A DNA stretch of 48,904 nucleotides from a virus: IMG/VR virus record IMGVR_UViG_3300027816_000146, positions 1 to 48,904 of that record, one strand, 5' to 3'. Positions 1 to 48,904 of the stretch are shown in pieces. The notes beneath the pieces were generated by a model. The model was given only the letters and a program-made list of their open reading frames with translations, was not told the origin of the DNA and made no database searches. The position numbers and the translations under genes are program-made. The first letter of the stretch is position 1; every line of letters begins with the position of its first letter.

Positions 1-77
1 CCTTGTTCTTTCCAACGAATAGCTCTCTTAGCTGCCGCCTTCATACCAGCGGTGGGCTTGTATCCTTCTTTAGCCAT
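1..77 (-). CDS. 5' end of a head-region protein, cut by the window edge
   Basis: An ATG at 75-77 opens 25 codons plus two bases that run off the window. It overlaps the TGA of the preceding gene by one base (TGATG), as is usual in this genome. The visible N-terminus contains K-P-T-x2-M-x3-A-x-R-A-x2-W-K. From memory this resembles the start of a small domain found in actinophage proteins encoded next to the portal and head protease, often followed by a glycine-rich GGT stretch; this is recall, not a search. Position after the lysis genes and before the (missing) portal fits a head-module protein. Confidence 0.5.
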   Translation of the reverse strand, partial: MAKEGYKPTAGMKAAAKRAIRWKEQ

Positions 78-220
78 CACTTCTCCTTTACGCTGACAAC
101 TTTGACATTTCTGACTTCGTCATCAACTCCGAATATGTCGTTTAAATAGTCTACAGCATCATTCTCGTCAAATGCCTGTACTTCTGCTTCAATCTCTAAT
201 TTTACCTTATATGTCTTCAT
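77..220 (-). CDS. hypothetical small acidic protein, 47 aa
   Basis: Short ORF starting at the ATG at 218-220, which overlaps the endolysin stop (TAATG), and ending in TGA at 77-79, which overlaps the next ATG. The product begins MKTYKVKLEIEAEV and is rich in Asp and Glu, with alternating hydrophobic and charged residues that suggest a short beta-rich domain. The beta-strand followed by an acidic helix (DENDAVDYLND) recalls small phage proteins of unknown function in which a residue-spaced helix follows two strands. No function assigned. The one-base overlaps on both sides support it as a real, translationally coupled gene. Confidence 0.6.
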   Translation of the reverse strand: MKTYKVKLEIEAEVQAFDENDAVDYLNDIFGVDDEVRNVKVVSVKEK

Positions 221-759
221 TATGCTTTGAACTTAGGGCGTCCAAATCCTACTATGGAGATAGGTACATTCTTCTTATTCTTCTTAAATGCACGAAGTTG
301 CCTGCAGGCTTCCCCGCCATTTCTTTGACTTCCCTTTTTGCTGCTTGAAGTATTTCCTTCAATGCACCATACAGTTCCATCTTCATTGTCTTCAACAACG
401 ATTCCAACATGCGAAATCCTATCTACTCCATCTCCAGGGAAATCAAAATAAGCAATATCTCCTGGCTCTGGATCTGCAACATCTACATCTATCCATCTTC
501 CAGATTTCTTAAATGCGGCTGCACCACCTGGAGTATAAACTGTATTTGGAACCTTTACGCCAGCCTGATTTGCACACCACATTACGAATGATCCGCACCA
601 TGGCTGGAAGTTAGCTTTTGTAAACGCACCATACTTTGTCTCATTGTCTTTTGGACCTTCAATATATCCAACTTGAGATTTAGCAACTTGAATTAAACGG
701 GCAGCGCTTCCTTTAGGAGCCTTTGCCGTTTCTTCTGGTACTAGAAAGTTATCTGACAT
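220..759 (-). CDS. endolysin, CHAP-domain peptidoglycan hydrolase
   Basis: A 179-residue protein with a CHAP (cysteine, histidine-dependent amidohydrolase/peptidase) fold. The catalytic Cys is C55 in QPWCGSFVMW and the catalytic His is H117 in RISHVGIVV. Between them lies the typical PEPGDIAYFDF stretch. CHAP enzymes cleave peptide cross-links or the amide bond of peptidoglycan at the end of infection. There is no signal peptide, so release needs a holin; two small membrane proteins are encoded just upstream (1437-1631 and 761-1204). No separate cell-wall-binding domain is visible; the C-terminal 40 residues are Lys-rich and may help bind the wall. The single-domain length is typical for small phage CHAP lysins. 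Confidence 0.88.
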   Translation of the reverse strand: MSDNFLVPEETAKAPKGSAARLIQVAKSQVGYIEGPKDNETKYGAFTKANFQPWCGSFVMWCANQAGVKVPNTVYTPGGAAAFKKSGRWIDVDVADPEPGDIAYFDFPGDGVDRISHVGIVVEDNEDGTVWCIEGNTSSSKKGSQRNGGEACRQLRAFKKNKKNVPISIVGFGRPKFKA

Positions 760-760
760 T

Positions 761-1204
761 TTAATCTTTATCCCATTCTGTATCTACTGGCTGTTCTGCT
801 GGCATTTGATCATTTGGCTTTGCATCAAGACGAGCCCTGACTGCATCTGCTTCTACTTCAGCCTTTAATTCATTAATTTCTAATTCTGATTCAAGCTTCT
901 TATCTGCTTGAGTATTCTTTGCATCTATTTCTTTGTTTGCCATTTGCGCCGCCATAACATCTTTAGCACCAGATTGACCGATCAATAGACCTGCAAGAGT
1001 ACCTGTGATAAATGTTGCAACGCTACCAAGCACATTAAAGAACATTTTATCATTTTCTGACTGTGCTCCAATTGGCTGGGTTACAAATATAAGAGCGTAC
1101 AAAATACCTAGTGATGTACACAATAAAATTGTTCCAAGCGTGATGCCAAGAATAAATTTTAATCTTGCATCAAGATCTGCTGGGGTTAATCTTTCTCTAG
1201 CCAT
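761..1204 (-). CDS. membrane protein with two TM helices and a coiled-coil tail (holin candidate)
   Basis: A 147-residue protein with two predicted membrane segments, about residues 15-41 (ILGITLGTILLCTSLGILYA) and 56-78 (VLGSVATFITGTLAGLLIG). A charged, heptad-like C-terminal tail of about 65 residues follows and ends very acidic. It sits directly before the CHAP lysin and its ATG overlaps the end of the lipoprotein gene by 8 nt, so the three are co-translated. Size, two-helix hairpin and position fit a holin or holin-associated protein. The 64-residue protein at 1437-1631 is the rival candidate; which one forms the lethal hole cannot be told from sequence. Confidence 0.62.
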   Translation of the reverse strand: MARERLTPADLDARLKFILGITLGTILLCTSLGILYALIFVTQPIGAQSENDKMFFNVLGSVATFITGTLAGLLIGQSGAKDVMAAQMANKEIDAKNTQADKKLESELEINELKAEVEADAVRARLDAKPNDQMPAEQPVDTEWDKD

Positions 1205-1418
1205 TCTTTACCTTTGATTTCTGGTACTCATCCCATACTTCCTGTCCAACTAAATCTCTTGAACAAGTTCCAGTAGTCTCACAAATTGGAGGATTGCATT
1301 CTGCCTTTTCCCAATTTGCTGGGTCTTGGCATTCATAACGGAATGAACCATCAAAATTACACGATGTAACTGTGAGGGCTAGCATTATACTAGCTAATGA
1401 GGCACCTAATTTTCTCAT
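1197..1418 (-). CDS. small phage lipoprotein
   Basis: A 73-residue product with a short basic start (MRKLG), a hydrophobic stretch and a lipobox LTVTSC at residues about 15-20, so Cys-20 is expected to be lipidated and the mature protein anchored outside the membrane. The mature part holds several further cysteines (YEC, AEC, PPICETTGTC), which may form disulfides. It lies inside the lysis cassette between two membrane-protein genes. Known phage lipoproteins block superinfection or take part in lysis; either is possible here, with no direct evidence. The ATG follows a TATAAT box by only 6 nt and lacks a clear Shine-Dalgarno, so a leaderless mRNA is likely. Confidence 0.65.
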   Translation of the reverse strand: MRKLGASLASIMLALTVTSCNFDGSFRYECQDPANWEKAECNPPICETTGTCSRDLVGQEVWDEYQKSKVKNG

Positions 1419-1424
1419 GCCTCT

Positions 1425-1433
1425 ATTATAGCA
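1425..1433 (-). promoter_or_regulatory. extended -10 promoter, leaderless start of the lipoprotein gene
   Basis: TGCTATAAT on the minus strand, in the 18-nt gap between the TAG of the 64-aa membrane protein and the lipoprotein ATG. Six bases (AGAGGC) separate the box from the ATG, so the expected start of transcription is the start codon itself. The candidate -35 (TTCGAA at 17 nt) is poor. Confidence 0.6.
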
Positions 1434-1436
1434 TTT

Positions 1437-1631
1437 CTATTCTTCTTTTCGAAGAGGGATGGTAGCAAGCCAAATAACAGTAGCAATTACTGTTGCTACG
1501 CCCACTACCTGCTGGGCGCTACCCGTTAGGGTCAACCATGCTATAAAAAACCCTAGGAGGGTAAATATTTGGGCAATGCTTTCTTTAATTACCTCCCAAA
1601 TATAATTTAGGATTCCCTTAATTATTTTCAT
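1437..1631 (-). CDS. small membrane protein, holin-like
   Basis: A 64-residue protein with an N-terminal amphipathic stretch (MKIIKGILNYIWEVIKES), then two hydrophobic segments (about 19-38 and 41-57) and a charged end (LRKEE). The size, two close membrane passes and short charged tail are those of small class II holins. It starts with a strong AAGGAGG eight bases before the ATG and overlaps the stop of the PA14 gene (TAATG). Placed upstream of the lipoprotein, second membrane protein and CHAP lysin, it is a good holin candidate. Holins share little sequence, so this rests on topology and context. Confidence 0.55.
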   Translation of the reverse strand: MKIIKGILNYIWEVIKESIAQIFTLLGFFIAWLTLTGSAQQVVGVATVIATVIWLATIPLRKEE

Positions 1632-3655
1632 TATATCCTCCTTGTCATGGCTGCTGCCACAATATTGCTTGCAATAATTACTGGCACAATTACTTCCTGT
1701 GCCTTTTCTCTTTGGTCATCTGTCATATCTTTGCCCCACTCTGACGGGCTAAATACTTTTTCAAAATCTATATTTGTAAATGCTCCTATAGGATCTGATA
1801 ATAATTGTTCCGCCGCCAATTCTGTAGTCGCATCTGCTAATGTATATGGCATAGGAGCATCAGCATTTTCTTCCGCCCTATTAGAAAATTCTACCACTGC
1901 CGCCGCTAAAATAGGATTTTCTTTCATCGCTTCAGCAATCACTGCAATTTCCGCAGCCTTAATTCCTAATTCTTCTGCAACTTCCTGCTTTGCTTCTGCT
2001 GATAATTCCACTAAAACATTTGCCACAGCTGCAGCTTGCTCTGGAGTTAATTTAACAATTACATTATCTTTACTAGTTAAATTAGCTAGCGCACTCAAAT
2101 CATCTGTGATACTATTACCTGATGGTTCTTTTGAAGGTTCAGCAGGAGTTGGTTCTGGTTCAGGAGTTGGCTCTGGATTTATATCCGATGGCAGAGGTGA
2201 AGGCTCTGGTGAAGGCTCTGGAGTGGGCTCAGGATCAACAGTTGGTTCTGGCTTCGGCTCATCTGTGGTTTCAGGCGTTGGCTCAGGAGTGGGATCGACT
2301 GGTTCAGTTTGCTCAGGTGATGGTTCAGGAGAGGGGGTAGGCTGTGGAGATGGTTCTGGTTCTAGGGTCTCTTCTGGCGTTGGCTCTGGTGTGGGTTCTG
2401 GGCTATTGGATTGCTCAGGGGTAGGTTCTGGTTTAGGTTGATTCGCTGCAGCATTTGCAGCAGCTTGTGCAATTGCAATTGCAATTTCTCTAGCTAATTG
2501 TTCTTCATAATAATTCCAAGCATCATCAATAGCATTATTTAAATCTATAATTGATTGATTATAAGCATCTATAGTATTATTTTTTGCGGTTAAAGCATTA
2601 GATGTGTTTGTAATTGCAGTATTATGTGCAGCTGTTTTATTTGTTAAAGTTTGATTGTAAGTTGTTAAAGTTGAATTAGCAGAATTATATTGAGATAACG
2701 CTGTTTGATATTGAGAATATTTGGTATCACGATCTGCTTGCAAAGAGGCTCTATCGTCTATTTGTTGTTGTGTTAATGGAGATCCATAGGCAATCCACTC
2801 TGCTGGAATTCCGCTCCACCATTGATTTGTTCCAACTCCGACATGCATATTTCCTGGACCACCGCCGTTATACCACCAAGCTTGCAACTGTAATGTTTTA
2901 TCAGAAGATGTATCAAACCATTGAGTATATGGGCTCCAAGAAGTTCCCTGTTCTTGCCATTGTTCTGTAGCTAAAACTCCATCAACATAAAGTCTAAATC
3001 CATCATCAGTAGATCCAGCAAATTTTACTGCATCTATTTCGGCTGGTACTGTGATAGTTGCTTCAAATATACCAATTATATTTTGAGATAGACCACAAAT
3101 AGCCCCAGACCCAGCCCATATATCAAATGTAGGAATAGTTCCATGACACATTAATCCAGCTCCTTGAGCTAAATATGCGTAATTACCCATACGAGACAAT
3201 GGGTATATTCTAAAATAAACACCTGTACTTCCGCCATTTCCATATGTTGCGATATGTGCATTAAGTGCTATTTGTGCAGAATTGTAAGTGTTATACTTAT
3301 TATTTTTATCAGTTAGCTTTGTAGACACTATAGCAGTCTGGGTATCAACTGCGGTTTGAGCTATTTGTTTTTCAGATAAAGCTGTTTCTTCTGCTGCTAC
3401 CGCCGCATCATAAGAATCTGAAGCATCGTCTCTTGCGTCTTTTGCAGCTACTGCAGCATCATATTTATCTTCTGCTTCAGAAATTAAAAATTGAAATTCT
3501 TCTTTGTAATTTAAATCAGCGACACTTGCGTTTAATTCTTGTATTTCTTGAGCGGCTAAACCCAATGGATCATCACTATATGCAGGCGTTAAAAACAGCC
3601 AACCAAAGCCTAAAATGGCGGCTAATGATAATCTCCATAATTTAGTCCTAGTCAA
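1631..3655 (-). CDS. secreted PA14-domain protein with Pro-rich linker
   Basis: A 674-residue protein. Residues 1-27 form a signal peptide (basic start, hydrophobic core, cleavage near AYS/DD). Residues 35-135 and 298-390 are Ala/Asn/Gln-rich and probably coiled. Residues about 145-295 form a PA14-like beta-barrel, with the typical GSTDDGFRLYVDG motif and a later aromatic strand (LQAWWYNGGGPGN). PA14 domains often bind glycans. Residues about 405-510 are a PEPTPEPT-type linker of the kind that spans cell walls, and the C-terminal 165 residues are an Ala/Glu-rich helical domain. It starts the lysis/surface block, from a TTG codon behind AAGGAG. A secreted or wall-attached protein that binds sugars, perhaps aiding lysis, release or exclusion of other phages, is inferred; it could instead be a virion surface protein. 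Confidence 0.7.
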   Translation of the reverse strand: MTRTKLWRLSLAAILGFGWLFLTPAYSDDPLGLAAQEIQELNASVADLNYKEEFQFLISEAEDKYDAAVAAKDARDDASDSYDAAVAAEETALSEKQIAQTAVDTQTAIVSTKLTDKNNKYNTYNSAQIALNAHIATYGNGGSTGVYFRIYPLSRMGNYAYLAQGAGLMCHGTIPTFDIWAGSGAICGLSQNIIGIFEATITVPAEIDAVKFAGSTDDGFRLYVDGVLATEQWQEQGTSWSPYTQWFDTSSDKTLQLQAWWYNGGGPGNMHVGVGTNQWWSGIPAEWIAYGSPLTQQQIDDRASLQADRDTKYSQYQTALSQYNSANSTLTTYNQTLTNKTAAHNTAITNTSNALTAKNNTIDAYNQSIIDLNNAIDDAWNYYEEQLAREIAIAIAQAAANAAANQPKPEPTPEQSNSPEPTPEPTPEETLEPEPSPQPTPSPEPSPEQTEPVDPTPEPTPETTDEPKPEPTVDPEPTPEPSPEPSPLPSDINPEPTPEPEPTPAEPSKEPSGNSITDDLSALANLTSKDNVIVKLTPEQAAAVANVLVELSAEAKQEVAEELGIKAAEIAVIAEAMKENPILAAAVVEFSNRAEENADAPMPYTLADATTELAAEQLLSDPIGAFTNIDFEKVFSPSEWGKDMTDDQREKAQEVIVPVIIASNIVAAAMTRRI

Positions 3656-3664
3656 CTATAACTC

Positions 3665-3699
3665 CTTGTTACAACTTTTGCAACAAGTTAATTATAACA
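3665..3699 (-). promoter_or_regulatory. promoter and start-site hairpin of the PA14 gene
   Basis: TGTTATAAT (3691-3699) overlaps the end of the FmdB gene. It is followed by an inverted repeat, CTTGTTGCAA (3687-3678), AAG, TTGTAACAAG (3674-3665), which forms a ten-pair stem with one G-U. The repeat covers the expected transcription start, so it may be an operator or a hairpin at the 5' end of the message. No good -35. Confidence 0.5.
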
Positions 3700-3704
3700 T
3701 TGAA

Positions 3705-3887
3705 CTATTTAGCGTTATCTGTTTTGTAAAAGCCTGTGCCTTTAAACTGAATGCCGAATGTGTTGAATTGTTTAACCATTGCCGCACCGCATTTTTCACA
3801 AAGCTCTACTGTGTTGGCTTGTGTTATTGGCTTAGGTATTTCTTTTGTGTATGAACAAATCACACACTTGTAATCATAAGCTGGCAC
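3705..3887 (-). CDS. FmdB-family zinc-ribbon protein
   Basis: A 60-residue protein with the FmdB/CxxC-CxxC-SSSS pattern: MPAYDYKC at the start, Cys pairs C8-x2-C11 and C31-x2-C34, and an F-KGTGFYKTD tail. FmdB proteins are small zinc ribbons of poorly known, possibly regulatory function, widespread in bacteria; the name comes from a formamidase operon regulator. Phage copies are not well studied. The start is GTG at 3885-3887 behind AGGAG. It has its own promoter and a long leader after hsp20, suggesting independent control. The leader can fold so that the Shine-Dalgarno is paired. Confidence 0.8.
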   Translation of the reverse strand: MPAYDYKCVICSYTKEIPKPITQANTVELCEKCGAAMVKQFNTFGIQFKGTGFYKTDNAK

Positions 3888-3892
3888 TCTAT

Positions 3893-3910
3893 CTCCTAAA
3901 TTTAAAGGAG
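3893..3910 (-). promoter_or_regulatory. hairpin that pairs the fmdB Shine-Dalgarno
   Basis: On the minus strand CTCCT (3910-3906) pairs with AGGAG (3897-3893), which is the ribosome-binding site 5 nt before the GTG start. The eight-base loop is A/T only. Such a fold would reduce translation until melted or bound, so translational control (temperature or a factor) is possible. Five base pairs only, so weak. Confidence 0.4.
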
Positions 3911-3938
3911 CAGTTTAGCCGCATGCTCAGGCGGATCC

Positions 3939-3991
3939 TAGGCTGCGATGCCCAGGTTACTATTATACTATTTCTTCTTCTTACGTTTCAA
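3939..3991 (-). promoter_or_regulatory. fmdB promoter with start-site hairpin
   Basis: TTGAAA (3986-3991), an 18-nt spacer and TATAAT (3962-3967), lying over the hsp20 stop codon. Five bases after the -10 a CCTGGGC/GCCTAGG stem (one G-U, six-base loop) begins at the predicted start of transcription. The -35 matches consensus at five of six positions. Confidence 0.6.
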
Positions 3992-4477
3992 GAGGCCTTC
4001 TTTTTCTGCCTGCTCAAGCATTTCATCCTGCTCTGCGCCAGAAATTGCGGCTAATTCATCACCATCAGTAATTGAAAATACTTTTGGTTTTGCTTCCTCT
4101 GGAACCCTTTTAATTAAATTAACTATTAGCATTCCTTGTAGCATTATAGCGCTATGTACTTCAACATATTCTGCAAGAGAAAATGTTCTTGTAAAATTGC
4201 GGCCTCCAATACCTCTGTGAATGTAGGTGCTACTGGTATCCGATTTGCTTTCACCAGTAATCGTTAAAACATTTTTTTCCTGCTTTACTGTGATGTCTTC
4301 TTTGCTGAATCCTGCCAAAGCAATTTCAACAGCATAGGAGTCTTCTCCAATTTGTTTTAGATTGTATGGCGGGTAATTAGTAGATGCACCCATAAGTTTT
4401 TCAAGATCTTTAAAGTGGCGATCCCAGCCAATAAAAAATGGATCTTTAAAAAGATCCAATGATAGGTTTGTAACCAT
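3968..4477 (-). CDS. hsp20: small heat-shock protein, Hsp20/alpha-crystallin family
   Basis: A 169-residue chaperone. Residues about 38-135 are the alpha-crystallin domain: Y-AVEIALAGFSKEDI, then VLTITGES and the A-x-x-x-x-G-x-L family motif as AIMLQGMLIVNL. The N-terminal arm (SLDLFKDPFFIGWDRHF) is the usual hydrophobic substrate-binding region. Small heat-shock proteins hold unfolding proteins in a refoldable state. Phages, notably cyanophages and other aquatic phages, carry them, possibly to protect folding of virion proteins during the burst. The C-terminus ends KRKKKK, and the usual I-x-I/V anchor is not obvious. It has its own promoter with an inverted repeat and a strong AAGGAGG, so high, separately controlled expression is likely. 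Confidence 0.9.
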   Translation of the reverse strand: MVTNLSLDLFKDPFFIGWDRHFKDLEKLMGASTNYPPYNLKQIGEDSYAVEIALAGFSKEDITVKQEKNVLTITGESKSDTSSTYIHRGIGGRNFTRTFSLAEYVEVHSAIMLQGMLIVNLIKRVPEEAKPKVFSITDGDELAAISGAEQDEMLEQAEKEGLLKRKKKK

Positions 4478-4505
4478 TTTATTCCTCCTTCAAGCGAATA
4501 AATTA

Positions 4506-4565
4506 ATATGTGGGCCCCTAACGGCGACCCACATATATTATAGCAAAAAGCTTTTTAGATTACAA
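4506..4565 (-). promoter_or_regulatory. hsp20 promoter overlapped by a perfect inverted repeat
   Basis: TTGTAA (4560-4565), 17 nt, TATAAT (4537-4542) with TGC before it. Immediately downstream lies a perfect nine-base inverted repeat, ATATGTGGG (4536-4528) and CCCACATAT (4514-4506), with a 13-nt spacer, covering the expected start of transcription. It may be an operator, or a terminator for read-through whose 5' arm is lost from messages starting here. It does not match the CIRCE or HspR heat-shock operators. Confidence 0.65.
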
Positions 4566-4739
4566 GATGCGCTTTTTCTTTTCTTTCATCTTTTCTTCAT
4601 TTGCTGTTGCAGCATACAAAGCCCTCTGGTGAGCCAAAGCTCTACCTCTGCTTGGGTGGCATCCTTTGAGTTCGCCTTTGTCATTGACTACTGCAAACCC
4701 TCTGCAACCTGCTACATTTTGTTTAATGTCGTATGGCAT
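4560..4739 (-). CDS. small conserved phage domain protein, 59 aa
   Basis: ATG at 4737-4739 behind GGAG; stop TAA at 4560-4562. The product reads ...NVAGCRGFAVVNDKGELKG followed by C-H-P-S-R-x-R-A-L-A-H-Q-R-A-L. This C-x2-F-A-V-V...G-C-H...A-x2-Q-x-A-L pattern is familiar from short domains that occur alone or fused to phage head proteins, where Cys and His may bind a metal. That recognition is from memory. The tail is Lys-rich. Its stop codon is part of the -35 of the hsp20 promoter, showing how compact the region is. Confidence 0.65.
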   Translation of the reverse strand: MPYDIKQNVAGCRGFAVVNDKGELKGCHPSRGRALAHQRALYAATANEEKMKEKKKRIL

Positions 4740-4747
4740 TTTATCTC

Positions 4748-5053
4748 CTATTCGTTTGGCGTGTCTGGGAAATCCATTTGGATTAAACCCATTTCTTTCG
4801 CCATTTGTTGTCCTTCTGGACTTAAATGTAAAGTGGCTTCTAGATTTTCATCATATTCCACTTCCATTAAACCTTTTTCATATAATTTAATTAAAGATTC
4901 GTCAATATGCTGGATGTGTGCCTCCCATAATTCTGGGGCTACATCTTTTGCTTTTTCATGGATAGCAAAAATCATTTCGCCATTTTCATCCACGCCCTCT
5001 AGGGTTATCGCACCTATTTCTAAATAGTATTGCAGTTCCATGTCCTCATCCAT
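4748..5053 (-). CDS. hypothetical acidic protein, 101 aa
   Basis: A 101-residue, very acidic protein (MDEDMELQYYLEIGAITLEG). The second half (DESLIKLYEKGLMEVEYDENL...LSPEGQQMAKEM) looks like a winged-helix arrangement: a recognition-like helix, two short strands forming a wing, then a final helix with the S-P-E-G turn often seen in wHTH proteins. That is fold-level inference; no family recognised. It lies between the tRNA and the 59-aa gene. The ATG follows a TATAAT box by six bases without a leader, which suggests leaderless translation. Confidence 0.6.
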   Translation of the reverse strand: MDEDMELQYYLEIGAITLEGVDENGEMIFAIHEKAKDVAPELWEAHIQHIDESLIKLYEKGLMEVEYDENLEATLHLSPEGQQMAKEMGLIQMDFPDTPNE

Positions 5054-5059
5054 ATCTCT

Positions 5060-5065
5060 ATTATA
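5060..5065 (-). promoter_or_regulatory. -10 box of a leaderless promoter
   Basis: TATAAT, then AGAGAT, then the ATG at 5053. The box is only 11 nt past the 3' end of the tRNA, so any -35 would lie inside the tRNA; none is clear. The six-base gap equals that seen at 1418 and 31373. Confidence 0.5.
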
Positions 5066-5075
5066 CTCTCTTTTG

Positions 5076-5149
5076 TGTGGCGTGTAGGACTTGAACCTAC
5101 GACGACCAAATTATGAGTTTGGGGCTCTGACCAACTGAGCTAACGCCAC
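5076..5149 (-). tRNA. tRNA-Met, anticodon CAT
   Basis: A complete cloverleaf of 74 nt with discriminator A. The acceptor stem GTGGCGT/ACGCCAC is fully paired, the D arm GCTC-GAGC has GG in its loop, the anticodon stem CCAAA/TTTGG carries loop CTCATAA (anticodon CAT, A37), the variable loop has five bases and the T arm is GTAGG-TTCAAGT-CCTAC. CCA is not encoded. The paired first base (G1-C72) argues against an initiator tRNA, so it is an elongator Met tRNA or a lysidine-modified Ile tRNA reading ATA. It is transcribed with the phage genes, on the same strand. Confidence 0.95.
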
Positions 5150-5155
5150 AGGGTC

Positions 5156-5407
5156 TTATTGTATTGTCCCGTCCTCATTTTTGTCAATAGTTGTTTCTAC
5201 CAACTGCTGGACATAGTCAGAGAAGTGTTTTCTGACGCTTCCTGGCGGTCTTGATCCAAGAGATTTCCACAGCCTCTTGTATTCAATTACATTTGCAAAT
5301 GTTGTAGGACACAGCATGTACCCAGCGTACTCTTTTAAAGTAGTTGGAAGCGGCACATGCTTTCCACAGCACTTACATTCTCTTGCTTTTTCTTGGTATA
5401 TGCTCAT
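5156..5407 (-). CDS. putative zinc-binding protein, 83 aa
   Basis: Starts at an ATG that overlaps the terminase stop (ATGA) and ends just before the tRNA. The N-terminal half has cysteines C11, C13 and C14 in RECKCCGKHVPLP and a further Cys in YMLCPTTF, plus one His, suggesting a small zinc ribbon; the CxxCG-K-x-V-P/L start resembles zinc fingers of HNH-type proteins, but no HNH catalytic residues are present. The rest (EYKRLWKSLGSRPPGSVRKHFSDYV) is helical and basic. Role unknown. It follows the large terminase directly, so a packaging or regulatory role is conceivable. Confidence 0.6.
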   Translation of the reverse strand: MSIYQEKARECKCCGKHVPLPTTLKEYAGYMLCPTTFANVIEYKRLWKSLGSRPPGSVRKHFSDYVQQLVETTIDKNEDGTIQ

Positions 5408-7212
5408 AGTATTTCCATTCCGTCTAGTACATCCGCCAATTTTGAAGGCATTTTGGGAGGCCTAATTACATTTAATCTAATATCTTCTTCCTGTCTATCA
5501 TTTCTACGGGCTATTGAGTCATATGTATGAACATCAATTTCTCTGTTTGCTTCAAACTTAGTTTTACTTATAGCATTATATATTGAGCCACAGACTGCGT
5601 CAGCTAAGTCTTTTGATCCTTTTCTTGGGTGATCAACCTTATCACGCATAATTTTCAGCTGCAACAACTCGTCTATAAGAAGTGGTATATGTGGGCCAGA
5701 AAGCCTGTCCTCTGCGACCACCATTGCCATATCATCATAATGTTTTTTAGCAACAGATAGGGTTTCTGTATTAATTCCATATTGTTTTAATTGTTGCATC
5801 ATATCATGTGAGTTCCATCGGTCAAATGTACATCATCGGTCAAATGTACATAATCTTATTTTAAATCCTTTTGTTCTTAGAGAAAGAATATAGTCTTTGA
5901 CCTCAGTAAAATCTACTGACTTATCTGCAGTAGGAGTCCAATATCTAACTGCATCTACTTCTACGATTGGCGCAGGCTGGGAGTATGTGTCGGTTACTTT
6001 TACATTTACCCACTTTTGAACGTGAGCCATAGATACGGCACAATGGTCATGCTTTTGTGCCAAGTCTACATGTATAAAGTATTCCTTGTCTGGGTCTGGT
6101 GCGAACCAATTTTCAAATCTGCCAAATTGATCTACGGCTAATGCCATATTGTTAAAAGCTTTTTCTATTTTTTCTCTTGACTTAAAGAATGCATCAATCG
6201 CTTCTGGTGGCATGCAAGCAAAACGACCAAGAGCGTCTGGCATATTCTTGTAGAATTCTACTTTAAAATTTTCTATAGTCTTTGTAGGATTTATTTCCCA
6301 CGTAGGTCTTTTCAAAGCATAAACTTTAGGAATTGTATAAGACACAATGTGATCTTCTTCCCATTCAACAGTTATTTCATTTCCATCTGTTCCGTCTGGC
6401 AAGCTTTCATCCATCTTCAAAGTCTTAGTTCTGACTACAGTTTCTTTTTCAGCAATTACAGAATCATAAAATTTTTGAATTGGGTCATTCTTAAATCGTG
6501 GAAACGAAAGTAAAATTACTTTACCATAGTCTGGGAAACGTGATACGACAGATCCACGATACATATCATAGATAGCGTCTGCTGTTTTTGCTTGGTCATG
6601 CCCAGTCGTATTCTCTGTAGCGAAACCTGAAATTTCATCTAGGATAACTGCTATTACGTTATACCCCTCCCAAGCTTCACGTTCCGAGTGGCCAGAATGA
6701 ACTGTTATAGCTTTATTAAATTTCATTTCAGATGCCTTAGCCTCATACTTACCAATAAACCAAGGAGATCTATCTACTCTAGTTTTAAACCCTTTAAAGA
6801 AAACGTTGTTGGCCTGTTGAGCGTTAATAGCAATATTAAGAATATCTATAGAGTCTCCAGGAGGTTTTCCGTAATATGTTGCTGGATCTTTGAGGCAGAG
6901 CAATAGATATACCATATAAGATACTGCTATAGTTGAACAGTAGTCTTTTCCGCTACCCTTACCTAATTGTGCAATTACTTCATTGCAGGTTTGCTTAAAC
7001 CTACGACGACCTTCGTCTTCCCCAAAAAGTTTAATAAGAGTAGACTCTTTATATATTTGAGAACTTTTTTCAATTAATGTGTATTGATATTCAGAAAGCG
7101 GTGGAAGGCCAAGATAATCTGGACTAGTAACAAATGTCTTTAAATCGACTGGCCTCTCATCGAATTCCTCACCATCAAGGATATCAATTAGATCATTGAA
7201 ATTAAGATCCAC
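5404..7212 (-). pseudogene. terL: terminase large subunit, interrupted by an 18-nt tandem duplication
   Basis: DNA-packaging motor with ATPase and nuclease. Walker A is GKGSGKD and Walker B is VIAVILDE. The nuclease starts with FIHVDLAQKHDH and continues to the late acid in SKDLADAV. As read, the frame stops after LCTFDR at about 5842 and a separate 132-aa frame carries the rest. The stop lies inside an exact 18-nt duplication (5816-5851). Removing one copy gives CTFDRWNSHDMMQQLKQYG, the usual terminase sequence, and a continuous protein of 596 residues from GTG at 7210-7212 (GAGGA before it; TTG at 7230 is an alternative). It overlaps the small terminase gene by 11 nt. I judge the break more likely an assembly fault than a real mutation. 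Confidence 0.88.
5816..5851. repeat. exact 18-nt tandem duplication in terL
   Basis: Two identical 18-nt copies (5816-5833 and 5834-5851), each beginning CATCGGTCAA on the plus strand. The length keeps frame, but the junction creates TGA on the coding strand. One copy is enough for an intact gene. Confidence 0.97.
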
Positions 7213-7741
7213 TAGCTTCCTCAGTCTCAATTACAACTGGCTCAACAACTCCTGTTATTTGAGATAAACGCTTGGCAACTTCCATCTTACACTTAGGACA
7301 TGTTGCTGTAACTTCTTTTAGAATCTTAACTAGAACATCCTGTTTGCGTTCTGTTTCTGCTACCTGCGAAGCCAACTCTTGATTATCAAGTAAGCCAACC
7401 TCTTGTAGCATCCCAATTCTTTTACCTTCAATATCTGCAATTAGTTTTAATGCCGTTGCTTTTATGTTTAATTGTCCTGCTTGATCTGCATCCTCTACGG
7501 TCTTCCAGGCCTCTTTTATTAACATGGCGTAATGTTGGTCTGCTCCAGATATGGCTTCCTTTGCCCTGTCACGAGCTCCAGAATCGCTTTTAACGACCTC
7601 TTTCCACTCGTCTATATACCCTAAGACCTCTGCACGTTTAAAACCAGTTATAGAGGCGATTTGAGTTGGATTGTTACCTTTAAGTAGTTCTTCAACTACC
7701 TTGTTCATGCGATCAAAATGATCAGCTAATTCAATGTCCAT
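7202..7741 (-). CDS. terS: terminase small subunit (putative)
   Basis: A 179-residue protein directly upstream of and overlapping terL. Residues about 10-50 form a helix-turn-helix (VVEELLKGNNPTQIASITGFKRAEVLGYIDEW), as expected for the DNA-recognising part of a small terminase. The middle is helical and probably oligomerises (AWKTVEDADQAGQLNIKATALKLIADIEGKRIGML). The C-terminal part carries a CPKC pair and an acidic tail. Small terminases bind pac or cos sites and feed DNA to the large subunit. Identification rests on fold pattern and position; sequence is not closely like a named family I can cite. Confidence 0.78.
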   Translation of the reverse strand: MDIELADHFDRMNKVVEELLKGNNPTQIASITGFKRAEVLGYIDEWKEVVKSDSGARDRAKEAISGADQHYAMLIKEAWKTVEDADQAGQLNIKATALKLIADIEGKRIGMLQEVGLLDNQELASQVAETERKQDVLVKILKEVTATCPKCKMEVAKRLSQITGVVEPVVIETEEASGS

Positions 7742-7749
7742 ATATAGAT

Positions 7750-7758
7750 ATTATACCA
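7750..7758 (-). promoter_or_regulatory. extended -10 promoter of the terminase genes
   Basis: TGGTATAAT on the minus strand, eight bases before the ATG of the small terminase gene, with no Shine-Dalgarno between. The message would start at or next to the ATG, so leaderless or nearly so. No convincing -35. Confidence 0.5.
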
Positions 7759-7774
7759 TCTTAGTTGACTAAAA

Positions 7775-8104
7775 TCAGTCTTGAATTTGCTTGGCTATTT
7801 TTAATAAAACTAAATATCCAATTAAATCGTCAATATCATTATCTCCTGGATAATCTGTGCCCTTCATAAGTCTATTTAATTTGTCATCAATTCTGACATG
7901 GAGTTGTTCTCTTGGTCCCGCCTTTGAAAATATACGAACAGGGTCAAGGGCTGAATTGCCGTAGGCAATATTCTTTTTGACCAGCATATGTGCAATTTCA
8001 TGGCAGGTATTCCAAATTTCTTTTCCTGCTTCTGTACCTACAGTAAGTAAATATAAATCCTGGCACTCAAATTGTTTTGAGTCTGGAAATACGGGCTCTA
8101 ACAT
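7775..8104 (-). CDS. Nmad1/DUF1599-like nucleotide-modification-associated protein
   Basis: A 109-residue protein whose core reads KKNIAYGNSALDP, then a charged REQLHVRIDDKLNRL and then DNDIDDLIGYLVLLKIAKQ. This K-N-x-x-Y-G-x-S ... R-I-x-D-K-x-x-R-L ... D-x-x-D-L-x-x-Y-x-x-L pattern is that of the DUF1599/Nmad1 family, small phage and bacterial proteins related to all-alpha NTP pyrophosphatases and found next to nucleotide-modification genes. It may control a nucleotide pool or a modified base. The CHEIAHM stretch (residues about 34-40) looks like a metalloprotease HExxH but is better explained as the helix before the K-N-Y-G motif. Translation starts behind AGGAG. Confidence 0.5.
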   Translation of the reverse strand: MLEPVFPDSKQFECQDLYLLTVGTEAGKEIWNTCHEIAHMLVKKNIAYGNSALDPVRIFSKAGPREQLHVRIDDKLNRLMKGTDYPGDNDIDDLIGYLVLLKIAKQIQD

Positions 8105-8112
8105 ATCCGCTC

Positions 8113-9519
8113 CTATTGAACTTGAGACTGATATTTATCATCAATCTCTATCCCGCCAGCGATTTCTGGCTGGAATGTGTAAACATTAAATATACCTTTT
8201 GAACCATGTCTAAATATGAACCAGTCTGTCGGGTAGTCCATTCCTGTTTCTTTTACATACTTCAAAAGCTTTTTTGCTCCAGAATTTGAAACTACGTAGC
8301 ATAAAGTAGACCAGTCTTGATATCCTTTTGCTATACAAGGATTTATTATATCATTATGATTAAATCTTGGGAACTGGTTGGGGTGCACGAAGATACTAAA
8401 TATATCATAATCTTTGGGGCAAAAATCTAAAAACAAATTATATTTATCTATAAAAGAATTATTTATTTTCGCATCGTCTTCAAAAACTAGCAGGCTGTCA
8501 AGATTATTTTCATCTACATATTTCCAAGCAAGGTAATGGCTAGCAAAATTTCCTAGTTCACCAATTTTAAAAGAGTCCCAGCCTAATTTAAAATCTTTAT
8601 TTTCATTAAAAAAGCTTTCTTTTTCTATTTCATTTCTAGCATTTAATGATTTTATATTATGTTTATTTCCATTTAAATAAGAGTCTATATCTTTTCTATT
8701 AGATTTTCTTTCATCATTTATATATATAATATGGTAATCAATACTTATTTTATTTTTAGTCAAGTCAAAATCTTTTCCATAAAATGAATTTAAATCCATA
8801 CAGTTCTTGTCATGAGACATTCTTGCATATATTTTATTTACAGTCTGACTATCTTTTTCTGAAAACTCTTTAAACGTTTCAAATATTTTTATGGTTTCGT
8901 TTGTAGCTTTATCATGACTATAAGACGATCCGACGGGGTGAGTTATTAAATTTTTGCTATCTCTTAAAATTATTTTATCCTTTGATATGGCTAAAGAAGA
9001 ATGTACAATATCAATAGCCCATCCAGATACCATGCCCTCCCAGCCATGCTTTTGCTCAAAATAGTTAAAGAAGTCTAACATGTCCTTTACGATATCTTTG
9101 TGCATAAAAAACATAATCCCATTTGTATTTGTGGCAATAGAGAGATTGTTGTCCAGGATTGAAACTTTTAAATTTGTAGAGTTAAATCCCCATGCATCAT
9201 TTGTAAAATGTGGAGCGTACAGACCTATATTTTCGTAAATAGAAAGCACATGTAGCGATCTTTTAATAACACTATTCCAATCAGAATAACTTATATCTCC
9301 GCACATAAATAACATATAGTCATTATTAAAATCAAAATCTTTTAATGCATAGTAGAACTGCCTATAGTATCTTATGTCTCCGAGATTATTCCATCCTTCT
9401 CTTGGTGTACCAGAATTAATAATTTGTAAATTAAGTCCAGAAGCTTTAAACTGAGAATCAATATCTAATACATTATCATAGTAATCGTCCCAACATACTA
9501 GATACCCTTGTACTTTCAT
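8113..9519 (-). CDS. two-domain glycosyltransferase, C-terminal GT25-like
   Basis: A 468-residue protein. Residues 1-about 215 resemble a GT-A fold glycosyltransferase (YMLFMCGDISYSDW as a possible D-x-D equivalent, then GMVSGWAIDIVHSSLA). Residues about 260-468 match glycosyltransferase family 25: YHIIYINDE at the start, GELGNFASHYLAWKYV, SLLVFEDDAKIN and a C-terminal YPTDWFIF. Family 25 enzymes add galactose or related sugars to lipopolysaccharide or protein. It is the last of a coupled cassette with a cytidylyltransferase and an FkbM methyltransferase (overlap 9516-9519). It could decorate virion proteins or change the host surface. The region is particularly AT-rich and Asn/Lys-rich compared with its neighbours, which may indicate transfer. 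Confidence 0.78.
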   Translation of the reverse strand: MKVQGYLVCWDDYYDNVLDIDSQFKASGLNLQIINSGTPREGWNNLGDIRYYRQFYYALKDFDFNNDYMLFMCGDISYSDWNSVIKRSLHVLSIYENIGLYAPHFTNDAWGFNSTNLKVSILDNNLSIATNTNGIMFFMHKDIVKDMLDFFNYFEQKHGWEGMVSGWAIDIVHSSLAISKDKIILRDSKNLITHPVGSSYSHDKATNETIKIFETFKEFSEKDSQTVNKIYARMSHDKNCMDLNSFYGKDFDLTKNKISIDYHIIYINDERKSNRKDIDSYLNGNKHNIKSLNARNEIEKESFFNENKDFKLGWDSFKIGELGNFASHYLAWKYVDENNLDSLLVFEDDAKINNSFIDKYNLFLDFCPKDYDIFSIFVHPNQFPRFNHNDIINPCIAKGYQDWSTLCYVVSNSGAKKLLKYVKETGMDYPTDWFIFRHGSKGIFNVYTFQPEIAGGIEIDDKYQSQVQ

Positions 9520-9941
9520 TGCATTCTTCCTCTAATTTTTGTAGACGATATAGTTTGAGTATAAGGCACATAAACAAGACCTATTCCTCTTTCATCTAAC
9601 CATTCCTGAGTAAAAGACATTTGTGAATAATAATCTTTTTTGGCCCAGTCAGATCCAACGACTATATAATTAGGTCCTACCATTTCTATTGAAATCCTTG
9701 AGTCTTGTCCGCCGACATTCATGACAACTTCATCTACATATTTGCAGGCTAGCAAAACATCTAGCCTTTCTTGTTCGCTGCATATGGGCTTTTTATTTTT
9801 GAATTGAAATATGAAATCATCTGTATTAAGAGCGACTACCACTTTACCATCGACGCCAGCAACTTCTCTACATCTCTTTAAAAGATTAACGTGCCCTGAA
9901 TGAAACAAGTCAAATGTACCACCAGTATAGACTATATTCAT
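9516..9941 (-). CDS. cytidylyltransferase-like nucleotidyltransferase (TagD/GCT type)
   Basis: A 141-residue enzyme with all hallmarks of the HxGH nucleotidyltransferase superfamily: YTGGTFDLFHSGHVNLLKR at the N-terminus, RLDVLLACKYVDEVV in the middle, VVGSDW and a C-terminal SSTKIRGR (the R/S-T-T/K-x-I motif). Length and motifs match glycerol-3-phosphate or sugar-phosphate cytidylyltransferases (TagD, RfaE C-domain). It would make a CDP- or ADP-activated donor, presumably used by the neighbouring glycosyltransferase. Its start overlaps the FkbM gene (9938-9941) and its stop overlaps the glycosyltransferase start, so all three are co-translated. The substrate cannot be deduced. Confidence 0.88.
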   Translation of the reverse strand: MNIVYTGGTFDLFHSGHVNLLKRCREVAGVDGKVVVALNTDDFIFQFKNKKPICSEQERLDVLLACKYVDEVVMNVGGQDSRISIEMVGPNYIVVGSDWAKKDYYSQMSFTQEWLDERGIGLVYVPYTQTISSTKIRGRMQ

Positions 9942-10609
9942 TGAGATATCCTATCATATAAGTCTTTTGAAACAAACCAGCTGTCCCATTTTGATTCCTC
10001 TGGCATTATCATTACATATCCTTTACTTGTTAAAAGATCTGCAATCAAGTCTTTTGTATATGTATTATTATGCTCAACTGTAATTAGATTAAATTTGGTT
10101 GAGAAGTCATACGAATTTAGTATATGGTATTCGGATCCCTCTGTATCTATTGATAAATAGTCTACTGTTTCTGGGCACGAATGCTTCTCAAGCAAATCTT
10201 TTAAAGATATGGTGTCTACCATATAGTTGTTTCCATTGTGCTTTCTTGTCTCAGTATGAACATCATTATATGCATATTCTGCTATCCCAGAAAGACCTTC
10301 AAAATTTTCTACTTCTACAAATTCTATTTGATCCCCGCTTTTATCTGACACACACAAGGTGTCTATCTTTGCCGTTCTTTTTGAAGGAAGTATTTTGTTA
10401 TAATGTTTGGAGGGCTCTACTAATAAGCCTTGCCACCCATAATAAGTTTCAAGTAGGAATGTATTTGAAAGATATACTCCATCACACGCTCCAAACTCTA
10501 CAAAATATCCTGGCTTGTTACCAAAACAAAACAATGCCAATAGGTCTTGATTTATTTGTGAATAGCTTTCTTTTGTAGCACAGAAATATCTAAAATTATT
10601 TAGAATCAT
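9938..10609 (-). CDS. FkbM-family methyltransferase
   Basis: A 223-residue SAM-dependent methyltransferase of the FkbM type. Motif I is FVEFGACDGVYLSNTFLLE, followed by GLLVEPSKHY (ribose-binding acid), then DTISLKDLLEKH and DYLSIDTEGSEYHIL, the FkbM signature. Members methylate hydroxyl groups of sugars or polyketides. Placed before a sugar-nucleotide enzyme and a glycosyltransferase, it probably O-methylates a glycan. The ATG overlaps the stop of the small HTH gene (ATGA). Confidence 0.88.
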   Translation of the reverse strand: MILNNFRYFCATKESYSQINQDLLALFCFGNKPGYFVEFGACDGVYLSNTFLLETYYGWQGLLVEPSKHYNKILPSKRTAKIDTLCVSDKSGDQIEFVEVENFEGLSGIAEYAYNDVHTETRKHNGNNYMVDTISLKDLLEKHSCPETVDYLSIDTEGSEYHILNSYDFSTKFNLITVEHNNTYTKDLIADLLTSKGYVMIMPEESKWDSWFVSKDLYDRISQ

Positions 10610-10746
10610 TTTATAAGTCCATTATCTTTTAGGGCACGATAAATTGTCATGGTAGTAACGTTACATTCTTTGGCAATTTCTTCCATAGTTTTTTTCTGCA
10701 CAACATACCGTCTGTAAAGCCAGTCTTTACTTTTATATAACTTCAT
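10606..10746 (-). CDS. 46-aa helix-turn-helix protein
   Basis: Starts at ATG 10744-10746 (ATGA overlap with the RuvC-like gene) and ends in TGA at 10606-10608 (overlap with the FkbM gene). The product contains KKTMEEIAKECNVTTMTIYRA, a clear helix-turn-helix like those at the ends of resolvases or in sigma-region-4-like proteins, preceded by a basic stretch (DWLYRRYVVQ). It may be a small DNA-binding regulator or a homing/resolvase remnant. The overlaps on both sides support a real gene. Confidence 0.7.
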   Translation of the reverse strand: MKLYKSKDWLYRRYVVQKKTMEEIAKECNVTTMTIYRALKDNGLIK

Positions 10747-11309
10747 CGCTCCGTCAATACTGTATTGGAATAGTGTGCAATGCCGAATGCATCTGCCACA
10801 TCAAAATCATCTAACTGCAAATTATATTTATTATTAAAGTAATCTACAGTCCTTTGCTTTCTGATCTCCCGCATTTTTGCTTTATACCAAGAGTCAGCAT
10901 GTCCTGGATTTTCAAATCTAAGTTTATCTTTCTCCATTTTTGTTGGGTTCTTATTTCCAATATAAGCCTGCCAAGATGTAGGAGAAATAGTAATAACACT
11001 AGCCCCACTAGACATAAGCTCAGCAATGACGACACCGTATACATAAGACAATTTTATCACGGCATCTGGGGATTTGACAAACACCGCACCTTCTACAACA
11101 ATATAGTCAGACTTTAATTCGTCTAGCATGGCATGCATTTTAACTTTAGCATCATGTATTTTCTCATATATGTCTGATCCAGAAAATTCTACCTTGCCCC
11201 ATTTAATTGGTTTATCATTTTCCATAAGGCAAAAGGCAACCGAATTAGTGGAGGCATCTATACCTAAAACCCTATTGGCTTTAGTCTTAATTAATTCACC
11301 CAATCTCAT
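10743..11309 (-). CDS. RuvC-like Holliday-junction resolvase
   Basis: A 188-residue RNase H-fold nuclease. First acid: RVLGIDASTNSVAF; second: DYIVVEGAVFV; last acids: DDFDVADAFGIAHYS. This spacing matches RuvC-type resolvases, which cut four-way junctions. In phages they debranch replicative or recombination DNA before packaging. A basic insertion (NPTKMEKDKLRFENPG and KAKMREIRKQRT) may contact DNA. It lies downstream of the Cas4-like nuclease and RecA, forming a recombination block. Confidence 0.85.
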   Translation of the reverse strand: MRLGELIKTKANRVLGIDASTNSVAFCLMENDKPIKWGKVEFSGSDIYEKIHDAKVKMHAMLDELKSDYIVVEGAVFVKSPDAVIKLSYVYGVVIAELMSSGASVITISPTSWQAYIGNKNPTKMEKDKLRFENPGHADSWYKAKMREIRKQRTVDYFNNKYNLQLDDFDVADAFGIAHYSNTVLTER

Positions 11310-11574
11310 CGATCATCCTTAACAGTTTGTTCTTTTGATTTATATCAATCTTTTTTTGGCAACCAGAACATACACTTGATTCATTGTATCTACTTAATCT
11401 AGCATTACATTTTTTGCAAGATCTTTTTGCTCCGCCTCTAATTGCCTTCTTCTCATAATATTTTTCCATGATTCTACGATTAGTAGCAATACGGCAACAT
11501 TCATCTGAGCAGTACTTTTGATTATGCGTCTTTGCCTCAAAGTCTTTTGCACATTCTTTATTAGCACAAATCAT
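11296..11574 (-). CDS. double zinc-finger protein, 92 aa
   Basis: Two Cys clusters: residues 3-27 (C-x4-C ... KYCSDECC) and residues 53-73 (SCKKCNARLSRY ... SVCSGC), each able to hold one zinc. The first resembles the short zinc finger that follows CANKECAKDFEAK in phage HNH and recombination proteins. Basic residues between (RRIMEKYYEKKAIRGGAKR) suggest nucleic-acid binding. Overlaps the RuvC-like gene by 14 nt and the Cas4-like gene by one codon. The spacing is not that of WhiB. Function unknown; probably a DNA-binding accessory in recombination or transcription. Confidence 0.65.
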   Translation of the reverse strand: MICANKECAKDFEAKTHNQKYCSDECCRIATNRRIMEKYYEKKAIRGGAKRSCKKCNARLSRYNESSVCSGCQKKIDINQKNKLLRMIDEIG

Positions 11575-12353
11575 TATTTCTGCACCTCATATGGTTCTAT
11601 TTGAACTTCCCCTGTAGGGCCAGACCAGCATTCTTTTTTAATCGGGCAACCCTTACAGGCATAACTTGTTTTTAGAAATGGCCTCATTGGAAGCCCGCCA
11701 TCCTTATAATTATCATAAACTTCACATAGCCATACAAATAAATTATCAATAAGCTCTTTGTTTTTATCATTCATCTGTATCGGAATAATAAGTATCTCTT
11801 GTGTATTTTTGTTTTCATACAAGAAGAATGCTTCTTTAACATTACGAAGCTTCATATATGTGAGCAACTGAAGCATATGGTTTGCTGATGGTGACATTTC
11901 TGCCTGCCTTGTATCCCAAACCTCTTGCTTAGCAGTTTTTATTTCTCCAAGAATTTCTTCATCATCCCAATTAATTACAAGATCTATAAAGCCACGGATA
12001 GGAGGATATTCATTCTTAATTTCCATTTCAGTCTGTACTGACTTTATGTGACCTCCCATTTTTTCAATAAGACCTTGTATTCTTTCGTGGGCCTGAGTAC
12101 CTTGAGCCATATTTGCAACAGCCTGAGAGTCATTGCTATCTACAAAGTTTGCTCCGCTAAAAGCCATATACCAGTATCTCGGACAATTACCATTACCATA
12201 TCCAAAGCTGCTTGGACTAAATGTATACTTAGTCATTTCTCCATCTGCACGTTTTGTAGCAAGATAGGCTTCATCAAGCATCTTAGCAAACTCTTTAGGG
12301 TCAAACTTGCCCTCATACTTTTTAAACTTTAAATTTTTTACTATGTCTCTAGC
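11574..12353 (-). CDS. Cas4-like PD-(D/E)XK nuclease with Fe-S cluster
   Basis: From the ATG at 12353 (MARDIVKNLKF) about 259 residues. The nuclease core shows IRGFIDLVINW and EILGEIKTAKQ (the D ... E-x-K triad) with a preceding helix QGTQAHERIQGLI. The four cysteines of a Cas4/AddB-type iron-sulfur cluster are present: one in GNCPRYWYMAF and three in YACKGCPIKKECW. Such proteins are 5'-3' exonucleases used in phage recombination with RecA-like proteins; no CRISPR array is nearby, so a role in spacer acquisition is not suggested. The start overlaps the upstream gene by 5 nt; longer starts at 12389 seem less likely. Confidence 0.85.
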   Translation of the reverse strand, partial: ARDIVKNLKFKKYEGKFDPKEFAKMLDEAYLATKRADGEMTKYTFSPSSFGYGNGNCPRYWYMAFSGANFVDSNDSQAVANMAQGTQAHERIQGLIEKMGGHIKSVQTEMEIKNEYPPIRGFIDLVINWDDEEILGEIKTAKQEVWDTRQAEMSPSANHMLQLLTYMKLRNVKEAFFLYENKNTQEILIIPIQMNDKNKELIDNLFVWLCEVYDNYKDGGLPMRPFLKTSYACKGCPIKKECWSGPTGEVQIEPYEVQK

Positions 12354-12684
12354 CATTATAACGAACGACATACTTGAGGGCATCCACAAGCTTGTCTATC
12401 GACTCCTTCGCTGAATAATATATATTCTTCTTATTGTTGTTTACTGTGCCAGCTTTATCCTTAGCAATTGTTGAATATACTGAGGCTAGCATAGAAAACT
12501 TTGTAGACATTGCCTGTAATTCAATAATAAGATGTGGTGCTTTTGCTGCTGGAACATCTGGGTTAAGTAGAAGCTTTACCACAATGGCAAGCGCTTTATC
12601 AAGCTGTTCATCCTTCATGTACTCATGTAGATCATTGAACTCTGTTATATCATTGATTAATTCAAGAGTATTTTTTTCTGTCAT
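12349..12684 (-). CDS. hypothetical helical protein, 111 aa
   Basis: All-helical, slightly acidic protein without a recognisable motif; ATG overlaps the XapX gene stop (ATGACAG). The C-terminal half (NNNKKNIYYSAKESIDKLVDALKYVVRY) and the ELQAMSTKFSMLASVYSTIA segment recall small helical proteins that sit next to Cas4-like exonucleases in other aquatic phages; recall only. Its position, just before the nuclease, suggests a partner role in recombination. Confidence 0.6.
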   Translation of the reverse strand: MTEKNTLELINDITEFNDLHEYMKDEQLDKALAIVVKLLLNPDVPAAKAPHLIIELQAMSTKFSMLASVYSTIAKDKAGTVNNNKKNIYYSAKESIDKLVDALKYVVRYNG

Positions 12685-12839
12685 GCTAATACCTTTGTAA
12701 CTATAGCGTACCCGATCCAGAGTCCAACAATTCCCATAAGGCCAGCAAATACTGGAGGGGCTGGAATGGGAAGTTTAAATGCGCTAAATACTCCGCCCAC
12801 AACAGCTCCAACTAATGTTGTCATAAATATGTCTCTCAT
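12681..12839 (-). CDS. XapX-domain membrane protein
   Basis: From ATG 12837-12839 (ATGA overlap with the upstream gene) a 52-residue membrane protein. It has two hydrophobic helices separated by the XapX signature KLPIPAPPVFAGLMGIVGLW. XapX (DUF1427) proteins are tiny bacterial inner-membrane proteins named after a gene of the xanthosine operon; function unknown. The copy is embedded in the recombination block, not with the lysis genes, and could alter membrane transport during infection. A longer start (65 aa) exists but lies inside the upstream gene. Confidence 0.75.
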   Translation of the reverse strand: MRDIFMTTLVGAVVGGVFSAFKLPIPAPPVFAGLMGIVGLWIGYAIVTKVLA

Positions 12840-13135
12840 TCGTGCCACTTTTCTACTAACTGTTCCAGTAATGACCATTCAATTACTGCTAATCTTGTCT
12901 TGCTATTATCTTCGCCTATTACTAATTTTAGTACAGGATAGTATGCTCTGCTTACTTTAAATGTATCTGTGCATACTTTAGCCCACATTTCTTTTGACAC
13001 CGCCACAGACTTACCAGACTCTTTATAATCTACAACAAAGCCTTTCCATATTGCATCACCTTTTTGGTAATCGCCTCTACCGCTGTTCTTTTGCTGCTTT
13101 GCTCCATCACGTTTTGCTTCTGATCTTTCAGACAT
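12836..13135 (-). CDS. hypothetical basic protein, 99 aa
   Basis: The N-terminal 25 residues are Lys/Arg/Ser-rich and likely disordered; the rest looks like an alpha/beta domain (GDAIWKGFVVDYKESGKSVAVS, then YYPVLKLVIGEDNSKTRLAVIEWSLLEQLVEKW). The V-D-Y ... S-K-E-M-W-A-K ... L-A-V-I-E pattern recalls small Hjc-like nucleases or single-strand-annealing accessories, but I cannot place it. Coupled to its neighbours by TAATG and ATGA overlaps between RecA and the Cas4-like nuclease. Confidence 0.6.
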   Translation of the reverse strand: MSERSEAKRDGAKQQKNSGRGDYQKGDAIWKGFVVDYKESGKSVAVSKEMWAKVCTDTFKVSRAYYPVLKLVIGEDNSKTRLAVIEWSLLEQLVEKWHE

Positions 13136-13317
13136 TAATTTATCCTATACAAATTTTTATGACCGTCTGGGCAAGTCCAAGTCATTTCTAAAGTTTGCTG
13201 ATTCCAATAGTAAAATTCAGAATCCTTATTACATTTAGAACACGGTCTAGACTCATCTATCTTATCTAGACCTGGCTCTGGATCTTTATTCTGTATAAAC
13301 TCATTAAGATTTGGCAT
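13135..13317 (-). CDS. zinc-ribbon protein, 60 aa
   Basis: Starts at ATG 13315-13317 (MPNLNEFIQN), overlapping the recA 3' end in another frame, and ends TAA overlapping the next ATG. A CSKC pair and a later WTCPDGHKN give a C-x2-C ... C-x3-H metal site, with aromatic residues between the halves (SEFYYWNQQTLEMTW), like ribbon proteins that bind RNA or single-strand DNA. Function unknown. Confidence 0.6.
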   Translation of the reverse strand: MPNLNEFIQNKDPEPGLDKIDESRPCSKCNKDSEFYYWNQQTLEMTWTCPDGHKNLYRIN

Positions 13318-14308
13318 CAATAGCCTTAACCAATTTGTCTACCACTTTTGGATTATCACGAAGGAACTGCACGGCTTTTGCTCTACCTTGTAGCCGCTCC
13401 CCTTCCACGGTGTACCAAGCGCCACCTTTTTCCACGACTCCGCACATTTCGGCAACATCAAGGACTTCTCCTATTCTATCAATACCAACAGTTTCTCCTT
13501 GGTAATAAAAATCATACTGACCAGATAGATTTGGTGGACCTAACTTATTATAATCAATAATCCAGTTTACTGGTCTTCCTACCCTTTGCTCAATAATCTT
13601 ATCGCCAACTTTAACGCCAGCTTTGATCGCATTCGCTTCAGCTTCCGAGCTCCATAATTTAACAACAGTAGATGAGAAGAATTTAACCGCCATTCCACCC
13701 GTCGGAATATGCGAAGCATGCATAGACCCAAACTGATTACGCTGTTGTGATATGAGGACAAGAAGCGTGTTCTTATTCGCATAGTTAAGCATTTTAACTG
13801 CATGAGTCATATCCTTTGCTTCTGCGCCTATCTGTTTGGTATCTTCTAACTTTTTTAACTCTGAACTATCTTTTTCAAAATAGATTGCTGGAAGTAGCGC
13901 AGATATAGAGTCAACTACAATTAAGTCTACGTTTGCCTCCATTAATTGTGTAGCAACGTCAACCATATCGTTAATTGTTTTTGCTGGTGAGTAAATTAGT
14001 TTAGATGAATCAACACCTAACTTTTCCGCCCAACCTTTATCATATGATGCTTCTGCATCAATCCATGCACAGGTTTTGCCGTTCTTCTGTGCCTCTGCTA
14101 TCATCTGTAGGCAGAAAGATGACTTACCAGCAGACTTGTTTCCCCAAACTAAGACTTGTCTTCCAAAGCCAAGTCCTCCTTTTAAGGCTAGGTTCAAACC
14201 AATGCTAGGCGTTGGTTGTCGCTCTACTTGAACATCTACTGCTGATTGTACTCTTGATCTTGTTTTTGGATCTAACTTTGCTAATATATCATCTATTACA
14301 ATTGTCAT
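13304..14308 (-). CDS. recA: RecA/UvsX-type recombinase
   Basis: A 334-residue strand-exchange ATPase. Walker A is GNKSAGKSS (residues 56-64), the catalytic Glu region is AWIDAEASYD (81-90), Walker B is DLIVVDSISAL (128-138), and the switch/L1-L2 region includes LISQQRN...GGMAVKFFSS. It promotes homologous pairing, used in replication restart and repair. The C-terminal extension is shorter than in bacterial RecA and lacks the long acidic tail, as in phage forms. It has its own extended -10 promoter in the 30-nt gap upstream, so it may head a transcription unit with the nuclease and resolvase. Confidence 0.93.
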   Translation of the reverse strand: MTIVIDDILAKLDPKTRSRVQSAVDVQVERQPTPSIGLNLALKGGLGFGRQVLVWGNKSAGKSSFCLQMIAEAQKNGKTCAWIDAEASYDKGWAEKLGVDSSKLIYSPAKTINDMVDVATQLMEANVDLIVVDSISALLPAIYFEKDSSELKKLEDTKQIGAEAKDMTHAVKMLNYANKNTLLVLISQQRNQFGSMHASHIPTGGMAVKFFSSTVVKLWSSEAEANAIKAGVKVGDKIIEQRVGRPVNWIIDYNKLGPPNLSGQYDFYYQGETVGIDRIGEVLDVAEMCGVVEKGGAWYTVEGERLQGRAKAVQFLRDNPKVVDKLVKAIDAKS

Positions 14309-14328
14309 TTATTCTCTTTCTTTCTACT

Positions 14329-14337
14329 ATTATAGCA
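14329..14337 (-). promoter_or_regulatory. extended -10 promoter of recA
   Basis: TGCTATAAT in the gap between the MazG-like stop and the recA ATG. With an 18-nt spacer a weak TTCACG -35 can be set. The predicted leader of about 14 nt holds AAAGAGAA as ribosome site. Confidence 0.55.
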
Positions 14338-14338
14338 T

Positions 14339-14686
14339 TTAGAACAGGTTCCCGTGAAGCTTTGGACGCTGTTTATTTTTTTCCATTTTATTATGTAGGA
14401 CCTCGTCAAGGCTATGGAGCACCTGCTCTTCATTTCTCATTGCTGCATATACATCAAGAATTCGAATAATAATATCCGCTATTTCTTCTACCACTTTTTC
14501 AGATCCCTGACTCTTACGAATAGCCTCTAAAACCTCTGTGACTTCGGAGTGAACTAAAGCCAATTTATTTCCAATTTTGTCATGGTTATATTCTCCATCC
14601 CAAAATCCTTTTTCTCGTGCAGTTTCATGTAAAATGGCTGCAAGAGCATCTAGTCCATATTCGCTTACAATATCATGACTGTTCAT
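14339..14686 (-). CDS. MazG-like nucleotide pyrophosphohydrolase
   Basis: A 115-residue all-alpha NTP pyrophosphatase. The metal-binding signature is EVTEVLEA (E-x2-E) followed about 20 residues later by EEIADIIIRILDV (E-x2-D). The N-terminus (AREKGFWDGEYNHDKIGNKLALV) is typical of the phage subfamily. MazG-type enzymes hydrolyse dNTPs or (p)ppGpp to monophosphates, shaping nucleotide pools or damping starvation signals in the host. Preceded by GGAG and closely linked to dnaE. Confidence 0.85.
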   Translation of the reverse strand: MNSHDIVSEYGLDALAAILHETAREKGFWDGEYNHDKIGNKLALVHSEVTEVLEAIRKSQGSEKVVEEIADIIIRILDVYAAMRNEEQVLHSLDEVLHNKMEKNKQRPKLHGNLF

Positions 14687-14867
14687 TTTTACTCCTTAAA
14701 CTAAATTTAAATTTAAACATTTCATTGTCGTACTCAACAACTAATTCTTTATCTTCAGAGGCTGCTTCAACAAATCTAGTAGTCGGTACCGATAACATTC
14801 CATGCTCTTCTAGCAAGGCCACTAGTATCTTATTCAGGCTCATAGACTGAATAATTTCTTCTGTCAT
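14673..14867 (-). CDS. hypothetical protein, 64 aa
   Basis: A short acidic protein starting MTEEIIQSMSLNKILVALLEE and ending with two beta-like strands (KELVVEYDNEMFKFKFSLR). ATG overlaps the dnaE stop and follows AAGGAAAT. It is translated between the polymerase and MazG-like genes. No family recognised. Confidence 0.6.
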   Translation of the reverse strand: MTEEIIQSMSLNKILVALLEEHGMLSVPTTRFVEAASEDKELVVEYDNEMFKFKFSLRSKNEQS

Positions 14868-17800
14868 TTTATTTCCTTAATCATCAATGTGCCGTCATCT
14901 AGTTTTGACAACACAGGCTTACATTTCATTCCATCACGCATTTTTGCTAATGTTATTTTATACATTGAGGGGAATGCAATTGCTCTAGTAAGATTTTTAT
15001 CCTTATCAGACATAACAATATGAGACATTGTCTTGCCATTCTTAGTCTGGTACGGGCTAAAGTTTACCACAATCTTCTCATCTTCTTCAAGACTATATTC
15101 TTTACGATATAAAAAGTCTACAAATATATCCGCAGAATTAGGATTAATATCAGCAACATCTACATATCTTGCTATACGGTTATCTCCTACAAGAATAAAG
15201 TACATCTTTCCAGACTCAATCTGTGTCTGCTCGTGATGAAAAAGACCTATGCTACCAGTTTCATCTACCAGCTCAACTCTTGCCCAGCCTTTGCCACGCT
15301 TAATACTTTTAACCATGCCAAACATTACGAATGATCCAAGTGGGTCAAACTGGTCTATAGTTATTGCTTGTGCTTTAATTCTAGGCGGAATATTTTTTAA
15401 CTCAAATGATGGTATGCCTAGGAATTCGTAGTAGTTTTCTTTTTCTTGACCGCTCCTAGGATTATCCTCAAAGGCAGCACCACCAATAGCGTTAAGAGAG
15501 CTAATAGCCCTACTATTAATGCCGCTTCCTTTCTTTGAGGCTTTTTCAATAAATTCTTTATAATTTGCATATGGTCTTCCTTCTATGATTTTATTTGCAA
15601 TGCTGTCTGATATAAATTTAATTTCTGCCAGTCCAAATCGCAAAGAGTCTTTCTGTAAAGAAAAGTATACATCGGATTCGTTTATATGAGGCAATTGTAC
15701 CCTTAGTCCAAGTCGCTTTGCTTCGATGAGGTATTCTGTTCTTGTGTCTTTGTCTCCTTCATTTTTGAGCGCTGCGAAAATAAACTCCAAAGGATAATGT
15801 AACTTAAGCCAAGCGGTATAATAAGAAAGCATAGAGTAAGCAACAGCGTGAGACCTATTGAACGAGTATCCAGCATGTGCTTCAAAGTCGTGCCAAAGTT
15901 TTTCTGCCTGCTTTTTAGAAATGTGCTTTGAAGCACCTTCAATAAATTTATCCTTGAATTGGTCGAATTCTTTTGCATCTTTTTTCTTTCCAATAATTTT
16001 GCGGACCTTGTCTGCTTCAGACCAAGTCATGCCACCAAGATGAACGCAAGCCTGCATAACTTGCTCTTGATAAACAATTACACCGTATGTATTTTTAGTA
16101 AATGGCTGCATGATAGGGTGTACATACTCCACTGCTTCATTGCCATGTTTTCTATTTATATATGAAGCACCAACTGTATTCATAGCGCCTGGGCGTACCA
16201 AAGCGTTAGAAACAATAAGATCTTCAAATTCTGTTGCGCCCATCTTAATCAGTAGGTTCGTGTAAGGCGTCGCTTCAGCCTGAAAGATACCTTTGGTATA
16301 TCCTTCGCTTAACATTTTATAAACCTCTGGGTCGTCAAATGTCATCTTAGATAAATCAATATTCTTGCCTGTACGTTTTCTAATTGAATTTACAGTATCA
16401 GCAATAACTGATAAGCACTTAAGTCCAAGAGCATCAAGCTTAATTAGTCCAATATCAGCAACAGTATCCATATCATAAGCAATAACTGGTATGCGACCAG
16501 AAGCTTTATCTTCACGGTCTTCTCTAGTTTCGACTGGTCCATAGTTACGAATATCATCTTTAGCAACAATAACTCCTGCAGCATGGATACCTGTACTTCT
16601 GATCTTGCCACGCAATCTTTCTGCAAGCCAAGTAACTTCAGGATATTTCATTCTAAATTCTTTTGTGTTGGGCGAAGTTGCATACTCTTCAAATGTATCT
16701 ACAGACTTTAAGGCATGGTTAACATCTGAGAGTGGGACTAAAAATGCACGAGCAGCATCACGAACTACACCTTTATCCTTAAAATAAGTAAATGTAGAAA
16801 TTGATGCTACGTGCTTAAATTTCTTTTTAAGATAATCCTTGACTTCTTTGCGACGACGGTCTTCAAAATCTGTATCAATATCTGGGAAATCGTTACGCTC
16901 AGGATTAATAAATCGGAAAAACAGTAGGTCATATTCAATTGGGTCTACATCTGTAATACCTATGGAATAGCATACCAAAGATCCCGCCGCCGAACCACGG
17001 CCAGGTCCAACCATGATCTCTTGACCCTTGGCCCAATTAATCATATCTGCCACAATTAAAAAGTAGGAGGCAAATTTCTTATCCTTAATAACTGCCAACT
17101 CTTCCTCTAGGCGAGCCCTATAGACCTCATCTGAGGCCTTCCCAAGCCGTTCTAAACCCTTTTCAGCCAGGTCCCGTAGCTTTTCATCAGCATTGGTCTT
17201 TGGGACTGGCAGAAGGTCAAGGTTTCGATATAGGTCATATTCGCCTACCTTATCTGCTATTTCTAGGGTATTATCAAATATATCTGTTCTATTTATTCCA
17301 GCCTTCTTAAAATCCGCCTCAATTTCCTCACGAGTCTGCATAAATAGATTCATGCCTTTAAATGACATACGGCGGTCAGGATATAAATAATCAAATCTAT
17401 CCCCCATGTCTCTCATCTGACGAGACATTTCAAAGTCTGCATCTTTATTCATTTTAGGGTTGGTAGAAATAATTAATAGGGCTTCTTCTAATAATCTATC
17501 TTCTTCTTTGGCAAAATGTATATCGCCTGTTGCCACCGCCTTAATTTTTAATTCATCTGCCAACTCAAGAAGCTTTGCATTTATTTCTTGCGGATTGTGA
17601 GATTGTACCTCAACATAAAAATCTTCATTAAAAGTTTTCTTAAAATTTTGAAGTAAAAGTTTGGCCTCTGAAAAATCTCCCTTTTCGATAGCCTTACTAA
17701 CAATACCATTGAGACATCCAGACAGTACGATAATACCTTCTGCATACTCGTTCAATACCTCTCTATCAATACGTGGCTTGGAATAGAATCCTTCTGTCCA

Positions 17801-18133
17801 TGCTATTTCTTGCAACTTGTGAATATTCTCTAAACCTTTTTTATTTTTTGCTAATAGAATAATATGATTATAAGCTTGAATACTTTTATCTTTAAATGAT
17901 GATCTATCAAATCTATCTGTTGGCGATATGTATGCCTCTACACCAAGAATTGGCTTTACGCCATATTCTTCACAAGCAATTTGCATTTCACGATGCGATG
18001 ATAGTGTGCCATGATCTGTAATGGCAATAGCAGGCATGCCAAGTATCTTGGCCTGCTTTACTAATTCATCTGGTGAATTTAATCCATCCATTGTTGAATA
18101 ATGGGAATGGACATGCAAATGTATAAAACTCAT
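14864..18133 (-). CDS. dnaE: DNA polymerase III alpha subunit (C-family polymerase)
   Basis: A 1089-residue replicative polymerase. Residues 1-about 230 are the PHP domain, with FIHLHVHSHYSTMDGLNSP and AIAITDHGTLSSH and further His/Asp metal ligands, so a proofreading-type PHP nuclease is possible. The polymerase core includes MVGPGRGSAAGSLVCY and NDFPDIDTDFEDRRR (two catalytic Asp). The GIHAAGVIVA and GYSFNRSHAVAYSMLS regions follow, then helix-hairpin-helix and a C-terminal OB-fold (GSFVMFGMVKSIKRG). A phage relying on a DnaE-type enzyme is uncommon; most carry family A or B. No epsilon exonuclease, clamp or clamp loader is visible here, so the host's may be used. Confidence 0.95.
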   Translation of the reverse strand: MSFIHLHVHSHYSTMDGLNSPDELVKQAKILGMPAIAITDHGTLSSHREMQIACEEYGVKPILGVEAYISPTDRFDRSSFKDKSIQAYNHIILLAKNKKGLENIHKLQEIAWTEGFYSKPRIDREVLNEYAEGIIVLSGCLNGIVSKAIEKGDFSEAKLLLQNFKKTFNEDFYVEVQSHNPQEINAKLLELADELKIKAVATGDIHFAKEEDRLLEEALLIISTNPKMNKDADFEMSRQMRDMGDRFDYLYPDRRMSFKGMNLFMQTREEIEADFKKAGINRTDIFDNTLEIADKVGEYDLYRNLDLLPVPKTNADEKLRDLAEKGLERLGKASDEVYRARLEEELAVIKDKKFASYFLIVADMINWAKGQEIMVGPGRGSAAGSLVCYSIGITDVDPIEYDLLFFRFINPERNDFPDIDTDFEDRRRKEVKDYLKKKFKHVASISTFTYFKDKGVVRDAARAFLVPLSDVNHALKSVDTFEEYATSPNTKEFRMKYPEVTWLAERLRGKIRSTGIHAAGVIVAKDDIRNYGPVETREDREDKASGRIPVIAYDMDTVADIGLIKLDALGLKCLSVIADTVNSIRKRTGKNIDLSKMTFDDPEVYKMLSEGYTKGIFQAEATPYTNLLIKMGATEFEDLIVSNALVRPGAMNTVGASYINRKHGNEAVEYVHPIMQPFTKNTYGVIVYQEQVMQACVHLGGMTWSEADKVRKIIGKKKDAKEFDQFKDKFIEGASKHISKKQAEKLWHDFEAHAGYSFNRSHAVAYSMLSYYTAWLKLHYPLEFIFAALKNEGDKDTRTEYLIEAKRLGLRVQLPHINESDVYFSLQKDSLRFGLAEIKFISDSIANKIIEGRPYANYKEFIEKASKKGSGINSRAISSLNAIGGAAFEDNPRSGQEKENYYEFLGIPSFELKNIPPRIKAQAITIDQFDPLGSFVMFGMVKSIKRGKGWARVELVDETGSIGLFHHEQTQIESGKMYFILVGDNRIARYVDVADINPNSADIFVDFLYRKEYSLEEDEKIVVNFSPYQTKNGKTMSHIVMSDKDKNLTRAIAFPSMYKITLAKMRDGMKCKPVLSKLDDGTLMIKEIK

Positions 18134-18146
18134 AACCGCCTTTGTG

Positions 18147-18168
18147 TTGGGGCCCTTTCGGGCCCCAA
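18147..18168 (-). other. very stable GNRA-capped hairpin between ssb and dnaE
   Basis: TTGGGGCCC, loop GAAA, GGGCCCCAA: nine perfect pairs, mostly G-C, five bases after the SSB stop and 13 bases before the dnaE start. There is no T-run after it, so it is not a standard terminator; it may stabilise or process the message between an abundant protein (SSB) and a scarce one (polymerase). Confidence 0.75.
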
Positions 18169-18386
18169 ACTATTACCAATCTAAGCTACTGCTAGTTGCA
18201 GACTCAGCTTCTTCGGATCCGCCTTCTCCATTAAAGAAAGCTTCTTGCTCTGCGTAAGGTAAATCACGCACAGCAGTTTCTTCTAACTTATACAATTCAA
18301 TGGCTGTGCTATCAAATGGAGTTTCATCCTTTGCTAGCGGAATAATTGTATAACTTGTTTCGGTCTTTAGACCAGTTCTCTTGATA

Positions 18387-18456
18387 CGCCACATGAGATT
18401 TGTGATTGAACCCATTTCTCCCGCCACATGAGATTTGTGATTGAACCCATTTCTCC
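18387..18456. repeat. exact 35-nt tandem duplication in ssb
   Basis: Copies at 18387-18421 and 18422-18456, identical, starting CGCCACATGAG on the plus strand. The length is not a multiple of three, so the reading frame is lost. Confidence 0.97.
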
Positions 18457-18742
18457 TGCGTACTCAATAAGTGTAGGTGTAACGGTTTTACCGCTTGAAC
18501 CCTGTGAAAGAATTGCTACATATGGCTCTTCCTTGCCATCATCTACAAGTACATTGATGTAAAGTCGTGAACGACCCTTCCATCCCGCCTTGTAATCCTT
18601 GCGATGTTGTTCGCAACCATAGCACTTGCCCTGATCATCAGTTGTGCATAGCGCCTTGCGACGATAATCTTTAGGATTTGTGTGCTCTACTGCAATAAAA
18701 CCCAGTCCGAGCTTTTCATTATAATTTGGTGAATCTGGATCT

Positions 18743-18776
18743 AACTCCTGAAGGAAGCGAACTCCTGAAGGAAGCG
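18743..18776. repeat. exact 17-nt tandem duplication in ssb
   Basis: Copies at 18743-18759 and 18760-18776, each AACTCCTGAAGGAAGCG on the plus strand. It shifts the frame and leads to a TAG six codons on. Confidence 0.97.
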
Positions 18777-18913
18777 AATCTTTACGCTTTCTCCATCTTC
18801 AAGCTTTACCCATTTTGCCTTGTTGCCTTCGCCAGATGATTGTGGCTTATCTAGCGCTTTGTTGAGGTCTTTAAGACCCTTTACGATACCCATATAGTTT
18901 CTCCTTTATAGTT

Positions 18914-18948
18914 GACGGTATAGATCCGTCTGTTCTTTCATTATATCA
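18914..18948 (-). promoter_or_regulatory. ssb promoter and leader hairpin
   Basis: TGATATAAT (18940-18948), in which TGA is the stop codon of the primase gene. Nine bases on, a GACGG (18930-18926), seven-base loop, CCGTC (18918-18914) hairpin forms near the 5' end of the message, followed by AAAGGAG and the ATG. No clear -35. Confidence 0.55.
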
Positions 18949-19944
18949 TGGGTTCCAAGATCGATATTCGATATCGGAAACTGCGTTTTTAATACAGGTG
19001 ATAATCTCTTTTTCTGTCATATCTCCAGCATCTTTTGCATCATGTGGGTATATCTTACCATATTCATACGATGCCCACAAGATATCTTTATTCTTTAATC
19101 TATTGGCTATGCTAAATCCTAATTCTCTGCCAGCCAAATCTGCATCTGTCATAATTGTTATACGATTAAAATATCTATTTAGTAATGCTAAATTTTCTTT
19201 TGATAAATGTCCGCCTAAAGTTGCAACGACATTTGGGAATCCAGCCTGATGAATACGGATGGCATCGAAGCTTGATTCAACAACTATAACATTCTCACCA
19301 ATTCTTTTAGCTCTATGTATATTGAACATAGTTTTATTCTTTGGTAAATTTGTACTATTCTTAAATCTTTTTTCTTTAATGGATCTTCCAACAAGACCAA
19401 CTGGCATGCCGTCTGGGCTATGTACTGGCACAATCACCATATCCATTTTGCTGGAGTACCCTAGTTTAAAATAATGCATTGACTCTTCATTTATTCCCCT
19501 GGACTTGAAGTATTCTTTTGCCTCTTCTGAATTGCCTAATTCTGTATAAAGATTGTCTAGTGTCTCCTGTGGAAATTCTTCAAAGTCTGGCTTATCTTCA
19601 AACAATGAGTTCAACGTGTCTTCAAATATATCGTCTGCCTCTGACTTTTTAGACATAATAAATCGTAATACTTCAAACTCATTCTTGCCTAGTATTCTTT
19701 TTACTAAATCTTTTAAGCCGCCCGCCTCTCCGCATGACGGATTAAAGCAGAGCCAAGCTCCAGTTCTTTCGCTGATATAGAAGCATGGGGTGTTTACATT
19801 GTTATGGAAAGGACAATATAGCACAAGGTTATCGTTAGACTCGCCAATTATATTTAGTCCAAGACCTTTTACTATTGCTTTGACGTGACTTGGCGTATAG
19901 AACGAGGTATCAGTTTGCCCTGCGTAATCCCCTCTGATTCCCAT
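18946..19944 (-). CDS. DNA primase with CHC2 zinc finger and Toprim domain
   Basis: About 332 residues from ATG 19944 (MGIRGDYAGQ). The zinc finger is CPFH (C44, H47) with C66 and C71 in AWLCFNPSCGEAGG. The primase core ends in a Toprim fold with VIVVESSFDAIRIHQAG (catalytic Glu) and ITIMTDADLAGRELG (D-x-D). It makes RNA primers at the fork and should work with the DnaB-like helicase two genes upstream. It lacks the helicase-binding C-terminal domain of bacterial DnaG, so it is short for that family. The start overlaps the upstream gene by 73 nt; a start at 19995 is possible but would overlap more. Confidence 0.88.
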   Translation of the reverse strand: MGIRGDYAGQTDTSFYTPSHVKAIVKGLGLNIIGESNDNLVLYCPFHNNVNTPCFYISERTGAWLCFNPSCGEAGGLKDLVKRILGKNEFEVLRFIMSKKSEADDIFEDTLNSLFEDKPDFEEFPQETLDNLYTELGNSEEAKEYFKSRGINEESMHYFKLGYSSKMDMVIVPVHSPDGMPVGLVGRSIKEKRFKNSTNLPKNKTMFNIHRAKRIGENVIVVESSFDAIRIHQAGFPNVVATLGGHLSKENLALLNRYFNRITIMTDADLAGRELGFSIANRLKNKDILWASYEYGKIYPHDAKDAGDMTEKEIITCIKNAVSDIEYRSWNP

Positions 19945-20171
19945 GCCTTCTTCTTTCCTACATAAACTCCATGGATTGTCATTATGAACTTCCATGTCTC
20001 GCCTGTGAATTCTACCGAAAATGCTGGGTCTATGTCAAGGACTCTTGCATATCCCTTGCTTCTCATGTCATGAGTAAGCACATTCTCATATTGATTTTTA
20101 ACTCTGATCATATCAGAATCATCTGCAAATTCTACACGAATTTGAAATCTTTTAATTTGTCGATGAGTCAT
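19872..20171 (-). CDS. hypothetical protein, 99 aa
   Basis: Lies between helicase and primase, overlapping both (20 and about 73 nt). An alpha/beta protein: RFQIRVEFADDSDMIRVKNQYENVL at the start, then FSVEFTGETWKFIMTIHGVYVGKKKAW, which looks like a beta-hairpin region, and a basic end. Position and phase suggest a replisome accessory, perhaps a helicase-loader substitute or helicase-primase linker. No family recognised. Confidence 0.6.
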   Translation of the reverse strand: MTHRQIKRFQIRVEFADDSDMIRVKNQYENVLTHDMRSKGYARVLDIDPAFSVEFTGETWKFIMTIHGVYVGKKKAWESEGITQGKLIPRSIRQVTSKQ

Positions 20172-21405
20172 TCTTCATATTTGGTAGATTCTCATAGATA
20201 GGTTTGATAATACCTCTATTGATATCCCAATCTAAGTAGAAATCAAACTCATGTCCATGACGGTTCTTTCGGCTAACCACTTCAATCATATTTGTATTTG
20301 GATATCTGTGAATAGCCATAGCCATATCTGCATCATATTCAATTGCCTTTGACCAAGCAACTTGGCTCATCATTGGCGGTTCATCTTGGTCCGATATGTC
20401 GTCTGCCGTTGCAGCGGTGATATCAACAATCGGAATATTATTTGAAACTGCTAGCAATTTAAACTCACGAGAAATATTACGGTTACGCTCTACTTCAGAA
20501 TTGCTTCGCTTATTATCATTAAAAAGCTGGTGGTAGTCAAGGATAACTAAGTCAGGCTTATGCTGGTCTATCTTGCCTTGAACTGTTGCTGGAGTAACGT
20601 CTGCCAATCCTTCGTTTGATACAAGGATAAATCCATTCTTATTCTCAAATTTCTTTTTACCCCACGCCTTGAAGTCATCTACATTTACATCACCTTTTGA
20701 GAAATCGCTATTCTTAAATAGACCAGAGCCCATGATAGTATAGATACGGTCACGCATATTCTCTGGGGACATTTCCAGCGAAATAATCATAGGTTTAAAT
20801 CCTTGCTCCCATGCCTTGCATGCAAGATATGATGTAAACCAAGTCTTACCACGTCCTGGCCAACCAATAGCAACAATCAAATGTCCTGGAGCCATGCCTG
20901 TAGGATATGCCTTGTCGATTGCTTCAATGCCAGTAATAATTCCTGGACTACCGCCCATTGCTGCTGAGCGCTCTTTGACAGATGCAAAATGTTGTTCTGC
21001 CAATTCAATATCTGTAAGATCAATATCACGAATATTATTTGTATGCCTGCTCAATCCAGCAAGCTTGCTTTGAATATCTGCAAGAACTCTTGATGCTGAA
21101 TCTTCTTTAAGCGCTGCTCCTGCCTGCAAAATAATAGACTTTAACCTATTAGAAATATATTCATTCTTTAACTGGTCAAGATAGTATCCAGTCTCTGCTT
21201 TTGCTGATGGGTCTGGCTCAAAATCTTTATGACGCTCCATTATAATGCCGACTTCTGGAACAGCCTTAAATTTATAGTAGTAATTCTTTAAGCTTTCCCA
21301 TACATCACGATAGGAGGTAAATAGCTCATCAACGTTAGCGGCAAGCAATGTACTAATATCTTTATTGTTGCATACTGCTGTAATTACTTTTGCTTCTATA
21401 TTCAC
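20152..21405 (-). CDS. dnaB: DnaB-like replicative helicase
   Basis: A 417-residue RecA-fold helicase. Walker A is GWPGRGKT (residues 181-188), Walker B is DLVILDYHQLF, the arginine-finger region is VVSRKNRHG near the C-terminus, and the N-terminal 130 residues are the helical N-domain. It unwinds the fork 5'-3' as a hexamer. Starts at GTG 21403-21405, overlapping the upstream stop. No separate DnaC-like loader is recognised among the neighbours, though the 107-aa protein just upstream could serve. Confidence 0.9.
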   Translation of the reverse strand: MNIEAKVITAVCNNKDISTLLAANVDELFTSYRDVWESLKNYYYKFKAVPEVGIIMERHKDFEPDPSAKAETGYYLDQLKNEYISNRLKSIILQAGAALKEDSASRVLADIQSKLAGLSRHTNNIRDIDLTDIELAEQHFASVKERSAAMGGSPGIITGIEAIDKAYPTGMAPGHLIVAIGWPGRGKTWFTSYLACKAWEQGFKPMIISLEMSPENMRDRIYTIMGSGLFKNSDFSKGDVNVDDFKAWGKKKFENKNGFILVSNEGLADVTPATVQGKIDQHKPDLVILDYHQLFNDNKRSNSEVERNRNISREFKLLAVSNNIPIVDITAATADDISDQDEPPMMSQVAWSKAIEYDADMAMAIHRYPNTNMIEVVSRKNRHGHEFDFYLDWDINRGIIKPIYENLPNMKNDSSTN

Positions 21406-21725
21406 TCTTGTCCGCCTTCTACTAGTTTCTTCGTCTGCTCTCTTAGCATCGCTCTATTCGCTTTATCCTTTTCAATGTCTGACTGAACCTGATCTATTCT
21501 ATCAAAGTTATAGAAAAAGAAATTAAGCGGGTGTCCAGATTTGCTAGTCTTAAAATAATACTCAAGCAATTCTTTGGCACGGTCATATCCTACACTATCT
21601 ATAACATCTTGCATAGCCCACTTCTCACGAAACTTATTTATACGAGGCTTCTTTTTGTATTTCTCTGTATACAAGTTTTCGTATAGAGATATTAGAATGT
21701 AAGGTTCTTTACTTTTTGCCGCCAC
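21402..21725 (-). CDS. hypothetical protein upstream of the helicase, 107 aa
   Basis: Basic N-terminal half, helical; the pattern YILISLYENLYTEKYKKKPRIN then WAMQDVIDSVGYDRAKELLEYYF resembles small phage helicase-loader or replication accessory domains in which a short helical bundle precedes a charged tail (DRIDQVQSDIEKDKANRAMLRE). Overlaps the helicase start (GTGA) and the preceding gene by 17 nt. Inferred accessory of replication; not recognised by family. Confidence 0.6.
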   Translation of the reverse strand: MAAKSKEPYILISLYENLYTEKYKKKPRINKFREKWAMQDVIDSVGYDRAKELLEYYFKTSKSGHPLNFFFYNFDRIDQVQSDIEKDKANRAMLREQTKKLVEGGQE

Positions 21726-21918
21726 TTAATTCCTCTTCCACCTCACGAGTCTTTTGAATAAGCTTTTCTTCAACAAACTTATACACACGCTCTGTAGCAG
21801 AATCTACATTTTCTCCACTACGCACAATATCTTCTACGCCAATACCAATCTTAATACTTTCATAGTTTCCTAAATTTCTGGTAAAAGATAGATCTACTTT
21901 TACTTTTGTCTCTGACAT
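21709..21918 (-). CDS. hypothetical protein, 69 aa
   Basis: A small protein beginning with a beta-strand pattern (ETKVKVDLSFTRNLGNYESIKIGIGVED) and ending in a helix (ATERVYKFVEEKLIQKTREVEEELSGG). The motif L-G-N-Y-E-S-I-K-I is common in short phage proteins of unknown function found near primase and helicase genes (recall). TAATG overlap with the upstream gene. Confidence 0.6.
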   Translation of the reverse strand: MSETKVKVDLSFTRNLGNYESIKIGIGVEDIVRSGENVDSATERVYKFVEEKLIQKTREVEEELSGGKK

Positions 21919-22025
21919 TACTTATGCTCCTTTAGGTGTCTATTTAAAGTATCGTGAGCAAATATGCCCCAACGAACCTCTGTTTCTTTTTTACATACTG
22001 GACAAATAACTACCTTGCCTGTCAT
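21918..22025 (-). CDS. 35-aa zinc-finger peptide
   Basis: ATG 22023-22025 overlaps the previous stop; TAA 21918-21920 overlaps the next ATG. The product holds VICPVCKKETEVRWG and then NRHLKEHK, a C-x2-C ... H-x3-H arrangement of C2H2 type, rare in bacteria-infecting entities and of unknown role. The coupling on both sides and a plausible metal site support it. Confidence 0.65.
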   Translation of the reverse strand: MTGKVVICPVCKKETEVRWGIFAHDTLNRHLKEHK

Positions 22026-22510
22026 TCCTCCGCCTTCCATACTGGCACAAACTTGCCATCGCTGGTCTTAGTATACAATATTAAATTGTGTTTGAGAAGA
22101 GCCAATAACTCTGAGCGGGAAGGAACCTCAGAAGTATATCCATCATCTAAAATAAACTGATGTATCTTTAATATGTCGCCTTCTGTTAACATATACATAG
22201 ACCATCCAGCATCATCTGGATTACTAATTGGATATATCTTGGTTGGCTGCTGGATCTTACCAGCCAAAATATAATCCTCTACAGTAATCTTATGTCTATT
22301 TAAAAGCTTTGCGGCTTCACGTAAGGTATATGCTTTTTGCATATGCTTATTAACTAAAGAATAGTTATACATAACTCTACGTCTCTCTGGGTAGCACCAG
22401 GCAACTATCTCATCTCTTGCACGAGATACCCGCAAAGATTTATGTATTTTTCCGTCTAAGAAAAAATAGAGTAGTCTTTTAGGTGTTCGAATTCTTTTTG
22501 CTCCAGCCAT
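22022..22510 (-). CDS. MerR/excisionase-type helix-turn-helix protein
   Basis: A 162-residue protein. Residues about 64-125 have the helix-turn-helix-wing pattern of excisionase and MerR proteins: AYTLREAAKLLNRHKITVEDYILAG, then a wing with QPTKIYPISNPDDAGWSMYMLTEGDI. The N-terminus is basic and aromatic. It may control early gene expression or bind replication DNA; no integrase is seen, so excision is unlikely. The start (AGGA four bases before ATG) lies 55 nt inside the upstream gene; a later start at residue 47 is possible. Confidence 0.65.
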   Translation of the reverse strand: MAGAKRIRTPKRLLYFFLDGKIHKSLRVSRARDEIVAWCYPERRRVMYNYSLVNKHMQKAYTLREAAKLLNRHKITVEDYILAGKIQQPTKIYPISNPDDAGWSMYMLTEGDILKIHQFILDDGYTSEVPSRSELLALLKHNLILYTKTSDGKFVPVWKAEE

Positions 22511-22644
22511 CGTCCTAATGCGCTTCTATCCTTGTTAATCATCCAACGCTTTCCACACATTATGCAGAAAAGCTCTACGTGTAGTTTTTGCGAAAAGACT
22601 CTGTCCACAAAGACTCTTCCGCCACACTTTTGACATTTCATCAT
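22456..22644 (-). CDS. zinc-ribbon protein, 62 aa
   Basis: MMKCQKCGGRVFVDR then LFCIMCGKRW: two C-x2-C pairs forming a zinc ribbon, with a basic/acidic helical C-terminus. Such ribbons resemble transcription-factor or RNA-binding domains and recur in this phage (five other Cys-rich small proteins). ATGATG start overlaps the phosphoesterase stop. Role unknown. Confidence 0.65.
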   Translation of the reverse strand: MMKCQKCGGRVFVDRVFSQKLHVELFCIMCGKRWMINKDRSALGRWLEQKEFEHLKDYSIFS

Positions 22645-23447
22645 ACCTTAAACACCTTACCATCTACAACGCATGAGTAGTCTGGTGACACTTCAATAAT
22701 TTGTACATGCGGCCATTTGCCATTCTCAATGTGAGCAATAGCAAAACCTTTTTGCCAGTCATGGTGCTGTGCATACTTCATCCCAGAGCTCTTTGGATCA
22801 CACATGTGTCCAATTTCGTATCCACGAATAGTTTCTCCCTTACCTTTATTACGCAATTCGTACGTCTGGAAATGGGAGGCAATTCTATGTGAGTGTCCAC
22901 GAATCAATGATATCTGTAGATCGTTCATATCTTTTCTAACTGCTCCTGTATCTGCTACTGATAGACCGTGATGAACATGGATATCTCCGTAGCGCTTCTT
23001 AGGCAATTCATCATAATAAATATAATCGTAGCCAAGGCTATCTAAATTCCATAGCGCTTCTGGCGTAACAACTTTAATATGGTCTGGCAACTTTGCGTCT
23101 ACATAGTTAAAAATACGTATATCGTGATTACCTAGAGCAGTAAATAGTTCTGCATTCTTTCCAGCGACTTCACGATTCATAGCATAGAAATCTCTTGCGC
23201 CTTTTGCTTCATGCTGCATGAGCGGCATAATTGAATGTCCGTTTTGATCTTTGTACATTCTTAAAAATTCTGCAGATCTTCCTTCTGTGTACTTGCTGTA
23301 GCATGCTTGGTCGTCGGTATCTCCAAGAATATCGACTACATCTGGCTTCCACCATTTCATTACCTCAAACCACAGCTTTATCATTTTGTTATCCTGATAA
23401 GGGAACTGCTGATCTGACGATAACATCCATTTGAGATCGTTTGTCAT
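22641..23447 (-). CDS. calcineurin-like metallophosphoesterase
   Basis: A 268-residue enzyme with the family motifs in order: SDQQFPYQD (D-x-Q in place of D-x-H), VDILGDTDDQ (G-D-x2-D), FTALGNHDIR (G-N-H-D), DIHVHHGLS (H) and LIRGHSHRI (G-H-x-H). These bind two metal ions and cleave phosphomono- or diesters. Phage forms may act as DNA nucleases or cyclic-nucleotide/dinucleotide phosphodiesterases; the substrate cannot be read. The Gln in motif one is a known variant. It is the first gene after the late terminator and its promoter, so it heads the replication block. Confidence 0.85.
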   Translation of the reverse strand: MTNDLKWMLSSDQQFPYQDNKMIKLWFEVMKWWKPDVVDILGDTDDQACYSKYTEGRSAEFLRMYKDQNGHSIMPLMQHEAKGARDFYAMNREVAGKNAELFTALGNHDIRIFNYVDAKLPDHIKVVTPEALWNLDSLGYDYIYYDELPKKRYGDIHVHHGLSVADTGAVRKDMNDLQISLIRGHSHRIASHFQTYELRNKGKGETIRGYEIGHMCDPKSSGMKYAQHHDWQKGFAIAHIENGKWPHVQIIEVSPDYSCVVDGKVFKV

Positions 23448-23462
23448 TATGTCCTTTAATTA

Positions 23463-23497
23463 GAAAAAGTTGCGGGTAGCAACTCGCATACCCGCAA
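23463..23497 (-). terminator. rho-independent terminator at the end of the tail module
   Basis: TTGCGGGTA (23497-23489), ten-base loop, TACCCGCAA (23478-23470), then CTTTTTC. Nine perfect pairs and a T-run. It ends the long structural transcript. Its 5' arm coincides with the -10/start region of the following promoter. Confidence 0.85.
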
Positions 23498-23524
23498 TTG
23501 TAACATTTATTTCTGGTTTGTCAA
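23497..23524 (-). promoter_or_regulatory. strong promoter of the replication block
   Basis: TTGACA (23519-23524, perfect), 16-nt spacer ending TGT, TACAAT (23497-23502). The -35 overlaps the stop codon of the last tail gene. The expected start, about 23490, lies just past the 5' arm of the terminator, so messages starting here cannot form that hairpin. Confidence 0.75.
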
Positions 23525-23955
23525 AAGTCTATAGTTTTCATTTCTATTGCAATCCAATTTACTATAACAGTTTGTGATGTTGCCTTTAGGTTTGTAGATA
23601 CTACCTCAACCCTGGCGCTACGCTCATTATCTGAGGTGGCTCTTACAGAATAACTTGTTTCTGTAGATAGATTAGATGCAATTGTTGCAACGATTGTAGG
23701 GGCCTTTGTAAAGTTTGTATTTTTAAATGCGAATTGTACGCTATTTCCATTTACCTTTACTTCTGCTTGACCCACGTCAACGATTGGAAATACTCTAATT
23801 TCTTTTTGAATTCCGCCTACGGTAGTATTTGTCAAATTAAGCATGCTGCTATTATTTTCATATATGCTACTGATGTTTCTTTGTAATTGATTTAATTTAT
23901 TTACATCAATAGGTGCGCCAGCATTAAATACTACGTCTGGGTTGAAGTCTGTCAT
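23521..23955 (-). CDS. tail-tip or receptor-binding protein, 144 aa
   Basis: Begins MTDFNPDVVFNAGAPIDVNKLNQLQRNI, a pattern seen at the start of baseplate and fibre-associated phage proteins that dock on a helix, followed by a beta-rich half (VGQAEVKVNGNSVQFAFKN ... APTIVATIA ... QTVIVNWIAIEM) like small H-type-lectin or tail-fibre tip domains. Last gene of the tail module, sharing ATGA with the preceding one. Inferred role: host contact or fibre attachment. Confidence 0.6.
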   Translation of the reverse strand: MTDFNPDVVFNAGAPIDVNKLNQLQRNISSIYENNSSMLNLTNTTVGGIQKEIRVFPIVDVGQAEVKVNGNSVQFAFKNTNFTKAPTIVATIASNLSTETSYSVRATSDNERSARVEVVSTNLKATSQTVIVNWIAIEMKTIDF

Positions 23956-24347
23956 AGGTTATCTCCTAGATTATGCATATTCGCTTCCGCCTCAGAAACT
24001 TCAACTACTGATCGCCTATCTAGGCCATATTGATCAAATGAGTCTGGGTTTACTATATGCCGTTTTTTATTCTGCGATATTAAATACATTTTACCATCCG
24101 CTATGTTCTTTATCAAAGTGCCATCACGGAATCCTAATTTACCAACTAATTTAATGTTAGATAAGGCGGTTTCTGTGGCATTTACTGTAGTAAAGGTCCA
24201 CGAGTCTGCCGCCCTATCTGAAATTAGCTTATATCTTTTTCCGTCTTTTATCCAGTATGTTGCCTTATCGGTTTTTACTGCTATGCCAGATGGAAAATTA
24301 GTTGGCGAGGTTATCAAGTTGTTCTTCGTACTTTTGAACAGCTTCAT
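23952..24347 (-). CDS. KxYxI-repeat tail protein, 131 aa
   Basis: Start at ATG 24345-24347, overlapping the upstream 60-aa frame by 50 nt. Two repeats of a strand-turn-strand unit occur: ATYWIKDGKRYKLISDRAA and ADGKMYLISQNKKRHIVNP. Units of this kind (G-K-x-Y-x-I ... K-R-x-I) are found in secreted Gram-positive proteins and phage tail tips and may bind wall sugars. The end (YGLDRRSVVEVSEAEANMH) is the typical closing helix of such a unit. Role in host attachment inferred. Confidence 0.65.
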   Translation of the reverse strand: MKLFKSTKNNLITSPTNFPSGIAVKTDKATYWIKDGKRYKLISDRAADSWTFTTVNATETALSNIKLVGKLGFRDGTLIKNIADGKMYLISQNKKRHIVNPDSFDQYGLDRRSVVEVSEAEANMHNLGDNL

Positions 24348-24480
24348 TTTTTGCTTTCTTTTCTTCCAATAGTTGAGTAATCTCTGCCCGTAGTATTGCA
24401 ATTTGAGTCTCATAATTAGATACAATTTCTCCAATGCGCTGTTGTAGGGCGGTAATTACTAATTCCGCTTTTTCTGCCAT
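24298..24480 (-). CDS. coiled-coil protein, 60 aa
   Basis: Reads MAEKAELVITALQQRIGEIVSNYETQIAILRAEITQLLEEKK..., heptads throughout, so a dimeric or trimeric coiled coil. Starts behind AGGA and overlaps the next gene in another frame. One of three successive small coiled-coil proteins at the end of the tail block, possibly trimerising fibre linkers or chaperones. Confidence 0.65.
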   Translation of the reverse strand: MAEKAELVITALQQRIGEIVSNYETQIAILRAEITQLLEEKKAKNEAVQKYEEQLDNLAN

Positions 24481-24487
24481 TATATTC

Positions 24488-24706
24488 CTATACTGTTAGT
24501 TCGTCAAGCTCTGCCAGTAGGGCAGTCTTTTTTGTGTTGGCTTCTGAAATTTGGCTATTTAGAGAAGAAACTTTTGCCGCATCTGGTGTAGATACTGCAT
24601 TTTCTTCTACTAAAGATACCTGAAGGTTGTAGATATTGTATTCCAGATTTTTAATATGCTGGTTTACGATAGCAGCCTTTTCTTCATTAGTTAGTTCGTA
24701 GCTCAT
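24488..24706 (-). CDS. coiled-coil protein, 72 aa
   Basis: MSYELTNEEKAAIVNQHIKNLEYNIYNLQVSL... with two helices joined at AVSTPDAAKV; probably a helical hairpin. GGAGGG lies before the ATG and a TGATATAAT promoter just upstream, so it may be made in excess of the large tail proteins. Function unknown. Confidence 0.65.
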   Translation of the reverse strand: MSYELTNEEKAAIVNQHIKNLEYNIYNLQVSLVEENAVSTPDAAKVSSLNSQISEANTKKTALLAELDELTV

Positions 24707-24716
24707 TTTCCCTCCT

Positions 24717-24751
24717 ATTATATTATATCAGACTATAGTTTGTCTATAGTC
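24717..24751 (-). promoter_or_regulatory. internal tail-module promoter with upstream inverted repeat
   Basis: TGATATAAT (24722-24730; TGA is a stop codon) with a second TATAAT at 24717-24722. Just upstream is a perfect inverted repeat GACTATAG (24751-24744), ACAAA, CTATAGTC (24738-24731), within the last codons of the preceding gene. The repeat sits in the -10/-35 spacer, a normal place for a repressor or activator site. Confidence 0.5.
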
Positions 24752-24925
24752 TATCAAAGCTTGCTTTTTTTCTAATATGGCTAATAGCCTAGCCTGACAT
24801 TGTTCTATAGTAATATCGGGATCTTCCATACCACTATTAATCATATTAATATATTCTAAAGTAAGAGCATGTTGATTCTCTAGCTCTAAAATTCTATTGT
24901 CTATTATTTCTATTTTGTTTATCAT
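24728..24925 (-). CDS. coiled-coil protein, 65 aa
   Basis: MINKIEIIDNRILELENQHALTLEYINMI..., two helices split by GMEDPDIT; the first has clear heptads. Starts in an ATGATA overlap with the large fibre gene. Probably forms a helical bundle with its two neighbours. Function unknown. Confidence 0.65.
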   Translation of the reverse strand: MINKIEIIDNRILELENQHALTLEYINMINSGMEDPDITIEQCQARLLAILEKKQALIDYRQTIV

Positions 24926-27900
24926 AGGCTGAATATCACATTCAATGAGTTAGTTATTGGAGAGTTAGTCTGGTTGGTGGAATTAAGGGTAACAGAATTT
25001 GTTGCATACATCGTTCCATTAAATCCACCTCCTTGTGGAAATACTCTAGGATCTACTCTTAAAACATAAGTTTGTCCGCTTCCGCCCACTGCGGTTTGTC
25101 TATATATACCAACGCTTAACGGATCAATATTTTGAGAATCACTAGTTGTTGTTGAGACTTGAGTAGTTCCATTTATAACAGTTCTAGTATTAATAGATTG
25201 AAAGTTATATCCAAATACATACCAAACAACATAAGAACTTCCATCTGTTGTAGGAGGTCTTTTCGGTGCTCCTCCAGCAGTTGTTGGATTTAATGTTGCG
25301 GTGGTACGGTAATAAGATTGAATAGATGTTATTGTTGGGTTAGCTATTGATAAAGTATTAGATGAAGTAACAGTTAAATTTGGGCTAACTCCGTTAGAAA
25401 ATGTAATTAGACATCTAAAAGTTTTTCCAACATCAGTATATGTTGTATTTCTAAATGCAGTAGTATATGTCGACGATGTACCACCAGATGGCACATTAGT
25501 CCATGAATCTGTTGATGCAATATAGTATTGCCATTGATATCCAGATATAGTTGGAGTAGGACTTCCTTGTGCAGATCCTGTAGCTGAAAATACAGCCCCT
25601 ACTCTTCCAGAAGTTCCAGATTGAAGAGATATTGTAGCAGTTCCATTATTTGGTGCAATTTGTGCTTGTGGAATAAATATAGATCCAGTGACTGGGGAGC
25701 CATAACCGTTATAGAGTGGGTTGTATCCTCTTGCTCTCCAATAATATGTTGTATTAGCACTTAAATTTGCTGGTGTTGTATAAGATCCTCCGTTTGTAGA
25801 TACAGAAGTAGAGCCAGAACTATATGCCGTTGTAGTTCCCCATTCAACTAATACCGATTGTGTATCTGATCCAAAATTAATTCCACTAAATACGAGTGAA
25901 TTAGATGATGTGGTAGGAGATGCAGGGCTATACGAAACTGAATTTATTGATGGAGTACCTGGAATATTTGCATTCCATTTTGCATATAAAGTTCTATCTT
26001 GATTCATTTGAATAGTAGTGGTAAATCCAGGACCATAAACGGTTCCAGATCCATCAGATGACAATGTCCACCCAGCCCATGTTGCATATGTTCTACTTAA
26101 TGAATTTGGATTTCCCTGAACAGTTGCAGTAGCATTATAAGAAAACTGACCTGACGATGGTACGCTACCTCCTGTATTACTATTTCCATTATAGGATAGA
26201 GTTACGTTAGTATATTGATTATTATTAGCTTGAGGGCCATCGCCAGCAGAATTTTTACCAGTAACATATACAGTATAGTTTGTTCCAGACAATAATCCAG
26301 TAATAGTATCAGAAGTTAAAGTTGTATTAATTTTTGGATATCCGCCAATTGTTAATCCAGATGAAGTGTTTTTAACATCTACAGTATATGATGTTGCTCC
26401 AGAGGCAGACCAAGAAACTGTAAATCCCCCAGTGTTTACGCTACTAAATGTTATTGTTGGGGTGCCTGGAGGATTTGGCGTAGTGAAAGATGTGGTCTTC
26501 TGAACTCCAGAAACCCTAGGGCTATCAGCATTTTTAGGTGTAACTAAAACAGTGTATGTAGTTCCAGGAGACAAACCAGTTATTGAAATTGGAGAAGAAT
26601 TTGCTTGATTTGTTTTTGGATATCCAGAAATAGATGAAGCACCAATTTTAACATCTATGTCGTATACGCTCATATTTGCTTCTGCATAGATTATAGATGC
26701 CGTTGTGCCAGTGATAGTTTGTGCTCCAAAAAAGAATGAAGGATATCCATATATAGTTCTTGCTATTGAATTGGCTGAGCTATTAAATGCAGCATTATAA
26801 GCAGCAACATTCATTCTAGTTGTAAGACTTAACAAAGATGTTCCAGTTTTATAATCTGTTGATGGAAATGAATTTATTGTATATGATATTGGTGAAGAAG
26901 ATGATCCTTCATAATAGTTTGGACCTGTTGCTGTACCGCCTGAAGCGGTAGATCCATTTTGAGATTGCCAATATGTTGTACTAGTTGGGTATATATCTAT
27001 TAAATCCCAAAAATCACTACCGAAAAATGGAGTTTGATTTACATTTGTTCCAACTGCTTGCCAAAGATTTCCTCCAGAATTTACGTACTGCCCTGATGTG
27101 TAGGTTGTTGAACTATTCCAGTTAGTTCGTGGTGTAGGGGTAGCAAGCAATGATATATATATTTGTCCACCATAAGTAACAAACTGTCCTGCCGAATAAT
27201 TAGTAGAAAAACTATGAGCTGGTTTGGAAACAGTATACGAAAATAAATTAGTAAATACAGAAGATATGGTATTAGAAGATTGATTAAATAAAGCATTAAC
27301 TCCAGACACTGTTACTGTATCGCCTGATTTAAAACCATGATTAAATACTGTTGCTGTAGCAGTGGTACCCGAAAGAGATATAGACGATATTGATGGTGTT
27401 GCCTGATATGTTAAAGTTAAATTTGATGGACCATATTGCCATTTCCAGTCATATAAAGTTGGACTGCCTATCCATGTTCCACTGTTAGCTGTAGACTCTA
27501 CGCTTATTGTTGATTGATTTATGTTTGGAAAACCAGGCGGTGGTGCAGGAATATCCAAATATATTACCGAGGTACTGGAGTCGCTAGTAGATGTTCCTGT
27601 TGTGCCGAATGTAGTATTTGTTGCAGTATATAAAAATTTAAAATACATTGTTACTGAATCAAAATCTGAATTTTGTAATTGATAGGTTACAGTGCTTGAT
27701 GACCCAGATGATGGATTCGTTGTACTAACAGGTGTTAGTTGTATTGGAGTAAAATTAACTCCATCTGAGGATTTTAAAAATTGATATGCAAATGTGTTTG
27801 CATTTTGAAAATGATATTTAGTTCCAATTAAAGTTACTGGGTATGTGGAGTTATGATAACTTGTATTGTTTATAGGAGAACTTTTGGCAATTAAAACTTT

Positions 27901-28086
27901 TTGTTCAATTACAGGAGTCAATACTGAGGAAAAAAATTGTCTCCATCCTCCAACACCTTGTGATATCCTAATCCATCCTTGTGTTATATTTTTCCAGCCG
28001 CCGCTTCCAGCAACTGTTTTTATAAACATTGAAGATATTGATTTCCAGCCTCCTGATCCAGATGCTGATCTAATATGAGCTGGCAT
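24922..28086 (-). CDS. large multi-domain tail fibre with Ig/FN3, carbohydrate-binding and InlB-like repeats
   Basis: A 1054-residue virion protein. The first 55 residues hold three copies of a G-G-W-[KR] unit (SGSGGWKSI, AGSGGWKNI, QGVGGWRQF), likely the docking segment. After Ig-like domains, residues about 225-290 form a HGFKSGDTVTVSG module also found in the 33087-35432 protein. Two strand-rich W...Y-x-S-G-Q-x-V units (about 300-365) look like CBM5/12-type chitin/glucan-binding modules. FN3 domains follow (PGTPTITFSS...YTVYVTGKNSAG), then an InlB/flg_new-type repeat ending RTLYAKWNA and further Ig-like domains. It is probably a long side or tip fibre that binds wall glycans. The G-x-P-T-I and N-A-N segments are typical of secreted actinobacterial proteins. 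Confidence 0.8.
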   Translation of the reverse strand: MPAHIRSASGSGGWKSISSMFIKTVAGSGGWKNITQGWIRISQGVGGWRQFFSSVLTPVIEQKVLIAKSSPINNTSYHNSTYPVTLIGTKYHFQNANTFAYQFLKSSDGVNFTPIQLTPVSTTNPSSGSSSTVTYQLQNSDFDSVTMYFKFLYTATNTTFGTTGTSTSDSSTSVIYLDIPAPPPGFPNINQSTISVESTANSGTWIGSPTLYDWKWQYGPSNLTLTYQATPSISSISLSGTTATATVFNHGFKSGDTVTVSGVNALFNQSSNTISSVFTNLFSYTVSKPAHSFSTNYSAGQFVTYGGQIYISLLATPTPRTNWNSSTTYTSGQYVNSGGNLWQAVGTNVNQTPFFGSDFWDLIDIYPTSTTYWQSQNGSTASGGTATGPNYYEGSSSSPISYTINSFPSTDYKTGTSLLSLTTRMNVAAYNAAFNSSANSIARTIYGYPSFFFGAQTITGTTASIIYAEANMSVYDIDVKIGASSISGYPKTNQANSSPISITGLSPGTTYTVLVTPKNADSPRVSGVQKTTSFTTPNPPGTPTITFSSVNTGGFTVSWSASGATSYTVDVKNTSSGLTIGGYPKINTTLTSDTITGLLSGTNYTVYVTGKNSAGDGPQANNNQYTNVTLSYNGNSNTGGSVPSSGQFSYNATATVQGNPNSLSRTYATWAGWTLSSDGSGTVYGPGFTTTIQMNQDRTLYAKWNANIPGTPSINSVSYSPASPTTSSNSLVFSGINFGSDTQSVLVEWGTTTAYSSGSTSVSTNGGSYTTPANLSANTTYYWRARGYNPLYNGYGSPVTGSIFIPQAQIAPNNGTATISLQSGTSGRVGAVFSATGSAQGSPTPTISGYQWQYYIASTDSWTNVPSGGTSSTYTTAFRNTTYTDVGKTFRCLITFSNGVSPNLTVTSSNTLSIANPTITSIQSYYRTTATLNPTTAGGAPKRPPTTDGSSYVVWYVFGYNFQSINTRTVINGTTQVSTTTSDSQNIDPLSVGIYRQTAVGGSGQTYVLRVDPRVFPQGGGFNGTMYATNSVTLNSTNQTNSPITNSLNVIFSL

Positions 28087-30008
28087 TAGGGGGTATAAAC
28101 CAATGCTATATCACCGATTGCTCCATCGGTGTTAGTTGCTGATGTAAAGGAAGTATATCCACGAATATTTCTAGCAAAAAAGCTAGAAACTGTAGGGGAT
28201 GAGGGACTTAGAAAAAGGCCCTGATTATTTATAACAGATATTGCATTAAGATCTCTATCAAAAAATTGTAGTGTTCCTCCTGTACCTCCAGGAATTAATT
28301 GTACTGAGCCTCCTGTGGTAAGTTGTAGGCGTTGACTATTTGGACCATTTATAACTAATCCAGCAAGGCCTCCTGTAGAATAAGATTCTATTGATCCTTG
28401 TACTGAACTTCCACTATAAAATACTATAGAGTCTGAACCAGTCACTCTTTCCTGTATTGTAATACCGCCGCTACTTGTATTTTTAGATGTAAATGTAGCT
28501 GCTTCTATAGTTGCTCCAGTTATAGTTCCGTTACTATTTAAAGTAACTAAACTATTACTACTGGTTAATACATTTGTTCCAATAATCCATCCAGATATTT
28601 GACTTGTTCCTGTTGGGCTTAAAGTAAACCTACCACTTAAAGTAGTTCCGCTTGAATAATGTCCTATTCCATTTCCTGCAGAAATTCTTATATGTCCACC
28701 TGTATCTGATCCCACTTGAATTTGAGGATCAGCATTTGTACTGCTAATCTTAAATGTTCCAGAAGTATTCTGTAAAAATGTAGGATTAATTTGCCAACCA
28801 GCAATATCTCCAGATGATGAGAAGAGAGCTCCATTTGTTGAAACTCTAAATGGGGCTGATCCATATGTTGAATTTCCTAACCATATTCCAGTTGCTGGCT
28901 CTGCTTTAAATATTGTATTGCCAGAGCCTATTGAAAGATTTCCTGTAAATGTTCCGCCTCCATTAATGGCTAGTGTTCCTGTGGCTCCGCCAATAAATTC
29001 TAATAATTTAGTTGTGCCATCTGTTCCATAGATTATAAATGGGCTAGGGCCGCCTGAAAGTACCGCTCTTGCACCACCACTAATACCAGCGGTTATAGAT
29101 GCTTCAGCAGTAAGGATACCTGTACTTATTTCACTTGCTGGTAATTTAGAAACAGTTACTGGAACACCAGATGCTGCTACTGGATTATTGTTTGATGTTC
29201 CACTTGCATTTATTGTATCTATCTTTACATAGTAAGGTGTGCCATATGTTAAGGTTGTTCCGAGAGATTTATCTATAACAGAACCTACTCCTATAGCAAC
29301 TCTATTAGAACCATTTGCAAAGTTTAATGTATGAACCCAATTATTATCTGATGGAGTAAAGCCTGCGGATGTCCCAATATATACTTTTGCTCCAGCAAAG
29401 CCTGTTGTCGTTAAATCTCCTCCACCAGTTTTCTTTCCGCTCCATTCGACTATAACCGAAGCTAAGCCAGCTCTTGCTGTTGGAGCTTCTGGGGTTTCTG
29501 GCGATGTCACTGGGGCTGCTGGTGATGTTACACTTACTGTAAAAGCTGAACTTACTGATGAATATTGACCATTTACTGTTACCGCATATAATGCTACGGT
29601 ATATGATCCTGCTGGAGCTGATATCTGTGTTTTAAATTTTGTTTTTGAAGAATATACTGGTTTAGTAGAATCAAAAGGTGGTTCGCTAATCCAAACTTCT
29701 ACTCTATCTATATTTGTTAAATCTGTTCCGACACTGTCTTTTCCATCCCATTCAACAGTTAAAAATCCTGCTCCTCCAACAACATTTCCTGATAAAAATT
29801 TAGGAGTATTTGGTGATGTGCGAAATGGTGTGGTTATATTGTATGCAGCAGACCAATCTTTTCCAAATGTTCCATCTTTGTATTTCCATCTAAACTCTAG
29901 TGGATATGTTGTTCCTAATTCAAGATCTAATATTGTGACAAGAAAATAATTGCCATCTTCAAAAGATTCGCTTGTGTCTTTTAATAGATCCTGATATAAC
30001 TCTGCCAT
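28086..30008 (-). CDS. minor tail/fibre protein with FN3 domains and beta-helical stalk
   Basis: A 640-residue protein. Residues about 15-270 contain two or three FN3-like domains (GKDWSAAYNITTPF, then LTVEWDGKDSVG and VIVEWSGKKTGG). Residues about 290-600 are Gly/Ser/Thr-rich repeats (GTLAINGGGTFTGNLSIGSGN and SGWIIGTNVLTSSNSL), typical of trimeric beta-helical fibre stalks. The end (RGYTSFTSATNTDGAIGDI) is a small head often seen at fibre tips. No endosialidase-type chaperone tail is present. Lies next to the 1054-aa fibre and starts 1 nt after the preceding gene. Confidence 0.75.
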   Translation of the reverse strand: MAELYQDLLKDTSESFEDGNYFLVTILDLELGTTYPLEFRWKYKDGTFGKDWSAAYNITTPFRTSPNTPKFLSGNVVGGAGFLTVEWDGKDSVGTDLTNIDRVEVWISEPPFDSTKPVYSSKTKFKTQISAPAGSYTVALYAVTVNGQYSSVSSAFTVSVTSPAAPVTSPETPEAPTARAGLASVIVEWSGKKTGGGDLTTTGFAGAKVYIGTSAGFTPSDNNWVHTLNFANGSNRVAIGVGSVIDKSLGTTLTYGTPYYVKIDTINASGTSNNNPVAASGVPVTVSKLPASEISTGILTAEASITAGISGGARAVLSGGPSPFIIYGTDGTTKLLEFIGGATGTLAINGGGTFTGNLSIGSGNTIFKAEPATGIWLGNSTYGSAPFRVSTNGALFSSSGDIAGWQINPTFLQNTSGTFKISSTNADPQIQVGSDTGGHIRISAGNGIGHYSSGTTLSGRFTLSPTGTSQISGWIIGTNVLTSSNSLVTLNSNGTITGATIEAATFTSKNTSSGGITIQERVTGSDSIVFYSGSSVQGSIESYSTGGLAGLVINGPNSQRLQLTTGGSVQLIPGGTGGTLQFFDRDLNAISVINNQGLFLSPSSPTVSSFFARNIRGYTSFTSATNTDGAIGDIALVYTP

Positions 30009-30009
30009 A

Positions 30010-30966
30010 CTAGAATCCCAGATCTAATCTATATTCTACGTCTACTTGTCTTCCCGCCAATTTTGAAATTAATGGCGATGTGTTAGAGGTTCTACTAATA
30101 ATTCCAAATACTGGATCAAAAGTATCCTCGTCATTTATTCTTAAGCCATCTAAACCTACTGTTGTAGATCCGCCACCAGATGCCGTAACAACAATTCCTA
30201 TCTGATTTATATTTGATACATCTGGTGCTGGGCTTGTGGCTCCAGAAAAAAATGTTGAAAGTGGAATATCGTCAGATATTTTATATCCAGTTCCTGACGA
30301 CGGCGTAACTGTAGCTTCATAATATTTAGAAGCTTCGCTATACAACCTTATCTTTATTGTAGATAAGTTTGCATCTTCCCTATTGTATGCAAGTCTAATA
30401 GTATCAAGATCGCTATATCCAGATAAATTTAAGGTAGGAATAGTAGCTTTGTATTCTTTAGATGTACCAGATGCTGCCGACATTCTTAACAAATTGCCAC
30501 CTATTCTGTAACTTGAAGTGGCTGTTAAAGGATTGATTCCAGAAGAATCTTCCCAATCTAAAACATCGTCAAAGTCTGTAATAAACTTGCTGTCGAAATT
30601 ATTTATAGAAATTCTATTAGATGGATATAGGGCAACCTCATATATTTCACCGACTACGTCTTGCGGAATAGTTGTTTTATAAACAACTGAGTAGCTTGTG
30701 GTTGTTACTGGCGGATCTCCAGCGGTGGACGACTGTATATCTGTGCTTCCAAACAATACTGGAAGCCTGTAGAATTCAAAACCTAATCTAGTATCGTCTT
30801 GACTAGCTGCCGTGGGATCAATTCCAAAAGCCATATCTTTTCCAAGAGTAGAGATATTACCAGCTATAAAATTAGTTAAAAATCTTTTTCCAAATTTAGT
30901 AATTACATTGGAGCGACGAGCAATCTCTTTGCCATCTTCATAAAATATGTATGTACCTTTTAACAT
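30010..30966 (-). CDS. minor tail (baseplate) protein, 318 aa
   Basis: The N-terminus, MLKGTYIFYEDGKEIARRSNVITKFG, and the following HTNFIAG-type segment match a recurrent phage tail protein in which a beta domain docks fibres on the tail tip. The centre (YPSNRISINNFDSKFITDFDDVLDW) leads to a jelly-roll-like domain with DTIRLAYNREDANLSTIKIRLYS, similar to carbohydrate-binding modules. TAATG overlap with the upstream gene. Role inferred: baseplate adaptor with sugar-binding domain. Confidence 0.65.
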   Translation of the reverse strand: MLKGTYIFYEDGKEIARRSNVITKFGKRFLTNFIAGNISTLGKDMAFGIDPTAASQDDTRLGFEFYRLPVLFGSTDIQSSTAGDPPVTTTSYSVVYKTTIPQDVVGEIYEVALYPSNRISINNFDSKFITDFDDVLDWEDSSGINPLTATSSYRIGGNLLRMSAASGTSKEYKATIPTLNLSGYSDLDTIRLAYNREDANLSTIKIRLYSEASKYYEATVTPSSGTGYKISDDIPLSTFFSGATSPAPDVSNINQIGIVVTASGGGSTTVGLDGLRINDEDTFDPVFGIISRTSNTSPLISKLAGRQVDVEYRLDLGF

Positions 30967-31373
30967 TATGCTCCTCTCGGTTGATAGATTCTTGCATCAA
31001 CGCCAACAACATTAGATTTATTTTTGCTAGAATTTCTAATTTTTATAACAACTTTTGCTTTTTCAACTTTTGTTACTGGATCAAAATACTTTATATATTC
31101 AATTTTTTCTATATCAGATAAGTTTGGAACATCTGAAGATTCTACTACCCCCGCAATTACGCCAGCTGATCCAGGTCCTTTTGGTGATTGGGCACCCGAA
31201 AGTAGTGAGCCAGACAAAGACCCAGTTATTGATCTTACTCCAGTTGCACGATATTCTGATTCTTCTCCAATTACAATTGGCTTGCTTGGGTCATACCAAA
31301 ATAAATCTTTATGTCCTGCTGGGCGTACTGGTTTGCCGCTAGATACTATATCTGACTCTGAGATTTTTGCCAT
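30966..31373 (-). CDS. hypothetical tail protein, 135 aa
   Basis: Starts at ATG 31371-31373, six bases after a TATAAT box (leaderless). The chain has a Pro/Gly/Ser-rich middle (SGSLSGSLLSGAQSPKGPGSAG) and a beta-rich C-terminus (VTKVEKAKVVIKIRNSS...GVDARIYQPRG). Lies among baseplate genes, coupled by TAATG to the next; probably a structural linker. No family recognised. Confidence 0.55.
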   Translation of the reverse strand: MAKISESDIVSSGKPVRPAGHKDLFWYDPSKPIVIGEESEYRATGVRSITGSLSGSLLSGAQSPKGPGSAGVIAGVVESSDVPNLSDIEKIEYIKYFDPVTKVEKAKVVIKIRNSSKNKSNVVGVDARIYQPRGA

Positions 31374-31379
31374 TTTTTA

Positions 31380-31388
31380 ATTATACCA
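31380..31388 (-). promoter_or_regulatory. extended -10 promoter, leaderless start at 31373
   Basis: TGGTATAAT in the 25-nt gap before the 135-aa gene; six bases to the ATG and no Shine-Dalgarno. An internal promoter that would raise expression of the fibre genes over the tape measure and tip genes. Confidence 0.5.
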
Positions 31389-31398
31389 TTTAATGTGG

Positions 31399-33087
31399 CT
31401 AAAGAGTTCTTGCCACTATATCGGTTTCTAGCCCTCCTTGATATCTTTGATTTGCTCTAACAACTATCAGTTTTTGAGAAGAAGTAAAGCCTTGATATGA
31501 ATAATCAATTGTAATTATATCTCCTACTGATATTAATGGGTTTCCGAATATGGACATATTCACTATCTTTGATTTGTTTACAACTCTACCCTTAATCCAT
31601 TGAGCTAATGATTCTACATCTTTAACATTTTGTAGCCAAGCAGATTCAAATATTACTGGTTCCGCCGTCGAATATTCTGAAGCTGGGGATGTAGAGTACT
31701 CTATCTCGCCAGAGAATCCAATTGTATTTCCAAATATAGAAAGCTGATTAACTCCTTTGTCTGAGAGTGGAACTGTGATTGAGCTATTGTTTAGAACCAA
31801 TACATCAGATTTAAAGTTATCGCTATTCTGTCCAAGAATATTTACTAGTTTATTAGCACCAGTAGTCCACCTAATAGGAACCGCTGGGGCGCTGCTAAAT
31901 GTAACTTTTTTTCTAGCCATCTCTCTTACAACTGTTCCAAATTCATCAAAAGCATTTTGTTTAGATTGCATATCAACATCTTGATTGCTGGCGTTATATA
32001 GCATGTCTCCATAAGCAAGATCTAAAAAGTCTCCAGAAAATTGGCCATTGTAAAAGTTTAAAGTTTGATAGTCTTTGTCATAGTTAGTCGCATTAATGGT
32101 ATCAGCATAAACATAATCAAACATGCTTGTGCCAGATATTCCTACAAGAGCAACCTTTTTGGTTGGATCTAATATTTCATTTTTAGCAGTGGCAGAAGTT
32201 GTATCGCTAGCCTCTATCTTAAATCCATTTATATATGCAGTTATGCTTATAGTTTTATTTTCTACTTTAACCTTAACATCAATATTGTAAACTGTACCTG
32301 CAAACAATTGGTCTAGCGTAGCCCTATTTCCCTTTTGAGAATCTACCAACTTTTTAACTTGTTTATTTTCTAATTTAAATATTTTGACTGGCGACGTGTT
32401 TGCTGCAGCTGCAGTAGCGCTTGTTTCTAAAGAAACAAAGTACCCAGAAGTTTCATCTTGGTCAAAGAAAAATCCTATCGCTGCTCCCTGTGGCTTATAT
32501 TTAATTAATGGTTCAAAAATTATCGATGTGCCAAATGAATAGTATCCTACGCTATAATTTTTTACAGTTTTATTAAATGCGCCTTCACCTATGCTTTGAT
32601 TAGTTGAGGCTGGCAGCTGTATGGAATCAAATGTTCTATATGCATAAGTATATTCATTATCCCTTTGCTCACCGCCAGTTATAGTCAGAAATGATTTTGC
32701 AGTTATCTTATCTCCGACATTTTTTTGATTTCCAATTTTATACGGATCCTCTTCGGTTGAAGACAACTTGTATAAAAACTCTACTTTATTTCCAGTAGTA
32801 GTAGCATTTGTCAATTGAGTTGTTATTTTATATAAACCATTTTGAACTAGACCAGTTAAAGTTACTCCGTTAGTAGCAGATGTTTGAGTTAACTCAGACC
32901 CAGTCGTAGTTGTATCATTAAGCATTCTTTGGTATTTAACTATATATGAAGTTGGAGTTCCAGTAACTCCAAGCATAGATATAGTAACTCTGACCGATGT
33001 GGCAGAAAGCTTTACAATGTCTGGATTAAATAGTTGCTGTAGGTTCGGGCTAACTCCGCCGCTGTCGTCGAATAATCTATAATACAT
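31399..33087 (-). CDS. minor tail/baseplate protein with concanavalin-like domain
   Basis: About 562 residues from ATG 33085-33087 (MYYRLFDDSGG), which overlaps the preceding stop (TAATG); an upstream TTG at 33120 is less likely. An FN3-like N-terminal domain (VRVTISMLGVTGTPTSYIVKY) is followed at about residues 140-330 by a concanavalin/laminin-G-like beta sandwich (GYYSFGTSIIFEP, IGFFFDQDETSGYFVSLE, ISITAYINGFKIE). The C-terminal part (PVIFESAWLQNVKDVESLAQ, VGDIITIDYSYQGF) resembles tail-hub/baseplate domains. Probably part of the tail tip that touches cell-surface glycans. Confidence 0.7.
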   Translation of the reverse strand: MYYRLFDDSGGVSPNLQQLFNPDIVKLSATSVRVTISMLGVTGTPTSYIVKYQRMLNDTTTTGSELTQTSATNGVTLTGLVQNGLYKITTQLTNATTTGNKVEFLYKLSSTEEDPYKIGNQKNVGDKITAKSFLTITGGEQRDNEYTYAYRTFDSIQLPASTNQSIGEGAFNKTVKNYSVGYYSFGTSIIFEPLIKYKPQGAAIGFFFDQDETSGYFVSLETSATAAAANTSPVKIFKLENKQVKKLVDSQKGNRATLDQLFAGTVYNIDVKVKVENKTISITAYINGFKIEASDTTSATAKNEILDPTKKVALVGISGTSMFDYVYADTINATNYDKDYQTLNFYNGQFSGDFLDLAYGDMLYNASNQDVDMQSKQNAFDEFGTVVREMARKKVTFSSAPAVPIRWTTGANKLVNILGQNSDNFKSDVLVLNNSSITVPLSDKGVNQLSIFGNTIGFSGEIEYSTSPASEYSTAEPVIFESAWLQNVKDVESLAQWIKGRVVNKSKIVNMSIFGNPLISVGDIITIDYSYQGFTSSQKLIVVRANQRYQGGLETDIVARTL

Positions 33088-35432
33088 TAATACCACGTAT
33101 CCTTTGGTACTTGTTTCCAAGCATCTAATGTTTGTGCAGCAGTTGATTTATGTGTGGCAGGAGTAGTTCCAAATACTCCTCTTGCTTTAATTCTATATCT
33201 ACCAGTAGGCTTAAAGTATTGTGGCCCAGTTTTTGATAATGCTCTATAAGTTGACCAATCTCCTTGTGATCCAATAAATACAGTTTCTGTTGAGTTTGAA
33301 TCTAGAGGTTCGTATTCAAATTCCATAGCATCATATTCAAATACTTCTGAGTTTACTAAAAAATATCCAGAATAATTAAATGTTGATTCTACTCTAGTCA
33401 GGGGATCAAGGTTATCTAAATCTATATTAAAGTTTACTAGTTCTGCAGGAGTATTTGCCTCAATACCATATCTTAATCCGCCTGATATTAAGAATGAAGG
33501 TTCTGAAGTCCAAAGGTCTAATGCATTTTGAGTATACAAAGAATTCATTGGAGTTCTCCATAATCCGCCTGATATTAAGAATGAAGGTTCTGAAGTCCAA
33601 AGGTCTAATGCATTTTGAGTATACAAAGAATTCATTGGAGTTCTCCATATAATTTTTACCTGATTTGCAGACGCCAACTCTTTCTTATTAAAGTCTATAA
33701 TATTAGGCAACTTGTCTCCATTTTGTGCATAATAAAATTCCCAGTCAACAGTTGATTTATTATAAAGATAATCTCTTGTTAAAAACTGTAACACGTTGTC
33801 TTCATCAAAATATGCATTCATCTGTATGTCTCTACATAACTCTTGTAATGAGTCCCAAACAGTTTTATTGTTTTCGCTCCACCATAATGATAATGTAGGA
33901 ACAGAAGTATCTATTGATCTATTTGCTTCATTTAACAACATGCTAATTTTATAGTTAGAAAATCCTATTGAATCTAATATGCTCATAATGATTGAAGTTA
34001 CTGGGGCATCTTGATAAATTAAGTCTGGCATTAGGGTTTCCATTAATTGTTTTGATCCATCTAATGCGTTTAATTCTACATCCCCAAATTGAGATATTGA
34101 GTGTGAGTCTAAGTAAAAAGTTCCTTGCTGAATTCTGTCGTATTTTAAAGACCCGTCAGCAACTGCTCCTAAAGAATGATAAGCAATTATATGAGGTCTG
34201 ACCTCAGCATTTTTTGCAAAATATATTACATCATTTGGAACAGGATTTACTGTCCAATCGTCATCTCTATTATATGTCAATACTCTTAGATTAGATTGAT
34301 TATATTTTGCTAAACTCATAGATAAGCTATTTGCAGTTATGCTTACAACTGGGAGCATGTCTTCTGGGTTTGATGTTGATTCTTTGCTTATATCAAATGT
34401 AATTAAATCTGAACTTATGTCTTTTATCCATCTTGCTGATACTTCTACTAGGCCTATTACTTTTCCCGCCCCTGCCGATGGAGTTGTTATAGCGATAGAC
34501 TTAATTTCTTTTGGTGCTGGATAGGAAATTGGCTGAGCTGAGCTAAATGGTGCTGAATCAGTCCAAGCAGTTCCATTGTAATAAATATTTAAATTGCCGC
34601 TTGAAGGAACAGTAAAAGCTGAAGGACTAGCAGTTGTATTATCGTTATACGTTATGACAACTGAGCATGTCGCTGGTAGTGAGTGGTACTTTTCAAATCT
34701 AATAACAATTTTGTTTGCTAGCGCTGGTTTTGTCGGAGTAGCGGTTCCAGAGGTATTTACAAGCGTAGCAGTTTTGGTTCCAGTAAATGTTGCTTCTGCC
34801 AATGAATTAACTACTGAGAATGTTCTTGAATCTGGAACTGAAGATATTACGTGATTAGTTAAATTAAAATTTGCATTACCAGATCCAGTTATTGTAACTC
34901 TTTTACCTTGTGTAAAACCATGATCTGCCGTTGTCTTATATACCACCTTTTCGCCAGTAGCATAAGCCTCGCTGATTGTTGCTGTGCTCTGCACATACTT
35001 TACAGTTACATTTACCCCAGTGTCTTGTGGGGTAAGCCAGTACTTATAATATGTGGTTACTCCTGGATAATAAACTCTTGGTCTATCCGCTGGATAGGCG
35101 GTGGTGTACGGAGTGGTTCTATAATCTAAAAATCTATTTGCTCCCTGATGATCTGCATCTAGCTGGATATAATATTTAATTCCAGAGTTTACTGGTCTAA
35201 ATGGTTTTAATACTGAATCTAATGGGAATAATTTTTTGAATGGATTAATTCTAATTATCTGTCCAGGATTTTCTACAACGTCATCAATATAATCAGCATC
35301 TGTTGCGGTTGTAGATATAGTTATATTATCTAGCAATGTATTCATATTATATTCTATTGTGCAGCCAGCCCCAATGTTTACAGTTCTTGAGTTATAGAAT
35401 ATATTTTTTAAATCATTGCTAGCAGCTATCAC
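33087..35432 (-). CDS. tail tip (hub-like) protein, carrying an 87-nt in-frame duplication
   Basis: Reads as 781 residues; one copy of an exact 29-residue repeat is probably extra, giving 752. N-terminal beta domain (NIGAGCTIEYNMNTLLDN), then a HGFTQGKRVTITGSG module shared with the 1054-aa fibre, a jelly-roll-like region and a C-terminal half (VTSIIMSILDSIGFSNYKIS, LWWSENNKTVWDSLQELC, YFDEDNVLQFLTRDYLYN). This half resembles tail-associated hub proteins that continue the tube at the tip. The repeat is WRTPMNSLYTQNALDLWTSE and what follows, once at 33561-33647 and once at 33474-33560. GTG start overlaps the upstream stop (TAGTG). Confidence 0.7.
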   Translation of the reverse strand: MIAASNDLKNIFYNSRTVNIGAGCTIEYNMNTLLDNITISTTATDADYIDDVVENPGQIIRINPFKKLFPLDSVLKPFRPVNSGIKYYIQLDADHQGANRFLDYRTTPYTTAYPADRPRVYYPGVTTYYKYWLTPQDTGVNVTVKYVQSTATISEAYATGEKVVYKTTADHGFTQGKRVTITGSGNANFNLTNHVISSVPDSRTFSVVNSLAEATFTGTKTATLVNTSGTATPTKPALANKIVIRFEKYHSLPATCSVVITYNDNTTASPSAFTVPSSGNLNIYYNGTAWTDSAPFSSAQPISYPAPKEIKSIAITTPSAGAGKVIGLVEVSARWIKDISSDLITFDISKESTSNPEDMLPVVSITANSLSMSLAKYNQSNLRVLTYNRDDDWTVNPVPNDVIYFAKNAEVRPHIIAYHSLGAVADGSLKYDRIQQGTFYLDSHSISQFGDVELNALDGSKQLMETLMPDLIYQDAPVTSIIMSILDSIGFSNYKISMLLNEANRSIDTSVPTLSLWWSENNKTVWDSLQELCRDIQMNAYFDEDNVLQFLTRDYLYNKSTVDWEFYYAQNGDKLPNIIDFNKKELASANQVKIIWRTPMNSLYTQNALDLWTSEPSFLISGGLWRTPMNSLYTQNALDLWTSEPSFLISGGLRYGIEANTPAELVNFNIDLDNLDPLTRVESTFNYSGYFLVNSEVFEYDAMEFEYEPLDSNSTETVFIGSQGDWSTYRALSKTGPQYFKPTGRYRIKARGVFGTTPATHKSTAAQTLDAWKQVPKDTWY
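33474..33647. repeat. exact 87-nt tandem duplication in a tail gene
   Basis: Copies at 33474-33560 and 33561-33647 without a mismatch. In frame, so the gene stays open but codes for 29 residues twice. No other repeats of this unit are present. Confidence 0.97.
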
Positions 35433-35917
35433 TATACCTGCTCCATTGACATTGATATGTTATAGAAAGGAACTTGTCCTCTTTTTACAAGAGTTGCGCT
35501 AAAAGATGTACAAGAAACAGTATAAGGCTCATAACCAGATGATTCTTGACTTGTTCCACTTTTAGCAAAGTTTAATCTAATATCAAAAGTTGATTGACCC
35601 TCGCTACTGTTATAGAATTCAATTAAATCTAAAGCTCCCCATTCACCGTCTACAGTATATCCTCTTGTTCCTGGAAGCATAGTCCAAGAAACACTAAAAC
35701 GTTTTTTATCAGTAACAAAGAATTTGCGGAGAGAACCATTAGCCATTCTTTGTGACTGTTCAATTCTTTCTATATCCATGGCTATATCGCTTCTATTATG
35801 CTCAGATAATCTAATCCATGCTTTTGTAGTGTCTGTTGGATCGGCATATAAATCTCTGGCATATACTTGTATGGCGGAGCCTCTTGGCAAATAGGTTGTT
35901 CTATTTCCGTTAGTCAT
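35432..35917 (-). CDS. distal tail protein (putative), 161 aa
   Basis: Lies directly after the tape measure gene, the usual place of distal tail (Dit-like) or minor tail genes. Beta-rich: KRFSVSWTMLPGTRGYTVDG and FDIRLNFAKSG and YTVSCTSFSATLVKRG. The F-S-V-S-W and F-Y-N-I-S-M-S-M-E strands resemble tube-fold proteins. It would connect the tail tube with the tip. Sequence not closely like a named family. Confidence 0.6.
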   Translation of the reverse strand: MTNGNRTTYLPRGSAIQVYARDLYADPTDTTKAWIRLSEHNRSDIAMDIERIEQSQRMANGSLRKFFVTDKKRFSVSWTMLPGTRGYTVDGEWGALDLIEFYNSSEGQSTFDIRLNFAKSGTSQESSGYEPYTVSCTSFSATLVKRGQVPFYNISMSMEQV

Positions 35918-35921
35918 CTTA

Positions 35922-38900
35922 TTATCTCCTACTCATATTAATCTGTGGGCCAGTTTTTCTTTGATCCAATGCCATAGCAGCCTTGAAATCTTCAAACAAT
36001 TTTCTACCATCGGCTGGTGCTTCTGCAAATTGCATTGTAACACTTCCAACATTATATACTGTTCCGCCAAGATCTGGCTGGTATGCCATGGCCTGAATTA
36101 ATTCATTTCCACTGCCGTACTTAGGTATATCATAGTTTAGCATAAGTCCGCCAGATTTCATACCATTTATACGGTCAAAGAATGGTACTCCTAATTTAGA
36201 TACAGTATCTGCATTTACAATATATTCTCCATTGGATACTCTTACCATTCCGCCATTTGCATACATGCCAAGAATTGAATCTGATGTTCCTGTTCCTGGA
36301 CCTTTTAATAATCCGCCACTAGCTTTTTTATCTTGAGCTACTGTGTACCATGTCTTTGGATCCATGTTGCCTTCTGGCTGTCTAACTTTGTATCGTACTC
36401 CCTTATATTCAAGAACATCTCCTGGCTGCAAGTTCTTATCTCTTATAGCCTCGTTTCCGCCTTTTGTAGTTAATGTTCCTCTTTCATTTACTTCATATTG
36501 TTTGGATTTAGGCCCAGATGAAATTACATATGGATTGTCCATGGTGTATTTAGGACCTTCTTTTCCACTATCTAATTTCTTTCCATTAATGATAATGTCT
36601 CCATTAGCAGTCATATCAATATCGCCTTGAGCTAAAATAGAATCTATTCCTGCTCCAAATTGATTTAATTGATCTAAAGCAAATTGACCTACGTCTGTCT
36701 TTGTCGGCATACCACCATCTGTGTAAGTGTACTCTGGCATATTTATTCCTATACCTTTTAGAGCAACTACAAAATCAGCAGCTAAACCTTTAAATTCTTT
36801 TGTTGTCTTAAATTCTTCTATGTTCTTAGCATTAAGCTTTAATGCCATTTGTAAAGCAGTCATTGAAGTGTTTACATCATCAATTTTTTGCTTTTGCTTA
36901 TCATATTTTTTATTTATTAAGTCAAGACTATCTGCCGCCAGAGCAGCCTTGTTTGCTAGATCATCTTGAGCATTTTGTATTTTTTCTCTTTTACGCTCTA
37001 AAGGACCTACGTCTTTTATTCTACGTTCTTCAATTTGCTGTTCAGCTAGTACAACCTGCTGTTCGTTTAAAGCTCTTTGCAATTCTAGTTGAGCTGATGC
37101 TGCCCCGCCAAAATCTCCAGAAGCAACTGCTTTTTCATAATCAAGTCTTTGCTGTTGAACACGTAACGCCAAATCTTCTGCTTGAGCTTCTTCACGCAAT
37201 GCTTTCTTTTTAGCTTCTGCTCTATCATTGATTTTCTTTATTTCTTTATCAAGTGATTTTAATCTTTCTTTTACATCAATCTGTTCTTTTACGCTTTGTC
37301 CCTTTGCAGCAGACTCGTATTTCTTTTTTAGATCCCCAAGTCTCTTTAACTCTACATATTCTTTACTCAACAATCCTTTTTTATTTACAGTTTCTACTGC
37401 TTGAGCTGTTGCTATTTGAAGTTTATAAATCATGTCTGCCTGCTCGGCATTCATTTTTGAAAGGTCTCCAGTGAATCCCATAGCAACAAGTCTTAATTTT
37501 TGGAACATGCTAACGGCGGTATCTTGCGAATTAATAAACTTTTCAATTTCAGGATTTTGCTTCTTTAAATTATTTAATACGCCCTGACCAATTTCTTCTT
37601 GGGCTCCGACCTTACTCGCAATTATATCTAACTGCTTCTTTTCAGCCTCATATCTTGCAGCAGTCTCATCAAAGTCTTGACCTTTCTTTTTAGCAGCTTT
37701 TTCGCTCTTAGATACTAAATCTTCAACTCCAGTATTAATTGCTGTTAATGCTGTATTCAATGCTGCCGCTGCATCTTTGGTATTTTCAAAATTCTTTGCA
37801 TAATTAAATGATTGTAATGCGCTGGCAGCAGCAGTTTGAGCATCTACTATTTGCTTAAATGCATCTGTATTAATTACACTTACTGCCATACCTGCTTTAT
37901 TGGAAAGATTAAATAGTGTATATATTTTCTTAGCCGCCTCTTCTGCAGATAATCCAGCAGCCATTAATTGCTCTTTTAATTGAACTGCAACTCTTGCTGC
38001 ATCTGGGCGGGACGTAGCATTAATTACCTTAATTTGTTCCGCCATAGTTTCTTTTAGTTCTTTTCTGAGCTTCTTATATTCTGCTATTGTCATCTTGAAA
38101 GGAGTTCCAGCAGACTGCAAGCTTTCATAAGTAAGCATGTTTTGATCTATCATTAACTTCTGGGCTGCGATAGCATCTTTTACTTTTGCATTATAATCAG
38201 TAAATTTGAGTCCTGCTTTTTGTGCAGACTCTGCAGTTAATCCAAATGCCGCTGCGCTTAACCTTTGAGTCTCATTATAGTTTTGCCAAGCCTTATATGC
38301 ACCAGCAACTATTGTGGTTCCAGCAGCCAGTGCTACATTTAATCTAGTAACTCCTGCTAAAGCTTTACCAGCAATTGATGCAAACTTACTTGGACCATCT
38401 GCCATATTTGCAATTCCACCTGCGAAACGAGTTCCAGCAAATACAGATTGACGCATTCCTAGTCCGCCGACTGCCATGCTTGGTCCAGATGGAGTTAATC
38501 CCATTTGCTCTGCAAGTGTTGGTCCAAATGGAGATGGTCCTGGCAATCCTAATCTTTGTGAAGGAGTTATTCCAGAACGGCCAGATCTTCCCATCAATAA
38601 GTCTGGAATCATGTACCCTAGCATTCCGCCAAGCATAGATCCGCCAGTTCCAAATCTAGATCCTATTGTAGATCCTGCCATAGAACCTAATGATCCAAGA
38701 AGTAGGCTTGCTAATAGCCCACCTCCTCCAGAAATTCTTCCTCCAAGTTGATACCCAGGAACCATTCCACCTCTATTAAATTTTATTCTGCCTCTTGACA
38801 TTGCTCTAAATATTGCAGAAGCACCAACATGTCCTCTTTGTGCACCAAACATAGAGGTCATTGTTCTTCCTCTACCAAATTGTGGCGACTGTCTCCTTTG

Positions 38901-41900
38901 GGACTCTGGGAAAAGCTCTTGCATTCTTGACCAATGAGATTCAGCCATTCCTGCTGGCATTCCGCCGCCTGTTGAAATAAGAGGTTGCGGTATTCTTTGT
39001 CCATCAAATCCCATTTGTCTTAAACTTCCAGGAGCTATTCCTCTATTTCTTTCATTTCTTTCAAATCCTAATTGTGCTATTTCTTCAGATAGAGATACTC
39101 GTCTTCCTAATGCTGAACTACTTCTTGTAATTTTAGAAAGATGCTTATCCATTGTTTGAGAAACTATTCTGTCATAATCATCAGAAGATATGTTTCCAGC
39201 CTTAGATAGATTAGATATAATTTCATCATTCATTCTATTTAATGAAGATTGCATTTCTGCTGTGCCATACCCCAACCTTGACCCTACATCATAAACTAGT
39301 CCAGCTGGATGGACTCCTTGCTTAGACAAGTTAATGAAGTCTTGAGCAAATATATTTCCAGGAACTGTTGTTCCTGGTGGTAGGCCTAAAGATCTACGTC
39401 TTGCTGCTTGCGATGGATGTGCAAGTATCATATTTGTTTTAGAGCTTTGCCAAAGCATTCTAGCTGGAAGGAATCCTCCGCCGTTAAATCCTGGTCCGCC
39501 AGTACCTTTATTGCCATTAATTGCCATGAGTAATGGTAAATTAGCAGCTGTTGCTTCTCTATTTACAACAAATTCTCCTGGAGTTAGCATTGCTGGAACC
39601 ACATCTGCATTTACATTTGGTCCTGGCACCATTGCTCCGCTTGACATATAAACTTGTCCGCCAGAATTTAATCCTTGTGGTCTTGTAGTTTCAATACTAT
39701 ATGGTCCGCCTACTGTTCTTGTTCTTGTTGCACGTCCTACTGCCTGCATAACATCTAGGAATGCGCCTTGGCGGAACATTCCACGAAGATTTGGTTTTCC
39801 TGATACATCTACAACTGGCTGGTCGATTAATGGGGCTTTAGTCAAATCAATTGTTCTACCACGACCTGCAGCATATTGACTTACCTGCATTCCCATCATT
39901 CTTTCAAGTTCAGCATTTACTGCGATAATTGCTGCTCTTGCTTGTTCTACATTTAATTTACCTGCTCTTAAATCTGCAACAATTGCAGAAGATTGAGTTG
40001 CAGCATTTTGTGTAAGTCTTTGTGTAATTGGAAGAATATCATCAAATGTATCAATAAATTCTTTTGATACTTGTCCACCCAAAGCAATTGTTTTCTTAAG
40101 CTGTTCAATTTCTTGTCTGCTTTGAACTCCAAGAGTTGCCATAAGAGCAGCATATCTAGCATGCTCGCCAGCAACAACTCCAGTTGAATATCCACCGACA
40201 GAAGTTAAACCTTCAATATTTGGGAGTCTTTCTGTCATCATGACTTGAGGAGTTCTACCAATTTTTCTATTTAATGGAACTGGCTGCATGGTTAAGCCAA
40301 ATATTGTAGAAGGATTATTTGGATCTCTTGGATTTAAATGTGCTGCTGCTCTTGATTCTGTTCCTAGTAATGGATGTGTTGGGTCTACCGTTCTTGGACC
40401 GCCCATGGTCATTATTGGAGCTCCGCCTATTGTCGTTACTGCTCTTCCAGCTCCTGTACCTATGCCAGCTATGTTAGTTGCATTTTGTTGCAATAAATTT
40501 AGATCTGCATTTAATTTTTCAATTGCTAGGCTAAGGGTTTTTGCAGCTGCTGCATCAGAATAAAATTCATCTGATAGTTGTGCACTTGCGGCTCTTGCTG
40601 CCATGAGTTCTGGAGTTAAAAGTTTGAACCCTTCAGCACCTTTAAATAAAGCCTTAAAATGTCCAAGACCTTTAATAATGTAACCAAAGAAGTTTGCAAG
40701 AACACCAGTAAGCATAATTACTGGACCAATTATTGCAGTAAATGCTCCTCCGAATGCCATTATCTTTTTAACTGGGTCTGGTAATTTTTGGGCAAAGTCA
40801 ATTATCTTACTAAGAACATTTACAAGCTTTGTTCCAATATCTAGGAATTCATCGCCCACTCCTGCAAGTTCTGCTTTTAATCCCTCTACTGCTCTGCGAT
40901 ATCTTCCTGATGCTGATTCTGTTACTGCCGCCAACTCTCGTCCAGCTACTGCTTCTAATTCTCCAGCGCTTGCTTTCATCAAATCTAAAACTTGAAGCGT
41001 CTGACTTCCTTGGCGACCTAAATTTTCAAACAATGCATTTAGTCTTGAAAACTGAAACTTTCCAAATAATTGTTCAATTGCTTGCTGCTTTGATAGAGGA
41101 TCAAGTCTATCTAGAGCCGCTTGTAGTGCTAATAGTGTTCCTGTAACATCACCTGCATTACTTTTTACAATTCCAAGAAGGTCAATTCCAAATCCTTTAA
41201 ATTTATCTACTGCAACATCTGTTGGGTTAATCAAAGATGCAAGAGCTGACTTTAGGGCATTTGCGCCTTCTGATGCATTTACTCCACCTTCACGCATAGC
41301 AGTAAGATAAAGTGCAAGATCCTGTACGCTTCCGCCAAGTCCTTTAATTACTGGTCCAGCTTTTGGAATTGCTTCTACTAAATCATTTAGAGTTGTCGAT
41401 GTTTGGTTTTCAACTGCGTTCAGGAAGTTAATTGTTTCTGCTAGCTCTTGAGTATTTGATTTGAATGCTGACTGTATAGCTAAAGTTGCCTTCATTGCTT
41501 CTTGACGATCTACTTCACCAAGAACAGCCAAACGTGTTGTTTCAGAAACTGAGGCTAATAATTCATTTCCAGTTTTTCCAGTAGCAGCGATATCTGCAGC
41601 AAGTCCAATAGTTTCTGTAAAACTTACACCCATTGCAGATGCTAATTCTTTTGCAGTGGCTGCTACTTCGTCTCTAATTTTTCCAAGCTCTTGCGAAGAT
41701 GTTCCTGCTATATCTCCATAAACCTTTGTTAAACGTGTTAATTCTTGATCCGCCTGTTTGAATGCATCTGCTGCCGCTTTACCGAATGCAGCCAATGGCA
41801 ACGTTAATCCTACTGTTAGCTGGCGTCCTGCCCATTGAGTATTTTTACCCCAGTTAATTAATTGTACTCCGCCATCTTGAATCACTTTATTCATTATCTG

Positions 41901-42374
41901 AAGTTCTTGCTTCAGCAGTGCTGCTTTATTCTTTGTTAAATCTAGACCTCTAGGAATATGAACATTATATTGCATTAACCCCTGAGCATTTCTACCTAGG
42001 GGTTGCAATACAGCATTTTGCATCTGGACCTGTTGTTTAGCCAGATCTCTTATAAGTCCGCCATTTGTTCTTGCATGATCTTGATATGCTCTAAAATAGT
42101 CTCTTAGCTTTAATCTACCACTGTCTAAATTCCGACCAAATTTTTCTACATCTGATGTTAAGCTGACGAAATGTGTAGAAAACTGACCAGTCTTACGCAT
42201 TGTCTCAGAGAACATTGCGTTTGTAGCACCTATTTGACCTGCAAGTGCTCTATTGGCACCAGCAAATTCTTGCTGTAATTTAGATAGGCTGCCTGTAACT
42301 CGTTGCACATCGGCAATGAGATTTGAAAAATCAGAATTAGCAACTATACTAGTTACTATTTTTTCGTCAGCCAT
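35922..42374 (-). CDS. tail tape measure protein
   Basis: The largest gene, 2150 residues. Residues about 190-430 match the TP901-type tape-measure core (QADQELTRLTKVYGDIAG, LAADIAATGKTGNELLASVS, VNASEGANALKSALASLIN). Residues about 525-560 are hydrophobic (IMAFGGAFTAIIGPVIMLTG). Gly-rich membrane-active stretches follow around residues 1190-1310, with two copies of the motif VPAMLTPGEFVVN / MVRVSNGEYIVNADT, typical of these proteins. The C-terminal third is coiled coil (DVKERLKSLDKEIKKINDR). At about 0.15 nm per residue a tail near 0.3 micrometre is expected. No lysozyme or peptidase domain is visible. Confidence 0.93.
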   Translation of the reverse strand: MADEKIVTSIVANSDFSNLIADVQRVTGSLSKLQQEFAGANRALAGQIGATNAMFSETMRKTGQFSTHFVSLTSDVEKFGRNLDSGRLKLRDYFRAYQDHARTNGGLIRDLAKQQVQMQNAVLQPLGRNAQGLMQYNVHIPRGLDLTKNKAALLKQELQIMNKVIQDGGVQLINWGKNTQWAGRQLTVGLTLPLAAFGKAAADAFKQADQELTRLTKVYGDIAGTSSQELGKIRDEVAATAKELASAMGVSFTETIGLAADIAATGKTGNELLASVSETTRLAVLGEVDRQEAMKATLAIQSAFKSNTQELAETINFLNAVENQTSTTLNDLVEAIPKAGPVIKGLGGSVQDLALYLTAMREGGVNASEGANALKSALASLINPTDVAVDKFKGFGIDLLGIVKSNAGDVTGTLLALQAALDRLDPLSKQQAIEQLFGKFQFSRLNALFENLGRQGSQTLQVLDLMKASAGELEAVAGRELAAVTESASGRYRRAVEGLKAELAGVGDEFLDIGTKLVNVLSKIIDFAQKLPDPVKKIMAFGGAFTAIIGPVIMLTGVLANFFGYIIKGLGHFKALFKGAEGFKLLTPELMAARAASAQLSDEFYSDAAAAKTLSLAIEKLNADLNLLQQNATNIAGIGTGAGRAVTTIGGAPIMTMGGPRTVDPTHPLLGTESRAAAHLNPRDPNNPSTIFGLTMQPVPLNRKIGRTPQVMMTERLPNIEGLTSVGGYSTGVVAGEHARYAALMATLGVQSRQEIEQLKKTIALGGQVSKEFIDTFDDILPITQRLTQNAATQSSAIVADLRAGKLNVEQARAAIIAVNAELERMMGMQVSQYAAGRGRTIDLTKAPLIDQPVVDVSGKPNLRGMFRQGAFLDVMQAVGRATRTRTVGGPYSIETTRPQGLNSGGQVYMSSGAMVPGPNVNADVVPAMLTPGEFVVNREATAANLPLLMAINGNKGTGGPGFNGGGFLPARMLWQSSKTNMILAHPSQAARRRSLGLPPGTTVPGNIFAQDFINLSKQGVHPAGLVYDVGSRLGYGTAEMQSSLNRMNDEIISNLSKAGNISSDDYDRIVSQTMDKHLSKITRSSSALGRRVSLSEEIAQLGFERNERNRGIAPGSLRQMGFDGQRIPQPLISTGGGMPAGMAESHWSRMQELFPESQRRQSPQFGRGRTMTSMFGAQRGHVGASAIFRAMSRGRIKFNRGGMVPGYQLGGRISGGGGLLASLLLGSLGSMAGSTIGSRFGTGGSMLGGMLGYMIPDLLMGRSGRSGITPSQRLGLPGPSPFGPTLAEQMGLTPSGPSMAVGGLGMRQSVFAGTRFAGGIANMADGPSKFASIAGKALAGVTRLNVALAAGTTIVAGAYKAWQNYNETQRLSAAAFGLTAESAQKAGLKFTDYNAKVKDAIAAQKLMIDQNMLTYESLQSAGTPFKMTIAEYKKLRKELKETMAEQIKVINATSRPDAARVAVQLKEQLMAAGLSAEEAAKKIYTLFNLSNKAGMAVSVINTDAFKQIVDAQTAAASALQSFNYAKNFENTKDAAAALNTALTAINTGVEDLVSKSEKAAKKKGQDFDETAARYEAEKKQLDIIASKVGAQEEIGQGVLNNLKKQNPEIEKFINSQDTAVSMFQKLRLVAMGFTGDLSKMNAEQADMIYKLQIATAQAVETVNKKGLLSKEYVELKRLGDLKKKYESAAKGQSVKEQIDVKERLKSLDKEIKKINDRAEAKKKALREEAQAEDLALRVQQQRLDYEKAVASGDFGGAASAQLELQRALNEQQVVLAEQQIEERRIKDVGPLERKREKIQNAQDDLANKAALAADSLDLINKKYDKQKQKIDDVNTSMTALQMALKLNAKNIEEFKTTKEFKGLAADFVVALKGIGINMPEYTYTDGGMPTKTDVGQFALDQLNQFGAGIDSILAQGDIDMTANGDIIINGKKLDSGKEGPKYTMDNPYVISSGPKSKQYEVNERGTLTTKGGNEAIRDKNLQPGDVLEYKGVRYKVRQPEGNMDPKTWYTVAQDKKASGGLLKGPGTGTSDSILGMYANGGMVRVSNGEYIVNADTVSKLGVPFFDRINGMKSGGLMLNYDIPKYGSGNELIQAMAYQPDLGGTVYNVGSVTMQFAEAPADGRKLFEDFKAAMALDQRKTGPQINMSRR

Positions 42375-42383
42375 CTATATTAA

Positions 42384-43042
42384 TTACTCCTCAGAGTATC
42401 CAAGTCCCATTCCGATTCCGAATCCTTGTTCTGCTGCGATTTGGCCCTGCAGTGATACCACGTCGTCAGTAGTGGCATTAATTCCTAATGCCCGTAGTCG
42501 TAAATCTTCAAAGGTTGGACCTTTGTTTTCTTGCTCATCTCTAATGTCGACTCCCTGCAGAGATGCCAAGAATATTCTGTTGTCTTTCTCTCTCTTTTGC
42601 ATCGATTCTATCGTTTGCAATAGTTCTGGTAGAGAGAGGTTTTCTTCTAGTTCTTGGTAATTTTTCCAAGCACCTACAAGAAAAACTTGTCTTACTAAAG
42701 CGGCAAGGTCTAGTTCTGACCAGCCAGAACCGCCGCCGCTATTAGGTTTGGGTCGTCTAGTTTAATTCCTCCACAGATTTCTAGAATTCTGTTAATTGTT
42801 GGAACATCTAGCGCTTCCTCTAAAGCATCACGATCTTTTACCAAGTCTGGAAGTTGTGTTTCCAAAGCAATAGCACAAGCGTCGATCAACACGCTTAACG
42901 ATTCATTTTCTGTAGTTGATTCTTGAGCCTTATTCATGGCAGCCATGAATTTTCTCAACTGTTTAATTGATAATGGCTTCAACTGAACTGTTGCGCCATT
43001 CTGTAATTTAATTTCTTCTACGTCGTATACTGTAGTAGCCAA
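42384..43042 (-). CDS. tail assembly chaperone, -1 frameshift product
   Basis: The long form of the chaperone: 99 codons of the first frame to the slip at 42746-42752, then the -1 frame (PNSGGGSGWSELDLAALVRQ onward) to the stop at 42384, about 219 residues. The extension has a helical part (VFLVGAWKNYQELEENLS) and an acidic end. As in lambda G-GT, the long form binds the tape measure while the tail assembles. The 78-codon frame from 42620 is only the end of this extension and has no good start of its own. Confidence 0.85.
42710..43042 (-). CDS. tail assembly chaperone, short form
   Basis: A 110-residue helical protein between the major tail protein and the tape measure. It starts MATTVYDVEEIKLQNGATVQLKP with a TTG codon behind AAGGAGG, and ends in LIAAAVLAGQN. 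The fold and place match gpG-like chaperones, which coat the tape measure and recruit tail-tube protein. It has its own promoter after the terminator at 43101-43128. Confidence 0.85.
   Translation of the reverse strand: MATTVYDVEEIKLQNGATVQLKPLSIKQLRKFMAAMNKAQESTTENESLSVLIDACAIALETQLPDLVKDRDALEEALDVPTINRILEICGGIKLDDPNLIAAAVLAGQN
42746..42752 (-). other. -1 ribosomal frameshift site, C CCA AAC
   Basis: Heptamer CCCAAAC, in the zero frame C CCA AAC, which fits X-XXY-YYZ so both tRNAs can re-pair in the -1 frame. It lies 12 codons before the zero-frame stop. The -1 frame then stays open for 120 codons. Confidence 0.85.
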
Positions 43043-43068
43043 TTTATCCTCCTTGGATAGTTATAAAC

Positions 43069-43097
43069 ATTATAACAAATGGATATTATTAACACAA
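43069..43097 (-). promoter_or_regulatory. promoter of the tail chaperone and tape-measure genes
   Basis: TTGTGT (43092-43097), 17 nt, TGT-TATAAT (-10 at 43069-43074), directly after the terminator that follows the major tail protein gene. The leader of about 20 nt carries AAGGAGG. Confidence 0.6.
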
Positions 43098-43100
43098 GCA

Positions 43101-43128
43101 CAAAACCCCCATAAAAATGGGGGTTTTG
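43101..43128 (-). terminator. rho-independent terminator after the major tail protein gene
   Basis: CAAAACCCCCAT, TTTT loop, ATGGGGGTTTTG: a 12-pair stem with the T-run inside the 3' arm, as in many terminators that also work on the other strand. Lies 18 nt after the stop codon. Confidence 0.85.
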
Positions 43129-43145
43129 CTAGTACTTAAATTTAA

Positions 43146-43850
43146 TTAAGCAATTACACGGTCAATAATCTTGCCGTATTCTGAGCCCGCATAGCGAGCA
43201 TCTGGGAGAAGACGGAAGGTTACTGGGAATGTAGTTGGTGTATTACGAGCAAGGGTGAACTGGCTCTGTTGAACAGAGAGAACACGACGAGCATAGTATA
43301 CACGCTCAGTTGTTGCTGAGACTTCTGCGCCAACGCTGTTCAAAGCGAATGTTGGAGCCTGTCCAACTGAGATTAGCTGACGCTCTGTTGGAGCAATTCC
43401 AAGAGCACCTGCTTCAAGACCTAGAGTAAGGTCTTTATCATTTGCGCTTGATGCAGCACGGGTTGGATAAGTATCAGATGACTGTGCATTATCTTTCTTC
43501 AAAGTGCTTACGCCTTGACCAAATACTGTGAGAACGTTTTGAAGAGTTCCTTCTGTCATTTCGGTCATAATCATAACCTGCATGGAAGACTTGAACAGCT
43601 TAGCAGCATCAAGGAGCTGATCTACTGTAACGTCTTCATATGTTGGGTTATAAGTGATCTGTAGACCATTGTTAGTAAAACCAACGTTACGGAAATAAGT
43701 ATCACTAGGAACGAATGTTGCACGAGCTGTTGGGGCTACTGTGCCGTTATCAAGCATATTCTCAACGTATGAGTTGTCTGTAGAGTCAAGCTTTGAAATA
43801 TAAACTGGAGCTGCACCGACAATAATGTTTTTAGCATTGTTAAATGCCAT
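43146..43850 (-). CDS. major tail (tube) protein
   Basis: A 234-residue protein between the tail terminator and the chaperone, where the tube gene always sits in siphoviruses. It begins MAFNNAKNIIVGAAPVYISK and contains YNPTYEDVTVDQLLDAAKLF, MQVMIMTEMTEGTL and a beta-strand end (FPVTFRLLPDARYAGS), as seen in HK97/lambda-type tube proteins. A perfect AGGAGG precedes the ATG and it is flanked by its own terminator, consistent with very high expression. Confidence 0.85.
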   Translation of the reverse strand: MAFNNAKNIIVGAAPVYISKLDSTDNSYVENMLDNGTVAPTARATFVPSDTYFRNVGFTNNGLQITYNPTYEDVTVDQLLDAAKLFKSSMQVMIMTEMTEGTLQNVLTVFGQGVSTLKKDNAQSSDTYPTRAASSANDKDLTLGLEAGALGIAPTERQLISVGQAPTFALNSVGAEVSATTERVYYARRVLSVQQSQFTLARNTPTTFPVTFRLLPDARYAGSEYGKIIDRVIA

Positions 43851-43863
43851 TGTTTCTACCTCC

Positions 43864-43879
43864 TAATTTTCGAAAATTA
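43864..43879 (-). other. 16-nt perfect palindrome before the tail-tube gene
   Basis: TAATTTTCGAAAATTA, whose right end runs into the AGGAGG ribosome site. It may fold as a small hairpin or be a dimer binding site. In the same 108-nt gap a weak TTGCCT-N17-TAAAAT promoter can be drawn further upstream. Confidence 0.4.
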
Positions 43880-43958
43880 AATTGTTAGGCTGGCTAGGCC
43901 CTTTCCTCTTTCCTCTATGTCCAATTTTAGGCCATTAAGGGTCAAAAGGCAAACCTAC

Positions 43959-44474
43959 TTAAACGTATCGTCCAGAGGTATTTGTTATGCGTGAATACTT
44001 GATCTCAAGAATTATATCGGCTGAAAAGAAGCCTTGGAGTTCTTCTGAAGGCTCCGTGGGGGACATATCGGAGACATAGATGCTATGGAATTTAAACTTA
44101 TCTAAATTAAATCCAGATGACCTATTTACATCCGTTGCCGATTCGTCCATTCTACGGAATTCATCTATCATAAAGTTTCTAATCTCATTTATTTCAGAAA
44201 CATCTGTTGAATAGACGGTAAATAGAATTTGCTCATTGCATATTAACCATAGGGTATCGTAAGATACTCCTATCTTGTCATAGATTATATGCTTCTTCCC
44301 GCTCAAAAAATGATTCATTTCTGGTTGTTGCTGTACTGGCAATATTGGAACTATTGTCTCATCTATATTGTCGCTCCAATAATCTTCTGGATCGAATATT
44401 CCTGCCGCCTGCAATTTAGTCCAAATATATTTACGCAATTCAAGCATTGCGTCTAATTTATAATTTACTGTCAT
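43959..44474 (-). CDS. tail terminator / tail-completion protein (putative)
   Basis: A 171-residue protein just before the tube gene. The N-terminus MTVNYKLDAMLELRKYIWTKLQAAG and central YDTLWLICNEQILFTVYSTDVSEINEIRNFMIDEF match the helix-then-beta plan of tail terminators, which cap the tube and join it to the head. Ends SADIILEIKYSRI. Overlaps the upstream neck gene (ATGA). Confidence 0.65.
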   Translation of the reverse strand: MTVNYKLDAMLELRKYIWTKLQAAGIFDPEDYWSDNIDETIVPILPVQQQPEMNHFLSGKKHIIYDKIGVSYDTLWLICNEQILFTVYSTDVSEINEIRNFMIDEFRRMDESATDVNRSSGFNLDKFKFHSIYVSDMSPTEPSEELQGFFSADIILEIKYSRITNTSGRYV

Positions 44475-45250
44475 AATGCGGCTCCAAATGCTGCAGACAA
44501 AGCGCTGTCTGCCTGAATTGATAATGTATTAGGATTAAACGAATATTTAACTGTTTTAATTTCTGACGGGAGATTGAGAGCTCTAGTCATAGATTTATTA
44601 AACAATTGTTGGAATCCTGAATTTCTAATTGATGTATTAACTAAACTGCCTTTAAAGAATCTAGAATATGTCATCATAAATGAATTTTTAACACCTGTTC
44701 CGCCTGGCCTTCTAACGGTCACAGAGGCCCCTTCTGGCATGAACACTGTATAACCATTGGTTTCGAATACAAGGCGCTTAGAATGGCGTGGAGCAATTTT
44801 AAGAGGCATTCCAGCTTCCATCACAGACGCCTTATTTACAAATACATGTTTGCGATTACCTTCTGCTGAGGCGAATGTTTTTGATGGTAAAAATTCATAA
44901 GATACAGAAAAGCCAAGACCTTCTGTATTTAATTTATTTAATTTAAATAGTCTTGCTGATTTATCCCCAGCCTGGTCCCATTCATAAACATGGTGCAATG
45001 ATCTAGGCTTAACTCTTGCCTGAGAATCTACGAATTCTCCAAAATCTTTATCTATTTGATTAAATATAACTTCTCTAAATTTATTTTTAAATGCTATATT
45101 TGAGGACAGCTTGCTAATGACTTGTGCATTGTAATAAACATACGCTGATATTTGAGCTACGATACTTTGCTTTAGTACCTCCCCTTTTTGAGGAGACATC
45201 AAAGACCTTAGCCCACTAGAAGCCTGCACTAAAGGAATACTATAGTCCAA
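44471..45250 (-). CDS. neck/head-tail joining protein (putative, gp10-like)
   Basis: A 259-residue protein. Helical N-terminus (KQSIVAQISAYVYYNAQVIS), then a beta-rich domain, then basic stretches (APRHSKRLVFETNGYTVFM and RRPGGTGVKNSFMMTYS). Order between head closure and tail terminator fits a HK97 gp10/lambda-FII-type neck protein, though it is longer than usual. Overlaps both neighbours. Confidence 0.6.
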   Translation of the reverse strand: MDYSIPLVQASSGLRSLMSPQKGEVLKQSIVAQISAYVYYNAQVISKLSSNIAFKNKFREVIFNQIDKDFGEFVDSQARVKPRSLHHVYEWDQAGDKSARLFKLNKLNTEGLGFSVSYEFLPSKTFASAEGNRKHVFVNKASVMEAGMPLKIAPRHSKRLVFETNGYTVFMPEGASVTVRRPGGTGVKNSFMMTYSRFFKGSLVNTSIRNSGFQQLFNKSMTRALNLPSEIKTVKYSFNPNTLSIQADSALSAAFGAAL

Positions 45251-45668
45251 TGTTCTGATTCTCCGATCTCTTTATTACGGAGTTATATGCTATCACCGTT
45301 CCAAAGCCATCTGTTACTGGGGTGCTTCCTATTACTTCAAATACTGTAGGGGTTTCTGTTGGATAATTTAATTCTACCCATATCGGATTATTTTTAGAGT
45401 CACGGATGTTTGTAATCTTTTCTCTGAATGTCAATCTCTGTGCTGTTCTTACTTGCAAAATTTCTTCATTAACATATTTAGTACCAAATGCTTGAATGCT
45501 ATTCGTACGGGTAGATGATGAGTTGCTAATAACACCTTTTGCTGAGCAGTCTACTGTTTTGTAATACAGCCATTCTTTTACTATAGCCCCAGTATCGGGA
45601 TTCTGTGAATCGATCTGTCGATAAACGTCCATCTTCATGGACAATACTGAATCTACTAGATCCAACAT
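45240..45668 (-). CDS. head closure (stopper) protein (putative)
   Basis: A 142-residue, beta-rich protein: KMDVYRQIDSQNPDTGAIVKEWLYYKT, then FREKITNIRDSKNNPIWVELN and a C-terminal PTVFEVIGSTPVTDGFG. This is the usual pattern of the small SH3-like stopper that plugs the connector, next to the adaptor gene. Identification by order and fold. Confidence 0.65.
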   Translation of the reverse strand: MLDLVDSVLSMKMDVYRQIDSQNPDTGAIVKEWLYYKTVDCSAKGVISNSSSTRTNSIQAFGTKYVNEEILQVRTAQRLTFREKITNIRDSKNNPIWVELNYPTETPTVFEVIGSTPVTDGFGTVIAYNSVIKRSENQNIGL

Positions 45669-46661
45669 TTAGAACACGACCATTTGTGTTAGAACATATG
45701 CACCAAGCAGCTTATCTGCCAATTGATTTCCAGTTCCTGTGTATGCGTCTCCAGAATACTCAAACTGCCAATCAAATGTCTGTATGTTCTTTACGTATTT
45801 ATTTCTCCAAACTGTATCTTTAGCAAAGTAATCTTTCATTAGCTCTATACATGCCAACTGGACATTGTTTGGAACTTCCTCCCAGCCATATCTTCCTTCA
45901 ACTCTATACCTTACATTCTTAGAAAATGCCATGCCGTTATATGTATCATTAATTGTCGGCGGGACCATTCCATTTGCAATGTATACGGTATTGTCTAGTA
46001 AGCTAGTTCTATCAATTCTAATTCCAAAATTACTTTCAGAAATCATTGGTTCATATAGCCAATTGTTTACAACTGGGTTAGCCAAATTATCTACAAGTAA
46101 AATATCATTGTGATATAACTTATGAATATCTGTAATTCTATATGGCAAAGGAAGGATATCTGAATCATTTCCGAATACTACCTCTACATCGTCGTAAGTA
46201 AAGAAATCTTGATCAGTATAATCTTCTATTAATTTACGAGCAAATCTTTCTGCCCGCTTAACATCCTCATATGACTTATAATTTGGATCGCTTGCATCTA
46301 CTCCAAAATTAAGTTCATTCATTGCCTCATATATATTTGTATATGGAGTTGTTATATCTACATATGAAGTATGAGAAACAGGGCTAGCCCCTACCGCATA
46401 CTCCCATACGAGTTTAAATTTTCTTTGACGCTGAGTATAGCTTAGAGGCAAGTTTACATAATAACTTCCAGCATCAGTTTCTGATGCTGTAGATGTAAGA
46501 GTTGTTAAAAGGGTATTTGGACTTACCGCTGGGCTGATTGTAGGATCAGAGGTTACATCATACACCTTTACTGTTGGTACTGCATCTGAAGCAGTTATTT
46601 CACCCTGCCAAAATACTCTGTGAGTAATTGGGGAATTAGTATTTATGTATATCTCTGCCAT
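45669..46661 (-). CDS. head-tail adaptor with N-terminal Ig-like domain
   Basis: A 330-residue protein. Residues 1-105 are an Ig/Big-like beta domain (HRVFWQGEITASDAVPTVKVYD, ETDAGSYYVNLPLSYTQRQR), and residues about 110-330 resemble connector adaptors (YKSYEDVKRAERFARKLIEDY, YRVEGRYGWEEVPNNVQLAC). The adaptor ring joins the portal to the stopper. Fusion of an Ig domain to an adaptor is common in long-tailed phages of aquatic bacteria and may display on the neck. Confidence 0.7.
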   Translation of the reverse strand: MAEIYINTNSPITHRVFWQGEITASDAVPTVKVYDVTSDPTISPAVSPNTLLTTLTSTASETDAGSYYVNLPLSYTQRQRKFKLVWEYAVGASPVSHTSYVDITTPYTNIYEAMNELNFGVDASDPNYKSYEDVKRAERFARKLIEDYTDQDFFTYDDVEVVFGNDSDILPLPYRITDIHKLYHNDILLVDNLANPVVNNWLYEPMISESNFGIRIDRTSLLDNTVYIANGMVPPTINDTYNGMAFSKNVRYRVEGRYGWEEVPNNVQLACIELMKDYFAKDTVWRNKYVKNIQTFDWQFEYSGDAYTGTGNQLADKLLGAYVLTQMVVF

Positions 46662-46670
46662 TTAATTGGC

Positions 46671-47069
46671 TTAGCTGTAGAACTCCTGCACTTCTGCTGG
46701 AGTTGCCATAACAAAGCCTTCCTCCTTATCAAAAATTGCTTGGGCTGTATCTTTGTCCATAGCAACAAATGGGTGATCTTTAGTAAATCTATGTCCCATA
46801 ATTTCATAACTAAAATTTGCTCTAGTCATTTTTACCAATACCATGTCTTCTTGTTTAATTGTTTTAGCCTCTGTCTTCTTTGTTGCAGTAGCATTCATTT
46901 CTTCTTCTTCTTCCTGTATTCCTTTGGCCTTCTTATAAATAGCCCAAGTTACGCCTTCTTCTGCCAACGCAGCTATAATATCTTTTTTGCCTTTTTGTTC
47001 TGTTACGTCTACTGCAAAGTCTTCCGCAATTTGCTTTAACTCTGCAACTTTTAATGTATCAAATGACAT
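46671..47069 (-). CDS. SAP/HeH-motif protein, 132 aa
   Basis: First 45 residues form a helix-extension-helix like SAP/LEM/HeH domains (DTLKVAELKQIAEDFAV, KKDIIAALAEEGVTW), which in phages sit in head-associated proteins. A poly-Glu stretch (EEEEEM) and a Lys/Thr linker follow. The C-terminus (VKMTRANFSYEIMGHRFTKDHPFVAMDKDTA) is a small beta domain. Placed after the major capsid gene; probably a head decoration or scaffold-like protein. Own promoter. Confidence 0.65.
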   Translation of the reverse strand: MSFDTLKVAELKQIAEDFAVDVTEQKGKKDIIAALAEEGVTWAIYKKAKGIQEEEEEMNATATKKTEAKTIKQEDMVLVKMTRANFSYEIMGHRFTKDHPFVAMDKDTAQAIFDKEEGFVMATPAEVQEFYS

Positions 47070-47095
47070 TAATTTCTCCTTTTATAGGTTATTTA

Positions 47096-47104
47096 ATTAT
47101 AGCA
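47096..47104 (-). promoter_or_regulatory. extended -10 promoter after the capsid terminator
   Basis: TGCTATAAT, located directly after the T-run of the capsid-gene terminator and before the 132-aa gene (leader about 20 nt, AAAGGAG). No clear -35. It restarts transcription for the neck and tail genes. Confidence 0.6.
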
Positions 47105-47110
47105 TTAGTA

Positions 47111-47145
47111 AATTAAAAGGAAAAGCCCCCAAATTAATGGGGGCC
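47111..47145 (-). terminator. rho-independent terminator after the major capsid gene
   Basis: GCCCCC, eight-base loop, GGGGGC, then TTTTCCTTTT on the minus strand, starting 24 nt after the capsid stop codon. It would end the capsid message and allow it to be more abundant than the neck genes. Confidence 0.85.
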
Positions 47146-47168
47146 TTTCAGCAGATCTAAATCCTAAA

Positions 47169-48221
47169 TTAGGAAGCGACCTTAACGTTCTTAACAACAA
47201 CCCATGCGTCTGCTTGCTCAATTTGAACGCCAACACGAGTATACAGAGTATATTCGATAGCATCCTTCTTTGGCCAGAAGAAGCGATAGACGGTTACATC
47301 ACGCTTGATACCAATAACTACGTTATTTGGGAATGTCAAGTGGACGTCACCATGGTTGCCAGTTTCGCCTGAGTAGTCACCATCTTGTGCTTCAGGGAGT
47401 AGTGGAACTTCAACAATCGGAATACCGAATGCGAATGGAGCCACATATCCAGCTGGACCACCTAGAGGTTGTACACCTTCTCCACGGATGATCGACGATG
47501 CGATATCTTGTGGAATTGTTTGGTTTGTTCCAATGCTGTTTGCGTACAGGAAGTCCTGAATCAAATTGGAACCTGCAAGGAAGCGAAGGTCGGAACGACG
47601 TTGCTTGTACTTACGTGGGAGCTCTTTGAGAGCTGAGTTGAAGAGGGCACGGCTGATACCAGCACCTGCTGCATCTACAACGTGACCATACTGCTTTGCC
47701 TTCTTGACTACACCATCAAATGCCTTATAAAGGTTATCTGATGAGAGTGAAGTATTACCATTTAGGAGTACATCCTCAATGTCATTACCTGCCTGTGTTG
47801 CCATCATGCGGGCAATATGATCTTCTAGATCTGGACCCTCAATATTGTCTTCAAGAGACTCTGTTGAAAGTTCCCAATCCAAACGAAGCTTCTTTGTTGT
47901 AAGAGAGATCTTGGAGAAGGTTACAGCGGCGTTTCCACCAGTCTGGTCTGCTTCTGTAGCGAGAACCATAAGCTTCTCACCAACACCAATACGATCAATC
48001 TCAGTCGTATCTGCTCGCATGCGAACAGTACGAGCTACTTTACCAATTACGGTTGCATCGAACATGTAATCTAGGAAACGTGCGGACTGCTCAGGGTTGA
48101 GTAGGCCACCTTCTCCTTCGGATCCAATGTGGATACCAGTGTTTGCCACTGCTGATCCAGTCATGTTTCCTGTTACGGTTGTGTTTGCTGCAACTGCTTT
48201 TTCTAACATTTCATTGCTCAT
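47169..48221 (-). CDS. major capsid protein, HK97 fold
   Basis: About 350 residues from ATG 48219-48221 (MSNEMLEKAVAAN); a GTG four codons upstream has its ribosome site too close. The mature protein shows the HK97 plan: NPEQSARFLDYMF, RIGVGEKLMVLATEADQ, KLRLDWELSTESLEDN (long spine region), FAFGIPIVEVPLLPEAQDG and a C-terminal VVIGIKRDVTVYRFFWPKKDAIEYTLY beta domain. It is followed by a terminator and preceded by a scaffold gene, as usual. There is no obvious N-terminal scaffold domain, in line with a separate scaffold. Confidence 0.93.
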   Translation of the reverse strand: MSNEMLEKAVAANTTVTGNMTGSAVANTGIHIGSEGEGGLLNPEQSARFLDYMFDATVIGKVARTVRMRADTTEIDRIGVGEKLMVLATEADQTGGNAAVTFSKISLTTKKLRLDWELSTESLEDNIEGPDLEDHIARMMATQAGNDIEDVLLNGNTSLSSDNLYKAFDGVVKKAKQYGHVVDAAGAGISRALFNSALKELPRKYKQRRSDLRFLAGSNLIQDFLYANSIGTNQTIPQDIASSIIRGEGVQPLGGPAGYVAPFAFGIPIVEVPLLPEAQDGDYSGETGNHGDVHLTFPNNVVIGIKRDVTVYRFFWPKKDAIEYTLYTRVGVQIEQADAWVVVKNVKVAS

Positions 48222-48240
48222 TATATTTTTCACCTACCTT

Positions 48241-48771
48241 TTATTTTAAAAGTTCATTCACGGAACCGAGGAAAGAACCGTTCCATTTTGATTTCTTGAT
48301 TGTTACTTCCTGTGACCCGCCAAGGTCAGAGGACTTCTTAACTGCGGTCTCTGATTCTACCGCTACGACACGCTTTTCTACGCCATCAATCGTGTTCTTG
48401 ATATCTTCTACAGCCTTTGAAAGTGCTGCATGTTGTTCTGCCAACTCTGAAATTCGTCCATCAACGCTCTTGCTGAAAGTTTCAACTGTGTCTTTGATAG
48501 CTGTAACTTGTGCGGCATTAGCTTCGGATGCCTTACTTAGAGTTTCTGAGAAAAAGCCTTTGAGATCGCCAAGCATCTTTGCAAAATCAGGTTCATCAAC
48601 CTCAACTTCTGATACGTCGGCTGCTTTTTCCAGAGTTTCGGCAGAAGCGTCTTCAGCTGGCGCTGCTTCTTCAGCAGGAGCTGCTTCAGCAGGAGCTGCT
48701 TCTTCAGCAGGTGCTGCATCAACTACAGGAGTCTCTTCGACTGCTGCTAGTGTTTCTGTGTTTTCTGACAC
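48241..48771 (-). CDS. capsid scaffold protein
   Basis: About 176 residues from GTG 48769-48771, which has a perfect AGAAGGAGG seven bases before it. Acidic, Ala/Pro/Glu repeats at the start (EEAAPAE x4), then a long coiled coil (GRISELAEQHAALSKAVEDI, DGVEKRVVAVE) and a basic C-terminus (TIKKSKWNGSFLGSV), which in scaffolds binds the capsid protein. Placed right before the major capsid gene. The same frame remains open upstream of this start. Confidence 0.8.
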   Translation of the reverse strand: MSENTETLAAVEETPVVDAAPAEEAAPAEAAPAEEAAPAEDASAETLEKAADVSEVEVDEPDFAKMLGDLKGFFSETLSKASEANAAQVTAIKDTVETFSKSVDGRISELAEQHAALSKAVEDIKNTIDGVEKRVVAVESETAVKKSSDLGGSQEVTIKKSKWNGSFLGSVNELLK

Positions 48772-48904
48772 TTCATTACCTCCTTCTGCGTTTGCCTGTT
48801 TTGCAATTTTGTTTGTATCAGGCAACGTTAATCTTGACTTGTGTAAATCAAGAATTCTATCTATTTCCTTTGCTTTGTTTGTATCATTTGATTCGACCCA
48901 ACCG
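48241..48904 (-). CDS. longer in-frame product containing the scaffold, cut by the window edge
   Basis: Upstream of the scaffold GTG the frame continues without a stop to the window end (...WVESNDTNKAKEIDRILDLH...), so the scaffold is probably the C-terminal part of a longer protein, as lambda C contains Nu3. The extra part seen (about 44 residues) is charged and helical and could link a head protease to the scaffold. TTG 48823-48825 is an in-frame alternative start without a clear ribosome site. Whether the long form is a protease cannot be told here. Confidence 0.55.
   Translation of the reverse strand, partial: GWVESNDTNKAKEIDRILDLHKSRLTLPDTNKIAKQANAEGGNEVSENTETLAAVEETPVVDAAPAEEAAPAEAAPAEEAAPAEDASAETLEKAADVSEVEVDEPDFAKMLGDLKGFFSETLSKASEANAAQVTAIKDTVETFSKSVDGRISELAEQHAALSKAVEDIKNTIDGVEKRVVAVESETAVKKSSDLGGSQEVTIKKSKWNGSFLGSVNELLK

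Follow-up and report, generated by a model that had tools for sequence, protein, structure and literature searches.

How does a phage keep transcription of its tail genes out of its replication genes when the promoter of the latter lies on the end of the former? This question is raised by a locus on the minus strand of a 48,904-nucleotide stretch of viral DNA (IMG/VR record IMGVR_UViG_3300027816_000146), which is called the window here. Tail genes lie upstream of the promoter, and genes for a metallophosphoesterase, a helicase, a primase-like protein, a DNA polymerase and RecA lie downstream. The last tail-side ORF (23521-23955, minus strand) has no family match. Its TGA stop codon (23523-23521) lies under the -35 hexamer TTGACA (23519-23524), which is conserved in relatives and is followed, after a spacer of 16 nt, by the extended -10 element TGT-TACAAT (23497-23505, hexamer 23497-23502). 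The promoter thus matches the hexamers at 11 of 12 positions and carries the additional TG. Transcription would be expected to start 6-8 nt downstream of the -10, at 23489-23491. The first gene of the replication-side operon, encoding the metallophosphoesterase (PHROG 221, 22641-23447, minus strand), is preceded by the Shine-Dalgarno sequence AAGGA (23452-23456), of which AAGG is common to most relatives. Because the promoter sits tight against the stop codon, a terminator would find no space ahead of it. The usual order is seen, in contrast, at 43128 of this genome, where a strong hairpin precedes a promoter-like box. A preliminary description of the locus had reported TTGACA, TGT-TACAAT and a stem at the promoter; all letters and positions were found to be correct, on the minus strand, which that description had not named, as was the placement of the promoter over the end of the last tail-side gene.

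The stem in question, hairpin A, is formed by the arms TTGCGGGTA (23489-23497) and TACCCGCAA (23470-23478) on the minus strand, with nine perfect pairs and a loop of 10 nt, and is followed by CTTTTTC. The sequence check bore out that its 5' arm begins at the final base of the -10, so that A is present only in read-through RNA; RNA started near 23490, the expected position, would lack nearly the whole arm, as had been proposed. In folding calculations RNA arriving from upstream prefers A, at -16.5 kcal/mol, and the read-through segment folds better than its shuffled versions (z = -3.5 to -3.7, with no shuffle equally good). Perfect stems with 9 or more pairs, 4 or more of them G-C, and a loop of 3-13 nt number only five on the whole minus strand of the window; two of these, at 23497 and 4536, start precisely where a TGNTAnAAT box ends. 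The chance of a stem starting exactly at a -10 end, as A does, is about 0.0005 per site. Stem A is therefore not a product of chance. Stem A was not found in relatives, where the arms at that position reach at most 7 weak pairs, and no exact copy of the window's element was found in IMG/VR.

A second hairpin, B, had been missed in the preliminary description. It is mutually exclusive with A and lies wholly downstream of the expected start at about 23490. Its arms GAGTTGC (23479-23485) and GCAACTT (23467-23473), both on the minus strand and in register with the helix of the family, form 7 bp in the window around the loop TACCC. UUUCU follows the stem, and the U-tract TTTTT (23464-23468, minus strand) contributes its first two bases to the pairing. 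A terminator scan of the window listed B and not A, and for RNA beginning at 23490 or 23491 the predicted fold is B, with about -7.8 to -8 kcal/mol. B in the window has both an intrinsic-terminator hairpin (5-10 bp with G-C pairs) and a U-tract (TTTTTCT). Strength was rated by a d'Aubenton-type terminator score, in which positive values (>0) denote a terminator. The window scores -12.9, below this threshold, and groups with relatives that have short U-tracts; in its own subclade the U-tract is decaying. Promoter RNA keeps B, so that it loses A yet is not free of a terminator.

The conservation of these elements was followed in metagenomic relatives from IMG/VR, and the evidence is sequence-based throughout. 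The metallophosphoesterase protein alone fetched 80 loci, 76 of which have the promoter. In nearly all relatives TTGACA, a 16-nt spacer and TGYTACAAT stand just before the gene, and the promoter is kept where the upstream genes are different. Protein-fetched loci, pattern-search loci and large contigs together gave 108 distinct leaders; since the pattern search is biased towards leaders that have the usual stem, values for the protein-selected subset (n = 51) are reported as well. A typical relative has the leader TGTTACAAT-TACTGTAACATC-AAAGTCACG-TACC-CGTGACTTT-TTT-...AAGG...ATG. A stem of 7 bp or more that includes 3 or more G-C pairs is present in 100 of 108 leaders against 2.6 expected, and in 43 of 51 in the subset. 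The outer pair of B begins 11-14 nt after the -10 in nearly all relatives, that is, past the start, and in most of them B ends at about +28 to +31 of the promoter RNA if transcription starts 7 nt after the -10. In an alignment of 28 leaders all 220 cells of the 8-pair B helix are standard pairs, and double-sided changes occur in seven of the eight pairs; when the helix is slid as a control, pairing drops to 25-53%. The window's B occupies the same alignment columns as the family helix. By this comparison, B and not A is the structure conserved across relatives. An Rfam search with the leader of the replication promoter gave no match even at E = 1.

Of the 108 promoter RNAs, 83 have terminator scores above zero, against 0-1 among shuffles; the protein-selected subset gives 28 of 51. 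Read-through RNAs score as terminators in the same number of cases, 83/108. The U-tract, taken as 6 T among 9 positions at the stem end, is present in 89/108 leaders and absent in some lineages. Several lineages have kept the stem and lost the U-tract (the AGGCCATG..CATGGCCT group) or have only an A-T-rich stem; B is not a classical terminator in either case, so the stem may have another job there. The very stable hairpin AGGCCATG..CATGGCCT was seen at the same leader position, without a U-tract, in L061, L062, L072, L073 and L078. Among 15 contigs of relatives, 70-120 kb long, 13 carry the module as a single copy. When L001 is set against the window (22641-23520), the phosphoesterase is identical and the leader quite different; compared in this way, leaders turn over faster than the phosphoesterase protein.

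Most relatives carry a further hairpin, P1, made of TGYTAC from the extended -10 and its complement GTARCA at the start site. As the -10 itself supplies the 5' arm, RNA started at the promoter is unable to form P1. At least five of the six arm bases pair in 80/108 leaders (12 by shuffling) and all six in 65/108 (0.7 by shuffling), with corresponding values of 32/51 and 21/51 in the protein-selected subset. The free base of TGN and its P1 partner change together (T-A 59, C-G 18, T-G 3, other 3). The T-A/C-G state switches about ten times on the phosphoesterase tree; when only well-supported branches are counted, four independent pairs are left, all concordant and too few for significance. In the 28-sequence alignment 89% of P1 cells are paired and a single P1 pair shows double changes. 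P1 is thus real and widely conserved in the family on comparative grounds, and it suggests that a read-through-only hairpin which uses the -10 region as one arm is under selection. In the window P1 is gone and A stands in its place. The notion of a hairpin confined to read-through RNA therefore survives as a conserved theme, while stem A itself, the form in which it was proposed, was found in no relative. Promoter, B and P1, together with their conservation and covariation, are read from the aligned leaders themselves.

The explanation favoured here, with a probability of roughly 0.55, is a conserved promoter and leader-terminator module at the border of tail and replication genes, which would stop tail read-through and attenuate the replication operon. 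The near-consensus extended -10 promoter would start RNA at about 23490. Hairpin B would begin 5-8 nt past the start and, with its U-tract, would act as an intrinsic terminator, probably strong in most relatives and weaker in this phage. Being complete both in tail read-through RNA and in promoter-born RNA, B would end most of the tail-operon read-through, at about 23464, and also some of the promoter transcripts, which would be released as RNAs of about 28-31 nt. Since B would take a share of the promoter transcripts, expression of the replication operon would equal promoter strength times read-through. An additional hairpin with its 5' arm in the -10 region would be present in read-through RNA only: P1 in most relatives and A here. 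In this phage A is predicted to replace B in read-through RNA and may strengthen termination there. From the arrangement of these elements we infer the start site, termination and attenuation. Such a module would provide the structural/replication border of a widespread group of freshwater phages, related to Rhodococcus and Streptomyces phages, with a control element that is compact, strongly conserved and present in a single copy.

B might instead serve mainly as a stem-loop at the 5' end, protecting the early mRNA or presenting its ribosome site, with a secondary role for the U-tract. We regard this as unlikely, though worth serious consideration. The stem stands 5-8 nt from the expected 5' end, at a near-constant distance, and persists in the lineages that have no U-tract; against it, most leaders carry the A-tract and U-tract of a classical terminator, and 83/108 have positive terminator scores, against 0-1 in shuffles.

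The preliminary description offered a different model, in which stem A terminates, promoter RNA without the 5' arm escapes fully and the locus is a one-way insulator. Stem A is real, exactly placed and unlikely to arise by chance, and its stability in the window is twice that of B (-16.5 against -7.8 kcal/mol), B being weak here. For the window alone, a partial asymmetry of this kind is possible. However, A was found in no relative, whereas B is retained in promoter RNA and its conservation includes compensatory changes, and the terminator of the relatives is identical in both RNAs. The proposed escape of promoter RNA is not supported, as this RNA keeps B and its U-tract and B is evolutionarily conserved. 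Nor is insulation by a truncated hairpin arm the design of the family, B being complete in promoter RNA both in the window and in relatives. Because B is part of the promoter's own transcript in this phage and in almost all relatives, it cannot be a one-way stop, and we consider full one-way insulation improbable. The case carries a warning that a terminator found beside a promoter may lie inside the promoter's own transcript.

We hold it equally doubtful that an antiterminator of the lambda Q or AlpA type loads at the promoter and carries polymerase past B as a timed switch. As in lambda pR'-tR' (Q) and Pseudomonas aeruginosa PalpB-tB (AlpA), a strong promoter is followed by a nearby intrinsic terminator in its own transcript (PMC6606751, PMC9371919), and the operon encodes a conserved helix-turn-helix protein (22022-22510). 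In contrast to those systems, the -35/-10 spacer, which is the site of the AlpA element and the expected site of a Q element, holds no element conserved in relatives, and the terminator here is very close, ending at about +30. The model of the helix-turn-helix protein is MerR-like; the PDB contains no relative of it by sequence, and neither Q nor AlpA appeared among the hits listed. Kinship with Q or AlpA, sought by profile, model and fold search, was not supported.

Still less likely is a role of P1 or stem A in the DNA, as an operator that covers the -10 and start site and is bound by a dimeric repressor. Perfect dyads do span both elements in many relatives, but the half-site spacing is variable, with P1 loops of 5, 7, 8 or 9 nt, and because of this variation P1 fits an RNA hairpin better than an operator of fixed spacing. 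The roughly ten joint switches of the -10 base and its partner also argue against an operator, as does the best local candidate regulator, which is 98% identical between L002 and the window, P1 being perfect in the former and absent from the latter. No second-copy match was seen in 15 large contigs. P1 was also considered as an operator of the operon's own helix-turn-helix protein, and no link between protein and site was found. A further rival is the recycling of polymerase from a terminator to a nearby promoter, which was shown in vitro in single-molecule experiments (PMC6978380); a terminator and promoter within tens of bases, as here, would favour such re-use.

A close likeness to the read-through-only hairpins is found in the leaders of T4 genes e (lysozyme), soc, 49 and I-TevI, where the promoter lies inside a hairpin whose 5' arm is made only in read-through RNA (PMC3014915). 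RNA from the inner promoter lacks this arm, as would RNA born at the expected starts downstream of stem A, P1 and the outer hsp20 stem described below. The T4 hairpin, however, hides the ribosome site and acts on translation, whereas in the window the 3' arms end well before AAGGA, and Shine-Dalgarno sequence and start codon are not sequestered as in gene e. The conserved terminator is here, unlike in the T4 leaders, a separate hairpin that is present in both RNAs. With the T4 lysozyme precedent acting on translation, a sensor of transcript origin that acts on termination or decay would be new. In Tn916, which has the canT antiterminator, terminator T1 likewise shields replication genes from upstream transcription (PMC11658703); there, the insulating terminator stands apart from the driving promoter and the system requires an antitermination element, of which none is known here. 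A literature search on promoter-terminator overlap in phages gave no direct precedent beyond the T4, Q/AlpA, Tn916 and recycling systems.

Among cultured phages the same gene order is found in Rhodococcus and Streptomyces phages, and from these relatives we infer an actinobacterial host. Intrinsic termination in mycobacteria, the best-studied actinobacteria, differs from that of E. coli (PMC12288462). In Streptomyces phage Sham, TTGACA-17-TACACT is followed, 13 nt after the -10, by a hairpin of 9-12 bp with a T-run (CTTTTG) and then by the metallophosphoesterase; no clear promoter-hairpin layout was found before this gene in Trina, BillNye, Angela and Naboo. Before the holin gene of Streptomyces phage Angela (L087, 3240-3310), a CCTCCC/GGGAGG hairpin carries the -10 in its loop and the Shine-Dalgarno sequence in its 3' arm. 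Read-through RNA would hide the ribosome site there, and the arrangement resembles that of T4 gene e (PMC3014915).

The start-straddling geometry recurs in the window at the hsp20 gene (assigned by PF00011), where TGCTATAAT is directly followed by the stem ATATGTGGG/CCCACATAT (4478-4545, minus strand). An inner stem near the expected start is a general feature of 32 distinct hsp20 leaders from relatives; in 19 of these leaders the stem extends back as far as the -10, has 8-12 pairs and shows compensated arms (ATATGTGGG/CCCACATAT, ATATACGGG/CCCGTATAT, ATATGCGGG/CCCGCATAT and others). Since these arms do not share their sequences with the arms at 23497, no single operator explains both sites. 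It is conceivable, though on balance we doubt it, that hairpins straddling the start site, such as P1 and the outer hsp20 stem, are a general device that marks read-through RNA, the two classes of RNA being differently terminated, processed or stabilised. If so, RNA from upstream would fold differently at internal promoters than RNA born there, the genes being shared.

Several further features of these genomes were observed. The hsp20 leaders of the window (4478-4545, minus strand) and of loci L223-L302 have in common an extended -10 that runs directly into a covarying hairpin of 9-12 bp, and a second conserved hairpin in them, TTTATTC..GAATAAA, encloses the Shine-Dalgarno sequence and is thermometer-like. 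In Rfam, freshwater-2 RNA was a weak, full-length match to the window's hsp20 leader (19.5 bits, gathering threshold 49.9), and none of 12 relatives of this leader gave that match. At about 1411-1425 of the window (minus strand), TGCTATAAT is followed after 6 nt by the ATG of a small lipoprotein-like ORF, an arrangement that suggests a leaderless phage mRNA. A hairpin at the 1425 promoter was set aside as a 6-bp match within the coding sequence of this apparently leaderless ORF. Just before the DNA polymerase gene (18147-18168, minus strand) stands a perfect hairpin, TTGGGGCCC-GAAA-GGGCCCCAA, without a U-tract. In many relatives a second promoter, TTGACTAA..ATGATATAAT followed by AGGAGG, recurs in front of a small tail-side ORF some 1.3 kb upstream (L003 1690, L010 1677, L025 1625, L037 1677 and others).
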